Source of the DNA: Neorhizobium galegae bv. orientalis str. HAMBI 540
GTDB lineage: Bacteria; Pseudomonadota; Alphaproteobacteria; Rhizobiales; Rhizobiaceae
NCBI RefSeq assembly: GCF_000731315.1
Contig: NZ_HG938353.1
Location: forward strand, 2,294,001 to 2,358,000
Reading direction: 5' to 3'
Length of the DNA stretch: 64,000 nucleotides
A program made the translations under genes and the position numbers. Position 1 is the stretch's first letter. Each line of letters opens with the position of its first letter. Shown here piece after piece: positions 1 through 64,000 of this stretch. Below the pieces are notes generated by a model. The model did not search any database, was not told where the DNA came from, and saw only the letters and a program-made list of their open reading frames with translations.

Positions 1-972
1 AACCTGCCCTTCGTCACCACGCTCGGCATCTTCGTCATCGCCTATGCCCTCTGCGTTCTGCAGTTCCCGAACATGCTGTCGACCCGGGTGATCGGTAACC
101 TTTTGACCGACAACGCCTTTCTCGGCATCGCCGCGGTCGGCATGACCTTCGTCATCCTGTCGGGCGGTATCGATCTATCGATCGGCTCGGTGATTGCCTT
201 TACCAGCGTCTTCGTCGCCGTCCTGGTCGGTTCGCTCGGCGTCCACCCGCTGGTCGCCTTCGCTGCAGTGCTGGTCGTCTCGACATTGTTCGGCAGTCTG
301 ATGGGCGCCATGATCCGCTATCTCGGCATACCGCCCTTCGTGGTGACGCTTGCCGGCATGTTCCTGGCCCGAGGCGCTGCCTACCTGATCTCGACGGAAT
401 CCGTGCCGATCAGCCACGAGATGATCGACGCGATCCAGGGCTTCTATTTCCGCTTCCCGGGTGGCGGCAGGCTGACCGCGCTTGCCCTGCTGATGCTGCT
501 GGTGTTCATCGTCGGAGCCTTCATCGCCGGCCGCACCCGCTTCGGCGCCAATGTCTATGCGATCGGCGGCAGCCAGCAATCAGCCGAGCTGATGGGGGTT
601 CCGGTCGGCTCCACGACGGTCGGCATCTATGCGCTGTCCGGCTTCCTCTCGGGCCTCGCCGGCATCGCTTACACGCTTTACACCTCGTCCGGTTATTCGC
701 TGGCGACGGTCGGCGTCGAGCTCGATGCGATCGCAGCCGTCGTCATCGGCGGCACGCTGCTCACCGGCGGCGTCGGCCTGGTCGCGGGAACATTCATCGG
801 GATTTTGATCCAGGGGCTGATCCAGACCTACATCGTCTTCGACGGCACGCTGTCGTCCTGGTGGACGAAAATCGTCATCGGCATCCTGCTCTTCGTCTTC
901 ATTGTATTGCAGCGCGGAATCATCTGGTATTCAAACCGGCGACTGGCCGAGAGCCGGCTGAAGGAGATCTGA
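1..972 (+). CDS. yjfF: Sugar ABC transporter permease, YjfF-like (5' end cut)
   Basis: The inner-membrane permease of a ribose/galactofuranose-class ABC importer. The frame is open from base 1, so the N-terminus lies outside the window; 323 residues are visible. The motif GMTFVILSGGIDLSIGS and the late motif ELDAIAAVVIGGTLLTGG are hallmarks of this permease family (BPD_transp_2). The visible protein reads like E. coli YjfF over its whole length, including the ending around LSSWWTKI. Many hydrophobic segments are spread along it. The GntR regulator follows directly after its stop, so the two are very likely one operon whose ATPase and binding protein lie upstream. Substrate (galactofuranose or another furanose/pentose) is inferred from the family only. 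Confidence 0.88.
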   Translation, partial: NLPFVTTLGIFVIAYALCVLQFPNMLSTRVIGNLLTDNAFLGIAAVGMTFVILSGGIDLSIGSVIAFTSVFVAVLVGSLGVHPLVAFAAVLVVSTLFGSLMGAMIRYLGIPPFVVTLAGMFLARGAAYLISTESVPISHEMIDAIQGFYFRFPGGGRLTALALLMLLVFIVGAFIAGRTRFGANVYAIGGSQQSAELMGVPVGSTTVGIYALSGFLSGLAGIAYTLYTSSGYSLATVGVELDAIAAVVIGGTLLTGGVGLVAGTFIGILIQGLIQTYIVFDGTLSSWWTKIVIGILLFVFIVLQRGIIWYSNRRLAESRLKEI

Positions 973-1716
973 GTGGGACTTCTGGAAACGACGATCAGTG
1001 GGCGAAAGCGCCGCAGCAACCACGCGCATGTGGTGGCGGAGCTCGGCCGGGGGATCGTTTCCGGCAAGATCCCGGAAGGTTCCCTGCTGCCTGGTGATAC
1101 CGAGCTCTCCGCCCGTTTCGGCGTCTCCCGCACGGTGTTGCGCGAATCCATGAAGACGCTCTCGGCCAAGAGGCTGGTCGAAGCCAAGGCCAAGGTCGGC
1201 ACCCGCGTGCTCGACAAGGCCAGCTGGAACTTCTTCGATTCGGACGTGCTCGGCTGGCGCTTCGAATCCGGGCTGGATTTCGAATTCATCGAGCATCTGG
1301 CGGAAATGCGCATGGCGCTGGAACCGGCAGCCGCGGCCGCGGCCGCGCTGCGCGCCTCGAGCGACGACATCGTCGCGCTCTACGCGATCGCCGCGAAATT
1401 CGACGACCTATCCCATACGCCGGAAACCATCGCAAAGGTGGACCTCGAATTCCACCTTGCCATCGCCCGCATGTCCGGCAATCCGTTCATGCGCTCGGCG
1501 AGCGCACTGATCGAGGCGGCGCTTGCCATCTCCTTCCAGCTCTCCTCGCCGGCCGCCTCGCCGGAAAAGATCGACGAGGTCGCCACCAACCACCTGCGGA
1601 TCGCCCATGCGGTCGCCTCCCGTGATCCTGACAAGGCGATCTTCGCCATGCGACACGTCATCGAGGTCGGCAAGAGCCGCATTGCCAACTCGTTCGAGGT
1701 GACCTTGCCGGCCTGA
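973..1716 (+). CDS. GntR/FadR-family transcriptional regulator
   Basis: DNA-binding regulator of 247 residues. The N-terminal winged helix (about residues 15-85) contains ELSARFGVSRTVLRESMKTL, the GntR recognition region. The C-terminal half is an all-helical FCD ligand domain with the metal/ligand-type pattern around DLEFHLAIARMSGN. The GTG start immediately follows the stop of the permease gene and has AAGGAG 6 bases before it, so translation is coupled. An alanine-rich run lies near residue 120. The position suggests it senses the sugar or sugar acid handled by the upstream ABC system. The family assignment is firm; the ligand is unknown. Confidence 0.88.
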   Translation: MGLLETTISGRKRRSNHAHVVAELGRGIVSGKIPEGSLLPGDTELSARFGVSRTVLRESMKTLSAKRLVEAKAKVGTRVLDKASWNFFDSDVLGWRFESGLDFEFIEHLAEMRMALEPAAAAAAALRASSDDIVALYAIAAKFDDLSHTPETIAKVDLEFHLAIARMSGNPFMRSASALIEAALAISFQLSSPAASPEKIDEVATNHLRIAHAVASRDPDKAIFAMRHVIEVGKSRIANSFEVTLPA

Positions 1717-1722
1717 GACGGC

Positions 1723-2871
1723 TTATTTCGCTTCCAGTGAAATCATCAGGTTGGCGAGCAGCGCGGTGCGCGGTGCAACGCTGCTGACGAAGATATGCTC
1801 GTTGAACGTATGCGGGCCGGCACCATCGGCACCGAGTCCGTCGAGCGTCGGAACGCCGAGTGCTGCGGTGAAATTGCCGTCCGAGCCACCACCGGTCGCC
1901 ATGCCTTCGAGCTTCATGCCAAGGCCGTCGGCGATTTCCGCCGCAACGTCGAAGAGGCGCTTGCCCTCATCCGTTTGCGCGAAGGGTGGGCGGTTCATCT
2001 GGCCGTCGATTTCGAAGGTGATGTCCGGATCGACCGGCTTCATCGCCTCGATCTTGGTCGTGATCTCCTTAGCGATCGCATCGTCGGGCACACGCACATC
2101 CACCTGCAACCGGCATTCTGCCGGCACCGTATTGCGACCCGTTCCGCCCCGGATCGTGCCGACCGTGACGGTCACGCCGCGCTCGGTATCGTTGAGTGCT
2201 TCCAATTCCAGAACCAGCCGGGCTGCGGCGCGAATGGCGCTGCGGCCATCCTGCGGCCGCGCGCCTGCATGTGCCGCACGCCCCCGGATGGTGACATCGT
2301 ACATGGCGACACCCTTGCGAGCGACCACGACCTTGCCGCCGTCGCGGGCGGGCTCGACCACCAGCGTGTAACCGGCGCTCTTCGCCGCGTCTTCCATGAA
2401 GGCGCGCGATGACAGGCTGCCCATCTCCTCGTCCGGAACGAAGATCAGGTGGATCGGCATCCTGCTGCCATGCATGACGGCAAGCTTCATCGCCTCGAGC
2501 GCCATCAGCGCTCCGGATTTCATGTCGTAGATGCCAGGCCCATAGAGCTTGTCGCCTTCCTGTCGCAGCGGAAGCTGGTTGTTGATCACCCCGACCGCGT
2601 GCACGGTGTCGAGATGCGCCAGGACCAGGACGGTCTTTTCGTTGCTACCGGCCGGACGTGGCGAGCGGACCGCGAGGATATCGCCGAAACCGAGCGTGCC
2701 CGGCAGCCGCTCCGTCTCCAGACCCGCCGCCTTGCCGATCGCCTCGACCCGATCCGCCAATACATTGACCGCAACCGCATCGAGCGTCGGCGTCTCGATC
2801 TCGACCCACTGCTTCAACTCGTCGATGAGAGCCTTGTCGTCGATGTCTTTGGCGGAAATGGCAAGCGTCAT
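1723..2871 (-). CDS. M20-family metallopeptidase (carboxypeptidase G2-like)
   Basis: Zinc-dependent amidohydrolase/peptidase of 382 residues that would remove C-terminal amino acids or acyl groups in the cytoplasm. Expected M20 metal ligands are visible: AHLDTVHA (His86, Asp88), IYDMKSG (Asp116) and the catalytic pair PDEEM (Glu148, Glu149). The dimerisation domain begins near residue 185 (GRAAHAGARPQDGRSA). There is no signal peptide, so glutamate carboxypeptidase-like cytoplasmic enzymes are the closest match. It converges on the GntR gene with only 6 bases between the stops. Its own promoter must lie in the long upstream gap. The substrate is not evident. Confidence 0.85.
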   Translation of the reverse strand: MTLAISAKDIDDKALIDELKQWVEIETPTLDAVAVNVLADRVEAIGKAAGLETERLPGTLGFGDILAVRSPRPAGSNEKTVLVLAHLDTVHAVGVINNQLPLRQEGDKLYGPGIYDMKSGALMALEAMKLAVMHGSRMPIHLIFVPDEEMGSLSSRAFMEDAAKSAGYTLVVEPARDGGKVVVARKGVAMYDVTIRGRAAHAGARPQDGRSAIRAAARLVLELEALNDTERGVTVTVGTIRGGTGRNTVPAECRLQVDVRVPDDAIAKEITTKIEAMKPVDPDITFEIDGQMNRPPFAQTDEGKRLFDVAAEIADGLGMKLEGMATGGGSDGNFTAALGVPTLDGLGADGAGPHTFNEHIFVSSVAPRTALLANLMISLEAK

Positions 2872-3406
2872 GAGAAATTACCTTGGGCGTTCTTCGGCAG
2901 GCGGGGGTGATACCGCAGCAGGCGCGGCCCGGTCACTATAGTCGGCCAAGCCAGGATCGCCAGACCCGCTGCGGGGACAACGGGCAAAAATCGCCGGCGC
3001 TCAAAAAGGCGCACCTCGATCCCAAATCCGGGACCGAATGGCGTATCGTCGTGCGCGACTATGTGACGAACAGGCTTCAGGGATTTCGCTCAGGCCGCCA
3101 GTGCCTTGAAATGCTGGAGCATACGAGCCGCGTCCGGCTCCCGGCCAGTGAACAGCTGAAATACAGCCACCCGTCCAATTGGTTTGACAAGATAGCTTCC
3201 GCCGGGACCGCCTCCTCATGGATCAATCGGCAAGAACAATAAAATGTACGAACTAGTCAGTGTGCCAAGCACGATCTATTGAAAGCGACCCGCAAGCCCG
3301 TTATGATTTTGGAAAAAATGCGGAAATTCGATGTGGCCGATCGAGTATCCACAATGCCCGATTCTCTGAGCACGGGCGGTACGCAAGGGCAAAGGCGGCT
3401 TTGAGG
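2872..3406. other. 535-base gap with gene relic and TetR-side control region
   Basis: No intact gene is convincing here. The middle holds a minus-strand relic of a shikimate-dehydrogenase-like protein (3090-3215, listed separately). The part from about 3219 to 3406 is less GC-rich and contains GTACGAACTAGTCAGT around 3244-3259, centred on the palindrome ACTAGT. This may belong to the control region of the downstream TetR gene. An open frame starting at 2883 has low-complexity composition and was not accepted. Confidence 0.5.
3090..3215 (-). pseudogene. C-terminal relic of a shikimate dehydrogenase-like gene
   Basis: Reading the minus strand gives 41 codons ending in a stop at 3090-3092, with an in-frame stop directly upstream at 3216-3218. 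The peptide contains VAVFQLFTGREPDAARML and then QHFKALAA before the stop. This pattern (F-x-LFTG-x-EPD-x3-M-x2-HF) is the C-terminal helix of AroE/YdiB-type shikimate/quinate dehydrogenases as I know them. No matching upstream part was found beyond 3215, so only the last exon-sized piece of the gene survives. The neighbouring TetR gene may be the orphaned regulator. Assignment rests on a short motif and is moderate. Confidence 0.55.
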
Positions 3407-4045
3407 ATGGCGGCAAAACGCGAAAACGGCAGGAAAAATGATCCGCAGCGCACCCAGGAAAACATCCTGGACGTGGCGACGGAGGAGTTTGCGACTCACG
3501 GGCTTGCCGGTGGCCGCGTCGATGCGATCGCGGAGAAGACCCGCACCTCGAAGCGGATGATCTATTATTATTTCGGCAGCAAGGAAGGGCTTTACCTTGC
3601 CGTCCTCGAACGCGCCTACCGCAAGATCCGCACCCTGGAAGAGGATCTGCAGCTTTCCAACTTGCCGCCGGAACAGGCGCTGCGCGTGCTGATCTCGACC
3701 ACGTTCGACCATGACGAAGCCAACCCGGATTTCGTCCGGCTGGTCAGCATCGAAAACATCCACCACGCCGCCCATATGCTGCGCTCGGACGCGATCCGCG
3801 ACCTGAACGTCTCGGTCATCGAGACGATTACCGTGATCCTGGCACGCGGCGTCGCCGCCGGCGTATTCGCCCGTACGGCCGACCCGATCGACATTCACAT
3901 GCTGATCAGCGCCTTCTGCTTCTTCCGCGTCTCCAACCGCTACACGTTCGGCACCATCTTCCGCCGAGATCTTTCGGAGCCGGCGACCATGGAGCGCCAC
4001 AAGGGCATGATCGCCGACGCGGTGATCAGCTACCTGAAGGCTTAA
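3407..4045 (+). CDS. TetR-family transcriptional regulator
   Basis: Repressor-type regulator of 212 residues. The N-terminal helix-turn-helix spans about residues 12-60 and ends in the typical TSKRMIYYYFGSKEGLY. The C-terminal ligand domain contains SIENIHHAAHMLRS and a conserved-looking HMLISAFCFFRVSNRYTFG stretch. An upstream in-frame start at 3260 would add 49 residues with no family similarity, so ATG 3407 with a nearby purine-rich GAGG was chosen. Its end overlaps the end of maiA by 20 bases, tail to tail. It may once have controlled the shikimate-dehydrogenase-like gene whose relic lies upstream, which is inference. Confidence 0.85.
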   Translation: MAAKRENGRKNDPQRTQENILDVATEEFATHGLAGGRVDAIAEKTRTSKRMIYYYFGSKEGLYLAVLERAYRKIRTLEEDLQLSNLPPEQALRVLISTTFDHDEANPDFVRLVSIENIHHAAHMLRSDAIRDLNVSVIETITVILARGVAAGVFARTADPIDIHMLISAFCFFRVSNRYTFGTIFRRDLSEPATMERHKGMIADAVISYLKA

Positions 4046-4670
4046 CCTGGTCCGGATGGGCTTTTGCGAAGGGCTTCAATTCGACGCAGCGGTCAGCGAT
4101 CGCGACGAGCCTGGGGCAGGCAGAGAGATCGACGCCCCATCGCCGCGCGTTGTAGACCTGCGGCACGAGACAGATATCCGCCATGCTCGGCCGGTCGCCA
4201 TGACAGAACGCGCCGGTCGAGGGTGAATCGAGCAACACTTCGAACGCCGCCAGCCCCTCGCCGATGAACTTCCGCATCCAGGCAACCCGCGCCTCTTCTC
4301 CGCCGCCGGTGATCGACATGACATGGGCGCCGACATGCGAATTGCAGACGGGGTGGATTTCCATGGCGATAACGTAGGAGAGCGCCCTCACCCGCTGTCG
4401 GCCGACAGAATCGCCCGGCAGGAAGGCGCCGCCGCGCGTCTCGTCGAGATATTCGATGACCGCCAGCGATTGGGTGAAACTGTGCCCGTCGATCTCTAGA
4501 ACCGGCACCAGCCCTTGCGGATTGCGGGCGAGATGCTCCTGCGACCTGTGCTCCTTGGCGAGAATATCGACCGGAACCGTACGGAATGTTTCGGCGACCA
4601 TGTTGAGGGCGATCCTCAGACGATAGCTCGCCGAGGACCGCCAGTAATCGTAGAGAACCGTGTCGCTCAT
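4026..4670 (-). CDS. maiA: Maleylacetoacetate isomerase
   Basis: Glutathione-dependent isomerase of 214 residues converting maleylacetoacetate to fumarylacetoacetate in tyrosine breakdown. The N-terminal thioredoxin-like GST domain begins with LYDYWRSSASYRLRIALN, where the usual SSC/SSA catalytic loop reads SSA. The next landmark NPQGLVPVLEIDGHSFTQS carries the cis-proline. The C-terminal helical domain includes HPVCNSHV and DRPSMADICLVPQVYNARR, typical of MaiA/zeta-class GSTs. It is the last gene of the hmgA-fahA-maiA operon and overlaps fahA by 4 bases, implying translational coupling. Confidence 0.93.
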   Translation of the reverse strand: MSDTVLYDYWRSSASYRLRIALNMVAETFRTVPVDILAKEHRSQEHLARNPQGLVPVLEIDGHSFTQSLAVIEYLDETRGGAFLPGDSVGRQRVRALSYVIAMEIHPVCNSHVGAHVMSITGGGEEARVAWMRKFIGEGLAAFEVLLDSPSTGAFCHGDRPSMADICLVPQVYNARRWGVDLSACPRLVAIADRCVELKPFAKAHPDQVKPSGS

Positions 4671-5686
4671 CCTGCCTTCTCGTATTTCGTCACGGTCTGC
4701 TCGATCGCACCGAAAATCGAATGACCCTTGTCGTCCTTCATCTCGATCCGCACCGTATCCCCGAAATGCAGGAACGGCGTCTTTGGAACGCCGAGGTTGA
4801 TCGTCTCGATGGTGCGGATCTCGGCGATGCAGGAATAACCGGCGCCGCCATCGGCGACCGGCCTGCCGGGTCCGCCGTCGAGCTTGTTGGAGACCGTGCC
4901 CGAACCGATGATCGTGCCGGCCACCAGCGGCCGCGTCTTCGCCGCATGGACGATCAGCTGCGGGAAGTCGAACGTCATATCGACGCCGGCATTGGCCCGG
5001 CCGAAGGGCTTGCCGTTCAGATCGACCTTGAGCGGTAGCGAAAGCCTACCGCCATCCCAGGCGGAACCCAACTCGTCCGGAGAGACCGCGACCGGCGAAA
5101 AGGCGGAGGACGGTTTCGACTGGAAGAAGCCGAAACCCTTGGCGAGTTCGGAGGGGATGAGCCCGCGCAGAGACACGTCGTTTACGAGAAGCACGAGACG
5201 GATCGCCTCCCGCGCCTCATCTACCGAAGCCCCCATGGGCACGTCGCCGACGATCACCGCAATCTCGCCTTCCATATCCGCACCCCAGGCCTCGTCGCCA
5301 AGCGGGATCGGATCGCGCGGTCCGAGGAAACTGTCGGAGCCGCCCTGATACATCAGCGGATCGGTCCGGAAGCTTTCCGGCATCTCCGCATTGCGCGCCC
5401 GGCGCACGAGTTCGACGTGATTGAGGTAGGCAGACCCGTCGGCCCACTGGTATGCCCGCGGCAGCGGCGACGCCGCATCATGTTCATGGAAGCGGATGGT
5501 CGGCTGCGCACCGGTCTCGATACCGTCCGCCACCCGTTCGAGCCGCGGACCGACATACGCCCAGTCGTCGAGCGCCGCCTGGAGGGTCCGGGCGATATGA
5601 CCGACCTCCGAGCACTGGGTGAGGTCTTTCGAGACGACGACCAGGCGGCCGTCGCGGGTGGAATCCTTCAGTGTCGCGAGCTTCAT
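4667..5686 (-). CDS. fahA: Fumarylacetoacetate hydrolase
   Basis: Hydrolase of 339 residues that splits fumarylacetoacetate into fumarate and acetoacetate. It is a long FAH-family protein: an N-terminal region, then the catalytic FAH fold with metal-binding acidic residues in WGADMEGEIAVIVGDVP and the substrate/metal loop LVNDVSLRGLIPSELAKG. Later landmarks are GTIIGSGTVSNK and GDTVRIEMKDDKG, both usual for this fold. It sits between hmgA (86 bases upstream) and maiA (4-base overlap), matching the final steps of homogentisate degradation. Confidence 0.92.
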   Translation of the reverse strand: MKLATLKDSTRDGRLVVVSKDLTQCSEVGHIARTLQAALDDWAYVGPRLERVADGIETGAQPTIRFHEHDAASPLPRAYQWADGSAYLNHVELVRRARNAEMPESFRTDPLMYQGGSDSFLGPRDPIPLGDEAWGADMEGEIAVIVGDVPMGASVDEAREAIRLVLLVNDVSLRGLIPSELAKGFGFFQSKPSSAFSPVAVSPDELGSAWDGGRLSLPLKVDLNGKPFGRANAGVDMTFDFPQLIVHAAKTRPLVAGTIIGSGTVSNKLDGGPGRPVADGGAGYSCIAEIRTIETINLGVPKTPFLHFGDTVRIEMKDDKGHSIFGAIEQTVTKYEKAG

Positions 5687-5772
5687 GAATGAGTGTTTCC
5701 CGTTTTATCGTTGGTATTGCCCACAGAATGTGTGGAGATCGCGCCAGAAGGCAACCGTAATGTAACGCCGCC

Positions 5773-7137
5773 TCACTTGATCCCCGGCGTACCGTCGAAC
5801 TTTCGCTCGAGCCCCGACCAGCAATCCACATAATTGTCCTGCAGCGTCTCCAGTTCGGCTGCAAATTTCGTCAGCTGCTGCGGGAAACGGGTCTCGAACA
5901 TGAAGGCCATGGTATTCTCGAGCTTGACCGGTTTCAGCTCGCCGTTGGAGGCCTTTTCGAAGCCGGTGAAATCCGGTCCGTGCGGCAGCATCATGTTGTG
6001 CAGGCTCATGCCGCCCGGCACGAAACCCTCCTCCTTGGCGTCGTAGCGGCCCTGGATCAGGCCCATGAACTCGCTCATGATGTTGCGGTGATACCAGGGC
6101 GGCCGGAACGTGTGTTCGGCCACCAGCCAGCGTGGCGGGAAGATCACGAAATCGACATTGGCGGTCCCCTCCTCGCCGGACGGTGCGGTGAGAACCGTGA
6201 AGATCGACGGATCGGGATGGTCAAAGAGAATGGCGCCGACCGGCGAGAAAGTGCGCAAGTCGTATTTGTAAGGCGTATAATTGCCGTGCCATGCCACCAC
6301 GTCGAGCGGCGAATGGCCGATCTCGGTCACATGGAAGGAGCCGCACCACTTCACCTGCACCCGGCAGGGCGTCTCCTTGTCCTCGTAGGCGGCAACCGGC
6401 GTCTTGAAGTCGCGAGGATTGGCAAGGCAGTTGGCGCCGATCGGGCCGCGATCCGGCAGCGTGAACTTGGCGCCATAATTCTCGCAGATGTAACCGCGCC
6501 ACACCTTTTCCTCGCCGAGCCGGGTCACCTTGAACATCGTGCCGCGCGGGATGATGCAGATCTCCGACGGTTCGAGATCCATCTTGCCGAGTTCGGTGAA
6601 GACGCGGATCGAGCCCGCCTCCGGCACGATCATCATCTCGCCATCGGCATTGAAGAAATAATCGTCCACCATGTCGGCATTGAAGACATAGAGATGCGCC
6701 GCCATGCCGGTCTGGGAAAGCGCGTCGCCCGCCGTCGTCATCGTGCGGATGCCTTCGAGAAAATTCAGCGTTTCGCTCGGCGCCGGCACCGGGCTCCAGC
6801 GAAGCTGGCCCAGCGCCAGCGAGTGTTCGGCGATGTGAGGCGCCGTCTTCCACAGCGGATAGTCGATCTTCGTGAACCGGCCGGTATGGCGCACGCTCGG
6901 GCGGATGCGATAGAGCCAGGAGCGCTCGTTGGTACCGCGCGGGGCGGTGAACGGCGAACCCGAAAGCTGCTCGGCATAAAGCCCGTAATTGCATTTCTGG
7001 GGGCTGTTCTGGCCCTGCGGCAAGGCGCCCGGCAGGCTCTCGGTTTCGAAATCATTGCCGAAACCCGGCATATAGGCGAGCGTCTCGACATTCGCCCCGG
7101 TGAATTGCGTGGCGTTTGGATCGACCTTGTCCAGCAT
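5773..7137 (-). CDS. hmgA: Homogentisate 1,2-dioxygenase
   Basis: Non-haem iron ring-cleaving dioxygenase, 454 residues, opening homogentisate to maleylacetoacetate. The N-terminus carries the family signature [19 protein letters not shown] and the sequence continues with [18 protein letters not shown], both characteristic of HmgA. The iron-site region near the C-terminus includes [17 protein letters not shown] and [14 protein letters not shown]. The ATG at 7137 was chosen over an upstream in-frame start (7173) because GGGAGG lies 8 bases before it and the family begins close to this point. First gene of hmgA-fahA-maiA, divergent from the MarR gene, with shared operator sites between them. 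Confidence 0.95.
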
Positions 7138-7163
7138 GGCTTGTTTCCTCCCATGATGACGAC

Positions 7164-7198
7164 ATGGTTGCAAACGTAACCATTATTTTTGTAACCAT
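7164..7198. promoter_or_regulatory. Operator repeats between hmgA and marR
   Basis: An inverted repeat ATGGTT-8 bases-AACCAT spans 7164-7183. The half GTAACCAT (7176-7183) is repeated directly at 7191-7198, 15 bases on. The cluster lies just outside the hmgA start and in front of the divergent MarR gene. This makes it the likely binding site for that MarR protein, controlling both directions. The binding itself is inferred. Confidence 0.65.
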
Positions 7199-7216
7199 CA
7201 ACGCCCGATCAACATC

Positions 7217-7693
7217 ATGACGACCGATAGTTTCGCCCTCGAACAGTTTCTCCCCTACAGGCTCAACCGCGCCGCCGAATTCGTTGGCCTGCGCTTCGCC
7301 GCCTACTACAAGGCAAAGTACGGCCTGACCCGGCCGGAATGGCGCACGCTCGCAGCGCTCGGCAGTTCGGGCCGCATGGCGTCAAAGGCTGTCGGCACTC
7401 ATTCCAGCATGCACAAGACCAAGGTCAGCCGCGCCGTCTTCGCGCTCGAACAGCGTCGCTGGCTGAAGCGCAGCCAGGACGAGGCAGACCGCCGGGTCGA
7501 GCATCTGGAACTGACCGCCGCCGGGCAGCTGGCCTACCGGGAACTGATCGAGCTCGCCCGCCGCTATCAGGCCGAACTGGAGGCGGAAATCGGCCAAGCG
7601 GGCATCAAGGCGCTTTCGACCGGCCTCGCGGCAATCGAGCAAGTCATCCGCCGCTCGGACAAGGGAAAGCGACCGGAGCCGGACGATCTTTAA
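7217..7693 (+). CDS. MarR-family regulator of homogentisate operon
   Basis: Winged-helix regulator of 158 residues. The central part reads GLTRPEWRTLAALGSSGRM and then KTKVSRAVFALEQRRWLKRSQDEADRRVEHLELTAAGQ, the MarR helix-turn-helix plus beta wing. It is divergent from hmgA with 79 bases between the starts and repeated GTAACCAT elements in that gap, so it probably represses hmgA-fahA-maiA and itself until an aromatic ligand binds. A comparable MarR regulator next to homogentisate genes is known in other alphaproteobacteria; the ligand here is inferred. It converges on the Lrp-type gene with a 4-base overlap. Confidence 0.88.
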   Translation: MTTDSFALEQFLPYRLNRAAEFVGLRFAAYYKAKYGLTRPEWRTLAALGSSGRMASKAVGTHSSMHKTKVSRAVFALEQRRWLKRSQDEADRRVEHLELTAAGQLAYRELIELARRYQAELEAEIGQAGIKALSTGLAAIEQVIRRSDKGKRPEPDDL

Positions 7694-8169
7694 GCCTTGG
7701 CGGGCTTCTGAATCGGAATCCCACCAAAATCCTTCAACACGTTGAGAACGATCGACGTTTTGACATGTTGCACGCTCTCATGCGGCAGCAATATGTCGTT
7801 GACGAAATGGGACAGGCCCGCGAGATCGCGCGTCACCACCTTCAGGTGATAGTCCATCTCGCCGGTCAGCGAGAAACACTCGAGCACTTCCGGTAGGTCC
7901 TCGACAAGGCGCGCGAACCGCTTGGCATTGTCGCGATTATGCGTGGCGAGCGTCACGGCGATCACTACGAGCAGGTCGAGACCAAGCTTCTGCCGGTTGA
8001 GATGTGCCCGATAGGTCTGGATAAACCCCTCGCCTTCGAGCCGCGCCCGGCGGCGCGAACATTGTGATGGGGAGAGCGCGACGAGTTCCGACAATTCGTT
8101 ATTGGTCAGCCGCCCGTCGGTCTGCAGATGGCTCAAGATCTTCAGGTCATATCCGTCCAGCGCGTCCAT
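7690..8169 (-). CDS. Lrp/AsnC-family regulator of hppD
   Basis: Leucine-responsive-type regulator of 159 residues. The N-terminal HTH begins DALDGYDLKILSHLQTDGR and continues NNELSELVALSPSQCSRRRARLEGEGFI. The C-terminal RAM (ACT-like) ligand domain includes VLECFSLTGEMDYHLKVVTRDL. It is transcribed away from hppD, with a perfect palindrome in the 124-base gap between them, so control of hppD by an aromatic amino acid is likely. The gene ends inside the last bases of the MarR gene. Family certain; target inferred from position. Confidence 0.9.
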   Translation of the reverse strand: MDALDGYDLKILSHLQTDGRLTNNELSELVALSPSQCSRRRARLEGEGFIQTYRAHLNRQKLGLDLLVVIAVTLATHNRDNAKRFARLVEDLPEVLECFSLTGEMDYHLKVVTRDLAGLSHFVNDILLPHESVQHVKTSIVLNVLKDFGGIPIQKPAKA

Positions 8170-8257
8170 CGTGCATGGAACTCCTCATGTCCGCACATTT
8201 CATGCACAAATCGAGCAGAACATCGCCAAGATTGCAAGCACAATGCGCCTCTCCTGC

Positions 8258-8271
8258 ATCATCATGATGAT
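8258..8271. promoter_or_regulatory. Perfect 14-base palindrome before hppD
   Basis: ATCATCATGATGAT reads the same on both strands and sits 22 bases before the hppD start, in the gap shared with the divergent Lrp/AsnC gene. AT-rich dyads of this sort are typical of Lrp-family binding sites. It lies close to the hppD ribosome-binding site, so binding there could block transcription. Function inferred from symmetry and position. Confidence 0.5.
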
Positions 8272-8293
8272 CAAATGACAGGAGGAGTTTGCC

Positions 8294-9409
8294 ATGGGTC
8301 CTTTCCCGCACGACGCACCGGTTTCGCAGATTACCGCCGATAACCCGGCCGGCACCGATGGTTTCGAATTCGTCGAATTCGCCCATCCCGAACCGCAGAA
8401 GCTGGAAGAGCTGTTCACCCGCATGGGCTACAGGCCGGTGGCGAAACACAGGACGAAGAACATCACCGTCTGGCGCCAGGGCGACATCAATTACATCGTC
8501 AATGCCGAGCCGGGCAGCCACGCCATGCGCTTCGTCGATGAGCACGGCCCCTGCGCGCCGGCGATGGCCTGGCGCGTCGTCGATGCCAAACACGCCTTCG
8601 ACCACGCGGTCGCCAAGGGTGCCACGCCTTATGAGGGCAAGGACAAGACGCTCGACGTGCCGGCCATCGTCGGCATCGGCGGTTTGCTTCTCTATTTCAT
8701 CGAGACCTACGGCGAGAAGGGGTCGGCCTATGAGGCTGAATTCGAATGGCTGGGCGAGCGCAACCCCAGGCCCGAAGGCGTCGGTTTCTATTACCTCGAC
8801 CACCTGACCCACAATGTCTATCGCGGCAACATGGACAAGTGGTGGGACTTCTACCGCGAACTCTTCAATTTCAAGCAGATCCACTTTTTCAACATCGACG
8901 GCCGCATCACCGGCCTGACGAGCCGGGCGATCACCTCGCCCTGCGGCAAGATCCGCATCCCGCTGAACGAGTCGAAGGACGAGACCAGCCAGATCGAGGA
9001 ATTCCTGAAGAAGTACAAGGGCGAAGGCATCCAGCACATCGCGGTCGGCGCAGACGGAATCTATGAGGCGACCGACAAGCTTGCCGACAATGGGTTGAAA
9101 TTCATGCCCGGCCCGCCGGATACCTATTACGAAAAGTCCGGCACCCGGGTGCACGGCCATGACGAGCCGATCGACCGAATGAAGAAACACGGCATCCTGA
9201 TTGACGGCGAAGGCGTGGTCGACGGCGGCATGACCAAGATCCTGCTGCAGATCTTTTCGAAAACGGTGATCGGCCCGATCTTTTTCGAGTTCATCCAGCG
9301 CAAGGGCGACGAAGGATTTGGCGAAGGCAATTTCCGCGCCCTCTTCGAATCCATCGAGGAAGACCAGATCCGCCGGGGCGTGTTGAAGCCGCAGGAAGCC
9401 GCCGAATAA
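8294..9409 (+). CDS. hppD: 4-hydroxyphenylpyruvate dioxygenase
   Basis: Iron(II) dioxygenase of 371 residues making homogentisate from 4-hydroxyphenylpyruvate. The fold is two vicinal-oxygen-chelate domains. The iron triad is visible: the LDHLTHNVYRGN motif (His170/His173), GEGIQHIAVG (His248) and IFFEFIQRKG (Glu332). The conserved C-terminal GFGEGNFRALFESIE is also present. A strong ribosome-binding site AGGAGG precedes the ATG. It supplies the substrate of HmgA encoded on the other strand. Likely controlled by the divergent Lrp/AsnC regulator. A hairpin terminator follows. Confidence 0.96.
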   Translation: MGPFPHDAPVSQITADNPAGTDGFEFVEFAHPEPQKLEELFTRMGYRPVAKHRTKNITVWRQGDINYIVNAEPGSHAMRFVDEHGPCAPAMAWRVVDAKHAFDHAVAKGATPYEGKDKTLDVPAIVGIGGLLLYFIETYGEKGSAYEAEFEWLGERNPRPEGVGFYYLDHLTHNVYRGNMDKWWDFYRELFNFKQIHFFNIDGRITGLTSRAITSPCGKIRIPLNESKDETSQIEEFLKKYKGEGIQHIAVGADGIYEATDKLADNGLKFMPGPPDTYYEKSGTRVHGHDEPIDRMKKHGILIDGEGVVDGGMTKILLQIFSKTVIGPIFFEFIQRKGDEGFGEGNFRALFESIEEDQIRRGVLKPQEAAE

Positions 9410-9434
9410 CAAGAGCAGCTCCGGAGGGGTGCAA

Positions 9435-9464
9435 GGCCCGGCGGTCATTCCGCCGGGCTTTTCG
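9435..9464 (+). terminator. Rho-independent terminator after hppD
   Basis: A GC-rich stem of ten base pairs (GGCCCGGCGG with CCGCCGGGCT, one wobble) around a five-base loop is followed by TTTTCG. It sits 25 bases after the hppD stop and 20 bases before the end of the opposing peptidase gene. Confidence 0.8.
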
Positions 9465-9483
9465 TGTCGAAAGCTCTGCCGGC

Positions 9484-10434
9484 TCAGGGCTTGATCGGGA
9501 AAACCTCGCCATGGGTGGCGACGTAGAATTCACCCTCCGGTGTCACCCAGCCGCGGAACATGCCGTCCGTGTTGTAAGGCGCGGTGATCGAGCCGTCGGC
9601 GCCGACCGCCACGAGCCCGGCCCCGATATCGTGCTGCTTCAGGTCCTCCTGGATGACCTTTGCGGCGGCTTTCTCAACGCTCTCACCGAGATAGGAGACG
9701 CGGGCCGCCACTTCATGGCCGACGGCATAACGCATGAAATATTCACCCTTGCCGGTGCCGGACACAGCGCAGGCGCCGTCGCGGGCGTAGGTTCCGGCGC
9801 CGATGATCGGGGTGTCGCCGATCCGGCCTTCCGGCTTGTTGTTGTATCCGCCAGTCGATGTCGCAGCCGCGAGATGCCCGGCGCTGTCGAGCGCCACGGC
9901 ACCGACGGTACCGTGCTTTTCCGCCTCGCTCGCTTTCGCAGCCGTGCCGGCTGCCGCATGCGCCTTCATTGCCGCCAGAGCCTTGATGCGCCGCTCGGTG
10001 GTGAAATAGTCCGGCTCGACCATATCGAGACCGGCCTCGCGGGCGAAATCGTCGGCCGCATCGCCGCCAAGCAGGATCGCATCGCCCTTTTCCATGATCT
10101 TGCGAGCCGCCTTGATCGGATTGCGGATACGCCGAACCAGCGTCACCGCGCCGGCTTCGAGCGTGCGCCCGTCCATGATCGAAGCGTCGAGCTCATGTTT
10201 GCCGTTGGTGTTGAGGGCCGCACCGTAACCGGCGTTGAAATGCGGCGAATCCTCCATGACGACCACGGCCGCCTGCACCGCATCGAGCGCCGCACCTCCT
10301 GCCGTCAGGATTTCCCAGCCGGCTTTCAGCGCCCGTCCGAGATCGACACGGGCAGCCGTCCATTCCTCGTCGCTCAGGTCGAGTTTTGCCATGACGCCGC
10401 AGCCGCCGTGGATCGCCAGCGCAATCTTTCCCAT
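9484..10434 (-). CDS. iaaA: Isoaspartyl peptidase / L-asparaginase (Ntn hydrolase)
   Basis: Plant-type asparaginase of 316 residues that hydrolyses isoaspartyl dipeptides and asparagine. Family landmarks are LAIHGGCGVM at the N-terminus, HFNAGYGAALNTNGKHELDASIMDG in the alpha chain, and the autocleavage site HGTVGAVALD, with Thr176 as the predicted nucleophile of the beta chain. GGYNNKPEGRIGDTPIIGAGTYA and ISCTGxGE-like VSGTGKGEYFMR follow as expected. It lies downstream of the binding protein of a dipeptide-type ABC system, with a terminator between them, so it may act on the imported peptides. Confidence 0.92.
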   Translation of the reverse strand: MGKIALAIHGGCGVMAKLDLSDEEWTAARVDLGRALKAGWEILTAGGAALDAVQAAVVVMEDSPHFNAGYGAALNTNGKHELDASIMDGRTLEAGAVTLVRRIRNPIKAARKIMEKGDAILLGGDAADDFAREAGLDMVEPDYFTTERRIKALAAMKAHAAAGTAAKASEAEKHGTVGAVALDSAGHLAAATSTGGYNNKPEGRIGDTPIIGAGTYARDGACAVSGTGKGEYFMRYAVGHEVAARVSYLGESVEKAAAKVIQEDLKQHDIGAGLVAVGADGSITAPYNTDGMFRGWVTPEGEFYVATHGEVFPIKP

Positions 10435-10470
10435 CGGTCCTTCTCCCGTCCGAACTTGAAGGCTTTTCAG

Positions 10471-10499
10471 AAAAAACGGCCGGGCGAGATGCCCGGCCG
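10471..10499 (-). terminator. Rho-independent terminator after binding-protein gene
   Basis: A perfect nine-base-pair stem CGGCCGGGC/GCCCGGCCG with loop GAGAT is flanked at 10471-10476 by six A residues. On the minus strand these form the U-tract. It terminates the minus-strand gene that stops at 10521 and separates it from iaaA. Confidence 0.85.
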
Positions 10500-10520
10500 G
10501 TAGCTCACAGGGCGGGATGC

Positions 10521-12113
10521 TTATTTCGCCGGGCGGATGTTCATTGCCAGCGTGTCCTCGTCGGAACGGGGAACGATGGTGATGCCCTTCTTCATGCCCC
10601 AGGCCGAGACGGTCGAGGCGATCGCCAGATAGGGCCGGTCGGTCGACACCAGGGCATTGGCATCCATCAGGAATTTTTCGCGCTTCTTGGGGTCCATCTC
10701 GACGGCGGCGTCCTCGATCAGCTTGTCCATCGTCTTGTTAACATAGCCGCGAAGATTGAAGGCGCCGAGCTTGGTGTTCGGGTCGTTGCTGTGTGCAAGC
10801 GACGACAGCGTGTAGTTCGATTCACCCGTCAGCGTGCCCCAGCCCGACATCGCCATCGAATAGTCGCCGCGCGTATTGGCCGGGAAGAAGACGGCACCCG
10901 GCTGCGCGTTCGCCTCCGCTTGGATGCCGACCGCCGTCAGCATCTGGGCGATCGTTGTGCCGACATCCTTGTCGCCCGGCAGGCGGTCGTTGGTGAAGGA
11001 GAAGGTCACCTTGAAGCCGTTCGGATAACCCGCTTCGGCAAGCAGCTTCTTGGCCTTTGCCGGATCGGCCTTCGTGGATTTGACGGCCGGGTTCCAGCCG
11101 AAGATGTTCGGCGTCACGAGCTGCGACTGAACCGCCCCCATGCCCTCCATGGCGATCTCGGTGATCGTTTCGCGGTCGATCGCCAGATCGAAGGCTTCGC
11201 GCACCTTGGGGTCGAGGAAGGGGTTCTTCGGCAGCGGCGAGCCGTCCTTGGCGCTCACCTGCGGCGGCTTCTCACGGAAGTCGAAGGCGATATTGAAGAG
11301 GTAGACGCTGTTCTGGCGCACGACGGTGAGCTTGGTATCCTTCTCCAGCGTCGGGACGTCGGAAGCAGGGATGCGCGAGATCAGGTCGACCTGGCCGGCC
11401 TTCAGCTGCGCAACGCGGGCCGCATCATTGGGGATCTCCTTGCGAGTCACCTTGTCCCAAGGCTCCTTTTCACCCCAGTAGCCGTCGAACTTCTGCAGCA
11501 CGAGCTGCTCCTTCGGCGTCCAGGAGACGAACTTGTAGGGGCCGGTGCCGATCGCCGCCTTGCCGGAATTGAAACCCTCAGAAGCCTTGTCGGCATTGGC
11601 GGAAAAATCCTTGGCAGCCGTATGCGATACGATGAACAGGCGGATGAAATCGTTCGGCAGGTTCGGCGCAGGACCGTCGGTCTTGATCCGGATCGTCAGC
11701 GGATCGACGATCTCGATGCCCCGCACGCGGCGGACGTAGATGGTGGTCGGGTTCGGGCCCGTAACTGCCGGGATGCGCTCGATCGAGAATTTCACGTCCT
11801 CGGCCGTGAAATCGGAACCGTCATGGAATTTGACGCCCGGGCGAAGCTTGAACTCCCAGGTCGTGCTGTCAACGGCCGTCCAGCTGGTTGCAAGGCCCGG
11901 CTCGAGTTCGAGGTTGTTGCCGGATTTCACCAGCGAGTCGTAGATATGCTTGACCGCTTCGGCATGGGTGCCGGCGGCGGTGAAATGCGGGTCCACCGAC
12001 AACGGGCCGGCGCGTACGCCGATCGTCAGGTCGGCGGCAAGTGCAGCACCCGAAACGCCGCCGAGCAGTACGGCGGCGAGAGCCGCCGTGCGGAATGTCT
12101 TCAAAATCGTCAT
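10521..12113 (-). CDS. Dipeptide/oligopeptide-type ABC substrate-binding protein
   Basis: Periplasmic family-5 solute-binding protein, 530 residues. A signal peptide is evident (TAALAAVLLGGVSGAALAA). The mature part starts DLTIGVRAGPLSVDPHF and contains the family motif WEFKLRPGVKFHDGSDFTAEDVKFSIERI. Later landmarks are GTGPYKFVSWTPKEQLVL and VREAFDLAIDRETI. The ATG at 12113 has GGAG eight bases upstream and overlaps the MarR stop by 4 bases, so regulator and binding protein are co-translated. The matching permeases and ATPase are on the other strand from 13647. Substrate not determinable; peptides or other cationic/cyclic compounds are possible. Confidence 0.9.
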   Translation of the reverse strand: MTILKTFRTAALAAVLLGGVSGAALAADLTIGVRAGPLSVDPHFTAAGTHAEAVKHIYDSLVKSGNNLELEPGLATSWTAVDSTTWEFKLRPGVKFHDGSDFTAEDVKFSIERIPAVTGPNPTTIYVRRVRGIEIVDPLTIRIKTDGPAPNLPNDFIRLFIVSHTAAKDFSANADKASEGFNSGKAAIGTGPYKFVSWTPKEQLVLQKFDGYWGEKEPWDKVTRKEIPNDAARVAQLKAGQVDLISRIPASDVPTLEKDTKLTVVRQNSVYLFNIAFDFREKPPQVSAKDGSPLPKNPFLDPKVREAFDLAIDRETITEIAMEGMGAVQSQLVTPNIFGWNPAVKSTKADPAKAKKLLAEAGYPNGFKVTFSFTNDRLPGDKDVGTTIAQMLTAVGIQAEANAQPGAVFFPANTRGDYSMAMSGWGTLTGESNYTLSSLAHSNDPNTKLGAFNLRGYVNKTMDKLIEDAAVEMDPKKREKFLMDANALVSTDRPYLAIASTVSAWGMKKGITIVPRSDEDTLAMNIRPAK

Positions 12114-12670
12114 TGTTCGTTCTCCTCTATATTTATCATTGGGGGCCAGTTGGGTGAGTCCACGACGACTTTCGCCAGCAGTTCGGAGAGCATCAGCTTT
12201 TCGGCAGGCGTCAGCCCCGACAGCATGACTTTTTCGCGCTCCACCATCGGCTGCATGGTTTCGTCGACAATGCGCCTTCCTTCGTCGGTGATGTAAAGGA
12301 CGAAGCTTCGAAGATCCGCCGCATCGACCTCGCGCCGGATGATGTTCTTGTCGATCAGCTTCTGGATCGCCCGGCTCATCGTATTCTTGGGGAAACCGGA
12401 GGAGCTGCTGATGGCGCTTGCCGTCAGTCCGTCGGAAAGGCCGAGCGAATAGAGAACAACGAATTCCGGCCGGGCGAGCCCGTACTCTTTTTCGATCCAG
12501 CGATAGATTGGCTCGTTGAACAGCAGTGCCAGGAAATTGATGCGGAAGGAAAGCCAGCAGGGGTTCTGCCACAGCTTCACTGACACCAGATCATCGACGC
12601 CATGATTGCCGGCGGCCGCCTTGCCGCCCTGCTTGAGGAGCGCATCGAAGGATGAGATTTCCAATTGCAA
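12110..12670 (-). CDS. MarR-family transcriptional regulator
   Basis: Winged-helix regulator of about 186 residues. The core is ARPEFVVLYSLGLSDGLTASAISSSSGF followed by KNTMSRAIQKLIDKNIIRREVDAADLRSFVLYITDEGRR, a clear MarR HTH and wing. There is an N-terminal extension of about 40 residues. No ATG exists near the start; three TTG codons do (12679, 12670, 12664). The one at 12670 lies 9 bases after GGGAG, while 12679 abuts it, so 12670 was preferred. Two copies of GTTCCGTATGGAAC upstream are its probable operators. It is co-transcribed with the binding protein and divergent from the creatininase-permease operon. Confidence 0.82.
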   Translation of the reverse strand: MQLEISSFDALLKQGGKAAAGNHGVDDLVSVKLWQNPCWLSFRINFLALLFNEPIYRWIEKEYGLARPEFVVLYSLGLSDGLTASAISSSSGFPKNTMSRAIQKLIDKNIIRREVDAADLRSFVLYITDEGRRIVDETMQPMVEREKVMLSGLTPAEKLMLSELLAKVVVDSPNWPPMINIEENEQ

Positions 12671-12706
12671 CGCCGTCAACTCCCGCAGAAATCCTACCTG
12701 GATTTT

Positions 12707-12720
12707 GTTCCGTATGGAAC
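12707..12720. promoter_or_regulatory. Operator copy 1, GTTCC-4-GGAAC
   Basis: GTTCCGTATGGAAC is a dyad with five-base arms. It is identical to the copy at 12759-12772. It lies 37 bases before the MarR start, inside the gap shared with the divergent creatininase operon. Identity of the two copies makes chance unlikely. Confidence 0.75.
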
Positions 12721-12758
12721 TTGACGATAGCTTATTTGGCTGTCAATCTCTTTTTTTA

Positions 12759-12772
12759 GTTCCGTATGGAAC
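12759..12772. promoter_or_regulatory. Operator copy 2, GTTCC-4-GGAAC
   Basis: Second exact copy of GTTCCGTATGGAAC, 52 bases from the first, close to five helical turns. The protein bound would face the same side of the helix at both sites, and DNA looping across the divergent promoters is possible. The AT-rich stretch between the two probably holds the promoters. Confidence 0.75.
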
Positions 12773-12872
12773 TTTACACTTGATCGGCACAGCGCCTGTC
12801 AAGGCACATTTTTTGTGCGCAGGAGTGAGATCTTGGTCAAATTTTGCGCAGTAGGGATGCAGGTGGAAATTT

Positions 12873-13574
12873 ATGAAGATCGCGGACATGAACTGGATGC
12901 AGGTGGAGCAACGGACGGTCGAGGATGACCGTTGCGTGCTTCCGATCGGCAGCGTTGAACAGCACGCCTATCTCAGCCTCGCGACAGACATGATCCTTGC
13001 CGAAAAGGTCTCGCTCGATGCGGCAGAGCCGCTCGGCATTCCGGTCTTCCCGGTCCTCCCCTACGGCCTCGCCTCGTCGTTTGCGACCTTTCCCGGTACG
13101 CTGACACTGACGCTCTCAAGCTATGTCGGCGTGATCCGTGACCTGATGGACAGCATCCACCGCTCCGGCTTCCGGCGTGTCCTGATCGTCAACGGCCATG
13201 GCGGCAATACGCCTGCGACAGCCGTCATCTCCGAATGGCTGAATGCACATCCTGATACCTCTGTGAAATTCCATGACTGGTGGCGGGCGCCCAAAACCTG
13301 GGCAAAGGTGCAGGAAACCGATCCGGCCGCCTCGCACGCCTCCTGGATGGAGAATTTCCCCTGGACCCGCACGACCGACCAGCGCCAGCCAACGGGTGCC
13401 AAACCGAAGGTAGATTTCGCCGGCCTCGCCCGCGTCGACGCGGCCCGCAAACGTGCGCTCCTCGGCGACGGCAACTATCACGGCCTCTACCAGCGTCCCG
13501 ACGAGGACATGCTGGCGATCTGGGACGTGGCCGTCGCGGAAACCCGCGAACTTCTCGAAAACGACTGGCACTGA
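12873..13574 (+). CDS. Creatininase-family amidohydrolase
   Basis: Metal-dependent cyclic-amide hydrolase fold, 233 residues. Metal-site motifs are visible: GSVEQHAYLSLATD (Glu, His and Asp ligands) and VLIVNGHGGNTP. A further acidic region DPAASHASWMENFPW follows. The usual EQHGPHLP reads EQHAYLSL here, so it belongs to a divergent subfamily and need not act on creatinine. It opens the plus-strand operon with the peptide-type ABC permeases, ATPase, a deacetylase-fold enzyme and an SDR. That context suggests opening of an imported cyclic or amide compound. Confidence 0.82.
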   Translation: MKIADMNWMQVEQRTVEDDRCVLPIGSVEQHAYLSLATDMILAEKVSLDAAEPLGIPVFPVLPYGLASSFATFPGTLTLTLSSYVGVIRDLMDSIHRSGFRRVLIVNGHGGNTPATAVISEWLNAHPDTSVKFHDWWRAPKTWAKVQETDPAASHASWMENFPWTRTTDQRQPTGAKPKVDFAGLARVDAARKRALLGDGNYHGLYQRPDEDMLAIWDVAVAETRELLENDWH

Positions 13575-13646
13575 CTGCCAGGCCCTTCGGCGCTTGGCTC
13601 CACGAAACCCGCAGAAGACGGGACAGAGGGATAAGACGGGGAACAT

Positions 13647-14618
13647 ATGTTAGGTTTCATCTTGCAGCGCCTGTGGCAGGCGGCGATCGTGGTCATCGCG
13701 ATGTCGGCGCTGGTCTTCTGCGGCGTCTATGCCGTCGGCAATCCCATCGACGTGCTGATCTCTCCGGATGCGACGCAGGATATTCGCGCCGCGGTGATCG
13801 CCCAATACGGGCTGGACCAGCCGCTCTGGCGTCAATATTTTGCCTTTCTCGGCAGGCTGATCGAAGGCGATTTCGGCCGCTCGCTCGTCTACAGCATGCC
13901 GGTCAGCCAGCTGATCCTCACCCGCCTGCCGGCGACGCTGGAACTGACGCTCGCAGCCGTTCTATTTGCCAGCCTCGTCGGCATCCCGATCGGCATGTAT
14001 GCCGGCTACCGGCCGCATAGCCTGATTTCCCGTGCCATCATGGCGATCTCGATCCTGGGGTTCTCGGTGCCGACCTTCTGGTTCGGCCTGATGCTGATCA
14101 TGGTTTTCGCCGTGCAATGCGGCTGCATGCCGGCCGGGGGGCGCGGCGAAACGGTCAGCCTGTTCGGCGTCGACTTCAGTTTCCTCACCGGCGACGGGCT
14201 TGCGCATCTCGTGCTGCCGGCACTAAACTTGGCGCTCTTCAAGTTCTCCTTGATGATCCGGCTCGCCCGTGCCGGTACCCGCGAACTGATGCTGAGCGAC
14301 ACGGTGAAATTCGCCCGCGCCGCCGGCCTGTCGGAATTCACGGTGCTGAGCCGGCATGTGCTGCGGCTGATCTCGATTCCGCTCGTCACCGTCTTCGGTC
14401 TGGAACTCGGCTCGACGCTCGCCTTTGCGGTCGTCACCGAAACCATCTTTTCCTGGCCCGGTCTCGGCAAGCTGATCATCGACAGCATCACCTCGCTCGA
14501 CCGGCCGGTCATGGTCGCCTACCTGATGCTCGTCGCCTTCCTGTTCATCGTCATCAACCTGATCGTCGATTTGACCTATGCGCTGCTCGATCCGCGCCTG
14601 CGAAAGGGACGTGCCTGA
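13647..14618 (+). CDS. Dipeptide-type ABC permease, DppB-like
   Basis: Inner-membrane permease of 323 residues. It starts with the classic LGFILQRLWQAAIVVIAMSALVF segment and contains GLDQPLWRQYFAFLGRLIEGDFGRSL, standard for DppB/OppB. The EAA-type loop ARAAGLSEFTVLSRHVLRL contacts the ATPase. About six membrane spans are visible. It lies 72 bases after the creatininase gene and overlaps the next permease by one base (TGATG). Confidence 0.93.
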   Translation: MLGFILQRLWQAAIVVIAMSALVFCGVYAVGNPIDVLISPDATQDIRAAVIAQYGLDQPLWRQYFAFLGRLIEGDFGRSLVYSMPVSQLILTRLPATLELTLAAVLFASLVGIPIGMYAGYRPHSLISRAIMAISILGFSVPTFWFGLMLIMVFAVQCGCMPAGGRGETVSLFGVDFSFLTGDGLAHLVLPALNLALFKFSLMIRLARAGTRELMLSDTVKFARAAGLSEFTVLSRHVLRLISIPLVTVFGLELGSTLAFAVVTETIFSWPGLGKLIIDSITSLDRPVMVAYLMLVAFLFIVINLIVDLTYALLDPRLRKGRA

Positions 14619-15493
14619 TGCGCGATACTCTGCTTGGCCGTTTCCTCGAGGAATTCTTCCGCAACAAGGTCGCGACGGGTGCGGCAATGGTCGTCCTCCT
14701 GATCGTCCTGACTGCGATCGTCGCGCCCCTGGTCACCCCGCAGGACCCGTATGACCTGACCAGCCTGGTGCTGCGCGATGCACGGCGTGCGCCGGGTTAT
14801 GTCGGCACCGGCGGTTACACCCATTGGCTTGGCACGGATTCGCAAGGCCGCGACCTCCTGTCGGCGATCATCTACGGGCTGCGCATCTCGCTGCAGATGG
14901 GTGTGATTGCCGGCGGCATTGCCTTCGTCATCGGCGCGGTGGTCGGCTGCTCGGCTGCCTATATCGGCGGACGTTTCGAAAGCCTCGCGATGCGCATCAT
15001 CGACCTGCAGCTGTCCTTCCCGGCAATCCTGCTCGCTTTCGTGATCGCAGCCCTTCTCGGCCAGGGCCGCTACCAGCTGATCATGGCGCTGATCTTCGCC
15101 CAATACGCCTATTTCGCCCGAACCGCCCATGGCGCGGCATCCGCCGAACGGCAGAAGGATTATGTCGAAGCGGCGCTCTCCATCCCGCTGTCGCCCTGGC
15201 GTGTCGTGCTGAAACACATCCTGCCCAATTCGCTGCCGCCGCTGATCGTCGTTGCGACGGTGCAGGTAGCGAGCGCCATTTCGCTCGAAGCCACCCTCTC
15301 CTTCCTGGGCGTCGGGCTGCCGCCAACCGAACCGTCGCTCGGCATGCTGATCGCCAACGGCTTCCAGTACCTGCTGTCCGGCCGCTACTGGATCTCGATC
15401 TATCCCGGCGTGGCGCTGATCCTGTTCATCGTCTCTCTCAACCTCGTCGGCGACCAGATCCGCGACCAGCTCAATCCGAGGCTCCGCCGATGA
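14618..15493 (+). CDS. Dipeptide-type ABC permease, DppC-like
   Basis: Second inner-membrane permease, 291 residues. It has the N-terminal OppC-type span KVATGAAMVVLLIVLTAIVAPL, the short periplasmic part ending HWLGTDSQGRDLLSAIIYG and the EAA loop VEAALSIPLSPWRVVLKHILP. The start ATG overlaps the stop of the upstream permease. The gene end overlaps the ATPase start by 4 bases, so the three are translationally coupled. Confidence 0.93.
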   Translation: MRDTLLGRFLEEFFRNKVATGAAMVVLLIVLTAIVAPLVTPQDPYDLTSLVLRDARRAPGYVGTGGYTHWLGTDSQGRDLLSAIIYGLRISLQMGVIAGGIAFVIGAVVGCSAAYIGGRFESLAMRIIDLQLSFPAILLAFVIAALLGQGRYQLIMALIFAQYAYFARTAHGAASAERQKDYVEAALSIPLSPWRVVLKHILPNSLPPLIVVATVQVASAISLEATLSFLGVGLPPTEPSLGMLIANGFQYLLSGRYWISIYPGVALILFIVSLNLVGDQIRDQLNPRLRR

Positions 15494-17205
15494 CCGAAAC
15501 GATGACTGGGCCGCTTCTCGAAGTCACCAATCTCAAGACCTGGTTCCCGAGCGGACGCGGCGAGATCAAGGCGGTCGACGGCGTCTCGTTTTCGCTGGCG
15601 CCGGGCGAAGTCCTCGGCCTCGTCGGCGAATCCGGTTCCGGCAAGTCGATCACCGGCTTCTCGATCATCGGCCTGATCGACGAGCCTGGCCGTATCGTCG
15701 AGGGTTCGATCAAACTCGAAGGCCGCGAACTGATCGGCTTATCCGCACATGAGCTGCGCGCCATCCGCGGCAAGACCATTTCGATGGTCTTCCAGGATCC
15801 GATGATGACCCTCAACCCGGTCCTGAGCATCGGCACCCAGATTAAGCTGGCCCTCGAAGCGCATGAAAACATCAGCGCAGCCGATGCCCGCGAAAGAGCT
15901 ATCAAGGCGCTGGCTCAGGTCCGCATCGACGAGCCGGAACGCAAGGCGGATTTTTTCCCGCACCAATTCTCCGGCGGCATGCGCCAGCGTGTGGCGATCG
16001 CCATCGCCCTGCTGCACCGGCCGAAACTGATCATCTGCGACGAACCGACGACAGCGCTCGACGTGTCGATCCAGGCGGAAATCCTTACCGAGATGAAGGA
16101 ACTGGTAGCCGAACTCGGCACCGCGCTGATCTGGATCAGCCATGACCTCGCCATCGTCTCGTCGATCGCCGACCGCGTCGCGGTGATGAGGTTCGGCAAT
16201 ATCGTCGAGATCGGCCCGGCGCTCGGCGTGCTCACCCGCCCGCAGCACGACTACACCAAGGCGCTGCTCGACGCGCTACCCTCACGCGCCAAGCCCGGCC
16301 AATTGCTGCTGCGCGGCAGCGGCATTGCCGATGCGGCACCGCCGCCGCGCAAGTCGGCGACATTGAACCTGCCGCCCCTCGGCAGCCCCTATCTGGTCAT
16401 CGACAACGCGATGAAGCGCTTCGAAAAGCCGGCCGGCCTGTTCCGGAACCTGGCGATCAAGTCCGGCATTTCCCAGCCGCTGCCGGTCGTGCAGGCGGTC
16501 GATGGCGTCTCGATCACGTTGAAGCGCGGCGAAGTGCTCGGCCTCGTCGGCGAATCCGGTTCCGGCAAATCGACGCTCGGCCGCATGGCCGCCGGCATTA
16601 CGGTCCCTACCTCGGGCACGATCCGCCTCAACGGCAAGCCGGTGATGAGCGACGGCCGCAATGCGCGAAAAATCACCACCCGCATCCAGACGATCTTCCA
16701 GGATCCATTCGCCTCGCTGAACGGCCGCATGCGGATCGGCGACATCATCGCCGAAGGTCCGCTGGCCCACAAGCTGGTGACCCGCGCCGAAGCGCCCGCC
16801 TATGTCAAAGACTGGCTGGCGGCGGTCGGGCTTGATCCCACCTTCGCCAACCGTTTCCCGCATCAATTCTCCGGCGGTCAGCGCCAGCGTATCGCGATCG
16901 CTCGCGCGCTCGCCATGCAGCCGGATGTGATTGTCTGCGACGAGCCGGTTGCCTCGCTCGACGTGTCGATCCAGGCGCAGATCATCAACCTGCTGATCCG
17001 CCTGCGCGCCGAACTCGATCTCTCGCTGATCTTCATCAGCCACGACCTGTCCGTCGTCCGCCATCTCTGCGATCGCGTAGCGATCATGTATCGCGGGAAG
17101 ATCGTCGAGGAAGGCGTGGCATCGACGATCTACGCCGATCCGCAGCACGATTACACCAGGCGGCTGCTCGCAGCCGTGCCTGTCCTGCCTGAGGCAGCAG
17201 AATAA
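15490..17205 (+). CDS. Fused double ABC ATPase (DppD-DppF type)
   Basis: Cytoplasmic ATPase of 571 residues holding both nucleotide-binding domains of the importer. Domain 1 has Walker A GESGSGKS (46-53), signature SGGMRQRVAIAIAL and Walker B LIICDEPTTALD. Domain 2 has Walker A GESGSGKS (354-361), signature SGGQRQRIAIARAL and Walker B VIVCDEPVASLD. The linker includes PQHDYTKALLDALP, the oligopeptide-ATPase tail. Both halves look active. This fused arrangement is common in rhizobial GsiA-like systems. Confidence 0.94.
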   Translation: MTETMTGPLLEVTNLKTWFPSGRGEIKAVDGVSFSLAPGEVLGLVGESGSGKSITGFSIIGLIDEPGRIVEGSIKLEGRELIGLSAHELRAIRGKTISMVFQDPMMTLNPVLSIGTQIKLALEAHENISAADARERAIKALAQVRIDEPERKADFFPHQFSGGMRQRVAIAIALLHRPKLIICDEPTTALDVSIQAEILTEMKELVAELGTALIWISHDLAIVSSIADRVAVMRFGNIVEIGPALGVLTRPQHDYTKALLDALPSRAKPGQLLLRGSGIADAAPPPRKSATLNLPPLGSPYLVIDNAMKRFEKPAGLFRNLAIKSGISQPLPVVQAVDGVSITLKRGEVLGLVGESGSGKSTLGRMAAGITVPTSGTIRLNGKPVMSDGRNARKITTRIQTIFQDPFASLNGRMRIGDIIAEGPLAHKLVTRAEAPAYVKDWLAAVGLDPTFANRFPHQFSGGQRQRIAIARALAMQPDVIVCDEPVASLDVSIQAQIINLLIRLRAELDLSLIFISHDLSVVRHLCDRVAIMYRGKIVEEGVASTIYADPQHDYTRRLLAAVPVLPEAAE

Positions 17206-17223
17206 CAAAAGGGAGAATGGGAC

Positions 17224-18108
17224 ATGGAACCCTGGGAGTGGGACGAAGCCACCTGGCGCGGCAAGGTCAACAAGGTGCGAGCCGGCCGCTCGCTGAAGCC
17301 GAAAGCCTGGAAGGACGGCGCGCGTTGCGCAGTCGCTCTTTCGTTCGACAGCGACCATGAGACCAACGAGCTTCGCGACGGCGGTGAATCGATCGGTCGC
17401 ATGTCCCAGGGGCAATACGGCAACCGCATGGGCGTGCCGCGCATCCTCGAAACGCTGAAGAACGCGGACGTCCCGGCGACCTTCTTCGTGCCGGCCGTCG
17501 CGGCCCTCCTCTATCCGGACGAACAGCGGCGTGTCATCGCCGAAGGCCACGAGATCGGCCTGCACGGCTGGATTCACGAGGTGAACACCAAGGTTCCGGC
17601 CGACAAGGAACGCGAACTGCATTTCCGCGCCGCCGATACGCTCGAAAAGATCACCGGCATCCGCCCGGTCGGCATGCGCACGCCGTCCTGGGATTTTTCC
17701 TACGAGACGCTGAAGATCGAGCGCGAACTCGGGCTCATCTACGATTCCTCGCTGATGGCCGATGACGACCCTTATGAACTGGTCGAGGACGGCGAGCCGA
17801 CCGGCATGGTCGAACTGCCGGTCGAATGGATCCGCGACGACGCGGTCTATTTCAACATGAACCGGTTTACCGCGCTCCGCCCATATACGCCGCCGACCTC
17901 CGTGCTCGATATCTTCAAGCGGGAATTCGACCGCGCCTATATCGAAGGCGGGCTGTTCCTTCTGACCATGCACCCGCACGTGTCCGGTTACCGCTCGCGC
18001 ATCTTCGTGCTGGAAGAGCTGATCAGGCACATCCAGGGCCACGAGGGCGTCTGGTTCGCCACCCACGCGGATATCGCCCGTTTCGCCAGGGAGAATGGTG
18101 GTGCGTGA
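17224..18108 (+). CDS. Polysaccharide deacetylase-fold hydrolase
   Basis: NodB-homology hydrolase of 294 residues, without signal peptide, so acting in the cytoplasm. The metal site is visible: SFDSDHET (first Asp), EIGLHGWIHEV (H-x3-H) and RTPSWDFSY. Its N-terminal WDEATWRGKVNKVRAGR and overall layout resemble PuuE-like allantoinases and imidase-type members more than chitin deacetylases. It follows the ABC ATPase by 18 bases and overlaps the SDR by 14. With the creatininase gene at the operon start, a C-N bond hydrolysis on an imported nitrogen compound is a reasonable inference. Confidence 0.85.
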   Translation: MEPWEWDEATWRGKVNKVRAGRSLKPKAWKDGARCAVALSFDSDHETNELRDGGESIGRMSQGQYGNRMGVPRILETLKNADVPATFFVPAVAALLYPDEQRRVIAEGHEIGLHGWIHEVNTKVPADKERELHFRAADTLEKITGIRPVGMRTPSWDFSYETLKIERELGLIYDSSLMADDDPYELVEDGEPTGMVELPVEWIRDDAVYFNMNRFTALRPYTPPTSVLDIFKREFDRAYIEGGLFLLTMHPHVSGYRSRIFVLEELIRHIQGHEGVWFATHADIARFARENGGA

Positions 18109-18856
18109 TGTGTCCCGTAAGGTTGCGTTGATAACCGGCGGCGGACGCGGGATCGGACGGGGCTGCGCGCTCGATCTTGCCCGTCACGGCTTCGATATCG
18201 TCCTCGTCGACCTGATCGAAGACGATCTTGCCCGCACGGCGCAGGAAATCCGCGACCTGTCACGCGACGTACTGACCTTCATCGCCGATGTCCGTGACCA
18301 TAAGCGCGCGGCGGAAATCGTGCGCGAGGTGGATGAGAAATGGGGCCGGATCGACGTCCTGTTCAACAATGCCGGTCGGTCGATGGCGAAAGGCATCGAG
18401 GAGATTTCCGAGGAGGAATTCGACGCGACGATCGACATCAACCTCAAGGGGGCCTTCAACTATATCCAGCCGACGGTGCCCATCATGCGCCGCAGCGGCG
18501 GCGGGCGGATCGTCAACATGTCGTCGATGAACGCCCATACCGGCGGCGTCACCAGTGCGGTGAGCAAGTTTTCCTATACGGCAGCCAAGGCCGGCATTCT
18601 CGGCATGACAAAGGCGCTCGCCAAGGAGCTCGGACCGGAGATCGTCGTCAATGCGATCTGCCCCGGCGTCATCAAGACCGAGCGCTCGAACGCGATGATC
18701 GAAGCCCGGGAGGCGCAACTCGCGGCTGGCATCACGCTGAAGCGGGTCGGAACGCCGCAGGACGTCGCAAGCGTCGTCACCTTCCTCGCGACATCCGAGC
18801 CTAACTTCCTGACGGGTCAGGACATCCAGATCGACGGGTTCCAGTGGGTCCGCTGA
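18095..18856 (+). CDS. SDR-family oxidoreductase
   Basis: Classical short-chain dehydrogenase, 253 residues. The Rossmann motif LITGGGRGIGRGCA binds NAD(P), NNAGRS is present, and the active site is the serine region NMSSMNAHTGG with YTAAKAG (Tyr-x3-Lys). The C-terminal GQDIQIDGFQW matches FabG-like members. Asp at the end of strand 2 (VLVDLIEDD) suggests NAD(H) preference. It is the last gene of the creatininase-ABC operon and overlaps the deacetylase-fold gene by 14 bases. Substrate unknown. Confidence 0.88.
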   Translation: MVVRDVSRKVALITGGGRGIGRGCALDLARHGFDIVLVDLIEDDLARTAQEIRDLSRDVLTFIADVRDHKRAAEIVREVDEKWGRIDVLFNNAGRSMAKGIEEISEEEFDATIDINLKGAFNYIQPTVPIMRRSGGGRIVNMSSMNAHTGGVTSAVSKFSYTAAKAGILGMTKALAKELGPEIVVNAICPGVIKTERSNAMIEAREAQLAAGITLKRVGTPQDVASVVTFLATSEPNFLTGQDIQIDGFQWVR

Positions 18857-18860
18857 CCCC

Positions 18861-19178
18861 TTAGTTCCGATCGATGAGGATTTTCATGATCGCCACCCGC
18901 TCGGGCAGCTCGACGAGATAGTGCGGGTCGCGGTCGAGGTGATGCACCTTGTTCGGATCGCCGCCGGTGACCGTCGCCATGGATTGGAAGTCCGGCCAAT
19001 AGGACGTCGTCACGAATTCCGTTTCGTCGCCCAGTTCCTCGCGGAAAAGCTGGACCGCAAGCGCGGTCTTGAGGAGTGGCGGAATGCCCGTTTCGAGTAG
19101 ATAGGCCTCATATTCGTCGGCTATCGCGGCACGGGTACGCCCCCGCCAGATCCTCGCAATCGTCGCCTTTGTGCTCAT
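18861..19178 (-). CDS. Small antibiotic-monooxygenase-like dimeric alpha-beta barrel protein
   Basis: Protein of 105 residues. The composition and pattern (TIARIWRGRTRAAIADEYEAYLLETGIP at the start, EFVTTSYWPDFQSM in the middle, DPHYLVELPERV at the end) resemble the ABM/ferredoxin-like dimeric barrel proteins common beside catabolic genes. ATG 19178 was chosen because GAGGAG lies 6 bases upstream; a longer frame to 19235 has no family similarity. It converges on the SDR gene with 4 bases between stops. Function unknown. Confidence 0.7.
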   Translation of the reverse strand: MSTKATIARIWRGRTRAAIADEYEAYLLETGIPPLLKTALAVQLFREELGDETEFVTTSYWPDFQSMATVTGGDPNKVHHLDRDPHYLVELPERVAIMKILIDRN

Positions 19179-19243
19179 GGGATGCTCCTCATATCCAATT
19201 TTCGGAGCAAATAGAGCCGGAGCAGCATTTGCCAATGGAGCCG

Positions 19244-20179
19244 CTAACCCCTTCCCCGCCCAGGCGCGATGAAGGCAGTGATAGCCGTCTCGTCGAGTCC
19301 GGCCTCCAGCAGGAAGCGCTGGGAAAACTCGGAGGCGGACGCTTTCATCGCGTCGTTCGGACGGATCAGGTGGAAGGCGACGTGGTGATCGATGGCTCTC
19401 TCCGACACGACGACGACCCGGCCGGAGGCAAGTGCTGCGTCCGCAAGCGGCGGCCGGGCGAGCGCGATGCCGAGGCCATGCGCGCAGGCGTCGATCACCA
19501 GGTTATAATCCTCGAACCGCCGGTCCTGCCCGCGCGGCACGTAATCGAGATTCTCGACGGCCAGCCAGCGCCGCCAGGCCTCGACATTGGAATCGTGCAG
19601 GATCGGCAGCTCCAGCAGAGATTTTGCATCTGACCTTCCACCGAGACGTTCGGCGATGACCGGAGCGGCGATCGGCACCAGTTTCTCCTGCCAGAGCGGC
19701 AGGCTGCGCACGCCGGCCCATGGCCCCTTGCCGCAGCGGATCGCCAGGTCGATGCCCTCGCTGAAATCCGCCAGCCGATGCTCCAGGATCAATTCCAGAT
19801 GGATGTCGGCGGCCTCCAGCTTCGGCATCCGCGAAAACAGCCAGAGCGAGGCGACCGACGGCGTCACCGAAAGCCGCACGACCGCCTTATTGCGGCGGGG
19901 CAGCCACCGCTCGTCCGTATCCCCGAGCAGGGCCAACGCTTCCTCCGCGCGGGCGAAAAACCGTGTGCCTTCCGGTGTCAGCGTCACACCCCGAGCCTCG
20001 CGGGAGAAAAGCCGCACGCCCATCCAGCGCTCCAGGCGGGATATCTGCCGAGAGACGGCACCATGGGTGACCCCGCCCTCCTCCGCCGCCGCGGAAAACG
20101 ATCCGAGACGCGCGGCGCGGGCGAAGGTCTCAAGCGTATCAAGTGGTGGCAAAGTCTGCGAGCTGTGAACCATAGGCAC
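19244..20179 (-). CDS. LysR-family regulator, GcvA-like
   Basis: Regulator of 311 residues with N-terminal HTH LDTLETFARAARLGSFSAAAEEGGVTHGAVSRQISRLERWMG (about residues 14-56) followed by VRLFSREARGVTLTPEGT, typical of the GcvA/AmpR branch. The C-terminal periplasmic-binding-like domain senses a co-inducer. It is divergent from the EamA exporter with 81 bases between the starts, the usual LysR layout, so it probably activates the exporter. Ligand unknown. Confidence 0.9.
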   Translation of the reverse strand: MPMVHSSQTLPPLDTLETFARAARLGSFSAAAEEGGVTHGAVSRQISRLERWMGVRLFSREARGVTLTPEGTRFFARAEEALALLGDTDERWLPRRNKAVVRLSVTPSVASLWLFSRMPKLEAADIHLELILEHRLADFSEGIDLAIRCGKGPWAGVRSLPLWQEKLVPIAAPVIAERLGGRSDAKSLLELPILHDSNVEAWRRWLAVENLDYVPRGQDRRFEDYNLVIDACAHGLGIALARPPLADAALASGRVVVVSERAIDHHVAFHLIRPNDAMKASASEFSQRFLLEAGLDETAITAFIAPGRGRG

Positions 20180-20260
20180 ATATGATCATCGATTGCGGTG
20201 CTTTTCAAGCACGGATGAGAAGGGCTAAATCCCAACTGGCAAGCTTCCAGGGAGAAAGAG

Positions 20261-21166
20261 ATGAGCACCGTCGCCATGAATACGGGAACGGACGAGAGAC
20301 ACGGGTTTGATGTGATCGCCTTCCTGGCGATCCTGGTGACCATCGTCTTCTGGGCTTCGTCCTTCGCCGTCATCCGCATCGCGCTCGGGCCGCTGACGCC
20401 GATCGAGCTTGCGACGGCACGTTATGTCCCGGCCGCCTTGATCGCCGTAGTCTATCTTGTCGCTGCCCGACCAGCCCTTCCGGCCAGAAGCGATCTGCTT
20501 CGCCTCGGCGTCGCGGCCGTGCTCTTCATCGCGGCCTATGCCGTTCTCCTCAACATGGGTGAGCGAACCGTGGCGGCTGGCCCCGCAAGCTTCATCATCA
20601 ACACCATGCCGGTCTTCACCGCCCTTATCGCCATCTTCGCGCTTGGCGAGCGGTTTGGCCGCTGGGGCTGGGTCGGAACGGCAATCTCCTTTGCCGGCGT
20701 GGCACTGATCGCTGCTTCCGGTGAAGACGGGTTCGATCTCGATCCGAATGCGATCCTCATTCTCGGCGCCGCCCTCTGTTCGGCGATTGCAAGCGTGCTG
20801 CAGAAGCCAATCCTCGGCCGCATGCCCGCTTTGGCCGTCACCGCCTGGCTGATGCTGATCGGTTCCATTCCGCTGCTGCCGGCGGTACCGTCCACCTTGC
20901 AGGCGCTTGCCGCCGCCCCGGCAGAGGTGAATTGGGGCATCGTCTATCTGGTGCTCTTCCCGACTGCGATCGGTTATGTCACCTGGGCGATCGCCTTGAA
21001 GCGACTGTCCGCCGCCCGGGCCTCCAATTTCCTTTACGGCGTTCCTCCGACCGCAACCCTGATCGGTTTCCTCTGGCTCGGCGAGGTGCCGACCCTGATC
21101 GGCGCGATCGGCGGCGTCATGGCGATCTTTGGCGTGCTCGTCGTCAATGTCATGCGCAAGAGATAG
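20261..21166 (+). CDS. EamA/DMT-family transporter
   Basis: Inner-membrane protein of 301 residues with about ten hydrophobic segments in two EamA repeats (roughly 15-145 and 155-295). Landmarks are VFWASSFAVIRIALGPLTP near the start, FIINTMPVFTALIAIFALGER, and PTATLIGFLWLGEVPT in the second half. Members export metabolites and amino acids. GGGAGAAAGAG precedes the ATG. The divergent LysR gene is its likely regulator. Confidence 0.9.
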   Translation: MSTVAMNTGTDERHGFDVIAFLAILVTIVFWASSFAVIRIALGPLTPIELATARYVPAALIAVVYLVAARPALPARSDLLRLGVAAVLFIAAYAVLLNMGERTVAAGPASFIINTMPVFTALIAIFALGERFGRWGWVGTAISFAGVALIAASGEDGFDLDPNAILILGAALCSAIASVLQKPILGRMPALAVTAWLMLIGSIPLLPAVPSTLQALAAAPAEVNWGIVYLVLFPTAIGYVTWAIALKRLSAARASNFLYGVPPTATLIGFLWLGEVPTLIGAIGGVMAIFGVLVVNVMRKR

Positions 21167-21230
21167 CTTCCGCAGAATTCATCGGAAAAACAGCGCCTTC
21201 CGGCCAATTTCTGAATCAATCTGCAGCAGA

Positions 21231-21842
21231 CTATTTGCCGGTGCCGTTCACCAGTTGCAGGATGAGCTGGTGGACGTTGCCGCCCTCGCTCATCTCCATC
21301 CGATCGTAATCATTGCTGCGCTTCTGCTGCGCCTTCGAAATCTCGCCGAGCTTGGCCGTCAGTTCTGCCCTGATTTTCGTGCATTGCGGATCGTTGGCGA
21401 CACTGAGACCCACGCTCATCCGCTCGATCTCCTTCACCATGTCGGTGATGATCACACCGTGAACCAGTTCGTGCTTGTAGACGCCGGCGATAAAGACATC
21501 CCATTTCTTCTTCAGATCGGGAGCAAGCGCCGATGCGGGCTTCGGCAGCGTATAGGTGATGACCAGCTTCGGCCGCGCCGAAACCAGCGTGCAGGCACCG
21601 TCAGGCTGCGGTTGGTAATCGCGGGTCCAGGTGAGCTTGAAATTGGTGTGCGCGATGGCGCGAACCTCCTTGCCGATCTTGGGACCAAGCTGTCCGATGG
21701 AAGCGTATAGATCAACGCCGGAATCTCCGGTGATGGGATAGGCCTGGACCTGCTCGACCGGCTGCCATTGGCTCTGCGCCGACGCCTCCATGGGCACCAT
21801 CCCAAGGCAGAGGGCCGCGAGAATTCCTGCACCTATCTTCAC
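21231..21842 (-). CDS. DUF922-family secreted Zn-protease-like protein
   Basis: Exported protein of 203 residues with signal peptide (GAGILAALCLGMVPMEASA). The middle contains YKHELVHGV, a HExxH zinc-protease-type motif (His124, Glu125, His128) that is the hallmark of the DUF922 family. The region FKLTWTRDYQP and a single Cys pair (Cys84, and Cys in NDPQCTKI) could form a disulfide. No operon partner is evident. Proteolytic activity has not been assumed; only the motif is seen. Confidence 0.8.
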   Translation of the reverse strand: MKIGAGILAALCLGMVPMEASAQSQWQPVEQVQAYPITGDSGVDLYASIGQLGPKIGKEVRAIAHTNFKLTWTRDYQPQPDGACTLVSARPKLVITYTLPKPASALAPDLKKKWDVFIAGVYKHELVHGVIITDMVKEIERMSVGLSVANDPQCTKIRAELTAKLGEISKAQQKRSNDYDRMEMSEGGNVHQLILQLVNGTGK

Positions 21843-22029
21843 TCTTTTCCTCCCAATCGCGTTGCTGCGGTGAACCTAGAGATGCCACAGCGCCGTTTCA
21901 ATTCGTCAAACATGTTTTCCGTGAACGCTGTCCATCGCGACTTTTGTTCCAGGCCCTTGCCATATTTCCTTCAAAATGGATGATGACAGTTATGTGACTA
22001 AGTGTTTTGACTTGGCATGGGGGAGTTGA

Positions 22030-22359
22030 ATGGGAGAAAAGCGAAAGGTCTACGAGGCCTTGGTCGATGGTGCGATGGATGGCCTCACCGACGACGCCTT
22101 GTTCAAATTCGTCACCAAACGCTGCCCGAAGACATCGAGCAAGAAGATCGTCCGGGCAGCGCTGCTGGGACTGACCGACCCGCACCTCCGCGACAAGAAC
22201 ATCCTCGATACGATCTACGCCCTTGCCATCAAACACCGCATGGATGAGTTTCGGGATGGCGAGGATGCGGATGACGAAAGAGACAGCTGGCCCGCGCCCT
22301 TCGCCCGCGAGCCCGACAAAAAGACGATCCGTCCCGACTTAGGCCCCGACTTGTCCTAG
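22030..22359 (+). CDS. Conserved small hypothetical protein
   Basis: Protein of 109 residues I can recognise only as the kind of short conserved protein found in rhizobia. It is helical and charged, with KVYEALVDGAMDGLTDDALFKFVTKRCPKTSSKKIVRAALLGLTD read in pieces as two likely helices, and an acidic then proline-rich tail (EDADDERDSWPAPF). A good ribosome-binding site GGGGAG lies 6 bases before the ATG. It stands alone between DUF922 and TetR genes. No function proposed. Confidence 0.7.
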   Translation: MGEKRKVYEALVDGAMDGLTDDALFKFVTKRCPKTSSKKIVRAALLGLTDPHLRDKNILDTIYALAIKHRMDEFRDGEDADDERDSWPAPFAREPDKKTIRPDLGPDLS

Positions 22360-22427
22360 GCGTTCTTCCGCGCTGTCATCCACCATACACAAACGCGCCC
22401 TAGACTGGAGTTGTCGAGGGTGAGAAC

Positions 22428-23063
22428 ATGCACGGCCGCGCCAATCTCACAGCCATGAGGCTCATGGATGCCTGCGAGCATCTGCTTTGCGAAGCCGAGG
22501 CTCTGGAGGATCTGACCGCGCGGCGGATTGCCATCGAAGCGCATGCGACGCCTTCCGCCATCAGCTACCATTTCGGCTCGCAGGAAGAGCTTGTCGCAGC
22601 GGTCGCAGAGCGCGTCTACCGGCGGCTCAATGCCGAGAGGCTGAGCCTGCTTCGCAAAGCCGTCGACCGGCGGGCGCCCGATCCGCCCGATCTCGATGAA
22701 GTCATCGCAGCTTTGGTTGGCCCGTCGATCCGCTGGAGCCTCGACCCGACCTCCAGCTATCCCGTCCTGTCGCATTTCACCTCGATGGCGAAGACCCACC
22801 GGGAACGCGCGCCGCACTACCGCCGCATCATCGATAACGTCGAACATCACCGGGCCTTCGTCCCGCACCTGAAGCGGATCGCGCCCTGGCTGGACGACGT
22901 CGACATCGGCTGGCGGCTCAATTGCGCGCTCGGCATCCGCTCCCAAGTCACCCGCTCGCGGTCGCGCACCGAAGTGCTGACCAATTATGGCATCGACCTC
23001 GACGATCCGGACATCGTCATCGCCCGTATGGTCGAGGTGATCGCACCGATGTTCCGCCGCTGA
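22428..23063 (+). CDS. TetR-family transcriptional regulator
   Basis: Regulator of 211 residues. The N-terminal HTH covers roughly residues 8-55 and contains TARRIAIEAHATPSAISYHFGSQEELVAAVAERVY, with the TetR recognition helix ending in YHFGS. The C-terminal domain is helical. It is followed, in the same direction, by the phosphodiesterase-ABC operon. A 19-base inverted repeat just after its stop is a likely site for it or another regulator. Confidence 0.86.
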   Translation: MHGRANLTAMRLMDACEHLLCEAEALEDLTARRIAIEAHATPSAISYHFGSQEELVAAVAERVYRRLNAERLSLLRKAVDRRAPDPPDLDEVIAALVGPSIRWSLDPTSSYPVLSHFTSMAKTHRERAPHYRRIIDNVEHHRAFVPHLKRIAPWLDDVDIGWRLNCALGIRSQVTRSRSRTEVLTNYGIDLDDPDIVIARMVEVIAPMFRR

Positions 23064-23068
23064 ACCGG

Positions 23069-23087
23069 TTTCGAACGGCATTCGAAA
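23069..23087. promoter_or_regulatory. Inverted repeat upstream of phosphodiesterase operon
   Basis: TTTCGAA-5 bases-TTCGAAA is a perfect dyad with seven-base arms. It starts 6 bases after the TetR stop and lies 72 bases before the start of the phosphodiesterase gene. A repressor site controlling that operon is the simplest reading. Confidence 0.6.
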
Positions 23088-23158
23088 TCCGTCACGCGCA
23101 GGAAACAAACCCCTTCTAACGGTCCTCCTGACGAAACCGTCATCCATGGAGGCATCCG

Positions 23159-24001
23159 GTGCGACGCGAAACGACATTCATCCATCTGACCGACCTGCAT
23201 ATCGGCACCGCCGACGACAGCCACCTCCACAGCGACACGACCGAGACGCTGCGTCAGGTGCTCGATCTGGTCGCGACCGTAACGCCGAAGCCGCAATTCG
23301 TGATCGCCAGCGGCGACCTTACCAACCGTGGCGATGCGGAAAGTTTTCGCCGGCTGAAGGAGATCATCGACGCCAGGATCGATGTGCCGGTCATCTATGC
23401 GCTCGGCAATCACGACACCCGCCCCGGCTTCTACGAGGGCATGGGCATCGAGACCGACGATCCGGATGCGCCCTACGACCACGACACGATCATCGACGGC
23501 ATCCACATCATCACCATCGACTCGACGACGCCCGGCCTGATCGGCGGCACGATCGATCCGGAACAGTTCGACTGGCTCGCCTCGACCCTCGACAGCCACC
23601 CCGACCTGCCGAAGTTGATCGTCGTCCACCACCCGCCGGCGCTCGGCGAGGAAGCCGATGCCGCCCATTGGCGGACGATCCACTTTCCGCAGTCGGAACG
23701 TTTCCGCGAACTGCTGAAGGGCCGCAACATCATCGGCATCCTCAGCGGCCATATCCATCACGACCGCGTCTCGGTCTGGCATGGTATCCCGGTGGTGGTC
23801 GGCACCGGCCAGCATGCCGCCACCGACATCCTGCGCACGGACATCCTGCGCATGGTGCGCGGCGCCTCCTTCGGGATCGGCACCATCCGCCCGTCCGGCC
23901 TCACCATGGCCTTCGTGCCGCTGCCGTCCGACCGCGCCGAGCTCAATACCTATCCGCTGGAACTTCTGATGGCCCGGGCAATGCCCGTCGCCGCTGAATA
24001 A
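23159..24001 (+). CDS. Calcineurin-like metallophosphodiesterase (GpdQ/CpdA type)
   Basis: Cytoplasmic two-metal phosphodiesterase of 280 residues. All five metallophosphoesterase blocks are seen: HLTDLHIG (Asp12, His14), ASGDLTNRGD, YALGNHDTRP, VVHHPPALGE and LSGHIHHDR. This pattern fits GpdQ/CpdA/Icc enzymes that hydrolyse glycerophosphodiesters or cyclic nucleotides. The start is GTG with GGAGG 6 bases upstream. It leads an operon with a sugar-type ABC binding protein, two permeases and a phosphatase, which suggests hydrolysis of an imported phosphodiester. Confidence 0.88.
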   Translation: MRRETTFIHLTDLHIGTADDSHLHSDTTETLRQVLDLVATVTPKPQFVIASGDLTNRGDAESFRRLKEIIDARIDVPVIYALGNHDTRPGFYEGMGIETDDPDAPYDHDTIIDGIHIITIDSTTPGLIGGTIDPEQFDWLASTLDSHPDLPKLIVVHHPPALGEEADAAHWRTIHFPQSERFRELLKGRNIIGILSGHIHHDRVSVWHGIPVVVGTGQHAATDILRTDILRMVRGASFGIGTIRPSGLTMAFVPLPSDRAELNTYPLELLMARAMPVAAE

Positions 24002-24023
24002 CCCTCACCCGGAGACACGCAAA

Positions 24024-25319
24024 ATGCTGCGCAGAACCACGCTCAAGCTGATGGCGACGCTTTCCGCCGCCTCCATTCTGCCGGTCGGTGCGTTTGCCGA
24101 AATGCCGGCAAACGTCGACAAGCCGGTCACGATCAGCTTCTACAACTACAACCTCGCGTCCGCCGGAATCGGCTCCGAGGCCACCAAGGAACTGATCGCC
24201 GGCTTCGAGAAGAAGTTCCCGAACGTGAAGGTCGAGACGGTGGCCGTTCCGTCGAACGAGATCATCAACCGCGTCCAGGCCGATATCGTCGCCGGCAAGC
24301 AGCCGGACGTCGCCCAGCTCACCTTCCGCGACCTGATCTTTATCGCCAGCGACCTCGGCGGCAATGCGCTCGAAGACATGGTGAGCCCGGCGGAACTGAA
24401 AGAACACCTTTCTGGCATGATCCCGAAGGGCCTCGAACTCGGCAAGGTCGACGGCAAGACCTATGGCCTCGCCTACACTTTCTCGACGCCCGTCCTCTAT
24501 TACAACGGCGACCTCTTCAAGCAGGCCGGCCTCGACCCGAACAACCCGCCGAAGACCTGGGCCGACGTCAACATCGCGGGCAAGGCGATCAAGGAAAAGA
24601 CCGGCAAGAACGGCTTCTTCCCCGGCGCCTACGGCCCGAGCGACGGCACCTTCGTCTACCAGGCAATCGTCATGTCGAACGGCGGCAAGGTACGCGACGG
24701 CAACAAGCTGACATTCGCGGACAGGAATGCCGCCGAAGCAGTCAAGATGTTGCGCGACATGGTCGATAGCGGCGCCCATGCCAAGATCGACCCGGCCAGC
24801 GGCTCGGATACGTTTGCGGCCGGTAATCTCGGCATGTTCGTCTATACCACCGCGACGCTCGGCGCCTACAAGAAGGCCGCCCAGGGCAAGTTCGACCTAC
24901 GCATCGCCCCGATGCCTTCGTTCGACGAAAAGCCGACCGCTCCGACCAATTCCGGCAGCGCCCTGTTCGTCTTCAGCAAGGATCCGGCCAAGCAGCGTGC
25001 GGCCTATGAACTCCTGAAATACCTGACGAGCAAGGAAGCCTACACGATCATCACCAGCAAGATCGGCTACCTGCCGCTGCGCCTCGATATCGTTGATGAT
25101 CCGAACTACCTCGGCCCGTGGGTCAAGGAGAACCCGATGTTCCGCGCCAACCTGGAACAGCTGAACCGCCTCACCGCCAACGTCGCCTTCCCCGGCCCGA
25201 ACTACCGCCAGGTCGAGAAAATGATGATGGACTCGGTGCGCGAAGCCGTCTTCGGCAAGGGCGATCCGATCGCCACGCTGAAAGCCGCCCAGGACCAGGG
25301 CCAGGACCTGATGCCGTAA
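24024..25319 (+). CDS. ABC substrate-binding protein, family 1
   Basis: Periplasmic binding protein of 431 residues with a signal peptide (LKLMATLSAASILPVGAFA). The mature part starts KPVTISFYNYNLASAG and shows family-1 landmarks: GKQPDVAQLTFRDL, KVDGKTYGLAYTFSTPVLYYN and NLGMFVYTTATLGAY. It resembles the glycerol-3-phosphate/sugar binding-protein group. Together with the flanking phosphodiesterase it may bind a glycerophosphodiester or sugar phosphate; this is inference. A hairpin after its stop separates it from the permeases. Confidence 0.9.
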   Translation: MLRRTTLKLMATLSAASILPVGAFAEMPANVDKPVTISFYNYNLASAGIGSEATKELIAGFEKKFPNVKVETVAVPSNEIINRVQADIVAGKQPDVAQLTFRDLIFIASDLGGNALEDMVSPAELKEHLSGMIPKGLELGKVDGKTYGLAYTFSTPVLYYNGDLFKQAGLDPNNPPKTWADVNIAGKAIKEKTGKNGFFPGAYGPSDGTFVYQAIVMSNGGKVRDGNKLTFADRNAAEAVKMLRDMVDSGAHAKIDPASGSDTFAAGNLGMFVYTTATLGAYKKAAQGKFDLRIAPMPSFDEKPTAPTNSGSALFVFSKDPAKQRAAYELLKYLTSKEAYTIITSKIGYLPLRLDIVDDPNYLGPWVKENPMFRANLEQLNRLTANVAFPGPNYRQVEKMMMDSVREAVFGKGDPIATLKAAQDQGQDLMP

Positions 25320-25331
25320 CTGTTACGAGGA

Positions 25332-25366
25332 GATGCCGGGCGGGTCTCGCTTTCCTGTCCGGCATC
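25332..25366 (+). other. Intercistronic stem-loop after binding-protein gene
   Basis: GATGCCGG pairs with CCGGCATC across a 19-base loop between the binding-protein and permease genes. No T-run follows. Such hairpins commonly protect the upstream message, giving more binding protein than permease. This role is inferred. Confidence 0.5.
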
Positions 25367-25400
25367 CTTGTCCCCTCGGGATCCTTTCGGGGAAAATTCC

Positions 25401-26351
25401 ATGACCGATATTCAGGCCGATCTCGCAAGACCGCTCATCCTTGCCCGGGTGCCCGTGGCTGCCCGCCAGCGTGGCGCATTCACCGTGCAACCCTGGCTCT
25501 ATCTCTCACCGGCGCTCTGCCTTCTGATGATGTGGACCTATGTGCCGCTGCTCGAGGCGTTCCAGCTCTCCTTCTACCAATGGAACATGCTGCCGACCGC
25601 GCCGCAGCGCTATGTGGGCCTCACCAACTACCAGCGCCTGTTCGCACTGCCCGAGATGCGCGCCGCCCTCTGGAACACGCTTTTCTACATTCTCGGCCTA
25701 TTCCCGATGTCGGTGATCGTTCCGCTCTTCGTGGCGATCTGGACCCAGGATCTCGAAGGCCGCGCCCGGACGATCTATCGCGCGCTAATCTTCGTGCCTA
25801 TGATCGTAGCACCCGTGGTCGCCGCCATCCTCTGGCGCTGGCTGCTCAACGAGGACCAGGGGCTGATCACGCTCGGCCTGGAGACGATCGGCCTCGGCCG
25901 CATCGGCTTTCTGACCGATCCGAAATACGCGCTTGCGACGCTGACCTGGATTACCGGCTGGAAGCTGATCGGCTTTTCCACCCTGCTGTTTTCCGCCGCC
26001 AATGCCGGCATCAACCCCTCCTATATCGAAGCGGCGCGCATAGACGGCGCCAGCCGCTGGGGGATCATCCGCGATATCCGCCTGCCGCTGCTTTCGCCGA
26101 CCATCCTGCTTCTGTCGATGATGACGATCCTGTTCGGGGCGCAGTGGAGCTTTGCCTATATCAACGTGCTCACCAATGGCGGCCCGCTGAAATCGACCAC
26201 CAACATCTTCTACCTGCTCTGGGAATACGGTTTCCAGACCATGTCGGCCGGCTGGAGCTCGGCGGCCGGAATGATTGCCTTTGCCGGTTTTGCCGTCATC
26301 GCGGCGGGCTGCATGTGGCTGACCAAGAGGTTCGCGATCTATGACAACTGA
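25401..26351 (+). CDS. Sugar-type ABC permease, UgpA/MalF-like
   Basis: Inner-membrane permease of 316 residues with about six spans. The ATPase-contact loop EAARIDGASRWGIIRDIRLPLLSPT is the canonical EAA motif. The N-terminal span PWLYLSPALCLLMMWTYVPLLEAFQLSF is typical of MalF/UgpA. ATG 25401 was chosen over an earlier in-frame start. It overlaps the next permease by 11 bases. No ATPase is present in this operon. Confidence 0.92.
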   Translation: MTDIQADLARPLILARVPVAARQRGAFTVQPWLYLSPALCLLMMWTYVPLLEAFQLSFYQWNMLPTAPQRYVGLTNYQRLFALPEMRAALWNTLFYILGLFPMSVIVPLFVAIWTQDLEGRARTIYRALIFVPMIVAPVVAAILWRWLLNEDQGLITLGLETIGLGRIGFLTDPKYALATLTWITGWKLIGFSTLLFSAANAGINPSYIEAARIDGASRWGIIRDIRLPLLSPTILLLSMMTILFGAQWSFAYINVLTNGGPLKSTTNIFYLLWEYGFQTMSAGWSSAAGMIAFAGFAVIAAGCMWLTKRFAIYDN

Positions 26352-27204
26352 CGCCTCCCCTGACAGCATTGCGGTCGCTTCCGGCAGCCTCAAATTCGGT
26401 GGCATCCGCCGGCTTGCAGTGCATGCGGTGATGATCCTCCTGTCCTTCCTGTCCATCTTTCCGATCTACTGGATGATCGTCACCTCGCTTCGGCCGGAAA
26501 ACGAGATCTTCTCCACCGCGCTCTGGCCCAGCAACCCGTCGCTCGAAAACTATGTCTTCGTGCTGACCCGCATTCCGATGATCGGGATGCTGATCAACAC
26601 CACGATCGTATCCGCCGCCACCGCGATCCTGCAGGTCGTCACCGGCCTGTTTGCGGCCTATGCGCTGGTGCGCTGGCGCATGCGCCTTTCCGGCGTCATC
26701 CACGGGCTTATCGCGCTCTCGTGGCTGGTGCCTTTCCAGGTCACGATGATCCCCAACTACGTGCTCGCCTCGCGGCTCGGCCTCCTCGATACGTTGACCG
26801 GTCTGATTGTGCCGAATGCGGCGCATGCCTTCGCGATCCTGCTGCTCTACAACGCGATGCGTTCGTTCCCGACCGAGATCCTCGAAGCGGCGCGCATCGA
26901 CGGCGCCAGAAGCTGGAAGATCCTCTGGCAGATCGTCGTGCCGAATATGGGCGCGCCGATTGCCTCGCTGTCGATCATCGCCTTCATCTCCGCCTGGAAC
27001 GAATATTTCTGGCCGCTGCTTCTGTCGAGAAAGCCGGAGAACTCGGTCGTCCAGATCGGCCTGCAGATGTTCATGACCCAGGAGGGCAATCTCTGGGGGC
27101 CGCTGATGGCGGCTGCCGCACTCGCCAGCATGCCGATCCTGATCATCTACCTGGTCCTGCAGCGCCACGTCATCGAATCCTTCATGAAATCCGGAATCCG
27201 CTGA
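26341..27204 (+). CDS. Sugar-type ABC permease, UgpE/MalG-like
   Basis: Second permease, 287 residues, with the MalG-type EAA loop LEAARIDGARSWKILWQIVVPNMGAP and the C-terminal FISAWNEYFWPLLLSRKPEN. About six membrane spans are seen. Overlap with the upstream permease gene implies coupled translation. The phosphatase gene starts one base after its stop. Confidence 0.92.
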   Translation: MTTDASPDSIAVASGSLKFGGIRRLAVHAVMILLSFLSIFPIYWMIVTSLRPENEIFSTALWPSNPSLENYVFVLTRIPMIGMLINTTIVSAATAILQVVTGLFAAYALVRWRMRLSGVIHGLIALSWLVPFQVTMIPNYVLASRLGLLDTLTGLIVPNAAHAFAILLLYNAMRSFPTEILEAARIDGARSWKILWQIVVPNMGAPIASLSIIAFISAWNEYFWPLLLSRKPENSVVQIGLQMFMTQEGNLWGPLMAAAALASMPILIIYLVLQRHVIESFMKSGIR

Positions 27205-27205
27205 T

Positions 27206-27946
27206 ATGCTGAGTTACGAACGCCTGATTACGCTGGAAGGCGCCCACAATGTCCGCGACCTCGGCGGTTACCAGACCTCGAACGGCGGCCCGACCCGCTG
27301 GCGCTCGATCCTGCGCGGCGACGCATTGCACCGGTTGAGCGAGGCCGATATCGAAACCTTGCTGGACAACGGACTTGCCACCGTCATCGACCTGCGCAAC
27401 GCCAACGAGATCGCCGCCGAAGCCAACCCGTTCGCCGGTCACGCTCGGGTGCGCTACTACAATACGCCGCTGTTTTCGGCGCTGGCGCCCGTCGAGATGA
27501 TGGCGAATGCGGTGGCGAGCTTCGATATGGGCGACCGCTATTGCCAGGCGATCGACAACTGCCAGCCGGCCATTGCCAAAGTCCTGAAGACCATCGCCGA
27601 CGCGCCGGATGGCGCCGTGCTCTTCCATTGCAGCGCCGGCAAGGACCGCACCGGTGTGATTTCGGCGCTGCTGCTCGCCAATGCCGACGTCGATGAGGCA
27701 ACCATCGTTGAAGATTATGCTCTGACGGCGACCATCTCCGGACCGCTGATTGCAAGGCTACGGGAACGGGCACTTGGTCGTGGGACGACGCCGGAACTGG
27801 TCGATATCGTCCTCGCCTCCGAACCACGCAGCATGCGGCAGGCGCTGGACCATATCCGCCGTCGCCATGGCGGCGTCGAGGCCTATCTCTCTACGCTCGG
27901 CCTCGATGAAACCGAGCGGGAAAAGCTTCGCAACCGCCTGGCCTAG
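27206..27946 (+). CDS. Tyrosine-phosphatase-family protein (DSP-like)
   Basis: Cytoplasmic phosphatase of 246 residues. The catalytic P-loop is VLFHCSAGKDRTGVISAL (Cys142, Arg148 in HC-x5-R). Upstream are NVRDLGGYQTSNGG and VIDLRNANEIAAEAN, the markers of the Y_phosphatase3 group. In bacteria such proteins often dephosphorylate small molecules or lipids. It ends the operon with phosphodiesterase and ABC genes, so phosphate removal from an imported or released phosphomonoester is a plausible second step. Confidence 0.88.
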   Translation: MLSYERLITLEGAHNVRDLGGYQTSNGGPTRWRSILRGDALHRLSEADIETLLDNGLATVIDLRNANEIAAEANPFAGHARVRYYNTPLFSALAPVEMMANAVASFDMGDRYCQAIDNCQPAIAKVLKTIADAPDGAVLFHCSAGKDRTGVISALLLANADVDEATIVEDYALTATISGPLIARLRERALGRGTTPELVDIVLASEPRSMRQALDHIRRRHGGVEAYLSTLGLDETEREKLRNRLA

Positions 27947-27983
27947 GACCTCAAGGTCGTGAACGAGAAGAGCAGCGCCGTGC

Positions 27984-28955
27984 TCAGCTCTGCGGCCGCG
28001 CGGCCGGAACCAGCACGCGGTCGACGATCCGCGAGTCGAGGTCGTAGACGGAGATCGGCGTCTGCTTGCCGATCCGGGTGCCGTCGAGAAGGCGGATCAA
28101 ATCATCCGCGCCGCCGACGGGCTGGCCGTCGATCGCCAGGATGAAATCGCCCTCCTTCAGGCCAGCCAGATCGGCCGGGCTGCCGGGATCGATGCGGCGG
28201 ATACGCACCGTCGTCTCCTGCAACATGCCGGCCTTTACCGCGACGCGGCGCGGCAGCGCGGTCGTATCGACGACGATGCCGATAAAGGCGCGCCGCACAT
28301 GGCCGAAACGCAAAATCTCCGAGACGACGAAATTGGCCGTGTTGGAGGCGACCGCAAAGGCGATGCCCTGCGCGCCGCGGATAACCGCCGTGTTGACGCC
28401 GACCACTTCACCGGAGGCAGACACCAGCGGTCCGCCGGAATTGCCCGGATTGAGCGCCGCATCGGTCTGTACGACGTCGTCGATCAACCGGCCGGTGGAC
28501 GACCGCATCGATCGACCCAGCGCAGATACGACGCCCGATGTCACCGACCAGTCGAAACCGAGCGGATTGCCGATCGCGATCGCGATATGGCCGCGCCGCA
28601 GCTTCTGGGAATCGCCGAGCCGTGCCCAGGCCTGCACGTCCATGTCGGCACGCACCAGCGCGATATCTGTGTCGGCATCGCGACCTAGAACTGCGCCCTG
28701 CCCGACCGCCCCGTTGGCGCTGCGGATACGGACGGTCTTGGCGTCTGCCACGACGTGGTGGTTGGTGATGATCAGGCCGTCGGGCGAAATCGCAAAGCCC
28801 GACCCGTGGCCTCCTTGGCCAGCAACGCCGCCCAGCCGCTCGATGCGGCTTACGGCAGGACCGACGCGGTCGACCGCGCCGGCAACCGTCTCCGAATAGG
28901 CGTCGAGAAGCACGCCATCCTCGGGGACGGGAGGATTGATATCGATAAATCCCAT
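27984..28955 (-). CDS. HtrA/DegP-like S1C serine protease with PDZ domain
   Basis: Trypsin-fold protease of 323 residues. The catalytic triad is visible: ITNHHVVA (His67), DADTDIAL (Asp97) and NPGNSGGPL (Ser173). A single PDZ domain fills roughly residues 220-315 (GSPADLAGLKEGDFILAIDGQPVGG). No signal peptide or membrane anchor is seen with the ATG at 28955, which has GGAG upstream; a GTG 7 codons earlier adds no secretion signal either. So it appears cytoplasmic, unlike DegP/DegS. It is convergent with the phosphatase gene. Confidence 0.87.
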   Translation of the reverse strand: MGFIDINPPVPEDGVLLDAYSETVAGAVDRVGPAVSRIERLGGVAGQGGHGSGFAISPDGLIITNHHVVADAKTVRIRSANGAVGQGAVLGRDADTDIALVRADMDVQAWARLGDSQKLRRGHIAIAIGNPLGFDWSVTSGVVSALGRSMRSSTGRLIDDVVQTDAALNPGNSGGPLVSASGEVVGVNTAVIRGAQGIAFAVASNTANFVVSEILRFGHVRRAFIGIVVDTTALPRRVAVKAGMLQETTVRIRRIDPGSPADLAGLKEGDFILAIDGQPVGGADDLIRLLDGTRIGKQTPISVYDLDSRIVDRVLVPAARPQS

Positions 28956-29029
28956 CACAAGAACTCCGGAAAACACCTTCTCGGAAAAGGGAAGGTTGTA
29001 GAAGAAGCTGATGTGGTGGGCCTAAAAGG

Positions 29030-29055
29030 CAGAAACAAGAACCCGCCGTGCGGGC
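29030..29055 (-). terminator. Possible terminator after udh
   Basis: On the minus strand GCCCGC-ACG-GCGGGT forms a short stem immediately after the udh stop and is followed by a T-rich run (TTCTTGTTTCT). The stem is only six pairs, with one wobble, so strength is uncertain. Confidence 0.5.
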
Positions 29056-29853
29056 TCAGTCCTCGGCGAAGATCGGGTCCTGGGTGAACATGCCGCCCTG
29101 GTAGACCGCAAGCGCCGAGGTCGGTTCCGGACGCGGAATGCTGGCTTCCAGTTCCGCGCGATAACGTTCTGCATTGTCCTTCGGCTTCCAGCCGAGATAG
29201 GACGCATGCGAATTGTCCCACCACTTGCTGTCATTGTCGGAAATGCCCCAGATGATCGGGCAGCCGAGCATCGGGGTCCGGAAGACGCAGCCGATCAGCG
29301 ACACGAAGTCGTCATGTGACATCCAGCCGGACAGCATCCGGTGGTTGATCGGTTTTTCGAAGCAGCTGCCGATCCTGACTAGCGCCGTCTCCTGGCCGAA
29401 TTTCTCGAAATACATGCGCGCCAGAGCCTCGCCGAAGCATTTCGAAACGCCGTAAAGCCCGTCCGGCTTCATCGGAGCCTTGACGTCGATATGCTCGTCC
29501 TGCCGGTAGAAACCGACGACATGGTTGGAACTGGCGAACAGGATGCGGGGCTGGCCGTGCGCCCGAGCCGCCTCGTAGAGATTGTAGAGGCCGAGCAGGT
29601 TGGCATTGAGGATCTTCGAAAACTTGTCCTCCACCGAAACACCGCCGAGATGCAGGATACCATCGCAGCCCTCAACCAGCTTCATGACCGCATCTGCATC
29701 CGCGAGATCGCAGACGACCAGCTCCTCATTTGGGCCGGCGGTGCCGAGATCGACGATATCGGACAGGCGAAGCGTTTCGGCGAACCCGGCAAGACGGCTA
29801 CGCATGGCGCGTCCGAGGCCGCCGGCGGCACCGGTGATCAAAAGTCTTTTCAA
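29056..29853 (-). CDS. udh: Uronate dehydrogenase
   Basis: NAD-dependent dehydrogenase of 265 residues oxidising D-galacturonate and D-glucuronate to the aldarolactone. The Rossmann motif KRLLITGAAGGLGRAMRSRL opens the protein. The catalytic Tyr-Lys is in GLYGVSKCFGEALARMY, and ALVRIGSCFEKP and WDNSHASYLGWKPKDNAE match the Agrobacterium enzyme as I remember it. TTG 29853 is the best start: GGAGG lies nine bases before it and it gives the exact length of the known enzyme. The frame runs 69 bases further up without family similarity. First enzyme of the pathway continued by gci, gli, kdgD and the semialdehyde dehydrogenase. Confidence 0.92.
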   Translation of the reverse strand: MKRLLITGAAGGLGRAMRSRLAGFAETLRLSDIVDLGTAGPNEELVVCDLADADAVMKLVEGCDGILHLGGVSVEDKFSKILNANLLGLYNLYEAARAHGQPRILFASSNHVVGFYRQDEHIDVKAPMKPDGLYGVSKCFGEALARMYFEKFGQETALVRIGSCFEKPINHRMLSGWMSHDDFVSLIGCVFRTPMLGCPIIWGISDNDSKWWDNSHASYLGWKPKDNAERYRAELEASIPRPEPTSALAVYQGGMFTQDPIFAED

Positions 29854-29908
29854 GAAATCATCCTCCGAAAGCGGCCCGTCGGCCGCGGCAATCCAGTTCA
29901 TTGGCCAA

Positions 29909-29923
29909 CTTGTTCGTGACAAG
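29909..29923. promoter_or_regulatory. GntR/FadR-type operator between udh and gntR
   Basis: CTTGT-5 bases-ACAAG is an inverted repeat close to the FadR-subfamily core TNGT-n-ACNA. It lies 56 bases before the udh start. A related half site (GACTTGTTGACC on the minus strand) is at 29957-29968. The stronger copy is at 30803-30820 before kdgD. Confidence 0.6.
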
Positions 29924-30051
29924 CTTCAATACTTATCATACATGTTGAGAAAGCTCGGTCAACAAGTCGGAGCCGGCTTAGCGCGGTCGCTTAAGCTTGA
30001 CACGCGTGTTGACGCGATATTGTGATGCGCCGCCGAGCAGGGAGGAATGAA

Positions 30052-30802
30052 ATGAGCGTAGAAACCAGACTCGATACCGGCAGGGGATCGAGGACGCTAG
30101 TTTCCCGCCTCGGAGAAACGCTACGCCAGGCAATTGCTGCGGGCCAGTTTCCGCCGGGCTCGCGCCTGCCGAGCGAAGCGCAGCTGACCGAGGCGCACGG
30201 CGTCAGCCGCACCGTCGTCCGCGAGGCCATCGCATCGCTGCGCGCCGACCGGTTGGTCGAAGCGCGCCAGGGCGCCGGCGTCTTCGTGCTGGAGCCTTCG
30301 CGCAACGTGCAGCCGGTCATGCTATCCCTGTCGAATATCGATCTTGCCCGCGTATCCTCGATGATCGAGCTCCTGGAGCTTAGAACCGCGGTGGAAGTCG
30401 AGGCTGCAGGGCTTGCGGCCCTTCGCCGCTCCCCCGCACAGGAAGAGGTCATTCTCGATCGTCATTATGCGGTTCGGGCCTGTCTCGATGCGGCAAAACC
30501 GACCAGCGAGGCAGACTTTGCGCTGCATCTTGCCATTGCCGAAGCCACCAACAATCCCCGTTTCCGCGAATTCCTGACGATGATCGGCCGCAGCCTGATC
30601 CCGCGCGCAGCATTACGCCCGGACGATTCGGAGGCCGACCAGGCAGCCTATATCAAGCTGCTCGACGAGGAACATAATGCCATTGTCGTGGCGATTTCCG
30701 ACGGCGACGAAGACCGTGCCCGCGACGCCATGCGCCGGCATCTGCGGGGTGCGCAGCTGCGTTATCGCACCCTCCTCCGGGAGCTTCGGGAAGCTGTAAG
30801 AT

Positions 30803-30804
<2 letters not shown>
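30052..30804 (+). CDS. GntR/FadR-family regulator of uronate genes
   Basis: Regulator of 250 residues. Winged helix residues about 15-85 include LPSEAQLTEAHGVSRTVVREAIASLRADRLVEARQGAGVFV. The C-terminal FCD domain contains DFALHLAIAEATNNPRF with the usual ligand/metal histidines. ATG 30052 follows GGAGG. It lies between divergent udh and co-directional kdgD-gci-gli, with matching TTGT/ACAA dyads on both sides, so it most likely represses both until a pathway intermediate binds. Confidence 0.9.
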
Positions 30805-31785
<981 letters not shown>

Positions 31786-31789
31786 TCCC

Positions 31790-32926
31790 ATGAAGATCGC
31801 TTCCGTTCGCACCCACCTTCTCGAACACAGGCTCGACGTCGCCTTCGAAAGCGCCTCGATGCGCTTCGATCGCCGCGCTCATGTGCTCGTTGAGATCGAG
31901 TGCGATGACGGCACGATCGGCTGGGGCGAATGCCTCGGCCCGGCCCGGCCGAATGCGGCCGTGGTCGCGACCTATGCGAACTGGCTGATCGGCGAAAACC
32001 CTCTCGAAACCGAAAAGATCTGGGCGCGGCTCTATAATGCGCTGCGCGACCAGGGCCAGCGCGGCCTTGCCGTCACGGCACTGTCCGGCATCGACATCGC
32101 GCTTTGGGATATCAAGGGCAAACATTTCGGCGTGCCGGTCTCGATCCTGCTCGGCGGGCGTTTCCGCGAGAACGTCAGGGCCTATGCGACCGGCAGCTTC
32201 AAGCGCGACGGCGTCGACCGCGTCGAGGACAATGCGACGGATGTCGCCCGTTATTGGGATGAGGGTTTTCACGCCAGCAAGATCAAGATCGGCTTCGGCG
32301 TCGAGGAGGATCTGCGCGTCATCCGCGCCGTGCGCGACGCCGTCGGCCCCGACATGCGGCTGATGGTCGACGCCAACCACGGTTATGACGCCATCGAGGC
32401 GATCAGGTTCGGCCAGGCGGCGGCAGAACTCAACATCGACTGGTTCGAAGAGCCGGTCGTGCCCGAACAGCTCGCCGCCTATCGCGAAGTCCGCGCCCGC
32501 CAGCCGATCCCGGTCGCCGGCGGCGAGACCTGGCACAGCCGCTGGGGCATGCGCGAGCCGTTGGAAACCCGTGCCGTCGATATCCTGCAGCCCGACCTTG
32601 CCGGTGTCGGCGGCTTTACCGAAGCCAAGCGCGTTGCCGATATGGCCGCCCTTCACGGCATCCGCGTCGTGCCGCATGTCTGGGGCACCGCTGTCCATAT
32701 CTCAGCCGCATTGCAGTTCATGGCGGCAATGATCCCGAGCCCGGTTCGTGTCAACCCGATCGAACCGATCCTCGAATTCGACCGTACCCACAATCCGTTC
32801 CGTCAGGCGGTGATCAAAACCCCGATCGAACACGAGCGCGGCGTGGTGCAGATCCCGAACGGCCCCGGCCTTGGGATCGAAATCAACCGCGATGCGCTCA
32901 AAGAATTCCGCATGGGAGATATCTGA
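31790..32926 (+). CDS. gci: D-galactarolactone cycloisomerase
   Basis: Enolase-superfamily enzyme of 378 residues that opens galactaro-1,4-lactone to 3-deoxy-2-keto-hexarate. Metal and catalytic regions are visible: ACKIKIG-type SKIKIGFG, MVDANHGYDA (Asp), IDWFEEPVVPEQ (Glu), VAGGETWHSRWG (Glu) and VVPHVWGTAVH (His). The sequence follows the characterised Agrobacterium Gci almost residue by residue in these regions, including HNPFRQAV near the end. It overlaps gli by one base. Confidence 0.93.
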   Translation: MKIASVRTHLLEHRLDVAFESASMRFDRRAHVLVEIECDDGTIGWGECLGPARPNAAVVATYANWLIGENPLETEKIWARLYNALRDQGQRGLAVTALSGIDIALWDIKGKHFGVPVSILLGGRFRENVRAYATGSFKRDGVDRVEDNATDVARYWDEGFHASKIKIGFGVEEDLRVIRAVRDAVGPDMRLMVDANHGYDAIEAIRFGQAAAELNIDWFEEPVVPEQLAAYREVRARQPIPVAGGETWHSRWGMREPLETRAVDILQPDLAGVGGFTEAKRVADMAALHGIRVVPHVWGTAVHISAALQFMAAMIPSPVRVNPIEPILEFDRTHNPFRQAVIKTPIEHERGVVQIPNGPGLGIEINRDALKEFRMGDI

Positions 32927-33792
32927 TGCTCGTCCGCACCCTTTCCGGCACGCCGCCCAAGACCAAACTGCCCAAGGGCGCGATCGACACTCAGATGCAT
33001 GCATACCTGCCGGGCTTTCCCTCTCTGCCCGGCGGTCCGGGCCTTCCGGCGGGAGATTTGCCGACGCCGGCCCAGTATCTCCAGTTCATGCACTGGATCG
33101 GCATCGAGCGGGTCATCGTCACCCAGGGCAATGCCCAGCAGCGCGACAATTCCAATCTCAACGCCTGCCTTGCGGAATTCGGATCGATCGCCCGCGGCGT
33201 CTGCGTCATCGACAGCACCACATCGGACGCCGAACTGGACCGCCTTTCCACAGCCGGCAATGTCGGTGCGCGGATCATGGATCTGCCCGGCGGCGCGGTG
33301 AACCTCAGCGAACTCGAAGCCGTCGATGCCAAGGCGGCCTCGCAAGACTGGATGGTCGCTGTCCAGTTCGACGGCAGCAACATTCTCGATCACGAGGCGC
33401 GGCTCGCAAAACTGAAATCCCGCTGGGTCTTCGATCACCATGGCAAGTTCTTTTCAGGTGTGACACCGGACAGCCCGCAGATCGCAGCCGTCAAGCGGCT
33501 GATCGACCGTGGAAAATGCTGGTTCAAGTTCGCCGGCGTCTACGAATCTTCGAAGGCCGGCGGCCCGGACTATGCCGACGTCGCAGCCATCGCCCGCGAG
33601 ATCGCCAGATATGCACCGGAACGGATCGTCTGGGGCACCAACTGGCCGCACAATCTCGCCCGCGAACAGGCCGATTATCCGGATGACGTGGCGCTGACCG
33701 ACACCGTGCTCGGCTGGTTCCCAAACGATGCGGCACGCCAGCTCGCGCTCGTGAAAAACCCTGAAGAGCTTTACGGCCTGTCGGCCCAATAA
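32926..33792 (+). CDS. gli: D-galactarolactone isomerase
   Basis: Amidohydrolase-superfamily (PDC hydrolase-like) enzyme of 288 residues interconverting galactaro-1,5- and 1,4-lactones so that Gci can act. N-terminal metal region IDTQMHAYLPG, middle HHGKFF in SRWVFDHHGKFFSG, and C-terminal RIVWGTNWPHN match the Agrobacterium enzyme. It joins gci by the TGATG overlap. Together with Udh and Gci it forms the oxidative uronate route. Confidence 0.92.
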   Translation: MLVRTLSGTPPKTKLPKGAIDTQMHAYLPGFPSLPGGPGLPAGDLPTPAQYLQFMHWIGIERVIVTQGNAQQRDNSNLNACLAEFGSIARGVCVIDSTTSDAELDRLSTAGNVGARIMDLPGGAVNLSELEAVDAKAASQDWMVAVQFDGSNILDHEARLAKLKSRWVFDHHGKFFSGVTPDSPQIAAVKRLIDRGKCWFKFAGVYESSKAGGPDYADVAAIAREIARYAPERIVWGTNWPHNLAREQADYPDDVALTDTVLGWFPNDAARQLALVKNPEELYGLSAQ

Positions 33793-33872
33793 GCGGCAAG
33801 GCAAGCCCTAGGAGACTGAGAATTTAAACGACCGGGGCACGGAGGCCCCGGCGATTAACGGAGGAGGACAAC

Positions 33873-34844
33873 ATGAAACTCACGAAATTGCTCGGCCTCG
33901 CATTCGGTCTCGCGCTCAGCGCGACCGCCGCCAATGCGCAGGTTACCCTGCGTTCCGCCGATATCCATCCGGATGGCTATCCGACCGTCGATGCCGTCAA
34001 ATATATGGGCGAACTAATCTCCCAGCGCACCAACGGCCGCATCAAGATCCAGGTGATGAACAACTCGGTGCTGGGTGGTGAAAAGGACACGATCGAACAG
34101 ACCCGTTTCGGCGTCATCGATTTGAACCGCGTCAATGCAGCGCCGTTCAACAATCTCGTGCCGCAAACCACCGTTCTCGGCCTGCCCTTCCTGTTTCGTT
34201 CGACCGAGCACATGCACAAGGTCGTCGACGGCCCGATCGGCGACGAAATCCTGAAAGCCTTCGAACCGCATGGCCTGATCGGTCTCGCCTACTACGATTC
34301 CGGCGCGCGCTCCTTCTACACGACCAAGAAACCGATCACCAAGCTTGCCGACCTGAAGGGCATGAAAATCCGCGTCCAGCAATCCGACCTTTGGATCGCC
34401 ATGATGCAGGCCTTCGGCGCCAACCCGACGCCGATGCCGATGGGCGAAGTCTATTCCTCGCTCGAAACCGGTGTGGTCGACGGCGCAGAAAACAACTGGC
34501 CGTCCTATGAGTCCGCCCGCCACTACGAGATCGCCAAGAACTATACGCTGACGGAACATTCGCTGAACCCGGAAATCCTGGTCATGTCGAAGATCTCCTG
34601 GGACAAGCTGACACCCGAAGACCAGAAGATCTTCCGCCAGGCAGCCAAGGATTCGGTCGTCAAGATGCGCGAACTCTGGACTGCCCGCGAAAAGTCCTCG
34701 GAAGCCAAGGTTCGTGCTGCTGGCGCCAACATTATCAAGGTCAACAAGGACGAGTTCTCGGCAGCGATGAAGCCGGTCTATGACAAGTTCGTCACGGACG
34801 CGAAGCAAAAGGCTCTGCTGGAGCAGATCCAGGCCGTCAAGTAA
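33873..34844 (+). CDS. dctP: TRAP transporter binding protein, DctP type
   Basis: Periplasmic binding protein of 323 residues with signal peptide (LLGLAFGLALSATAANAQ). TRAP landmarks are TNGRIKIQVMNNSVLGGEKDTIEQTRFGVID, the substrate-binding arginine region ADLKGMKIRVQQSD, and PMPMGEVYSSLETGVVDGAENNWPSYESARHYE. The neighbouring pathway genes make D-galacturonate/glucuronate the likely substrate. A strong hairpin terminator follows, before dctQ. Confidence 0.93.
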   Translation: MKLTKLLGLAFGLALSATAANAQVTLRSADIHPDGYPTVDAVKYMGELISQRTNGRIKIQVMNNSVLGGEKDTIEQTRFGVIDLNRVNAAPFNNLVPQTTVLGLPFLFRSTEHMHKVVDGPIGDEILKAFEPHGLIGLAYYDSGARSFYTTKKPITKLADLKGMKIRVQQSDLWIAMMQAFGANPTPMPMGEVYSSLETGVVDGAENNWPSYESARHYEIAKNYTLTEHSLNPEILVMSKISWDKLTPEDQKIFRQAAKDSVVKMRELWTAREKSSEAKVRAAGANIIKVNKDEFSAAMKPVYDKFVTDAKQKALLEQIQAVK

Positions 34845-34858
34845 GTTCGAAAAAGAAG

Positions 34859-34887
34859 CCGGCCCTCTGATCAGAGGGCCGGTTTTT
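34859..34887 (+). terminator. Strong hairpin terminator between dctP and dctQ
   Basis: CCGGCCCTCTGA and TCAGAGGGCCGG form a perfect 24-base palindrome followed by TTTTT. It lies 14 bases after the dctP stop, inside the TRAP operon. Partial termination here would yield more binding protein than membrane subunits. Confidence 0.88.
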
Positions 34888-34933
34888 CATTTCCGGCACC
34901 GGGGAACGTCGCCGGATCGTGGAGGACAGGTTC

Positions 34934-35455
34934 ATGAGAAATTTCATGTTGGCCATCAAGCCAATTCTGGGCGGGCTCAGCCGCCTATCGCTCTATATTT
35001 CCGGCATCGGCATGATCGCCATGACCCTCATTGTCGGCTGGCAGGTCTTCGGCCGTTATATCCTGAACGACTCGCCCAGCTGGTCCGAGCCGCTGTCGCT
35101 CTACCTGATGTCCTGGTTCATCATGCTCGGAGCCGCCGTCGGCGTGCGTGAGAGCGTGCATCTCGGGCTCGATATCGTTCGTTACGTCATGCCACCGGCA
35201 ATCCAGAAGGCCATGGACCTCCTGAGCCTCGGCCTGATCGTGCTGTTCGGGATAGGCATGGCCTATTATTCAACGCTGCTCGCCAAGGGCACGTGGTCGG
35301 CCACCATTCCCGTTCTCGGCTGGCCGGGCGGCACCGACTTCTTCCCGATGATCGTCGGAGGCATCATGATCTCCCTTTTCGCTCTGGAGCGCTTCGTCGA
35401 CGTCGCCATCGGCGAGGAAATTGCTGCTGACGTCCTCGTGCAGGAGGCTGCGTAA
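34934..35455 (+). CDS. dctQ: TRAP transporter small permease, DctQ type
   Basis: Small membrane subunit, 173 residues with four hydrophobic segments. The DctQ motif WQVFGRYILNDSPSWSEPLSLYLMSWFIMLGAAVGVRE is clearly recognisable in the first half. ATG 34934 has GGAGG 8 bases upstream. It ends on the dctM start (TAATG), so the two membrane subunits are co-translated. Confidence 0.92.
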   Translation: MRNFMLAIKPILGGLSRLSLYISGIGMIAMTLIVGWQVFGRYILNDSPSWSEPLSLYLMSWFIMLGAAVGVRESVHLGLDIVRYVMPPAIQKAMDLLSLGLIVLFGIGMAYYSTLLAKGTWSATIPVLGWPGGTDFFPMIVGGIMISLFALERFVDVAIGEEIAADVLVQEAA

Positions 35456-36735
35456 TGGCCTACGCCATTCTTTTCGGTTCCTTTACCTTCCTCATGCTGA
35501 TCGGCATGCCGATCGCCTTCTGCCTTGGCATCGCGTCCTTCGCCACGGTCCTCTACATGGGCCTGCCGCCGATCGTCGTCTTCCAGCAGCTGAATTCCGG
35601 CATGAACGTCTTCGCCATGATGGCAATCCCGTTCTTCATCTTCGCTGGCGACCTGATGGTGCGCGGCGGCATTGCGCACAGGCTGATCCGCTTCGCAGCC
35701 GGCCTTGTCGGCCATATGCGCGGCGGTCTCGGCCAGGTCAACGTCGTCGCATCGACGCTGTTCGGCGGCATTTCCGGCTCTGCCGTGGCGGATGCATCGG
35801 CCGTCGGCGGATTGATGATCCCGCAAATGGCTGCGCGCGGCTACGACCGGGATTATGCGGTGAACGTGACAGCCAACGCCGCCATCATCGCATTGATGAT
35901 CCCGCCCTCGCACAACATGATCCTTTATTCGATCGCAGCCGGCGGCAACGTCTCCGTTGCCGACCTTTTCACCGCCGGCATCATTCCCGGCCTGTTGCTG
36001 GCCGGAGCGCTGATGATCACGGCCTGGTGGGTTGCCGTCGAACGCGGTTATCCGGCCGATCCGTTCCCGGGCTTTGCCCGCATCGGTTATTACTTTCTGG
36101 CTTCGCTGCCGGGCATCCTGCTGATCGCCATCATCTTCGGCGGCGTTCGCTCCGGCGTGTTCACGGCAACCGAAAGCTCCTGCATTGCGGTCCTCTACGC
36201 GTTCCTTGTGGCCATGCTCGTTTATCGCGAACTGAACTGGGACGGTTTTGTCGAGGCCGTCATGGGCGCGGTGCGCACCACCGCGATGGTACTGCTGGTC
36301 ATCGGCACCGCAGCCGCGTTCGGCTGGCTGATGGCATTCCTGCAGGTCCAGACGCTGATCATCGCGGCGATCAGCGCGGTTTCGGACAATCCGATTATCG
36401 TGCTCTTGATGATCAACGTCATCCTGCTGGTGCTCGGCACGTTCATGGACATGGCGCCGATGGTCATCATCTCGACCCCGATCCTGCTGCCAGTCGTCAA
36501 GGCCTTCGGCATCGATCCTGTCCATTTCGGCGTCATCATGATCCTCAATGCCGGCATCGGCCTCAACACGCCGCCGGTCGGAACCGTGCTCTTCGTCAGT
36601 TGCGCGGTCGGCGGCATCACGATACGTGAAGCGATGCGCACGATCTGGCCTTTCTTCGGAGCCAGCATCGCAGTATTGCTGCTCGTGACTTATATCCCTG
36701 CCCTGTCGCTCTGGCTCCCAAACGTTTTCAAATGA
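35455..36735 (+). CDS. dctM: TRAP transporter large permease, DctM type
   Basis: Large membrane subunit of 426 residues with about twelve spans. Family landmarks: FLMLIGMPIAFCLGIASF at the start, GQVNVVASTLFGGISGSAVADASAVGG in the middle, ANAAIIALMIPPSHNMILYS, and NAGIGLNTPPVGTVLFVSCAVG near the end. It imports substrate with a cation gradient together with DctP and DctQ. Confidence 0.93.
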   Translation: MAYAILFGSFTFLMLIGMPIAFCLGIASFATVLYMGLPPIVVFQQLNSGMNVFAMMAIPFFIFAGDLMVRGGIAHRLIRFAAGLVGHMRGGLGQVNVVASTLFGGISGSAVADASAVGGLMIPQMAARGYDRDYAVNVTANAAIIALMIPPSHNMILYSIAAGGNVSVADLFTAGIIPGLLLAGALMITAWWVAVERGYPADPFPGFARIGYYFLASLPGILLIAIIFGGVRSGVFTATESSCIAVLYAFLVAMLVYRELNWDGFVEAVMGAVRTTAMVLLVIGTAAAFGWLMAFLQVQTLIIAAISAVSDNPIIVLLMINVILLVLGTFMDMAPMVIISTPILLPVVKAFGIDPVHFGVIMILNAGIGLNTPPVGTVLFVSCAVGGITIREAMRTIWPFFGASIAVLLLVTYIPALSLWLPNVFK

Positions 36736-36759
36736 GCGGCTGAACAAGTTTTATCTGAC

Positions 36760-36784
36760 GGTCCCGCCCCATGGCGGGACCTTT
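36760..36784 (+). terminator. Hairpin between dctM and dehydrogenase gene
   Basis: GGTCCCGCC pairs perfectly with GGCGGGACC around a CCAT loop and is followed by TTTC. It is 24 bases after dctM. The T-run is short, so it may only reduce read-through into the next gene. Confidence 0.6.
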
Positions 36785-36803
36785 CACATGAGAGGAGAGG
36801 TCC

Positions 36804-38237
36804 ATGACCATCTACCAGAACCTGATCGCCGGCGAATGGGTCGGCTCGGAAGCTTCCAAGAACATCAATCCATCCGATACCAACGATGTCGTCGGCATGT
36901 ATGCCCAGGGCAGCGCCGACGATGCCAAACAGGCAATCGCTGCCGCCAAGGCCGCTTTCCCCGCCTGGTCGCGCTCCGGCATCCTGGAACGTCACGCTGT
37001 TCTTCGGAAAGCTTCCGACGAGATTCTCGCCCGTAAGGAAGAACTCGGCGCGCTCCTCGCCCGCGAGGAAGGCAAGATCCTTCCCGAAGCGATCGGCGAA
37101 GTCACCCGCGCCGCCCAGATCTTCGATTTCTTCGCAGGCGAAGCGCTGCGCCTGACCGGCGAACTGGTGCCGTCCGCGCGTCCGAACATCGGCGTCGAGA
37201 TCACCCGCGAACCACTCGGCGTCATCGGCATCATCACTCCCTGGAATTTCCCGATCGCCATTCCGGCATGGAAAATCGCGCCGGCGCTCTGCTACGGCAA
37301 TACCGTCGTCTTCAAGCCTGCCGATCTCGTGCCTGGCTGTGGCTGGGCGATCGTCGACATCCTCCACCGCGCTGGCCTGCCGAAGGGCGTCCTGAACCTC
37401 GTCATGGGCCGCGGCTCGGTCGTCGGCCAGGCCATGCTCGACAGCCCGGATCTCGCCGGCATCACGTTTACCGGCTCGACCGGCACCGGCAAGCGCGTCG
37501 CGCTCGCCTCGATCGAACATAACCGCAAGTTCCAGCTCGAAATGGGCGGCAAGAACCCGATGATCGTCCTCGACGACGCGGACCTCAACGTTGCCGTCGA
37601 AGCCGCCGCCAATTCGGGCTTCTTCTCGACCGGCCAGCGTTGCACCGCTTCGTCGCGCCTGATCGTGACGGAAGGCATCCACGACAAGTTCGTCGCAGCA
37701 CTCACCGAAAAGCTGAAGACGCTCAACGTCGACAACGCCATGAAGGCCGGCAGCCATATCGGGCCGGTCGTCGACGACAAGCAGCTGAAGCAGGACACCG
37801 ACTATATCGATATCGGCAAATCCGAAGGCGCAAAGCTCGCCTTCGGCGGCGAAATCGTCAAGCGCGACACGCCCGGCTTCTACCTCCAGCCGACGCTGTT
37901 TACCGAAGCCACCAACCAGATGCGCATCTCCCGTGAAGAGATTTTCGGACCGGTCGTATCCGTCATCCGGGTGAAAAACTACGAGGAAGCGCTGGCAACC
38001 GCCAACGACACGCCGTTCGGTCTGTCGGCGGGCATCGCGACCACCAGCCTCAAGCACGCGACGCATTTCAAGCGCAACTCGGAAGCCGGCATGGTGATGG
38101 TCAACCTGCCGACGGCAGGCGTCGATTTCCACGTGCCGTTCGGCGGCCGGAAGGCCTCATCCTTCGGCCCGCGCGAACAGGGCAAATATGCCGCCGAGTT
38201 CTTCACCGTGGTGAAGACGGCCTATACGCTCGCGTAA
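36804..38237 (+). CDS. 2-oxoglutarate semialdehyde dehydrogenase (aldehyde dehydrogenase family)
   Basis: NAD(P)-dependent aldehyde dehydrogenase of 477 residues. Landmarks: IGIITPWNFPIAIPAWKIAPAL, ITFTGSTGTGKRV, catalytic Glu in FQLEMGGKNPMIV and catalytic Cys in FSTGQRCTASSR, then EEIFGPVVSVI. It reads like the KGSADH group that turns 2,5-dioxopentanoate into 2-oxoglutarate. That is exactly the product of kdgD upstream, which completes the uronate pathway in one locus. The role is inferred from family plus context. Confidence 0.9.
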   Translation: MTIYQNLIAGEWVGSEASKNINPSDTNDVVGMYAQGSADDAKQAIAAAKAAFPAWSRSGILERHAVLRKASDEILARKEELGALLAREEGKILPEAIGEVTRAAQIFDFFAGEALRLTGELVPSARPNIGVEITREPLGVIGIITPWNFPIAIPAWKIAPALCYGNTVVFKPADLVPGCGWAIVDILHRAGLPKGVLNLVMGRGSVVGQAMLDSPDLAGITFTGSTGTGKRVALASIEHNRKFQLEMGGKNPMIVLDDADLNVAVEAAANSGFFSTGQRCTASSRLIVTEGIHDKFVAALTEKLKTLNVDNAMKAGSHIGPVVDDKQLKQDTDYIDIGKSEGAKLAFGGEIVKRDTPGFYLQPTLFTEATNQMRISREEIFGPVVSVIRVKNYEEALATANDTPFGLSAGIATTSLKHATHFKRNSEAGMVMVNLPTAGVDFHVPFGGRKASSFGPREQGKYAAEFFTVVKTAYTLA

Positions 38238-38244
38238 CAAAAAA

Positions 38245-38276
38245 AAGGCGCTGCCATCTCGAGATGGCAGCGCCTT
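38245..38276. terminator. Bidirectional terminator, 32-base perfect palindrome
   Basis: AAGGCGCTGCCATCTC is followed directly by its exact reverse complement, centred on CTCGAG. A run of A residues precedes it (the U-tract for the minus strand) and CTTCAATTC follows. It separates the converging dehydrogenase and msrA genes. Confidence 0.88.
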
Positions 38277-38297
38277 CAATTCGTGAATTAAGACGGG

Positions 38298-38819
38298 TTA
38301 TTCAGCAGCAACGCTGGCGCGCTTCGGCAGTTTCCAGTTCGGGCGCGGGAAATGGCATGTATAGCCATTCGGATAACGCTCCAGGTAATCCTGATGCTCC
38401 GGTTCGGCTTGCCAGAAGTCACCAACCGGGTCCACTTCCGTCACCACCTTGCCCGGCCATAAGCCCGATGCGTTGACATCGGCGATCGTGTCTTCGGCGA
38501 CGCGCTTCTGTTCATCGCTCTCGTAATAGATCGCCGAACGATAGCTCATGCCGATATCGTTGCCCTGGCGGTTCTTGGTCGACGGATCGTGGATCTGGAA
38601 GAAGAATTCCAGAATATCGCGATAGCTGGTCTTGGCCGGATCGAAGATGATCTCGATCGCTTCGGCATGGGTGCCGTGATTGCGGTAGGTCGCGTTCGGC
38701 ACATCGCCTCCGCTATAGCCGACGCGGGTCGACACCACGCCGGGCAGACGCCGGATCAGGTCCTGCATGCCCCAGAAACAACCACCGGCCAGAACGGCCC
38801 GTTCGGTAGACGTCGTCAT
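38298..38819 (-). CDS. msrA: Peptide-methionine (S)-S-oxide reductase
   Basis: Repair enzyme of 173 residues that reduces methionine sulfoxide. The catalytic motif is [21 protein letters not shown] with the reactive Cys in GCFW. It continues with [26 protein letters not shown] and [14 protein letters not shown], all MsrA signatures. ATG 38819 was preferred to a start 20 codons earlier. The gene is convergent with the uronate operon. It lacks an MsrB partner nearby. Confidence 0.95.
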
Positions 38820-38893
38820 GCTTTCCTCCTTCGGTTTTGGATTTGCACCTAAAATGGCGATCCGACGGAAGAAATTCAATCCATCTCCACCAC

Positions 38894-39586
38894 TCAGCCA
38901 GCCGCCGCGTCAACGATGGGACGCACCGCGACCTCGAGGCTTTCGGGTGTGGTGCCGGTGACGATGACACCGAGTAGCGGCGCCGCAATGCCGGCCGCCT
39001 TCAGCCTTGCCATGTCATCGGCCACGAAACGCTTCTGGCTTGGAGCGATGACCGGGATACCGGCCTTCGTGGTGATTTTTCCGTAGCAGGCAAGATCTGT
39101 TTCGGTGAGCGGCCTGCCGTAATCGGCAAACGACGCGACAGACGCCTCCATCATGGCGCCGGGAATGGCGACGATGGTCTTCAAATCCTCGTCAGTGCTT
39201 TTCTCGCCGAGCGCTGGGATCGGGCGGAGCTTCGACTGCAACAGATGCGACTGAAGATGGTCGAAATAGACGTTGAAACCTTCAAAGCCAAGATCCGCGA
39301 GAGCATCGAGCTCGTCCGGCGTCGGCACCGTCTCCTGGCCGGCCATTACCAGCAGCGGCACCCCGAGCGGCGCCAGCTTCTCGAAGAACGGTCGTTCCTC
39401 GGCAAAACTGCCGAATGTGGTGCCGGTGGCGCGATGATAGGCGTTGAGATGCACCTTGATGGCAAATGCTCCTGCCCCGATCGCCGCCTTGGCAAGGTCG
39501 AGGTCGTGGCGAGCAAGCGAGACGATGACCGGGAATTCACCGCCGCGCAGCGCCTTGGTGAGTTTGGTTTCAGGGTAATTCGGCAT
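38894..39586 (-). CDS. Unknown protein, probable TIM-barrel, in sugar ABC operon
   Basis: Protein of 230 residues that I do not recognise as a named family. Its strand-helix rhythm looks like a TIM barrel: [71 protein letters not shown] and [10 protein letters not shown] each resemble a barrel strand. Conserved-looking polar residues at strand ends (Lys, His, Asp, Glu, Lys) are compatible with an aldolase or isomerase, but no function is claimed. It is the last gene of the LacI-ABC operon, 8 bases after the ATPase, with GAGG before ATG 39586. Confidence 0.7.
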
Positions 39587-39594
39587 CACGGGCC

Positions 39595-40647
39595 TCAGTT
39601 CAGACGCTGGCCGCCGTCGGCGGCGAAGAGATGGATATTGCCGAGTTCCGGCCGCACCCGGATCGTCGCCCCCGGCGACAACGATACCCGCTCGCGAAAC
39701 ACGCCGGTCACCAGCGTCTCGCCAAGCTTCATCGTCACCTGCGTCTCGGAGCCCATCGGCTCGACCAGCACGATTTCCGCCGGCACGCCGCTCTCGTCCA
39801 GGGCGAAATGTTCGGGACGAATGCCGTAGACCATCTTTCGGTCCTTGTGCCCGTGCGCTGCGTCGGGCAGGGGCAGCAGAATACCGGGCGCGGAGAAGCC
39901 TTCCGGCGTAATGGTGCCGGTGAGGAAATTCATCGACGGCGAGCCGATGAAGCCTGCCACGAACTGGTTGGCCGGCCGGTCGTAAAGGTCGAGCGGTGCC
40001 CCGATCTGCTCGACCCTGCCGCCGTTCAGCACGACGATCTTGTCGGCCATGGTCATCGCCTCGACCTGGTCGTGGGTCACGTAGATGGTGGTCGTCTTCA
40101 GCCTCTGGTGCAGGCTTTTGATCTCGCCGCGCATGACGACGCGCAGTTTCGCGTCAAGATTGGAAAGTGGCTCATCGAACAGGAACACCTTGGGATCGCG
40201 CACGATCGCCCGGCCCATCGCAACGCGCTGGCGTTGGCCGCCGGAAAGCTGGCGTGGGTAACGGTCAAGCAGCGGCGCGAGGCCAAGGATGTCGGCGGCC
40301 CATTTGACGCGTTCGGCAATCTCCGCCTTGCTGCCGCCGCGGTGTTCCAGCGAGAATCCCATATTGGTCGCAACGGTCATGTGCGGATAAAGCGCATAGT
40401 TCTGGAAGACCATGGCGATGTCGCGATCCTTCGGATCGAGATCGTTGACCACCCGACCGCCGATATTCACCTCGCCGCCGGTAATTGTCTCCAGCCCCGC
40501 GACCATTCTGAGCAGGGTGGACTTGCCGCAGCCGGACGGGCCAACCAGCACGACGAACTCGCCGTCGGTGATGCCGAGGTCGATGCCGTGGATGATATCG
40601 ACGGCGCCATAACTCTTGCGGACATTGGAAAGGGTAACTTCAGCCAT
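39595..40647 (-). CDS. Sugar ABC transporter ATPase, UgpC/MsmK type
   Basis: ATPase of 350 residues. Walker [17 protein letters not shown], signature [17 protein letters not shown], Walker [17 protein letters not shown] and the switch His in YVTHDQVEAMT are all intact. The C-terminal TOBE/regulatory domain (MVYGIRPEHFAL) is typical of UgpC/MalK. ATG 40647 is preceded by a weak site; a TTG three bases earlier was rejected. It belongs to the LacI operon and could also serve ATPase-less ABC systems such as the one at 24-27 kb. Confidence 0.94.
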   Translation of the reverse strand: MAEVTLSNVRKSYGAVDIIHGIDLGITDGEFVVLVGPSGCGKSTLLRMVAGLETITGGEVNIGGRVVNDLDPKDRDIAMVFQNYALYPHMTVATNMGFSLEHRGGSKAEIAERVKWAADILGLAPLLDRYPRQLSGGQRQRVAMGRAIVRDPKVFLFDEPLSNLDAKLRVVMRGEIKSLHQRLKTTTIYVTHDQVEAMTMADKIVVLNGGRVEQIGAPLDLYDRPANQFVAGFIGSPSMNFLTGTITPEGFSAPGILLPLPDAAHGHKDRKMVYGIRPEHFALDESGVPAEIVLVEPMGSETQVTMKLGETLVTGVFRERVSLSPGATIRVRPELGNIHLFAADGGQRLN

Positions 40648-40696
40648 CAATCAGATTTCCGTTTCTTCAGCCCCAGTGTTTCAAAAGGTGAGTTTT

Positions 40697-41539
40697 TCAA
40701 CCCTTGAGGCCGGTATGCGCGAGCCCTTCGACGAATTGCTTCTGCGCGATGATGAAGACGAGGAGAACGGGCAGCGCCGTCAGGGTCGCGGCCGCAAGCT
40801 GGATGTTCCACATCGGCCCGCCATAGGCGTCGGTATATTGTGTCAGCGCCTGCGGCAGCGTGAATTTGTCGGCGCTCGACAGGAACACGATCGGTTCCAG
40901 ATAGAGGTTCCAGGAATGCAGGAAGGTGAAGATCGCGACCGACGCGAGCGCCGGCCTTGCGAGCGGCAAGGCGATCTTGCGAAAGATCTTGAAACGCCCG
41001 AGGCCATCGACCCGCGCCGCCTCTTCAAGCTCGACAGGCAGCGCGATAAAGAACTGCCGCATCACGAATGTCGCGAACACGCTCGGCGCGCCGAAGATCG
41101 GCACCAGGATGAGTGGCCAATGGGTGTTGACCATGCCGGCCTTCAGGAACATCTGGAAGAGCGGCACGATCGTCACTTCCGACGGGATCAAGAGCCCGAG
41201 CAGCACGACCATGAAAATGGCGTTGGCAAAGGGGAATTTGATCCGCGCAAAGGCGTATCCGGCCATCGACGAGACGATCATCGTACCGATCGTCACCAGT
41301 GCGGCGATATAGGCGGAATTCCAGTACTGCTTCACGAAAGGCTGCAGTTCGAAGACCTTGGCATAGGTCGTCCAGTCGTAGCTTTCCGGCAGGAGCTGCG
41401 GCGGAAAGGCAAAAATATCGCTGATCGGCTTCACCGACGACGTCACCATCCACCACGTCGGGAAAACGAAGGGGATCAGGAGGACGCAGAGCAGGCCGTA
41501 GAGGAACACTTGTCTGCGCGGGGAGAGCTCAGCTTTCAT
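40697..41539 (-). CDS. Sugar ABC permease, MalG-like
   Basis: Permease of 280 residues with about six spans. The EAA loop reads ELEEAARVDGLGRFKIFRKIALPLARPAL. The N-terminal VFPTWWMVTSSVKPISDIFAFPP is normal for this class. It overlaps the upstream permease gene by 11 bases. Confidence 0.92.
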   Translation of the reverse strand: MKAELSPRRQVFLYGLLCVLLIPFVFPTWWMVTSSVKPISDIFAFPPQLLPESYDWTTYAKVFELQPFVKQYWNSAYIAALVTIGTMIVSSMAGYAFARIKFPFANAIFMVVLLGLLIPSEVTIVPLFQMFLKAGMVNTHWPLILVPIFGAPSVFATFVMRQFFIALPVELEEAARVDGLGRFKIFRKIALPLARPALASVAIFTFLHSWNLYLEPIVFLSSADKFTLPQALTQYTDAYGGPMWNIQLAAATLTALPVLLVFIIAQKQFVEGLAHTGLKG

Positions 41540-42461
41540 AAAAGACGATCCTCTTGCGCATCTGCCACTGGGCGAAGGTGAGCACGGCGACGATCACGAA
41601 CAGCATGATCGACAGCGTCGAGCCGTAACCGAAGAAATGGAACTGGAAGGCCTGCTGGTAGAGGTAATAGACCAGCACCGTGGTCGTTAGGCCCGGCCCG
41701 CCTTGCGTCAGCACCGCGATCTGCGCGAACACCTGCAACGAGCCGACGATGGTGATGATCGAGGTCAAAAGGATGGTCGGGCTGATCAGCGGCAGGGTGA
41801 TGCGGCGGAACTGCTTGAAACGCGGCGCACCGTCGATGCGGGCCGCCTCGTAGAGTTCGTTCGGCACCCCCTGGAGGGCGGCAAGGAACAGGATCATGTT
41901 GAGGCCGACATTCTTGAACACCTGCACCACGATGACCGAGATCATCGCCGTTACCGGTTCGCGCAGCCAGTTCGGCCCATCGATGCCGAAGACGAGCAGC
42001 ACACCGTTGATGCCGCCGTTCTTCTGCAACAGGAACCCCCAAACGATCGTCCAGGCGACCAGCGATACGACGACCGGCGAGAAGAACAGCGTGCGGAAGA
42101 TGGTGATGCCGGCGAGCTTCTGGTTGAGCAGCACCGCAAGCAGCAATGCCAGGCTCAGGTTGAAGATTACCAGCCCGGCGGAAAAGATCGCCGTCGCCCC
42201 GAGCACCGAAGGCAGGCTCGTGTCCTCGAGCAGCATCTGGTAGTTGGTGGCTCCGGTATAGGTGAATGTATTGGCGAGCACGTTCCATTCGTGCAGCGAA
42301 TACCAGAAGACGAGGCAGAGCGGGATCAGCACGAAAAGCGTGATCCCGATCAGTTGCGGGGCGATGAAGAGAAAGCCGGCGAGGCTGTCGCGCCGCGCGA
42401 CCGTCCAGAATGACGATGAAGAGCGGCCTTCCGGACGGGCGGTTTGCTGCACGACAGCCAT
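41529..42461 (-). CDS. Sugar ABC permease, MalF-like
   Basis: Permease of 310 residues. It has the initial span SLAGFLFIAPQLIGITLFVLIPLCLVFWYSL and the EAA loop LYEAARIDGAPRFKQFRRITLPLISPT. It lies 11 bases after the binding protein and overlaps the second permease by 11. Confidence 0.92.
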   Translation of the reverse strand: MAVVQQTARPEGRSSSSFWTVARRDSLAGFLFIAPQLIGITLFVLIPLCLVFWYSLHEWNVLANTFTYTGATNYQMLLEDTSLPSVLGATAIFSAGLVIFNLSLALLLAVLLNQKLAGITIFRTLFFSPVVVSLVAWTIVWGFLLQKNGGINGVLLVFGIDGPNWLREPVTAMISVIVVQVFKNVGLNMILFLAALQGVPNELYEAARIDGAPRFKQFRRITLPLISPTILLTSIITIVGSLQVFAQIAVLTQGGPGLTTTVLVYYLYQQAFQFHFFGYGSTLSIMLFVIVAVLTFAQWQMRKRIVFYES

Positions 42462-42472
42462 CGGCTATTTCC

Positions 42473-43744
42473 TTAGCGCTTCAGAAGCGGGCCGATTTGG
42501 CCGCAGATCTGCTGGAGGGCTGCCGGGATATTCGCATCCGGACGCCAGACGGCATCGAGGCCCGAACGAACCACCTGCTGGATCTGCGCAAAGCCGGTAT
42601 GGCCCGGAATGACCTTGCCGGTGGCAATGCCGGAGATCACGACCTTGTCGATCTGCTCCTGGCTCAGCAGCGGATTGGTCTTCTTCAGGACTTCGGCGTT
42701 CAGCAGCGACTTGCGGGCCGACGGGAAGAACTGGCTGAGCTTGGCCGAGTTTTCCGGGTTCGTCATATAGGCGACGAATTCGGCGGCCGTCTTGGCGTTC
42801 TTGCCCGACTGCATGACGCCGACGCCGGCCTGGCCGATCAACGCATAGTTGCCTGCCGGCCCCTTCGGCAGCGGCACGAGATCCCAGGCGAACGGCTTGT
42901 CCTTCGGCAGCAACGAGGCGCGGCTGATCTGAGTGATCGTCATTGCCGCATTCCCGGCGAAGAAGTCGACGCTTTCGCCGGGACCCGGCATCGCCTTGTT
43001 CTTGAAGACGGCATCGTGAATGAAGGTCAGCGCGTCGACCATCGGCTTTTCGGTCATCGTGCAGGTCTTGCCGTCGGCGCTCCATGGCGATGCGCCCCAG
43101 CCGTTCCAGACGGAGGCAAGGTTCTGCCAGATCTGATAGTTGAAATCGCGGACGATCAGGCCACCCTTGCCAGTCTTGCCGACGGTGGATGCGGTGGCGA
43201 TGGCGTTGTCCCATGTCCACTGGTTGGCGGCGATCATTTCCGCCGGGGTCTTGGCGCCGGAAGCCTTGATGAGGTCGTTGTTGACGAACATCGCAAACGG
43301 CGAGGTCGAGAACGGATAGGCAAACAGCTTGCCGTCCTTGGTCCAGCGCTCGGCGGCCGTGGCGCTCAGTTCTTCCGCGTTATAGCCCTTGGTGGCCTTG
43401 AGCGTATCGGTCAGCGGAAAGAGCGCGCCGGAATTGACGAAGTCATAGGCCGCGGTCTCGAATATCCAGGCCATATCAGGCGCATTCCCGCCGGCGATCT
43501 GGGTCGTCAGCGCCGTCGTATAGGTATCGAAGGGCAGCGACTCATAGGTCACCGTCACGTTCGGATGGTCTTTCTTGAAGCCGGCGGCGATGTCGCTGAA
43601 CAGCTTCAGATGCGCCTCGTTGGCGCTCCAGATGGTCATGCGCAGGTTGACCGCGTCTTGCGCGTTGGCGATGCCACTCCAGCAGAGTGGCACGGCCACG
43701 GCCAATGCCGCGACCGCAGATTTCAAAGTCCGATGATAGTTCAT
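42473..43744 (-). CDS. Sugar ABC substrate-binding protein, family 1
   Basis: Periplasmic binding protein of 423 residues. Signal peptide LKSAVAALAVAVPLCWSGIANA is clear. Mature landmarks: NLRMTIWSANEAHLKLFSDIAAGF, GGNAPDMAWIFETAAYDFVNSGAL and FFAGNAAMTITQISRASLLP. ATG 43744 has GGAGG about 7 bases upstream. Substrate unknown, probably a sugar or oligosaccharide in view of the LacI regulator. Confidence 0.9.
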   Translation of the reverse strand: MNYHRTLKSAVAALAVAVPLCWSGIANAQDAVNLRMTIWSANEAHLKLFSDIAAGFKKDHPNVTVTYESLPFDTYTTALTTQIAGGNAPDMAWIFETAAYDFVNSGALFPLTDTLKATKGYNAEELSATAAERWTKDGKLFAYPFSTSPFAMFVNNDLIKASGAKTPAEMIAANQWTWDNAIATASTVGKTGKGGLIVRDFNYQIWQNLASVWNGWGASPWSADGKTCTMTEKPMVDALTFIHDAVFKNKAMPGPGESVDFFAGNAAMTITQISRASLLPKDKPFAWDLVPLPKGPAGNYALIGQAGVGVMQSGKNAKTAAEFVAYMTNPENSAKLSQFFPSARKSLLNAEVLKKTNPLLSQEQIDKVVISGIATGKVIPGHTGFAQIQQVVRSGLDAVWRPDANIPAALQQICGQIGPLLKR

Positions 43745-43795
43745 TCCCGTTCCTCCTCCAAAGGTTGGTTCTGATAGACGGTCCATTGGCCGTCC

Positions 43796-45415
43796 TTAGT
43801 AGGCCGCGATATCCGGCCAGCGCATTTCGATGCCTTCACGGCTGAGCTCTCTCTGGAAATTCTGGAGCTTCTCGTCGCTTTTCTGGACCTGATGCGGCGT
43901 AAGATTTTTGTCGAGGCAATGGGCGGCGAGCATGCCGGCGACTTCGCCGATATTCCATTCGACCGGATGGAGCCGATAGCAGCCATTGGTGATGTGGGTG
44001 GTGCCGATATTCTTGCCGGCCGGGATGAGGTTCTTCACCCGCTCAGGCAGAAGCGCACCGAGCGGGATCTCGAACGGGCAGGAAGGCACGTCGATATAGT
44101 TGTCGCCGCCGGTCGAGGGATGCAGGTCGATCCGGTACATGCCGATGCCGATGCTGTCGCGGTAGTTGACCGCGCCCTTTTCGCCGCGCACCGAATAGGA
44201 AAGGTCCTGCTCGACGATGCGGGTCACCGGCTTGATGCGGCGGCTCTCGCGGATATAAGGGGCCATGGCAAGCCCATGCTCGGTGCCGGTAATGTCGCCG
44301 CGCAGGCGAAGTCCCGGAAAGCCCTGGCCACCGTCGACGCGCGGCGCTTCTGTCTGCAGCCAGTAGAACAGCGAATAGGAAAGGTCGGCAGCCGATTTCA
44401 GCTGTTTCGCTTTGTCCTCTTCGGAAAGGTCGATGATCGTGCCTTCCATGTAGTCGATCATCGGCCAGTTCACGAGGCAGATGTCGGAGGCGTAGGCGCC
44501 GGCCACGAAGTTGTTGCGCGCCGCGATGCGCCGGAAGATCCACAGGTTCTCGTCGCCGCCGCCCTTGCGCTGGTCGGCATCGACGGCGAGCGGATCGTCA
44601 TTGGGATTGGGCGTGAACGAGCGGGTGGTGAAATCGAGCGTACGCGGATGCGGCGCGGTGAAGCCGAGCAGTGGGCCGCCCCAGAAATGCGGCTCGTACT
44701 TGCGCCAGTAGTCGTAGTTTTCCGGCTTGTCGATCGTCTGGTCGCCGTCGACATGGTCGATCGCAAAGCAGATCGATACCGCCTGGACATTGTCGGGCTG
44801 CGCTTCAGATGGCGCGCTCGGCTCTCCGGTATCGGACTGGGCCTCAAAACCCTTCACATATTCCGTGCCAGTCATCGGCAAGAGATCGCCGAGCTCCGTG
44901 GCATCGAGGATATAGGCAGCGGAGACGGTGATCTCCCGGCCGGTGTCGCGATGCCGAACGGTGACGGAGCGCACCGTATCGTCGGCCACATCAGCGGCGA
45001 CCGGGCGATAGGGCTGCAGCACCTTCAGCTTGCCGGCGCCGCGATAGGGCGCAAGCATGGCTTCCATGACGGCAAGGCTGACGCGCGGTTCGGCGCAGAT
45101 GCGGCTGACCCAGCCGGAACCGGGATTGAGGTCGCCCCAGGCGCGTGCGCCCTCGGTCAACGGATAGTGGTCGCGGTAGTATCGGCGGATGCCTTCCCGC
45201 AGCTTTCGGTAAGAGCGGGTAATGCCGAACTGCTCGACCCAGGTATGTTCGTCGGAGGGAACCGCCTGGCTGGTCAGCTGGCCGCCGATCCAGTCGAACT
45301 CCTCGGTCATGATCACGCTGCGGCCGGCCCGGCATGCACCGAGTGCTGCCGCAACACCGCCAAGACCGCCGCCTACCACCAGAATATCCGTATGCATCTC
45401 TGTCACGTTGATCAT
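43796..45415 (-). CDS. FAD-dependent oxidoreductase (PF12831 type)
   Basis: Flavoprotein of 539 residues. The dinucleotide-binding motif DILVVGGGLGGVAAALGACRAG is followed by EEFDWIGGQLTSQAVPSDEH, the usual start of this FAD_oxidored group. A second FAD contact is AAYILDATELGDLLPMTGTEYVKGF. The C-terminal NLIPAGKNIGTTHITNGCYRLHPVEWNIGEVAG is also typical. It starts inside the end of the lacI gene (4-base overlap) and precedes the binding protein, so oxidation of the imported compound is likely. The substrate is not known for this family in general. Confidence 0.87.
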   Translation of the reverse strand: MINVTEMHTDILVVGGGLGGVAAALGACRAGRSVIMTEEFDWIGGQLTSQAVPSDEHTWVEQFGITRSYRKLREGIRRYYRDHYPLTEGARAWGDLNPGSGWVSRICAEPRVSLAVMEAMLAPYRGAGKLKVLQPYRPVAADVADDTVRSVTVRHRDTGREITVSAAYILDATELGDLLPMTGTEYVKGFEAQSDTGEPSAPSEAQPDNVQAVSICFAIDHVDGDQTIDKPENYDYWRKYEPHFWGGPLLGFTAPHPRTLDFTTRSFTPNPNDDPLAVDADQRKGGGDENLWIFRRIAARNNFVAGAYASDICLVNWPMIDYMEGTIIDLSEEDKAKQLKSAADLSYSLFYWLQTEAPRVDGGQGFPGLRLRGDITGTEHGLAMAPYIRESRRIKPVTRIVEQDLSYSVRGEKGAVNYRDSIGIGMYRIDLHPSTGGDNYIDVPSCPFEIPLGALLPERVKNLIPAGKNIGTTHITNGCYRLHPVEWNIGEVAGMLAAHCLDKNLTPHQVQKSDEKLQNFQRELSREGIEMRWPDIAAY

Positions 45416-46443
45416 GTCCGTCTTTTTGCGGGTCCAAGGGTTTCCCCCTCGACCGGTTCACAGGTCAGAAGAATTTGGCCGCCGGCATCGCCGCTCTCGA
45501 TGCGGCGCACCAGCATTGCAGTCGCCTGCCGGCCCATCTCCTCGCGGGGGATGTCGAAAGAGGTGAATTGCACATGGCTGCGCTCGGCGCGGATATGGCT
45601 GCCGAGCACGACGGCGGAAAAATCGCCGGGAATGGACAGGCCGCGAGCGCGGGCAGCCGCCTCGACGCGCACCGCATCGGCGAGTTCGACGAAGAAGGCG
45701 ACAGTCGCACCGCTGCCGAAAAGAGCGTCCAGTATCTCGTCTGCCGCGCGGCCCACCGTTTCGATATGCAGGACAAGCTCGAGCCCGCTGCCGAAGGCTC
45801 CGTCGAAGCCCGACCACCGATCGGCGGTCGATTCCGCCGGTCCCGGTGGGCCGATATAGGCAAGCTTGGAATGCCCCAGCACCCTTGCCTTCTCGACCAG
45901 CGCCCGTGTGCCGTTCGCATAATCGCCGCCGACATAGGGAACCGGCCCGCCAGCATCCTCGCGTCGGCCGATCGCCACGAACGGATAGTCGCCGGATACC
46001 AGCCTCGTCAGCTCCGCGCGGTCGAATTCGCGGCCGAGCACGAGACAGCCATCTGCAATCCTCAGCCGATTGCCGTCGGCAAAGATTTTTCGATCCTGCC
46101 CGATGCCGGCCCCGGTCAAAAGCAGAAGGTCGTAATTCTGGATCTGCGCCTCTTCCTCGATGCCGAGCAGGAAGGGGGTGAAGAAGTCTGCCTGGGCGCT
46201 TGGAAACGCCGGCTCGTAGGTGAACACGCCGAGTATGCGGTTCAGCCCCTTCGCCATTCGGCGCGCGATCGGATCGGCAACGTAACCGGTGGTGCGGATG
46301 ACCTGCTGGACGCGCTCGCGGGTCTCCTGTGGAATACGCGCCAGAGCCGTCGGCGCGCCGTTCAGCACAAGCGAAACCGTCGCCTGGCTGACGCCGGCCA
46401 GTTTTGCAATATCGTGCTGAGTCAAACGCTTAGGCGCAGCCAC
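45412..46443 (-). CDS. LacI-family transcriptional regulator
   Basis: Repressor of 343 residues. HTH and hinge: LTQHDIAKLAGVSQATVSLVLNGAPTALARIPQETRERVQQVI. The rest is a periplasmic-binding-protein fold (PFLLGIEEEAQIQNYDLLLL, FVAIGRREDAGGPVPYVGGDYANGTRALVEKA). It heads the minus-strand operon with FAD oxidoreductase, ABC genes and the unknown barrel protein. An 18-base operator-like palindrome stands 28 bases upstream of its start. Confidence 0.93.
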   Translation of the reverse strand: MAAPKRLTQHDIAKLAGVSQATVSLVLNGAPTALARIPQETRERVQQVIRTTGYVADPIARRMAKGLNRILGVFTYEPAFPSAQADFFTPFLLGIEEEAQIQNYDLLLLTGAGIGQDRKIFADGNRLRIADGCLVLGREFDRAELTRLVSGDYPFVAIGRREDAGGPVPYVGGDYANGTRALVEKARVLGHSKLAYIGPPGPAESTADRWSGFDGAFGSGLELVLHIETVGRAADEILDALFGSGATVAFFVELADAVRVEAAARARGLSIPGDFSAVVLGSHIRAERSHVQFTSFDIPREEMGRQATAMLVRRIESGDAGGQILLTCEPVEGETLGPAKRRT

Positions 46444-46470
46444 GCAACATCCTCCCTCTCTCCTCTTGAC

Positions 46471-46504
46471 TGCTAATGCGTATTAGCAGCTAATACGTAT
46501 AAAC
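46471..46504. promoter_or_regulatory. LacI-type operator pair
   Basis: TGCTAATGCGTATTAGCA (46471-46488) is an almost perfect dyad around the central CG, as expected for LacI regulators. A second copy GCTAATACGTAT begins directly after it at 46489; its right half is degenerate (AAAC). Both lie between the lacI start and the SGNH hydrolase gene. They probably control the lacI operon and maybe the hydrolase. Confidence 0.75.
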
Positions 46505-46550
46505 AAGATTAGCGCGGTTGATGTCAAGCGGGAAAATGAAGGAAGAACTG

Positions 46551-47210
46551 ATGAGGTTTGCGGAGCATCTGAAATCGCTGGAAATTTCCGGTACCCGCGT
46601 GTTCGGCGACAGCATCACCGCTGGCTTCAACGCCTCCCGGGCCGAACTTGCCTGGCCGGCTCTGTTTGCCGATGGGGTGGATGGCTTCCCCATCCGCAAT
46701 CACGCCATTCCGGGAACGGTGTTGCAGGGCTCAAGGCTCGCCGAGGGAAAGCCGAGGCTGAATAACGGAGTCGGAAGGTTTGTTGAATCACTTCTTGATC
46801 GGCCGCACGAGGACGCGATCCTGATCCTCTACGGCTACAATGACGCTCGATACACTGCGGCTCCCGAAACCATGAACGTCGCAGGCTTTGTGCGGGATTA
46901 TAGCCGTATCCTGAAGGCCCTGATCGCCGCCGGACATGGGCAAAGGATCGCGATCGGCAGCCCGCCCTATATTCCGGATGCCGGGTTCTCGGTTGGAAGC
47001 GCAGGGTTCACCGGTCAGACTCGCCAGGGCTTTGAGCGTTATGTGGAAGCGGTCCGCGAGCTTGGCCGGCAATTCCCGGTTTTTTACGCCCCGGTCTACG
47101 AAAGGATGATGGACCACGGCGACGGACTTCTCGCCTCGCCCGACATCACCCACCCCAACGACGCCGGCCACCGGGTGATCTTCGAAGCATTCCGCGATGC
47201 CGCACTGTGA
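46551..47210 (+). CDS. SGNH/GDSL-family hydrolase
   Basis: Esterase-fold protein of 219 residues. Block I is RVFGDSITAGFNAS with Ser21 as nucleophile. Block III is LILYGYNDARYTA in place of the usual GxND. Block V is SPDITHPNDAGHRVIF with the Asp and His. No signal peptide. Three in-frame ATGs exist (46521, 46536, 46551); the last has AAGGAAG nearby and fits the family start. It is divergent from lacI across the operator, so it may deacylate the same carbohydrate. Confidence 0.85.
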   Translation: MRFAEHLKSLEISGTRVFGDSITAGFNASRAELAWPALFADGVDGFPIRNHAIPGTVLQGSRLAEGKPRLNNGVGRFVESLLDRPHEDAILILYGYNDARYTAAPETMNVAGFVRDYSRILKALIAAGHGQRIAIGSPPYIPDAGFSVGSAGFTGQTRQGFERYVEAVRELGRQFPVFYAPVYERMMDHGDGLLASPDITHPNDAGHRVIFEAFRDAAL

Positions 47211-47274
47211 CGATCTCTGGCTCGCCAACGCCTCCATGCGACGGCAGCCCCTTCAGCAGTCGACATCGATCCTG

Positions 47275-48456
47275 TCACCGCCTGACGACAAACTCGAACA
47301 CGTCCTCCTTCGGCTCGACGCCGAGACCGGCACCGGTCGGCACCACATAGGTGCCCTCGCCCGAAGCCATGTCGCCCTTCGTATAGGTGAGGTTCCGGTC
47401 GAAGATAGAGTGCTGGTATTCATGATAGGGCACGTTCTGCAGCGCCGACGCGGCCTGCAGGCTGGCCGCCATGAAGATGCCGACGCTGATCGATGCGTGC
47501 GGCATGATGTTCATGTGGAAGGCCTGCGCCATCTGGCCGATGCGGATGAACTCGGTGATGCCTGTATGGCCCATTTCCGGCTGCACGATGCTCATCGCCC
47601 GCTTTTCGAACCGTGGCCTGTATTCATAGGTGGTGCGCAATTCCTCGCCGAGTGCCAGCGGCACGCCGATGCCTGCCGCCACCCGCGCTTGGCCTTCGAG
47701 GTTTTCCGGCTGTACCGGCGCTTCGGCGAAATAGAGGTTGTAGGGTTCGAGCCGGCGGATGATGCGGATCGCCTCGCCCGCTTCGAACTTCCAGTGCAGG
47801 TCGACCATCAGGTCGATGCTCGGACCTACCGCTTCGCGCAGAGCCGCCATTTCCTTGACGATATCCTCCTCGGAAACCACCGCCGCGAACTTGATGCCCT
47901 TGTAGCCCTTGCCAACCCAATGGACGGCCAGATCGCAACGCTCCTTCAGCGTCGCTTTCGGCAGACCCGAGACATAGGCGCGGATCGTATCGTGCCGCCG
48001 CCCGCCGAGCAGCGTCGAGACCGGCACATTCAGGTTCTTGCCGGTCAGGTCCCAGAGGGCGATATCGACCCCCGCCAGCGCGTCGAGATAATAGCCGCCG
48101 AAGAAACCGCGCACCCGCATCAGGTCGTAGAGGTCCTCGTGGATGACCGCCGCATCGCCCGGATCGCGGCCGATGATGACCGGGCCTAGCACGTCGTCGA
48201 TGATCGCCTTGGTCGCCTCCGGCGCCACGATCCCATAACACTCGCCCCAGCCGACCTTGCCGCTCTCGCCGGTGACCTTGACCAGCAGCGTCATGTCGGT
48301 CGAGGGATAGATGGTGCGGTTGCCCTTGCGGATCAGGTAACCGCGCGCGTTGATCGCCTCGCCTTCCTTCAGAGGCCCAAGATAAGGCACCTCGCGGGGA
48401 ATGGAGATGATGAAGGTCTCGACCGAGACGATCGCATCGACGAAGTTTTTCGGCAT
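47275..48456 (-). CDS. Enolase-superfamily dehydratase, mandelate-racemase subgroup
   Basis: Enzyme of 393 residues that abstracts a proton alpha to a carboxylate, usually to dehydrate a sugar acid. Capping domain first, then barrel: GYKGIKFAAVVSEED, metal ligands in DLMVDLHWKFEAG (Asp), LYFAEAPVQPEN (Glu) and LALGEELRTTYE (Glu), then NIMPHASISVG with the catalytic His. This is the mandelate racemase/galactonate-dehydratase pattern. It lies 11 bases after a DHDPS-family gene in the ABC operon. The sugar acid is unknown. Confidence 0.85.
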   Translation of the reverse strand: MPKNFVDAIVSVETFIISIPREVPYLGPLKEGEAINARGYLIRKGNRTIYPSTDMTLLVKVTGESGKVGWGECYGIVAPEATKAIIDDVLGPVIIGRDPGDAAVIHEDLYDLMRVRGFFGGYYLDALAGVDIALWDLTGKNLNVPVSTLLGGRRHDTIRAYVSGLPKATLKERCDLAVHWVGKGYKGIKFAAVVSEEDIVKEMAALREAVGPSIDLMVDLHWKFEAGEAIRIIRRLEPYNLYFAEAPVQPENLEGQARVAAGIGVPLALGEELRTTYEYRPRFEKRAMSIVQPEMGHTGITEFIRIGQMAQAFHMNIMPHASISVGIFMAASLQAASALQNVPYHEYQHSIFDRNLTYTKGDMASGEGTYVVPTGAGLGVEPKEDVFEFVVRR

Positions 48457-48467
48457 GGGGTTCCGGC

Positions 48468-49379
48468 TCAGTTGGGCTTGTGATTGGTATAGGGCAGATC
48501 GGCCTCGGCCAGAAGCAACGCCAGTTCCTTGGCATCGCCCTCGTCGAATTTCGGCCCCTTGCCGCGCACGAACGTGTGCTTGATGACACCGCGCCGGCGC
48601 AGCACTTCCTTGGTCATGTGCATGCGGAAGATGGCCTGGAAATTCAGGAGCGGCAGCGAGACGTTGTAGAGTTTTCGCGTGGTCGCGACATCGCCCTTCT
48701 GCCAGGCATGGATCATTTGCGCATGGATATCGGCAAGCTCGGCCGCCGGCATGGTTCCGGCGGCACCGCGCGCCAGTTCGTCGGTGACATATCGCCCGCC
48801 GGCACCGCCGAAGATCGCATCAAGCGAACCATTGGCAGCCACCTTGATCCGGGTCAGGTGCTGGCCGCAGGGTGCAGTCTCTTCCTTGACGTAGCGGATT
48901 TCCGGCACGGCATTGGCAACCGCCGCCACTTCTTCCGGCGTGAGCCCCGCGCCGATCGGCTTCGGCTGGTTCTGCAGCATGATCGGCACGCCCGCATCAG
49001 CCGCCACCTCTTTGAAATAGGCGGTCTGGGCAGCGATGTCGTTACCGAGAGACAACGGCGCCATCACCATCGCCGCCCCTGCCCCGATCTCCGCCGCCTG
49101 CGCCACGTGCTTGGCCGCGGCCTTCGGGTCCGGATCGCTGGCACCGATGATGATCGGGATGCGCCCGCCGATCCGCTCCGCCAGCAGTTCCACCTGCCGC
49201 CTGCGCTCCTCCGGCGTCAGCGTGTCCACTTCGCTGGCGACGCCAGGATAAACGACACCGTCGACATTGCTTTCCAGCGCAAAATCGATGATCGACAGGA
49301 AATCCGCCTCGTCGATCGATCCGTCGTCGCGGAACGGTGTGGGAAGAACGGGGAAAGCCCCGGCAAGGATCTTGCTCAT
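48468..49379 (-). CDS. DHDPS-family lyase with altered active-site loops
   Basis: Class I aldolase/dehydratase-fold protein of 303 residues. It starts GAFPVLPTPFRDDGSIDEADF like the family, and the Schiff-base Lys is in IRYVKEETAP. However, the usual GTTGE loop reads GVASEVDTLT and the usual YNxP loop reads LQNQPKP, so the tyrosine of the standard relay is missing. ATG 49379 overlaps the upstream permease gene end by 4 bases. With the dehydratase next to it, cleavage or dehydration of a 2-keto-3-deoxy acid is likely, but with unusual chemistry. Confidence 0.85.
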   Translation of the reverse strand: MSKILAGAFPVLPTPFRDDGSIDEADFLSIIDFALESNVDGVVYPGVASEVDTLTPEERRRQVELLAERIGGRIPIIIGASDPDPKAAAKHVAQAAEIGAGAAMVMAPLSLGNDIAAQTAYFKEVAADAGVPIMLQNQPKPIGAGLTPEEVAAVANAVPEIRYVKEETAPCGQHLTRIKVAANGSLDAIFGGAGGRYVTDELARGAAGTMPAAELADIHAQMIHAWQKGDVATTRKLYNVSLPLLNFQAIFRMHMTKEVLRRRGVIKHTFVRGKGPKFDEGDAKELALLLAEADLPYTNHKPN

Positions 49380-50212
49380 TTGACTGCTCCGGCGGTGACG
49401 CCCTGAATGAAATAACGTTGGAGGAACATGAAGGCCACGACGATGGGCGCGGACGCGATCAGCGATGCCGCCATGGCGCCGCCCCAGTCGGAATTGACCT
49501 CGTTGAGATAGGTAAGAAGCAGGCCCGGCCCGATGGTGCGCTTCTCGTCCGAGACGATCAGCGTCATCGAATAGAGAAGGTCGTTCCACGACCACATGAA
49601 GGAATAGAGAAAGACCGTGACGATCGGCGGGATCGAGATCGGGATGACGATCGTGTGGAAGATCCTGAGATCGCTTGCCCCATCCGCCCGCGCCGCGTCG
49701 ATCAGTTCGTCCGGCACCTGGGAAAAATAGCTGTAGAGCATGTAGGTGGAGACCGGCAGCGCGAAGACGATATAGCTGAGGATCAGTCCCGGCCGGGTGT
49801 CGAGCAGGTTCAGTTCGCTCATCAGCGGGTAGATCGAGATCAGCAGCAGGCCGAACGGGAACATCTGCGCCGAGAGCATGAACAGCATCACCGGTTGGCG
49901 GCCGAAATAGCGGTATTTGGCGAAGCTGAAGCCGGCATAGAGCGCCAGAAGGGTGACCAGCGCGGCGCTGCAGGTCGAGGTGATCAGGCTGTTCATCAGG
50001 TACATCGGCAGTTTGCCGGTGGTCAGCGCCCGGATGAAATGCTCAAGGCTCGGCATGGTCGGAAACGGCGTCGGCACGACCCGGTAGAGCTCGGCATTCG
50101 CCTTCAGGGACGAGATCACCAGCCAGTAGAGCGGGAAGAACAGGAAGAAGCCGATCACAGCAAGGGCGGCAAAGAAGACGATTTTTGCCTGACGGGAGGA
50201 AAGGTCGAACAT
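49376..50212 (-). CDS. Sugar ABC permease, MalG-like
   Basis: Permease of 278 residues. EAA loop ELIDAARADGASDLRIFHTIVIPISIPPI; N-terminal LFFPLYWLVISSLKANAELYRVVP and C-terminal FLQRYFIQGVTAGAVK are typical of this class. It is one base from the partner permease. Confidence 0.92.
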   Translation of the reverse strand: MFDLSSRQAKIVFFAALAVIGFFLFFPLYWLVISSLKANAELYRVVPTPFPTMPSLEHFIRALTTGKLPMYLMNSLITSTCSAALVTLLALYAGFSFAKYRYFGRQPVMLFMLSAQMFPFGLLLISIYPLMSELNLLDTRPGLILSYIVFALPVSTYMLYSYFSQVPDELIDAARADGASDLRIFHTIVIPISIPPIVTVFLYSFMWSWNDLLYSMTLIVSDEKRTIGPGLLLTYLNEVNSDWGGAMAASLIASAPIVVAFMFLQRYFIQGVTAGAVK

Positions 50213-50213
50213 C

Positions 50214-51146
50214 TCAGTTTCCTTTCACCAGCATGCGCAGATAGAGGAAGGCAGGCGGCAGGAGCGCCGCAACCCAGAGCACGCCGACGGCGGAGGCAAA
50301 GCCGATATCCCACTGCTCGAAAGCGCGGCGATAGACCTCGACGGACAGAACCGTCGTCGCCCGCACCGGACCACCACCGGTCAGCGCGTAAATGGTGTCG
50401 AACTGCTGCAGATTGCCGATCACGCCGAGAACCACGACGATCATCAGAACCGGGCGCAGATGCGGCAGGATATGGTCGCGCAGCACCGCCCAGTTGCCGG
50501 CGCCGTCGACGCGCGCCGCATCGATCTGCTCCTTGTCGAGGTTCTGCAGGCCGGCCAGGAAAAAGGACATGAAAAGCGGGATGGAGAGCCAGATCTTGGT
50601 CAGCACCACCGCGAGCATGGCGCCTTCGGGCGTCGACAACCAGGCCTGCGGGTAGTCGATCAGGCCAAGCTCCATCAGGAAGGCGTTCAGCACGCCGTAG
50701 CGGGAATTGAAGATCCAGCCCCAGATGAAGGCGCTGACCGTAGAGGGCAGCACCCAGGGCAGCAGCGACAGCGACCGCAGCACCGCGCGGCCGGCAAACG
50801 GCTGGTTCATGATCAGCGCCCAGCCGAGACCGGCGACCAGCGTGCCCGTTGTCGTCAACACCACATAGATGGCCGTCGTCCAGAACGCCGCCCAGACATC
50901 GGGATCCGATGCGATCTTGTAAAAATTCTCGAAGCCGATGAAACGCGGCTCCATCATCTCGACGGTGTATTCGAACAGCGACAGGCCAAGCGCCGACAGA
51001 AACGGATAGAGGATGACCGCGGCAAAGGCGATCGCCGCCGGCAGCAGCAGAAGCAGCCCGATGCGGTTCTGCCCCGCTTTCAGGCCCCCACGGTTCGCAT
51101 GCGGCGAGACCGGATAGGCACCGACATTGTTTTCGATCACGGCCAT
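50214..51146 (-). CDS. Sugar ABC permease, MalF-like
   Basis: Permease of 310 residues with about six spans. First span IGLLLLLPAAIAFAAVILYPFLSALGLSLFEY; EAA loop EQIDAARVDGAGNWAVLRDHILPHLRPV. ATG 51146 was preferred over ATG 51155 because AGGA is 10 bases before the former but only one base before the latter. A RIME-like repeat separates it from the binding-protein gene upstream. Confidence 0.9.
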   Translation of the reverse strand: MAVIENNVGAYPVSPHANRGGLKAGQNRIGLLLLLPAAIAFAAVILYPFLSALGLSLFEYTVEMMEPRFIGFENFYKIASDPDVWAAFWTTAIYVVLTTTGTLVAGLGWALIMNQPFAGRAVLRSLSLLPWVLPSTVSAFIWGWIFNSRYGVLNAFLMELGLIDYPQAWLSTPEGAMLAVVLTKIWLSIPLFMSFFLAGLQNLDKEQIDAARVDGAGNWAVLRDHILPHLRPVLMIVVVLGVIGNLQQFDTIYALTGGGPVRATTVLSVEVYRRAFEQWDIGFASAVGVLWVAALLPPAFLYLRMLVKGN

Positions 51147-51206
51147 AGAGGTCATTTCCTAAGAGCATGGAGATCTGCCGGCCCGCGAGATTCCGGCGTT
51201 TCAAAA

Positions 51207-51343
51207 AGCCCCCTCCCCAACCCCTCCCCACAAGGGGGAGGGACTTTAACCTGCCGCACCGTCCTCGAAAGGAACCGAGACGGCGCCACGAGTCTTCTCC
51301 CCCTTGTGGGGGAGATGGCCAGCAGGCCAGAGGGGTCTTCCTG
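51207..51343. repeat. Rhizobial intergenic palindromic element (RIME-like)
   Basis: Two facing arms, CCCCTCCCCACAAGGGGGAG near 51221-51240 and CTCCCCCTTGTGGGGGAGAT near 51297-51316, followed by GGCCAGCAGGCCAGAGGGGT. This composition matches the rhizobium-specific intergenic mosaic elements that occur in many copies in Rhizobium and Agrobacterium genomes. It sits inside an apparent operon, between the binding-protein and permease genes, and can fold into long hairpins. Only one copy is present in the window. Confidence 0.75.
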
Positions 51344-51395
51344 TTTGAAAATTCCGGCCAATAGTAACAGCGGCCGAGTATTGCGGTGACTGTGA

Positions 51396-52667
51396 CTATT
51401 CCGACTTCTTCGCCTTCTCCATGCTGGTCGTCAGCCTTGCCTGCATGGACTTAATGGCATCGTCGGCAGACTTCTGGCCGAGCAGCGCGCCCTGCACTTC
51501 CTCGCCGATGATGTTGGTGAGATCTGCGGCATTAGACCAGATGCCGACTTCGTTGCGGCGGGCGTCACCCGTCGCGGCCGACCAGTTCTTGAGATAGGCG
51601 TCGTCGGCAACCGCCGCGCGGGCGGACTTGGTGACCGGCAGCGCGCTCATCTTCAACGGAAGGTCCGTCTGTACCTTGTCCGAAATGATGTAGGTCAGGA
51701 ACTTGTCGGCCGGGTCATCCGCCTTGGCCTTGCCGTTGGCCGCGAACTGCACGAGCAGATGGCCCCACTGGACGGAAACAGACTTGTCACCAGCCTTCAG
51801 CACAGGCGTCGGCATCGGCAGAACGTTGGCGTCGAAGGCCTGGCCTTTGCCGGAGAAATCACGCAGGAAGGTGCGGGTCTGCGGCGCGTCGAGATAGAAG
51901 GCCGAAGCGCCCTGCGCCAGCAGACGGCGCGAATCCGGACGGTCTATTTCCGGAGCCGCCAGGCGGTCCTTCATGAGACCGACCATGAAGCCGAGCGCAT
52001 CGCGGCTCTGCCGGCTGTCGACAACGACCTTGCCGGCGTCATCGATGATCCGGCCACCATGCACCCAGTTCCAGACCATGAAGTCGATCAGGATCGAGCC
52101 GTTGTTCTTGGTCGCCATGGAGTACGGCACCGAGTTGGGCACCTTGTCTCGCACCGCGACCAGAGCTTTCTTGAAGTCGTCGACGGTCTTCGGAGCGTCA
52201 TTGATGCCGGCCTTGGCGAGAACTTCCTTGTTGGCCACCATGCCGATCGAACCGGACAGAAGCGGCAGTGCAAGCTGCTTGCCGTTGATATTGCCCATGG
52301 CGAGCGCATCCGGCGCGAAAGCCACTTCCAGCTTGTCCTTGCCATAGACCGTGTTCAGGTCGACGAGATTATCGAGGCTCGCGAAGGTCGGCAGCCAGCG
52401 TTCGGAAAGCTGGGCGATATCGGGCAGGGTCTTCGACCGGGCGCGCAAAAAGATGTTCTTCTGCATATCGCCCCAGGCGAAGCCGAGCGGCTCGACCGTC
52501 AGCTTCTCAGCCTTCTGAAAATTGTCCAGGACACCCTGGACAATCGCCTTGTTGGCCTCTTCCGCATAAGTGAAGCTCATGAAGCTCAGGTCGGCTGCCT
52601 TGGCGGCACCCGAGCCGAGCACAAGCGCGACGGCGGCGGTGCCGATCAGTCTGGTAAAGGTGTTCAT
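51396..52667 (-). CDS. Sugar ABC substrate-binding protein, family 1
   Basis: Periplasmic binding protein of 423 residues with signal peptide (LIGTAAVALVLGSGAAKAA). Mature start DLSFMSFTYAEEANKAIVQGVLDNF; later GNINGKQLALPLLSGSIGMVANKEVL and LLAQGASAFYLDAPQTRTFL. ATG 52667 has GGGAGG 8 bases upstream. Linked to the two permeases, UgpC-type ATPase, SDR and IclR/SMP-30 fusion gene. Confidence 0.9.
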   Translation of the reverse strand: MNTFTRLIGTAAVALVLGSGAAKAADLSFMSFTYAEEANKAIVQGVLDNFQKAEKLTVEPLGFAWGDMQKNIFLRARSKTLPDIAQLSERWLPTFASLDNLVDLNTVYGKDKLEVAFAPDALAMGNINGKQLALPLLSGSIGMVANKEVLAKAGINDAPKTVDDFKKALVAVRDKVPNSVPYSMATKNNGSILIDFMVWNWVHGGRIIDDAGKVVVDSRQSRDALGFMVGLMKDRLAAPEIDRPDSRRLLAQGASAFYLDAPQTRTFLRDFSGKGQAFDANVLPMPTPVLKAGDKSVSVQWGHLLVQFAANGKAKADDPADKFLTYIISDKVQTDLPLKMSALPVTKSARAAVADDAYLKNWSAATGDARRNEVGIWSNAADLTNIIGEEVQGALLGQKSADDAIKSMQARLTTSMEKAKKSE

Positions 52668-52752
52668 CAAATCCTCCCGAAACGATGATGATGGAACTCT
52701 GTTTCAACCCGAAAAAGGTCAAGCGGCGAGCGCCGTATCCGCCTTGCCTTTG

Positions 52753-53559
52753 TTAGACGACGCCGCCATCGACGATGAATGTCTGTGACGTGATGAGGCG
52801 GGAATCGTCCGCTGCCAGAAACAGCGCCATGCGGGCGATATCGGGCGGCAGCAGATGCTCCTTGAGGCACTGGACCTCGAGGTATTCGGAAAACTTGCCC
52901 TGATAGACACGCTTGGCGCGCTCCACCTGGCGCTCGGTCAGCACCCAGCCGGGCGCAATCGAGTTGACGCGGATATTGCGTGCCCCCAGTTCGCGGGCGA
53001 GCGACTTGGTCATGCCCATGACGGCGGATTTGGCGGTCGTATAGAAGATCAGGCCGGCAGCGCCGCGCATCCACGAGATCGAGCCCATGTTGATGACCGA
53101 CCCGCCGCCAAGTTCCGCCATCTCCGGCACGACGGCCTGCACGGCGAAGAACTGGTGGCGCAGGTTGGTCTGGAAACGTTCGTCCCAATAGTCCGGCGTC
53201 ACGTCTTCGAGCGGCATGCGGTCGTCATTGCCGGCATTGTTGACGAGCACTCGGATAGGGCCGATCTCGGATCGGAGTGCCTCGATCCCTTCCTTCAGGG
53301 CGTCGATGTCACGCAGATCCGCCGCACGATAGAACGGGGTATTGCCGGTCTTCCTGCCGACCGTTTCGGCCGTCTCGTCGGCCACATTGGCATCAAGGTC
53401 GAGAAAGCCGACCTTGCAGCCCTGGGCGCAGAAATGCTCGACAAGCGACGCGCCGATGCCCGATCCTCCGCCGGTGATCAGCACGCCCTTGTCCTTGAGG
53501 CTCGGATATGTCGCGGCCTCGACCTCAACCTTTGCAATGAGTTCGGGATGGATGGTCAT
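52753..53559 (-). CDS. SDR-family dehydrogenase, probable sugar dehydrogenase
   Basis: Short-chain dehydrogenase of 268 residues. Cofactor motif [20 protein letters not shown], Asp after strand 2 ([12 protein letters not shown]) pointing to [11 protein letters not shown], active site [28 protein letters not shown] (Ser, Tyr, Lys). It resembles the SDR sugar dehydrogenases (galactose/arabinose/xylose 1-dehydrogenases) of De Ley-Doudoroff loci. Together with the SMP-30 lactonase domain, it could provide the sugar-to-lactone step. It overlaps the ATPase gene by 4 bases. Confidence 0.85.
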
Positions 53560-54650
53560 GCGGCCTCCAGGGCAACGGGACGCGCAGAGGCAAGCGAAAG
53601 GCCATCGGCGGAAAAGACATGAATCATCACCGGATCGACATGCACGCCGATCGGCTCGCTGCGCTTGACGGCGCGGTCGCCGGACAGGCGGACGACGACC
53701 ATCTCTTCGGAGCCTTCGAGCGCCACATAGGCATAGGTGTCGCTGCCGAGATGCTCGGTCATGGTGACGGTGCCGGCCAGCGATTCCGGCGCGCCGCGGC
53801 TCACCAGCTCCACATGCTCCGGCCGGATGCCGATCTCCGCCGGCACCGAAGACAAGTCACGCGGCAGACGCACCTCTCCGCCCGGAACGACAAAGACGCC
53901 TTCGCTCTTCCTGGCGCCGAGGCTCAGGAAATTCATGCGCGGCGAGCCGATGAAGCCCGCAACGAAGCGGTTCACCGGCTTGTTGTAGAGATCGAGCGGC
54001 GAGCCGATCTGCTCGACGCGACCGGAATTCAGCACGACGATTTTGTCGGCCAGCGTCATCGCCTCGATCTGGTCGTGGGTGACATAGACCATGGTGGTGC
54101 CGAGCGTATCCTTCATCCGGGCGATCTCGATGCGCATCTCGACGCGCAGAGAGGCGTCGAGGTTCGAAAGCGGCTCGTCGAACAGGAAGATGCGCGGTTC
54201 GCGCACGATGGCGCGGCCGATCGCGACGCGCTGGCGCTGGCCGCCGGAGAGCTGGCGGGGCTTGCGCTCCAGATAGGTGTCGATGCGGAGTTTCCTGGCC
54301 GCCTGGACGACGCGGGCATCGATCTCCTGCTTCGGCGTGCCAGCGAGTCTCAGCGCATAACCCATGTTTTCGGCAACCGTCATATGCGGATAGAGCGCGT
54401 AGGACTGGAAGACCATGGCAATGCCGCGCTTGGCCGGCGGCACGTCGTTCACCAGTTCGCCGTCGATCGCCATATGGCCCGACGTGATTTCGTCGAGGCC
54501 GCAGATGAGCCGCAGTAGCGTCGATTTTCCGCAGCCCGACGGACCGACGAAAGCGACGAATTCGCCGTCTTCGACCGTCAGGTCGATGCCCTTCAGCACC
54601 TCTGCCGAGCCGAAGGATTTGCGGATGTCTTTGAGTTCAAGCTTGGCCAT
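53556..54650 (-). CDS. Sugar ABC transporter ATPase, UgpC/MsmK type
   Basis: ATPase of 364 residues. Walker [17 protein letters not shown], signature [17 protein letters not shown], Walker [17 protein letters not shown], switch His [11 protein letters not shown], and the C-terminal regulatory part [14 protein letters not shown]. All motifs intact. ATG 54650 is chosen by family start ([14 protein letters not shown]). It lies 17 bases after the fusion gene. Confidence 0.94.
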
Positions 54651-54667
54651 GGGTGTCTCTTGATGTC

Positions 54668-56392
54668 TCAGCCCGCGAACATCTGGGCTGCCTGGCCCTT
54701 GATGCCGGTATCGATGGAAAACACGCTGCCGGAGAGCGGCGCTTCGGAAAGCTGCGCTGCCGACAACCGGATGCGGGCGGACGTCACGAACAGCGTCTGC
54801 ATGTCGGGACCGCCGAAGACGCAGCTCGTCGGGCGCGGTATCGGCAGATTGATCACCCGCTCGACCTTGCCCTGCGGATCGTAGCGGGTAACACACCAGC
54901 CGTCCCAATGGGCGATCCAAACGAAACCTTCCGCATCGACCGTCATGCCGTCCGGCTTGCCCTCGGCTTCCGGCACCGTGATGAAGGTCCGGCGGTTTGC
55001 GACCTCACCGCTTTCGATATCGAAATCATAGGCATAGACCGTCTGCCGGTTGGTATCGGTGAAGTAGAAGGTGCGGTCGTCCGGGCTCCAGCCAAGCCCG
55101 TTCGAGACGTGGAAACCGCGATCCATCTCCCGCGACCGCCCGTCCGGATCGATCCTCCAGAGCCGACCTTGGTCCGGCGTCGTGTCGATCGCAAGCGTAC
55201 CGGCCCAAAGCCTGCCGCGACGGTCGCACTTGCCGTCGTTGAAACGATTGCCGGGACGGTCTGCCTCCGGCCGCGAGATCGTCGTGATATCGCCGGTCGA
55301 AAGATCGATGCCGCGAATCTCGCCATGCATGGCGGCGACGAAACCGCCGCGAGCGCGAGGGATGACAAAACCGATCAGTTCCGGCAACTGCATGGAGGTA
55401 TAGGTGCCCTTCACCGGATCGCCGGTATGCACGGCCGGCGCCAGAATATCGACGAAATAGAGCTTCTTGTGCTCGGGCGACCAGTGCGGACCTTCGCCGA
55501 GAAACGTGCTTGCCGGAATGACGCAGCGCACGTCGGCGCGATCGGGGCCGAGAGGACGCGGCTTGACCGCAAGCGACATGGGAAACTCTCCAAAATTGCC
55601 GGATGTGCGGCGGGCTGCCTCGATGACGTCCCGGCCGAAAGCGTGCAGCCGGTCGACCGGCAGGCGGAAGGACGGGCCGATAATGCCGATCGCACCAATC
55701 GGCTCCCCGCGGTGGTTGAGGACAGGGGCTGCGACCGAGGAAATGCCGATATGCTGTTCGTCGACCGAGACGGCATAACCGCGGGCCTTGGTGAGATCGA
55801 GCTGGCGGCTGAGTTCCTCGGCGTTGACGATCGTGTTCGGGGTCAGTCGCTCCAGTTCGATGCCGTCGAGCAATGCGCGGCGCTTTTCGAGCGACAGATG
55901 CGCCAGGATGGCCTTGCCCAGGCCGCTGGCATGCGGTGCTGCCCGTGAACCGACACCGTTGTTGAGGCGCAGCGGCTGCGGCACCTCCCGCTGGTCGATG
56001 TAAAGGACGCTGCCGCCGTCGAGCACGCCAAGACGGATCGCCTCGCCGGTCAGGTCGCGAAGCCGCGCCAGTTCCGGTTCGGCCGCGCCGCGCAGATCGA
56101 AATTGTCCCAGACCTTGTGGGCCCATTGGAACAGCCGCGGCGCCAACCGGTAGACTTGGTCGCGCGTATCGAAGTGGAGCAGCCGCTCGTCGACCAGCGC
56201 CTGCAGCAGCCGGTGCAGCGTGCCCTTGGGCAGTTGCGTCTGGTCGAGCAGTTCGGTGAAGCGCAGGCCGCGGGCTTCCGCCGCCACGGCATCGACGATC
56301 TGGATGCCGCGCGTCAGCGCCTGAACACCCGGCACGCCGCCCGTATCATTGGCGACATCCTTGTCGATCGCTTCCAGTTGTACCTTGGCCAT
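54668..56392 (-). CDS. IclR regulator fused to SMP-30/gluconolactonase
   Basis: Two-domain protein of 574 residues. Residues about 20-85 are an IclR winged helix ([29 protein letters not shown]), 90-270 the IclR ligand domain ([35 protein letters not shown]). Residues about 287-560 are a six-bladed SMP-30 lactonase (FLGEGPHWS with metal Glu300, [36 protein letters not shown]). At the joint, codon 272 is ATG with GGAGAG six bases before it, so a free lactonase may also be made. ATG 56392 follows GGAGAGG. It is divergent from the enolase-dgoK-dgoA operon. It may sense and process the same lactone. Confidence 0.9.
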
Positions 56393-56445
56393 GCCCTCTC
56401 CCCGAACGACGATTTTTGATGCTGCTCCCACAGCATGCCGCCTCG

Positions 56446-56458
56446 CTCTTGCCAAGAG
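56446..56458. promoter_or_regulatory. Small inverted repeat upstream of fusion gene
   Basis: CTCTT-GCC-AAGAG is a perfect short dyad in the divergent gap, nine bases from the larger palindrome at 56467. It may be a second half of a composite control site. Evidence is symmetry only. Confidence 0.35.
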
Positions 56459-56466
56459 AGTTATCT

Positions 56467-56481
56467 TGGAACTAAGTTCCA
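56467..56481. promoter_or_regulatory. Probable IclR operator
   Basis: TGGAACT-A-AGTTCCA is a perfect 15-base palindrome between the IclR/SMP-30 gene and the divergent enolase-dgoK-dgoA operon. IclR-family sites such as that of KdgR have the same form, a purine-rich half with GTTC-type arms around a short centre. Control of both directions is likely. Confidence 0.68.
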
Positions 56482-56534
56482 TGTCAACAGCGAAACTGAA
56501 GCGGCCAGACACTGACCGCCCATGGGAGGATATC

Positions 56535-57686
56535 TTGCGCATTACCAAAGTGGACCACTGGTTGGTCCGTATGCCTTTTACCGAGGACATTCTCTGGGGG
56601 TCCGGCCGGCGAATCGGCACGACCCGGCTGATCTGCCGAATCGAAACGGACACGGGGATCATCGGCTGGGGGGAGACGATCTCGTTGATCGCGAACGTGC
56701 CGGCGGTGTTTGCCGATATCGTCGCGCCTCTGGCGATCGGATATCCGGTCGCGGATGCGGAACGTTTCCACCGGCATGTGCTCGGCGCCGGCTTCTACCA
56801 CCACAAGCGTGCTGCGGTGATGGCGATCTGCGCCATGGAAATGGCAATGTGGGATGCGCTCGGCAAACAGGCGAGCCTGCCGCTTTATGCCATGTGGGGC
56901 GGCCGCTGGCGCAAGGATGTCGAGGCCGCAGCCTATCTCTTCACCAACGATCCCAAAGGTCTTTCCGAACGCCTGAAGCGGTTCCTCGATCTCGGATACA
57001 CCACCTTCAAGGTGAAGATCGGCTTCGATGAAAGGAGCGACATCACGCTCGCCGAAACATCCCGAAAGGTGATCGGCGACCATCCGCTACGGCTCGACGT
57101 CAACGGCGCCTGGAACCCGGCGACCGCCAAACGCCAGCTCGAAAAGCTGAAAGCCTTCGATCCCGCCTATGTGGAACAGCCGCTGGAACTCGATGATATT
57201 GCCGGCCATGCGGCGCTGGTCGCAAATTCCTCCGTGCCGATCGCGCTCGACGAAAGCGCCTATACGCTGTCCGATGTCGGCAACATCATCCGCGCCAATG
57301 CAGCCGATGTCGTGCTGCTCGATCCGCACGAGGCAGGCGGTCTGTGGCAGACGATCAAGGCGGCTGCCATATGCGAGGCGGTAGGCATCCCGGTGACGCT
57401 GCATTCCGGCGCGGAACTGGCCCTGTCGCAATCGGCCTATATCCACCTCGCGGCCTCGCTTCCCAACATGTCGATCGCCATCGATACCGAACGCGCCTAT
57501 CTCGGCGGCGATATCTCGCCCAATCCGCCGGTCTTGAAAGACGGCTGTTTCCAGGTGCCGGAAGGGCCGGGCCTCGGCCTCGAAGTGGATATCGAAATGC
57601 TCGAAAAATACCGCGTGCCCGGCATTGCCGGCGCTTATCTCGATACCGAGCGCAAGGACTGGTTCCCGGTCAAACCCGCCTATTAG
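56535..57686 (+). CDS. Enolase-superfamily sugar-acid dehydratase
   Basis: Enzyme of 383 residues of the muconate-lactonising/mandelate-racemase superfamily. The barrel has FKVKIG (Lys159, Lys161), metal ligands in RLDVNGAW (Asp188), YVEQPLEL (Glu214) and ALDESAY (Asp239). At the sixth strand, where MLE enzymes carry the second lysine, it has VLLDPHEAGG. TTG 56535 is chosen: GGGAGG is 5 bases upstream and the protein then begins RITKVDHWLVRMPF like the family; ATG 56481 lies inside the operator palindrome. It heads the operon with two KDGal kinases and an aldolase, so it probably forms a 2-keto-3-deoxy acid. Confidence 0.85.
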   Translation: MRITKVDHWLVRMPFTEDILWGSGRRIGTTRLICRIETDTGIIGWGETISLIANVPAVFADIVAPLAIGYPVADAERFHRHVLGAGFYHHKRAAVMAICAMEMAMWDALGKQASLPLYAMWGGRWRKDVEAAAYLFTNDPKGLSERLKRFLDLGYTTFKVKIGFDERSDITLAETSRKVIGDHPLRLDVNGAWNPATAKRQLEKLKAFDPAYVEQPLELDDIAGHAALVANSSVPIALDESAYTLSDVGNIIRANAADVVLLDPHEAGGLWQTIKAAAICEAVGIPVTLHSGAELALSQSAYIHLAASLPNMSIAIDTERAYLGGDISPNPPVLKDGCFQVPEGPGLGLEVDIEMLEKYRVPGIAGAYLDTERKDWFPVKPAY

Positions 57687-57699
57687 GATTATTCTCCCC

Positions 57700-58623
57700 A
57701 TGTATATTGCAATTGAATGGACCTCCGCTGCCTTCCGTGCGCTGCTTCTCGACGACGACACGGTGCTGGGAGAAAAGAAGAGCGACCGCGGCACAACCAA
57801 GGTCACGGCCGGCGGTTTCGAAACCGCACTCCGGGAAGAACTCGGCGATTGGAGCGAGAAAGCAGAAAAAATCCTGTTTTCCGGCATGATCACCAGCCGC
57901 AACGGCTGGATCGAAAGCCCCTTCGCCCCAGTGCCGACTGGGCCTGCGGATTTGTTGGCCCAGGCGGTTGCGCATGAGGTCGAGGGTCTGCCGCCGCTGA
58001 TCTTCCTGCCCGGCATTGCCCAGACCAAACCCTTGCCCGACGTGATGCGCGGCGAGGAAATGTCGCTCTTCGGCCTCACGGAAACCGACGGCATCTTCGT
58101 GCTGCCCGGTCCGCATGCGAAATGGGTGACGATGGAGGGTGGCCGCATCACCGCCATCACCACATACATGTCCGGCGAAATCCTCAATCTGCTCAAGAAG
58201 GATTCGCTCGTCTCTCGCCTCATCCCCGCGACGTACGAGGAGCGCCCGGACGCCTTTCGCCGCGGGGTCCAGACGGCGCTTGAACAAGGGACCCTACCCG
58301 GCCGCATCCTCGCCCGCGTCTTTTCAGCGCGCAGCCTGGTCCTGTTCGATCGTCTGGCGCCGGAAGAGATCGCCGACTATCTGACCGGTCTGATGATCGG
58401 CGCGGAAATCTCGGAAGCGCTCGGGCAGGACAAACCGAGGAAAATCAACATTGTCGGTCACGCCGCGCTCGCCGAGCGTTACAAGACGGCGCTCGAGATC
58501 TTCGGTGCGCAAACAAATCTCGTCACGCCCGACATCGCCGCCGGTTTCCGCCGGGTCGCCTCTCGACAGGGTGATACGTCACGGGCTATCGAAGGGGCGA
58601 AAGCCGCTTCGGGAGAAATGTGA
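57700..58623 (+). CDS. Divergent 2-dehydro-3-deoxygalactonokinase homologue
   Basis: DgoK-family protein of 307 residues, paralogous to the next gene (SGMITSRNGW and PLPDVMRGEE are shared). Its phosphate-binding loops are degraded: DWGTSS reads EWTSAA at residues 6-11 and PGTHSKW reads PGPHAKW at 136-142. It may therefore be inactive, have altered activity, or be a regulatory partner of the intact kinase. It lies 13 bases after the dehydratase gene and two bases before the second kinase. Confidence 0.82.
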   Translation: MYIAIEWTSAAFRALLLDDDTVLGEKKSDRGTTKVTAGGFETALREELGDWSEKAEKILFSGMITSRNGWIESPFAPVPTGPADLLAQAVAHEVEGLPPLIFLPGIAQTKPLPDVMRGEEMSLFGLTETDGIFVLPGPHAKWVTMEGGRITAITTYMSGEILNLLKKDSLVSRLIPATYEERPDAFRRGVQTALEQGTLPGRILARVFSARSLVLFDRLAPEEIADYLTGLMIGAEISEALGQDKPRKINIVGHAALAERYKTALEIFGAQTNLVTPDIAAGFRRVASRQGDTSRAIEGAKAASGEM

Positions 58624-58625
58624 CC

Positions 58626-59555
58626 ATGCCAAAACCCACCTCGATCATCCTCGATTGGGGAACGAGTTCGCTGCGCGCCATGCTGGTTTCGGAAACAGGT
58701 GAAACGCTCGATACCCGCGATACGTCGAGCGGCGGCATTCAGTTCGTCAAGAACGGCGCCTTCGAGCAGGCGTTGATGGAAGCCGTGGGCGAATGGTTTT
58801 CGGCGCATGGCCCCCTGCCCGTCCTGGCAAGCGGTATGATCACCAGCCGCAACGGCTGGGTCGAAGTACCCTATGTGGACACGCCCGGCGGGATCGCCGA
58901 GCTTGCCGCCGGCACGCGCAAACTCACTCTTCAGAACGGCGCCGTCATCACCTTCCTGCCCGGCATGCGCGATCCGGCCGCCAACCCTTTTCCGGACGTG
59001 ATGCGTGGCGAGGAAACCCAGATCGTCGGCTACGGCCTCGGGCGCGACCGCACCCTGGTCCTGCCCGGCACCCATAGCAAATGGGCACGGGTCAGGGACA
59101 ACCGCATCGACGGTTTCCAGACCTACGCGACCGGCGAGGTATTTTCGCTTCTGACCAAACATTCGTTCATCGCCAAGGCTCTGGAGCCGCAGCCGGGCGC
59201 CGAGCCGGACTGGCAGAGCTTCGATCGCGGAGCAGAATTTGCAGCGAGCGATTCGGCCGCCGCCGATGCCTTCCTGTCGGCGATCTTCAGCGCTCGCACC
59301 GGGATTCTCGACGGCAAATTGAAGCCGGAGGATATCCTCGATTACGTTTCCGGCCTCGTCATAGGCTCGGAATTCCGCCAGGCCCGCGCTGCCGGTTGGT
59401 TCAAGAACGGCGACACGATCGGCATCGTCGGCAACAACGTGCTCAACAGCCGCTACGGCCGGATCGCGCCCCTGTTCGGCCTGATGGTCGAACCCGCTCC
59501 GGAAAACGCCGCGAAACGCGGCATCATGCTGATCGCGGCCGAAGCCGCGCAATAA
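58626..59555 (+). CDS. dgoK: 2-dehydro-3-deoxygalactonokinase
   Basis: Kinase of 309 residues that phosphorylates 2-keto-3-deoxygalactonate. ASKHA-type motifs are intact: ILDWGTSSLRAML (Asp10), GMITSRNGWVEVP, PFPDVMRGEETQIVG, and VLPGTHSKWARV (147-153). ATG 58626 with GGGAGA upstream is preferred to GTG 58620. It lies two bases after a divergent paralogue and 12 bases before dgoA. Confidence 0.92.
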   Translation: MPKPTSIILDWGTSSLRAMLVSETGETLDTRDTSSGGIQFVKNGAFEQALMEAVGEWFSAHGPLPVLASGMITSRNGWVEVPYVDTPGGIAELAAGTRKLTLQNGAVITFLPGMRDPAANPFPDVMRGEETQIVGYGLGRDRTLVLPGTHSKWARVRDNRIDGFQTYATGEVFSLLTKHSFIAKALEPQPGAEPDWQSFDRGAEFAASDSAAADAFLSAIFSARTGILDGKLKPEDILDYVSGLVIGSEFRQARAAGWFKNGDTIGIVGNNVLNSRYGRIAPLFGLMVEPAPENAAKRGIMLIAAEAAQ

Positions 59556-59567
59556 AGGAGTTTCGAG

Positions 59568-60188
59568 ATGACCTTCCAAGAGGCGCTCAAGGCATGCAAT
59601 CTCGTAGCCATCCTGCGCGGCATCAAGCCGGAAGAAGCGGAAGCGGTGGGCGAGGTACTCGTCGAGGCGGGTTGGCGGATCATTGAAGTGCCGCTCAACT
59701 CCCCCGATCCGCTGAAAAGTATCGAAAAGCTCGTCAAGCGTTTCGGAGACCAGGCACTGATCGGTGCCGGCACCGTACTGACCCCGGCCCAGGTCGCCGA
59801 TGTCGCCGCGACCGGCGCCAAGGTGATCATCTCGCCGAACGCGAATGTCGAAGTCATCAAGGCCAGCCGCGCGGCCGGCATGGTGAGCCTGCCGGGTGTC
59901 GCAACCCCGACGGAAGCCTTCGCGGCGATCGAGGCCGGCGCCAGCGGCATCAAGGCCTTTCCGGCGGAAGCCATCCCGCCCTATGTCATCAAGGCATGGA
60001 AGGCGGTACTGCCGAAGGACATTCCGGTTCTGGCGGTCGGCGGTGTCACGCCCGAGAACATGGCTGTCTACGCGCAGGCGGGTACCGCCGGTTTCGGCAT
60101 AGGCTCCTCCCTTTACAAACCCGGTGCCGATATCGCCTCCATCGGGCAAAAGGCGAGAGAATTCATGGACGCGATGCGCGCGCTCTGA
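59568..60188 (+). CDS. dgoA: 2-dehydro-3-deoxy-6-phosphogalactonate aldolase
   Basis: KDPG/KDPGal-type class I aldolase, 206 residues, cleaving KDPGal to pyruvate and glyceraldehyde 3-phosphate. Start NLVAILRGIKPEEA, catalytic Glu40 in IIEVPLNSP, GAGTVLTPAQV, and the Schiff-base Lys129 in SGIKAFPAEA. VGGVTPENM and GFGIGSSLYKPG complete the phosphate site. It ends the dehydratase-kinase operon. Confidence 0.94.
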   Translation: MTFQEALKACNLVAILRGIKPEEAEAVGEVLVEAGWRIIEVPLNSPDPLKSIEKLVKRFGDQALIGAGTVLTPAQVADVAATGAKVIISPNANVEVIKASRAAGMVSLPGVATPTEAFAAIEAGASGIKAFPAEAIPPYVIKAWKAVLPKDIPVLAVGGVTPENMAVYAQAGTAGFGIGSSLYKPGADIASIGQKAREFMDAMRAL

Positions 60189-60281
60189 CGTCTAAAACCC
60201 TGTCGCAATACCGTCGTGAAGCGGAACTATCGTTTTCCTCCTGAGTTTTAGCGCAAGCAGGGCAAACCGGAGGGGACGATC

Positions 60282-60932
60282 TTGGCAGTTATCCGCAACA
60301 GCGCCGAACATCAGCAGAAGGTGTATGAACGGTGGGCGCCGGTCTATGACCGGGTCTATCGAGGCTTGCTGCGCGACGGACATCGCACCGTCGCAAGGCT
60401 CGCCGCCGAAGTCGGACGGGACATCCTCGAAGTCGGCGTCGGCACCGGGCTCGTATTGCCCTATTATCCGAAACACTGCCGCGTCACCGGCATCGATCTT
60501 TCCGAACACATGATCGCCAAAGCGCGTGAGAAGGTCGCGCGCGCCGGGCTAGCCCACGTTCAGTCGCTGCATGTCATGGATGCGCACAATCTCGAATTCG
60601 CCGATCGTTCGTTCGACGCCGTCTGCCTGCCCTTCGTCATCACGCTGATCCCGGATCCCGAACGTGCTCTTGACGAGTGCGCCCGCGTGCTACACTCGGG
60701 CGGCGAGATCATCGTTGCGAGCAAGCTCGGCGACGGGCGCGGCCTGCAAGGAGCGATCGAGGAAGCCGTCGCGCCGCTGGTACATCGGGTCGGGTGGAGC
60801 TCGTCCTTCCGTATCGCCCGGATTGTCGAATGGGCAAAGCGCCGCGGCGATTTCGAAGTCGCAGAGATCCGCCGCGTCTTCCCGAACGGTTTCTTCAAGG
60901 TCATACGCCTGAAACATCGCATGGCCGCGTGA
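60282..60932 (+). CDS. pmtA: Phosphatidylethanolamine N-methyltransferase-like methyltransferase
   Basis: Class I SAM methyltransferase of 216 residues. The SAM motif is ILEVGVGTGLVLPYY, with motif II RVTGIDLSEHMIAKARE and post-motif FDAVCLPFVITLIPDPERALDE. The N-terminal VYERWAPVYDRVYRGLL matches the Rhodobacter-type PmtA that makes phosphatidylcholine. The start is TTG, since GGAGGGG lies 6 bases upstream and no better codon exists. It stands alone between dgoA and the RpiR gene. Other small-molecule methyltransferases are possible. Confidence 0.72.
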   Translation: MAVIRNSAEHQQKVYERWAPVYDRVYRGLLRDGHRTVARLAAEVGRDILEVGVGTGLVLPYYPKHCRVTGIDLSEHMIAKAREKVARAGLAHVQSLHVMDAHNLEFADRSFDAVCLPFVITLIPDPERALDECARVLHSGGEIIVASKLGDGRGLQGAIEEAVAPLVHRVGWSSSFRIARIVEWAKRRGDFEVAEIRRVFPNGFFKVIRLKHRMAA

Positions 60933-60940
60933 GCTTAAGG

Positions 60941-61792
60941 TCACTTGGCCTTCAGGACAGAGACCGCAAGTTCGCTGTTATGAACATATTCGTTGGCGTC
61001 CGGCTGGCGTTGGACGAGCAGGATGAACAGCAAGTCCGTCAGCATCAGCTGCGCATCGCGCGCCGTGATCGACGAGGACCGCACGCGCTCCTCGTCCGCA
61101 ACCGTATAAAGTCGGATATCCGCCGCCTGCATCAGCGGATTGCCATTGAGACCGGTAATCGCAATCACCGTCGCGCCGCGCTGGCGCGCCAACTCGGCAA
61201 TCCTCAGCGTCTCGAAACTGGTGCCGGAATAGGAAAGTGCCAGCAGCACGTCCTGACTGTTGAGCGTCGAGACATTCGCCATCTGCACATGGCTGTCGCT
61301 GTCATGCAGAACGTTGCGGCCGAGCTTCATCAGCTTGTAGGAAAAATCGCGAGCGACCAGCGACGATGCCCCGACGCCCGCCATATGGATGCGTCGCGCA
61401 TCGTTGAGAGCTGTCAGGGCCCGCTCGATCTCCTGCTCGTTATTGACCGCAAGCGTCTGCTGCATGGACAACATCTTGCTGCCGATAAGCTTCTGCAGGA
61501 TCGTCAGATAACTGTCGCCGACCTCGATCGAGCCGTGGATCATCCCGGGAGGCGCGTGCCATTCCTGCGCCTTCGCCTCGCTGACGGCGAGTTTCAGCTC
61601 CTGGTATCCGGCAAAACCCAGCTTCTGGCTGAATTTCACGACACTCGACTGGCTGCGCCCCGTCTCGGCCGCAAGCGCTGCGGAGGAAAGCCGCAGCATC
61701 TGGTCCGGGTTATCGAGGATGAACTGGCCGATCTCCCGGTCCGCCGGCGCCATATCCTCTATCTGCGCGTTGATCTTCTTTAAGACTGACAT
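60941..61792 (-). CDS. RpiR-family transcriptional regulator
   Basis: Regulator of 283 residues. N-terminal HTH: LSSAALAAETGRSQSSVVKFSQKLGFAGYQELKLAVSEA. C-terminal SIS domain binds phosphosugars (RRIHMAGVGASSLVARDFSYKLMKLG, VLLALSYSGTSFETLRIAELARQRGATVIAITG). ATG 61792 is the family start; the frame extends upstream without similarity. It is divergent from the MurA-like and amino-sugar kinase genes, so an amino-sugar phosphate is a probable ligand. Confidence 0.92.
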   Translation of the reverse strand: MSVLKKINAQIEDMAPADREIGQFILDNPDQMLRLSSAALAAETGRSQSSVVKFSQKLGFAGYQELKLAVSEAKAQEWHAPPGMIHGSIEVGDSYLTILQKLIGSKMLSMQQTLAVNNEQEIERALTALNDARRIHMAGVGASSLVARDFSYKLMKLGRNVLHDSDSHVQMANVSTLNSQDVLLALSYSGTSFETLRIAELARQRGATVIAITGLNGNPLMQAADIRLYTVADEERVRSSSITARDAQLMLTDLLFILLVQRQPDANEYVHNSELAVSVLKAK

Positions 61793-61892
61793 GCGTTCCT
61801 TCGGAAGCTTCGCGATAGGGTTGGGACGATGGAGCAGGATACCACCGCAACGCCCGTCGACAACAGCGTTTCCATTCTTAAACCGAGGATGG

Positions 61893-61932
61893 ATTATCGC
61901 AGATAATGCCGCACAAAGGAATAAAAAATTCC
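61893..61932. promoter_or_regulatory. Two dyads, candidate RpiR operators
   Basis: ATTATC-GCA-GATAAT (61893-61907) is a perfect 15-base palindrome. GGAAT-5 bases-ATTCC (61918-61932) follows and resembles the GGAA-n-TTCC sites of RpiR-type regulators such as IolR. They lie in the 228-base gap between the divergent RpiR and MurA-like genes. Confidence 0.6.
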
Positions 61933-61938
61933 GAATGA

Positions 61939-61966
61939 TTGACAGAGACGCGCCGTGGTTTAGTTT
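61939..61966 (+). promoter_or_regulatory. Candidate promoter for murA-like operon
   Basis: TTGACA at 61939-61944 matches the -35 consensus, and TAGTTT at 61961-61966 is a fair -10 with 16-base spacing. It lies directly downstream of the GGAAT/ATTCC dyad, so a repressor bound there would cover the -35. Confidence 0.5.
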
Positions 61967-62020
61967 CGAGGAAGCGCAGATTGATTTGAGATTCACCGCA
62001 CCTCTTCGACAGGTTTCGTC

Positions 62021-63277
62021 ATGGACAGATTACGGATCGTCGGCGGTCATCGGCTCCAGGGAGCCGTTACCATTGCCGGGGCGAAAAACGCGGCGCTCCC
62101 GCAGATCGCGGCAACGCTGCTCAGCCCCTACCCGGTCGAACTCACCAACCTGCCACAGGTCAGCGATGTGGAAAACATGCTGGGGGTCGTCGAGTTGCAT
62201 GGCGCCGTCGTCACCCGCACCGGCCATTCCACCATCGTCGACGCCAAGGCAATCGTCTCCAAAGAAACCTCTTACGACACCGTTCGCAAGATGCGCGCCA
62301 CCGTGCTCGTCCTTGCACCGCTGCTCGCCCGCTTCGGCCAGGCGCGCGTATCGCTCCCCGGCGGCTGCGCCATCGGCGCGCGTCCGGTCGACATGCATGT
62401 CAAGGCGCTGGCAGCGCTGGGCGCGGACATTGATATCGAGAGCGGCCTGATCGTTGCCTCGGCACCGGGCGGATTGAAGGGTGGCCGCATCGTGCTTCCC
62501 TCCCCATCCGTCGGTGCCACGGAGACGGCGATGATGGCCGCGACCGCCGCCAAGGGCGAAACCGAAATCCTCAACGCCGCCCGCGAACCCGAAGTCGCCG
62601 ATCTTGCCGCCTGCCTGATCGCCATGGGCGCACGTATCGAAGGCGCCGGCACCCACCGCATCCTGATCCAGGGCTCAACCACCTGGCAGCCGGCGAAACA
62701 TCACGGCATTCCCGACCGCATCGAAGCAGGAACCTACGCCGTGGCAGCCGCGATCACCGGCGGCATGCTGGAGCTCACCAACGCACGACTGGAAAACATG
62801 GCCTCCATCGTGCAGGTGCTAGAGACGATGGGCGTCAGCATCTGGCCGAGCGACCGCGGCCTTGTCGTTTCGCGCGAAGGACCGCTGAAGGCAACCGATA
62901 TCACCACCGAACCCTATCCGGGTTTCCCGACCGATCTCCAGGCGCAGTTCATGGCGCTCGCCGCCTGTGCCGAAGGCGCTTCGCTGATCCGCGAAACTGT
63001 CTTCGAAAGCCGCTTCATGCACGTGCCGGAGCTGATGCGCCTCGGCGCTAATATCGCGCTCCAGGGGACCACCGCATTGGTACGCGGCGGAGCACCACTG
63101 AAGGGTGCGCAGGTGATGGCGACGGATTTGCGCGCCTCCGTCTCGCTGGTACTCGCCGGGTTGGTCTCGTCGGGCGAAACGACCATCAACCGCGTGTACC
63201 ACCTCGACCGTGGTTACGAACAACTCGACCGTAAGCTTGGCCAATGCGGAGCCGATATCGAGCGGATCAGCGCATGA
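62021..63277 (+). CDS. UDP-GlcNAc 1-carboxyvinyltransferase paralogue
   Basis: MurA-family enzyme of 418 residues, which would transfer enolpyruvate to UDP-GlcNAc, the first step of peptidoglycan synthesis. Active residues look intact: AGAKNAALP (Lys22, Asn23), [18 protein letters not shown] with Cys116, and [11 protein letters not shown] with Asp306; RFMHVPEL and [16 protein letters not shown] are also present. Being in a sugar-catabolic neighbourhood under an RpiR regulator, and overlapped by 4 bases with an amino-sugar kinase gene, suggests it is a second MurA rather than the housekeeping copy. This cannot be proved without the genome. Confidence 0.9.
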
Positions 63278-64000
63278 CGGCCGGAACCGAACGCTTTTTC
63301 CTGGGTGTCGATGGCGGCGGTACCGGCTGCCGCGCCCGTATTGAGGACGAATCCGGCGCCGTACTCGGCCAGGGTCTTTCCGGCCCTGCAACGACGCGGC
63401 TCGGCATCGAGCAGGCCTGGGCCTCGATCTCGCGCGCCTTTAACGCCGCCCTGGACGAAGCCGGGTTCGGACCCGACAAGATGGCCCTCACCCATGTGGG
63501 CGTCGGCCTTGCAGGCACCGGTCGCAAGGGTTCCGTCGAAGCCTTGAAGGCGATCCCGCATCCGTTCGCCAGCATCGATTTCGTCAGCGACGGCATGGGT
63601 GCGTGCCTCGGCGCGCATTCGGGTCGCGACGGCGCGATCGTCATTGCCGGCACCGGCTCGATCGGGCTCGGTTTTGCAGAAGGCCGCGACCTGCGCCTCG
63701 GCGGCTACGGATTTCCCATTTCGGACGAAGGCAGCGGTGCAGATCTCGGCCTGAAAGCGGTGCAGCTGGCGCTTCGGGCTCATGACGGGCGGATCGAGAA
63801 AACCGCTCTGCTCATCGAGGTCATGCAACGTTTCCAGAACGATCCTTATGAAGCCATCGGCTGGATGGACCGGTCGTCGGCCACCGACTATGCCTCGTTG
63901 GCGCCGATGGTGATGCGCCATGCAGACCAGGGCGACTCCGTCGGCCGCCGCATCGTCCAGAGCGCCGCCGAACAGATCGATACGCTGGTGCGTACGCTGT
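63274..64000 (+). CDS. BadF/BcrA-type N-acetylglucosamine kinase (3' end cut)
   Basis: ASKHA-fold kinase running off the window end; 242 residues are visible. Phosphate-1 motif FLGVDGGGTGCRARIEDESG, then THVGVGLAGTGRK, the DFVSDGMGACLGAH region with the catalytic-type Asp, and VIAGTGSIGLGF as the phosphate-2 motif. GGYGFPISDEGSGADLGLKAV is typical of GlcNAc/glucosamine kinases of the BadF group. ATG 63274 overlaps the MurA-like stop by 4 bases (ATGA). Downstream genes are unseen. Confidence 0.88.
   Translation, partial: MTAGTERFFLGVDGGGTGCRARIEDESGAVLGQGLSGPATTRLGIEQAWASISRAFNAALDEAGFGPDKMALTHVGVGLAGTGRKGSVEALKAIPHPFASIDFVSDGMGACLGAHSGRDGAIVIAGTGSIGLGFAEGRDLRLGGYGFPISDEGSGADLGLKAVQLALRAHDGRIEKTALLIEVMQRFQNDPYEAIGWMDRSSATDYASLAPMVMRHADQGDSVGRRIVQSAAEQIDTLVRTL

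Follow-up and report, generated by a model that had tools for sequence, protein, structure and literature searches.

A gene joining an IclR-type regulator to an SMP-30 lactonase, with a candidate operator and a candidate internal start

Trigger enzymes and regulator–enzyme fusions, such as those of the PutA and MocR types, combine DNA binding and metabolism in one polypeptide chain. Here, we describe a gene of Neorhizobium galegae bv. orientalis str. HAMBI 540 that joins an IclR-type regulator to an SMP-30-type lactonase. Its folds differ from those of the PutA and MocR types and, in the present case, a separate free enzyme may arise from the same gene. The protein shares both common Pfam domains of the IclR family, and its nearest solved structure, 1mkm, is an IclR regulator. 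However, a full lactonase has been added after the effector domain. In the same way, the protein resembles SMP-30, regucalcin and the sugar lactonases in having a full SGL domain with aligned catalytic residues (best solved relatives regucalcin, 4gn7, and the SMP-30 family protein 7plb), but here the enzyme is joined to a DNA-binding regulator. A third likeness is to genes with an internal in-frame start. In the cases of HrcQ, SpaO and ClpB, one frame yields a long form and a C-terminal short form. Those proteins are unrelated to ours, for which the short form would amount to an entire enzyme.

No paper treating IclR together with SMP-30, or IclR together with regucalcin, was found in the open-licence literature, a scope outside which most subscription papers fall; nor did that literature yield a description of an IclR–lactonase fusion. 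The companion domains of IclR-family factors have been tallied (PMC5882156), in passages that do not mention SMP. The text considered from PMC8222616 has no mention of "fused" or "fusion", and the excerpts of PMC9007349 and PMC3281065 hold nothing about an IclR–SMP-30 fusion. Some public records name both domains; the architecture is therefore already visible in databases.

Domain structure and distribution of the fusion

We call the whole stretch of DNA analysed, 64,000 nucleotides in length, the window. The fusion gene and its domains are as follows.

54668..56392, minus strand: IclR–SMP-30 fusion gene, 574 aa (translation, one terminal stop)
56168..56320, minus strand: HTH_IclR DNA-binding domain, residues 25–75 (Pfam, 47 bits; cut-off 22)
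55601..56116, minus strand: IclR_C effector domain, residues 93–264 (Pfam, 135 bits; cut-off 24)
54773..55501, minus strand: SGL (SMP-30) lactonase domain, residues 298–540 (Pfam, 304 bits; E300, N385, N431 and D481 align with regucalcin)

All three domains score above the Pfam cut-offs, and the SGL match spans positions 1–246 of the 246-position profile, that is, a complete propeller domain. The protein carries both the HTH_IclR plus IclR_C pair that marks the IclR family and the complete SGL domain that marks SMP-30. Hence, translation and Pfam agree with the sequence-only reading of this locus, which had described a single frame holding a complete IclR regulator and a complete SMP-30 lactonase. 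An NCBIfam profile search returned no equivalog at its cut-off for the fusion protein. Within the genus, 14 genomes, the window's own counted, have the open fused frame at 91% identity or above. It is also found in six Devosia-family genomes (79–82% identity), in addition to the first one identified. That the frame recurs in all these genomes makes a sequencing artefact improbable. Some other genomes, N. galegae included, have copies with a broken frame (P0244, P0239 with P0127, P0242 and P0251), which represent either decay or sequence errors.

A search for the same fusion in related genomes had been proposed as a check. Such fusions were found: once 14 duplicates had been removed, the loci yielded 134 different fused coding sequences, from both alpha- and betaproteobacteria. 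In a protein search, 666 relatives emerged from 8000 scored candidates. Among 120 of these, as listed at 60–98% identity, all but three have the three domains. Overall, the architecture was seen from 32% to 98% identity. In whole-genome searches, matches occurred in 25 of 57 genomes of the genus (E 1e-90), 7 of 297 of the family, 18 of 136 of the Devosia family and 16 of 397 at order level (each E 1e-100). Three other families gave 8/23, 25/199 and 1/15 (E 1e-90), with one match ending at residue 409. Across the class, matches came from 7 of 385 genomes, in two cases confined to the lactonase half. Both halves were matched in 38 of the 80 contigs kept, Burkholderiales among them. In addition, 122 plasmid records match at least 80% of the query length, and plasmid-borne copies include those on A. 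fabrum C58 pAt and S. meliloti pSymA. Judged from these comparisons, the fusion is old and widespread but patchy, and no fresh accident.

The same reading had pictured two genes merged by loss of a stop codon, with the old start still usable; taken as a recent event, this would make the old start a relic. Stand-alone lactonases of similar length that start near the same point do exist, such as P0151 (303 aa, as judged from the lactonase frame). But the architecture persists to 32% identity and into the Burkholderiales. Furthermore, when the IclR half was used as query, the nearest full-length unfused IclR protein among the matches listed was 39% identical; the closer entries that were read, P0250 being left out, proved to be split, cut short or frame-broken. 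The sole pair found split, in Salinarimonas, also speaks against this account. There, the IclR and lactonase halves are separate frames, located on equally long contigs, and the reading frame changes just past the joint. Since each half groups within fused clades in trees, the Salinarimonas arrangement looks like a later split. A recent merger is thus highly improbable. In the same trees, the IclR halves mostly cluster and the lactonase halves interleave with stand-alone lactonases (one group of 54). With that interleaving, a midpoint root and several low supports, a single fusion event is not established.

A candidate internal start at the joint

The joint between the two halves contains the following elements.

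55586..55591, minus strand: Shine–Dalgarno-like GGAGAG, codons 268–269 (sequence; codon 268 is GGA in 13 of the 15 thinned relatives at 75% identity or above)
55577..55579, minus strand: ATG codon 272, possible inner start codon for a 303-aa lactonase (81 of the 134 fused sequences have Met here)

The sequence confirms what had been pointed out at this site, namely an ATG at codon 272 (55579, minus strand) with GGAGAG six bases 5' of it. TTTCCC lies directly 3' of GGAGAG. The inner Shine–Dalgarno energy, −6.4, falls inside the range of the 15 window gene starts that were scored (+1.7 to −9.7; two of the 15 were placed 3 bases off). Among 129 internal in-frame ATGs in 15 window genes, 4, codon 272 included, have an anti-Shine–Dalgarno affinity of −6.4 kcal/mol or stronger; hence the window alone could not decide on an internal start. 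This background counts in favour of a rival reading, in which the gene has a single product, a bifunctional regulator–lactonase. Met272 would then be a structural linker residue, and GGAGAG would be present by chance or in another role, for example slowed translation between folding domains. The residues at position 272 across the 134 fused rows (Met 81, Ile 21, Val 9, Leu 5, other or gap 18) are compatible with a single product too, since a structural hydrophobic residue would also give Ile, Val or Leu, as seen in 35 rows.

Codon usage upstream of Met272 argues against a single product. Thinning at 90% nucleotide identity left 104 of 132 clean fused rows; as the rows are related to one another, Fisher values for the counts serve as a guide and no more. 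Fifteen of the thinned rows reach 75% identity; their glycine codon 268 is the rare GGA in 13, GGG in 1 and GGT in 1. At other glycine codons of these rows GGA occurs in 34 of 769 cases, and the next best glycine column has it in 5 of 15. Across all thinned rows with Met272, codon 268 is GGA in 28 of 57 (146/1898 elsewhere). The figure for rows lacking Met272 is 7 of 37, still somewhat raised against 96/928 elsewhere.

We also compared anti-Shine–Dalgarno affinity with that of synonymous shuffles. Among relatives at 75% identity or above, the four highest of 568 columns for excess affinity are, in order, 274, 271, 272 and 273, with z = −4.35 at column 272. A similar signal was found in a second group, from Devosia (6 rows, 47–50% identity), where column 272 is second of 547; this too tells against a single product. 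Conversely, the joint is unremarkable in the 50–75% group (rank 34 of 548), though every row there keeps the ATG, as a single product would allow. In rows below 50% identity that lack Met272, column 272 ranks 114 of 546; some energies in that run were outliers and hence the rank, not z, was used. Tests on individual sequences were mostly non-significant, with 3 of 57 Met272 rows at p ≤0.05. Thus, signs that a start and Shine–Dalgarno sequence are conserved beyond the need of the protein are seen among the relatives at 75% identity or above and in one Devosia group, not in the 50–75% group. Persistent excess affinity was likewise observed at columns 438–441 (about 55070–55081 of the window) in several groups, where there is no start codon; this is a caution for the method.

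Other properties of the joint were measured. Synonymous diversity was computed for 13 unthinned rows with identities of 78% or more. It is low at codons 261–275 (five-codon means 0.15–0.28) and higher at codons 276–285 (0.55–0.64), against a mean of 0.42 for the gene. For low diversity, nine-codon windows at the joint take places 12 to 48 among 484, which means that still lower values occur elsewhere. In three groups, the mRNA at codon 272 ranks 26 of 265, 70 of 264 and 14 of 264 for openness, which does not decide the matter. The lowest window of corrected GC3 falls at the joint in six overlapping groupings with Met272. A weaker dip occurs in two groups without Met272, as a single product would permit, and the dip is missing in two groups with Met272 and in the deepest rows. 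The GC3 dip was therefore rejected as proof of initiation, the finer groups showing it without Met272 too, and lends an internal start weak support.

Taken together, the comparisons support selection on an internal ribosome-binding site in the window's clade and one more group, not in the family at large. The suggestion that the inner start is still usable stands in part: within the window's clade, the codons of its ribosome-binding site show unusual conservation, but elsewhere the signal is faint or missing, even in some groups that have the ATG. Two products, a regulator–lactonase and a free lactonase, are most likely on these sequence patterns. A single bifunctional product is a possible, though less probable, alternative.

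A candidate operator in the apparent promoter

The region upstream of the fusion gene contains promoter-like elements and a palindrome, of which a second copy lies further along the operon.

56482..56487, minus strand: −35-like TTGACA (by eye; TTGAC conserved in 8 aligned loci)
56467..56481, no strand: perfect 15-bp palindrome TGGAACTWAGTTCCA, candidate operator (core conserved upstream of the fusion)
56460..56465, minus strand: −10-like GATAAC (by eye; 16 bases from the −35-like element)
52692..52706, no strand: weaker palindrome copy, upstream of the binding-protein gene

On the minus strand, the palindrome TGGAACTAAGTTCCA occupies the 16-base spacer between TTGACA and GATAAC. The −10-like element is weak, and a consensus promoter scan did not list a promoter for the fusion gene. 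As is typical of IclR regulators, a palindromic candidate operator thus lies upstream of the protein's own gene and operon. Of 23 distinct fused loci of at least 75% identity, 22 (all but L118) have the core GGAAC-N3-GTTCC in the 350 bases that precede the match. At lower identity, it was found in 3 of 23 loci (56–75%), 1 of 3 (50–56%) and 0 of 84 (below 50%). The core is absent from 722 kb comprising the 52 fetched loci without the fusion. In 8 aligned loci, TTGAC and the half-sites stay while the flanks drift. The weaker copy before the binding-protein gene is also present in four Neorhizobium-type loci and in R. sullae, and L034 has a perfect copy; no copy is evident there in L030 or L035. 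A search of the promoter region against plasmids gave no match.

The motif of group 2 IclR proteins, as given in PMC8222616, is TGRAACAN1-2TGTTYCA. The outer half-sites of our palindrome, TGGAAC and GTTCCA, fit this motif, but the inner bases differ. The palindrome in the promoter spacer is new here.

Since the palindrome lies in the apparent promoter and its core is conserved in close loci but absent from the 722 kb of loci without the fusion, the fusion may bind it and is probably an autoregulator of the sugar-oxidation operon. Because the palindrome sits between the −35 and −10 elements, we infer that the fusion represses, rather than activates, its own operon.

The operon and the probable role of the lactonase

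Genes flanking the fusion are listed below.

53556..54650, minus strand: ABC transporter ATPase (Pfam)
52753..53559, minus strand: SDR dehydrogenase (Pfam; nearest NCBIfam model D-xylose 1-dehydrogenase, below its cut-off)
51396..52670, minus strand: ABC sugar-binding protein (Pfam)
50214..51155, minus strand: ABC permease (Pfam)
49376..50212, minus strand: ABC permease (Pfam)
48468..49379, minus strand: DHDPS-family lyase or dehydratase (Pfam; ATG at 49379)
47275..48456, minus strand: MR/MLE (enolase superfamily) dehydratase-like enzyme (Pfam, NCBIfam, structure comparison)
56481..57686, plus strand: divergent second MR/MLE gene (the first in-frame ATG after an upstream TTG overlaps the palindrome)
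57700..60188, plus strand: two dgoK-type kinases and a dgoA-type aldolase (profile matches)

Downstream of the fusion, an ABC importer is encoded together with three enzymes: an SDR dehydrogenase, a DHDPS-family protein and an MR/MLE dehydratase-like protein. This neighbourhood is conserved. Among 38 fused loci of at least 12 kb, the dehydratase was matched in 32, the DHDPS gene in 32, the SDR gene in 31, and each permease and the ATPase in 30; dgoK was matched in 21, the binding protein in 16 and dgoA in 8. These counts are from tblastn at 1e-20, and the SDR, ATPase and kinase matches need not be orthologues. A lactonase step fits between the dehydrogenase and the dehydratase of the operon's pathway. 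The dgoK and dgoA relatives suggest a galacto-type keto-deoxy acid. Since the main-operon enzymes score below named cut-offs, we claim no sugar for the operon.

In an alignment to the solved structure, E300, N385, N431 and D481 match E18, N103, N154 and D204 of regucalcin, which we take to be its catalytic and metal residues. The full set of four is present in 119 of the 134 fused rows, the window's protein among them. They are intact in 79 of 81 rows with Met272, compared with 40 of 53 without. At least one is changed in the remaining 15 rows (L018, L023, L037, L109, L111, L130, L131, L139, L173, L174, L196, L198, L199, L200 and L201), 13 of which also lack Met272; possibly, these 15 are sensor-only forms. 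Such changes would suit a lactonase part that is mainly a sensor, binding a lactone and signalling to the IclR part while catalysing little or nothing. However, the window's protein and nearly all Met272 rows retain the four residues, and the pathway neighbours require a lactonase at that step. We regard a mainly sensory role as unlikely.

The reading that we favour, with a probability of about 55%, is of an old autoregulatory fusion, most likely a repressor, that would carry a working lactonase of the operon's pathway; in the window's clade, a free 303-aa lactonase would also be made from ATG272. Without sugar, the IclR part would occupy the site between the −35 and −10 elements. Imported sugar would be oxidised to a lactone, and the lactone or a later intermediate would release the promoter. 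Fusion and free lactonase would then hydrolyse the lactone. That the regulator would destroy its own inducer is a plausible hypothesis. An elaboration, which we put forward tentatively and consider rather doubtful, is a self-limiting one-gene circuit. Here, the repressor's enzyme would destroy the inducing lactone, a selected inner start would supply free lactonase, and the ratio of the two forms would set the time for which the operon is on. The enzyme domain would have drifted to a pure sensor in some of the lineages that lack the inner start.

If the favoured reading is correct, the gene would be a compact feedback device, with regulator and pathway enzyme in one chain and a second start that uncouples the supply of enzyme from that of regulator. 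It would provide a clean test case for selection on an internal start in a fused gene, as related fusions that have the start can be set against those that lack it. In addition, a sugar-oxidation operon of Rhizobiaceae, Devosiaceae and others would gain a regulator and a candidate operator.

Several further observations concern the surrounding genes. The MR/MLE enzyme at 47275–48456 is close to the solved, functionally unnamed proteins 2ppg and 4h1z (482 bits) and 2nql and 4dn1 (419 bits), for which the fusion operon may supply a pathway. The ATG of the divergent MR/MLE gene, at 56481–56483, has a poor Shine–Dalgarno sequence (−3.3) and overlaps the palindrome; the actual start may lie further in. 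The tandem dgoK-type kinase genes at 57700–59555 each encode a full DGOK domain. Finally, 60941–63999 holds an RpiR-type regulator followed by an EPSP-synthase-family (MurA-like) gene and a BadF-type ATPase/kinase, and looks like a separate amino-sugar or wall-recycling locus.
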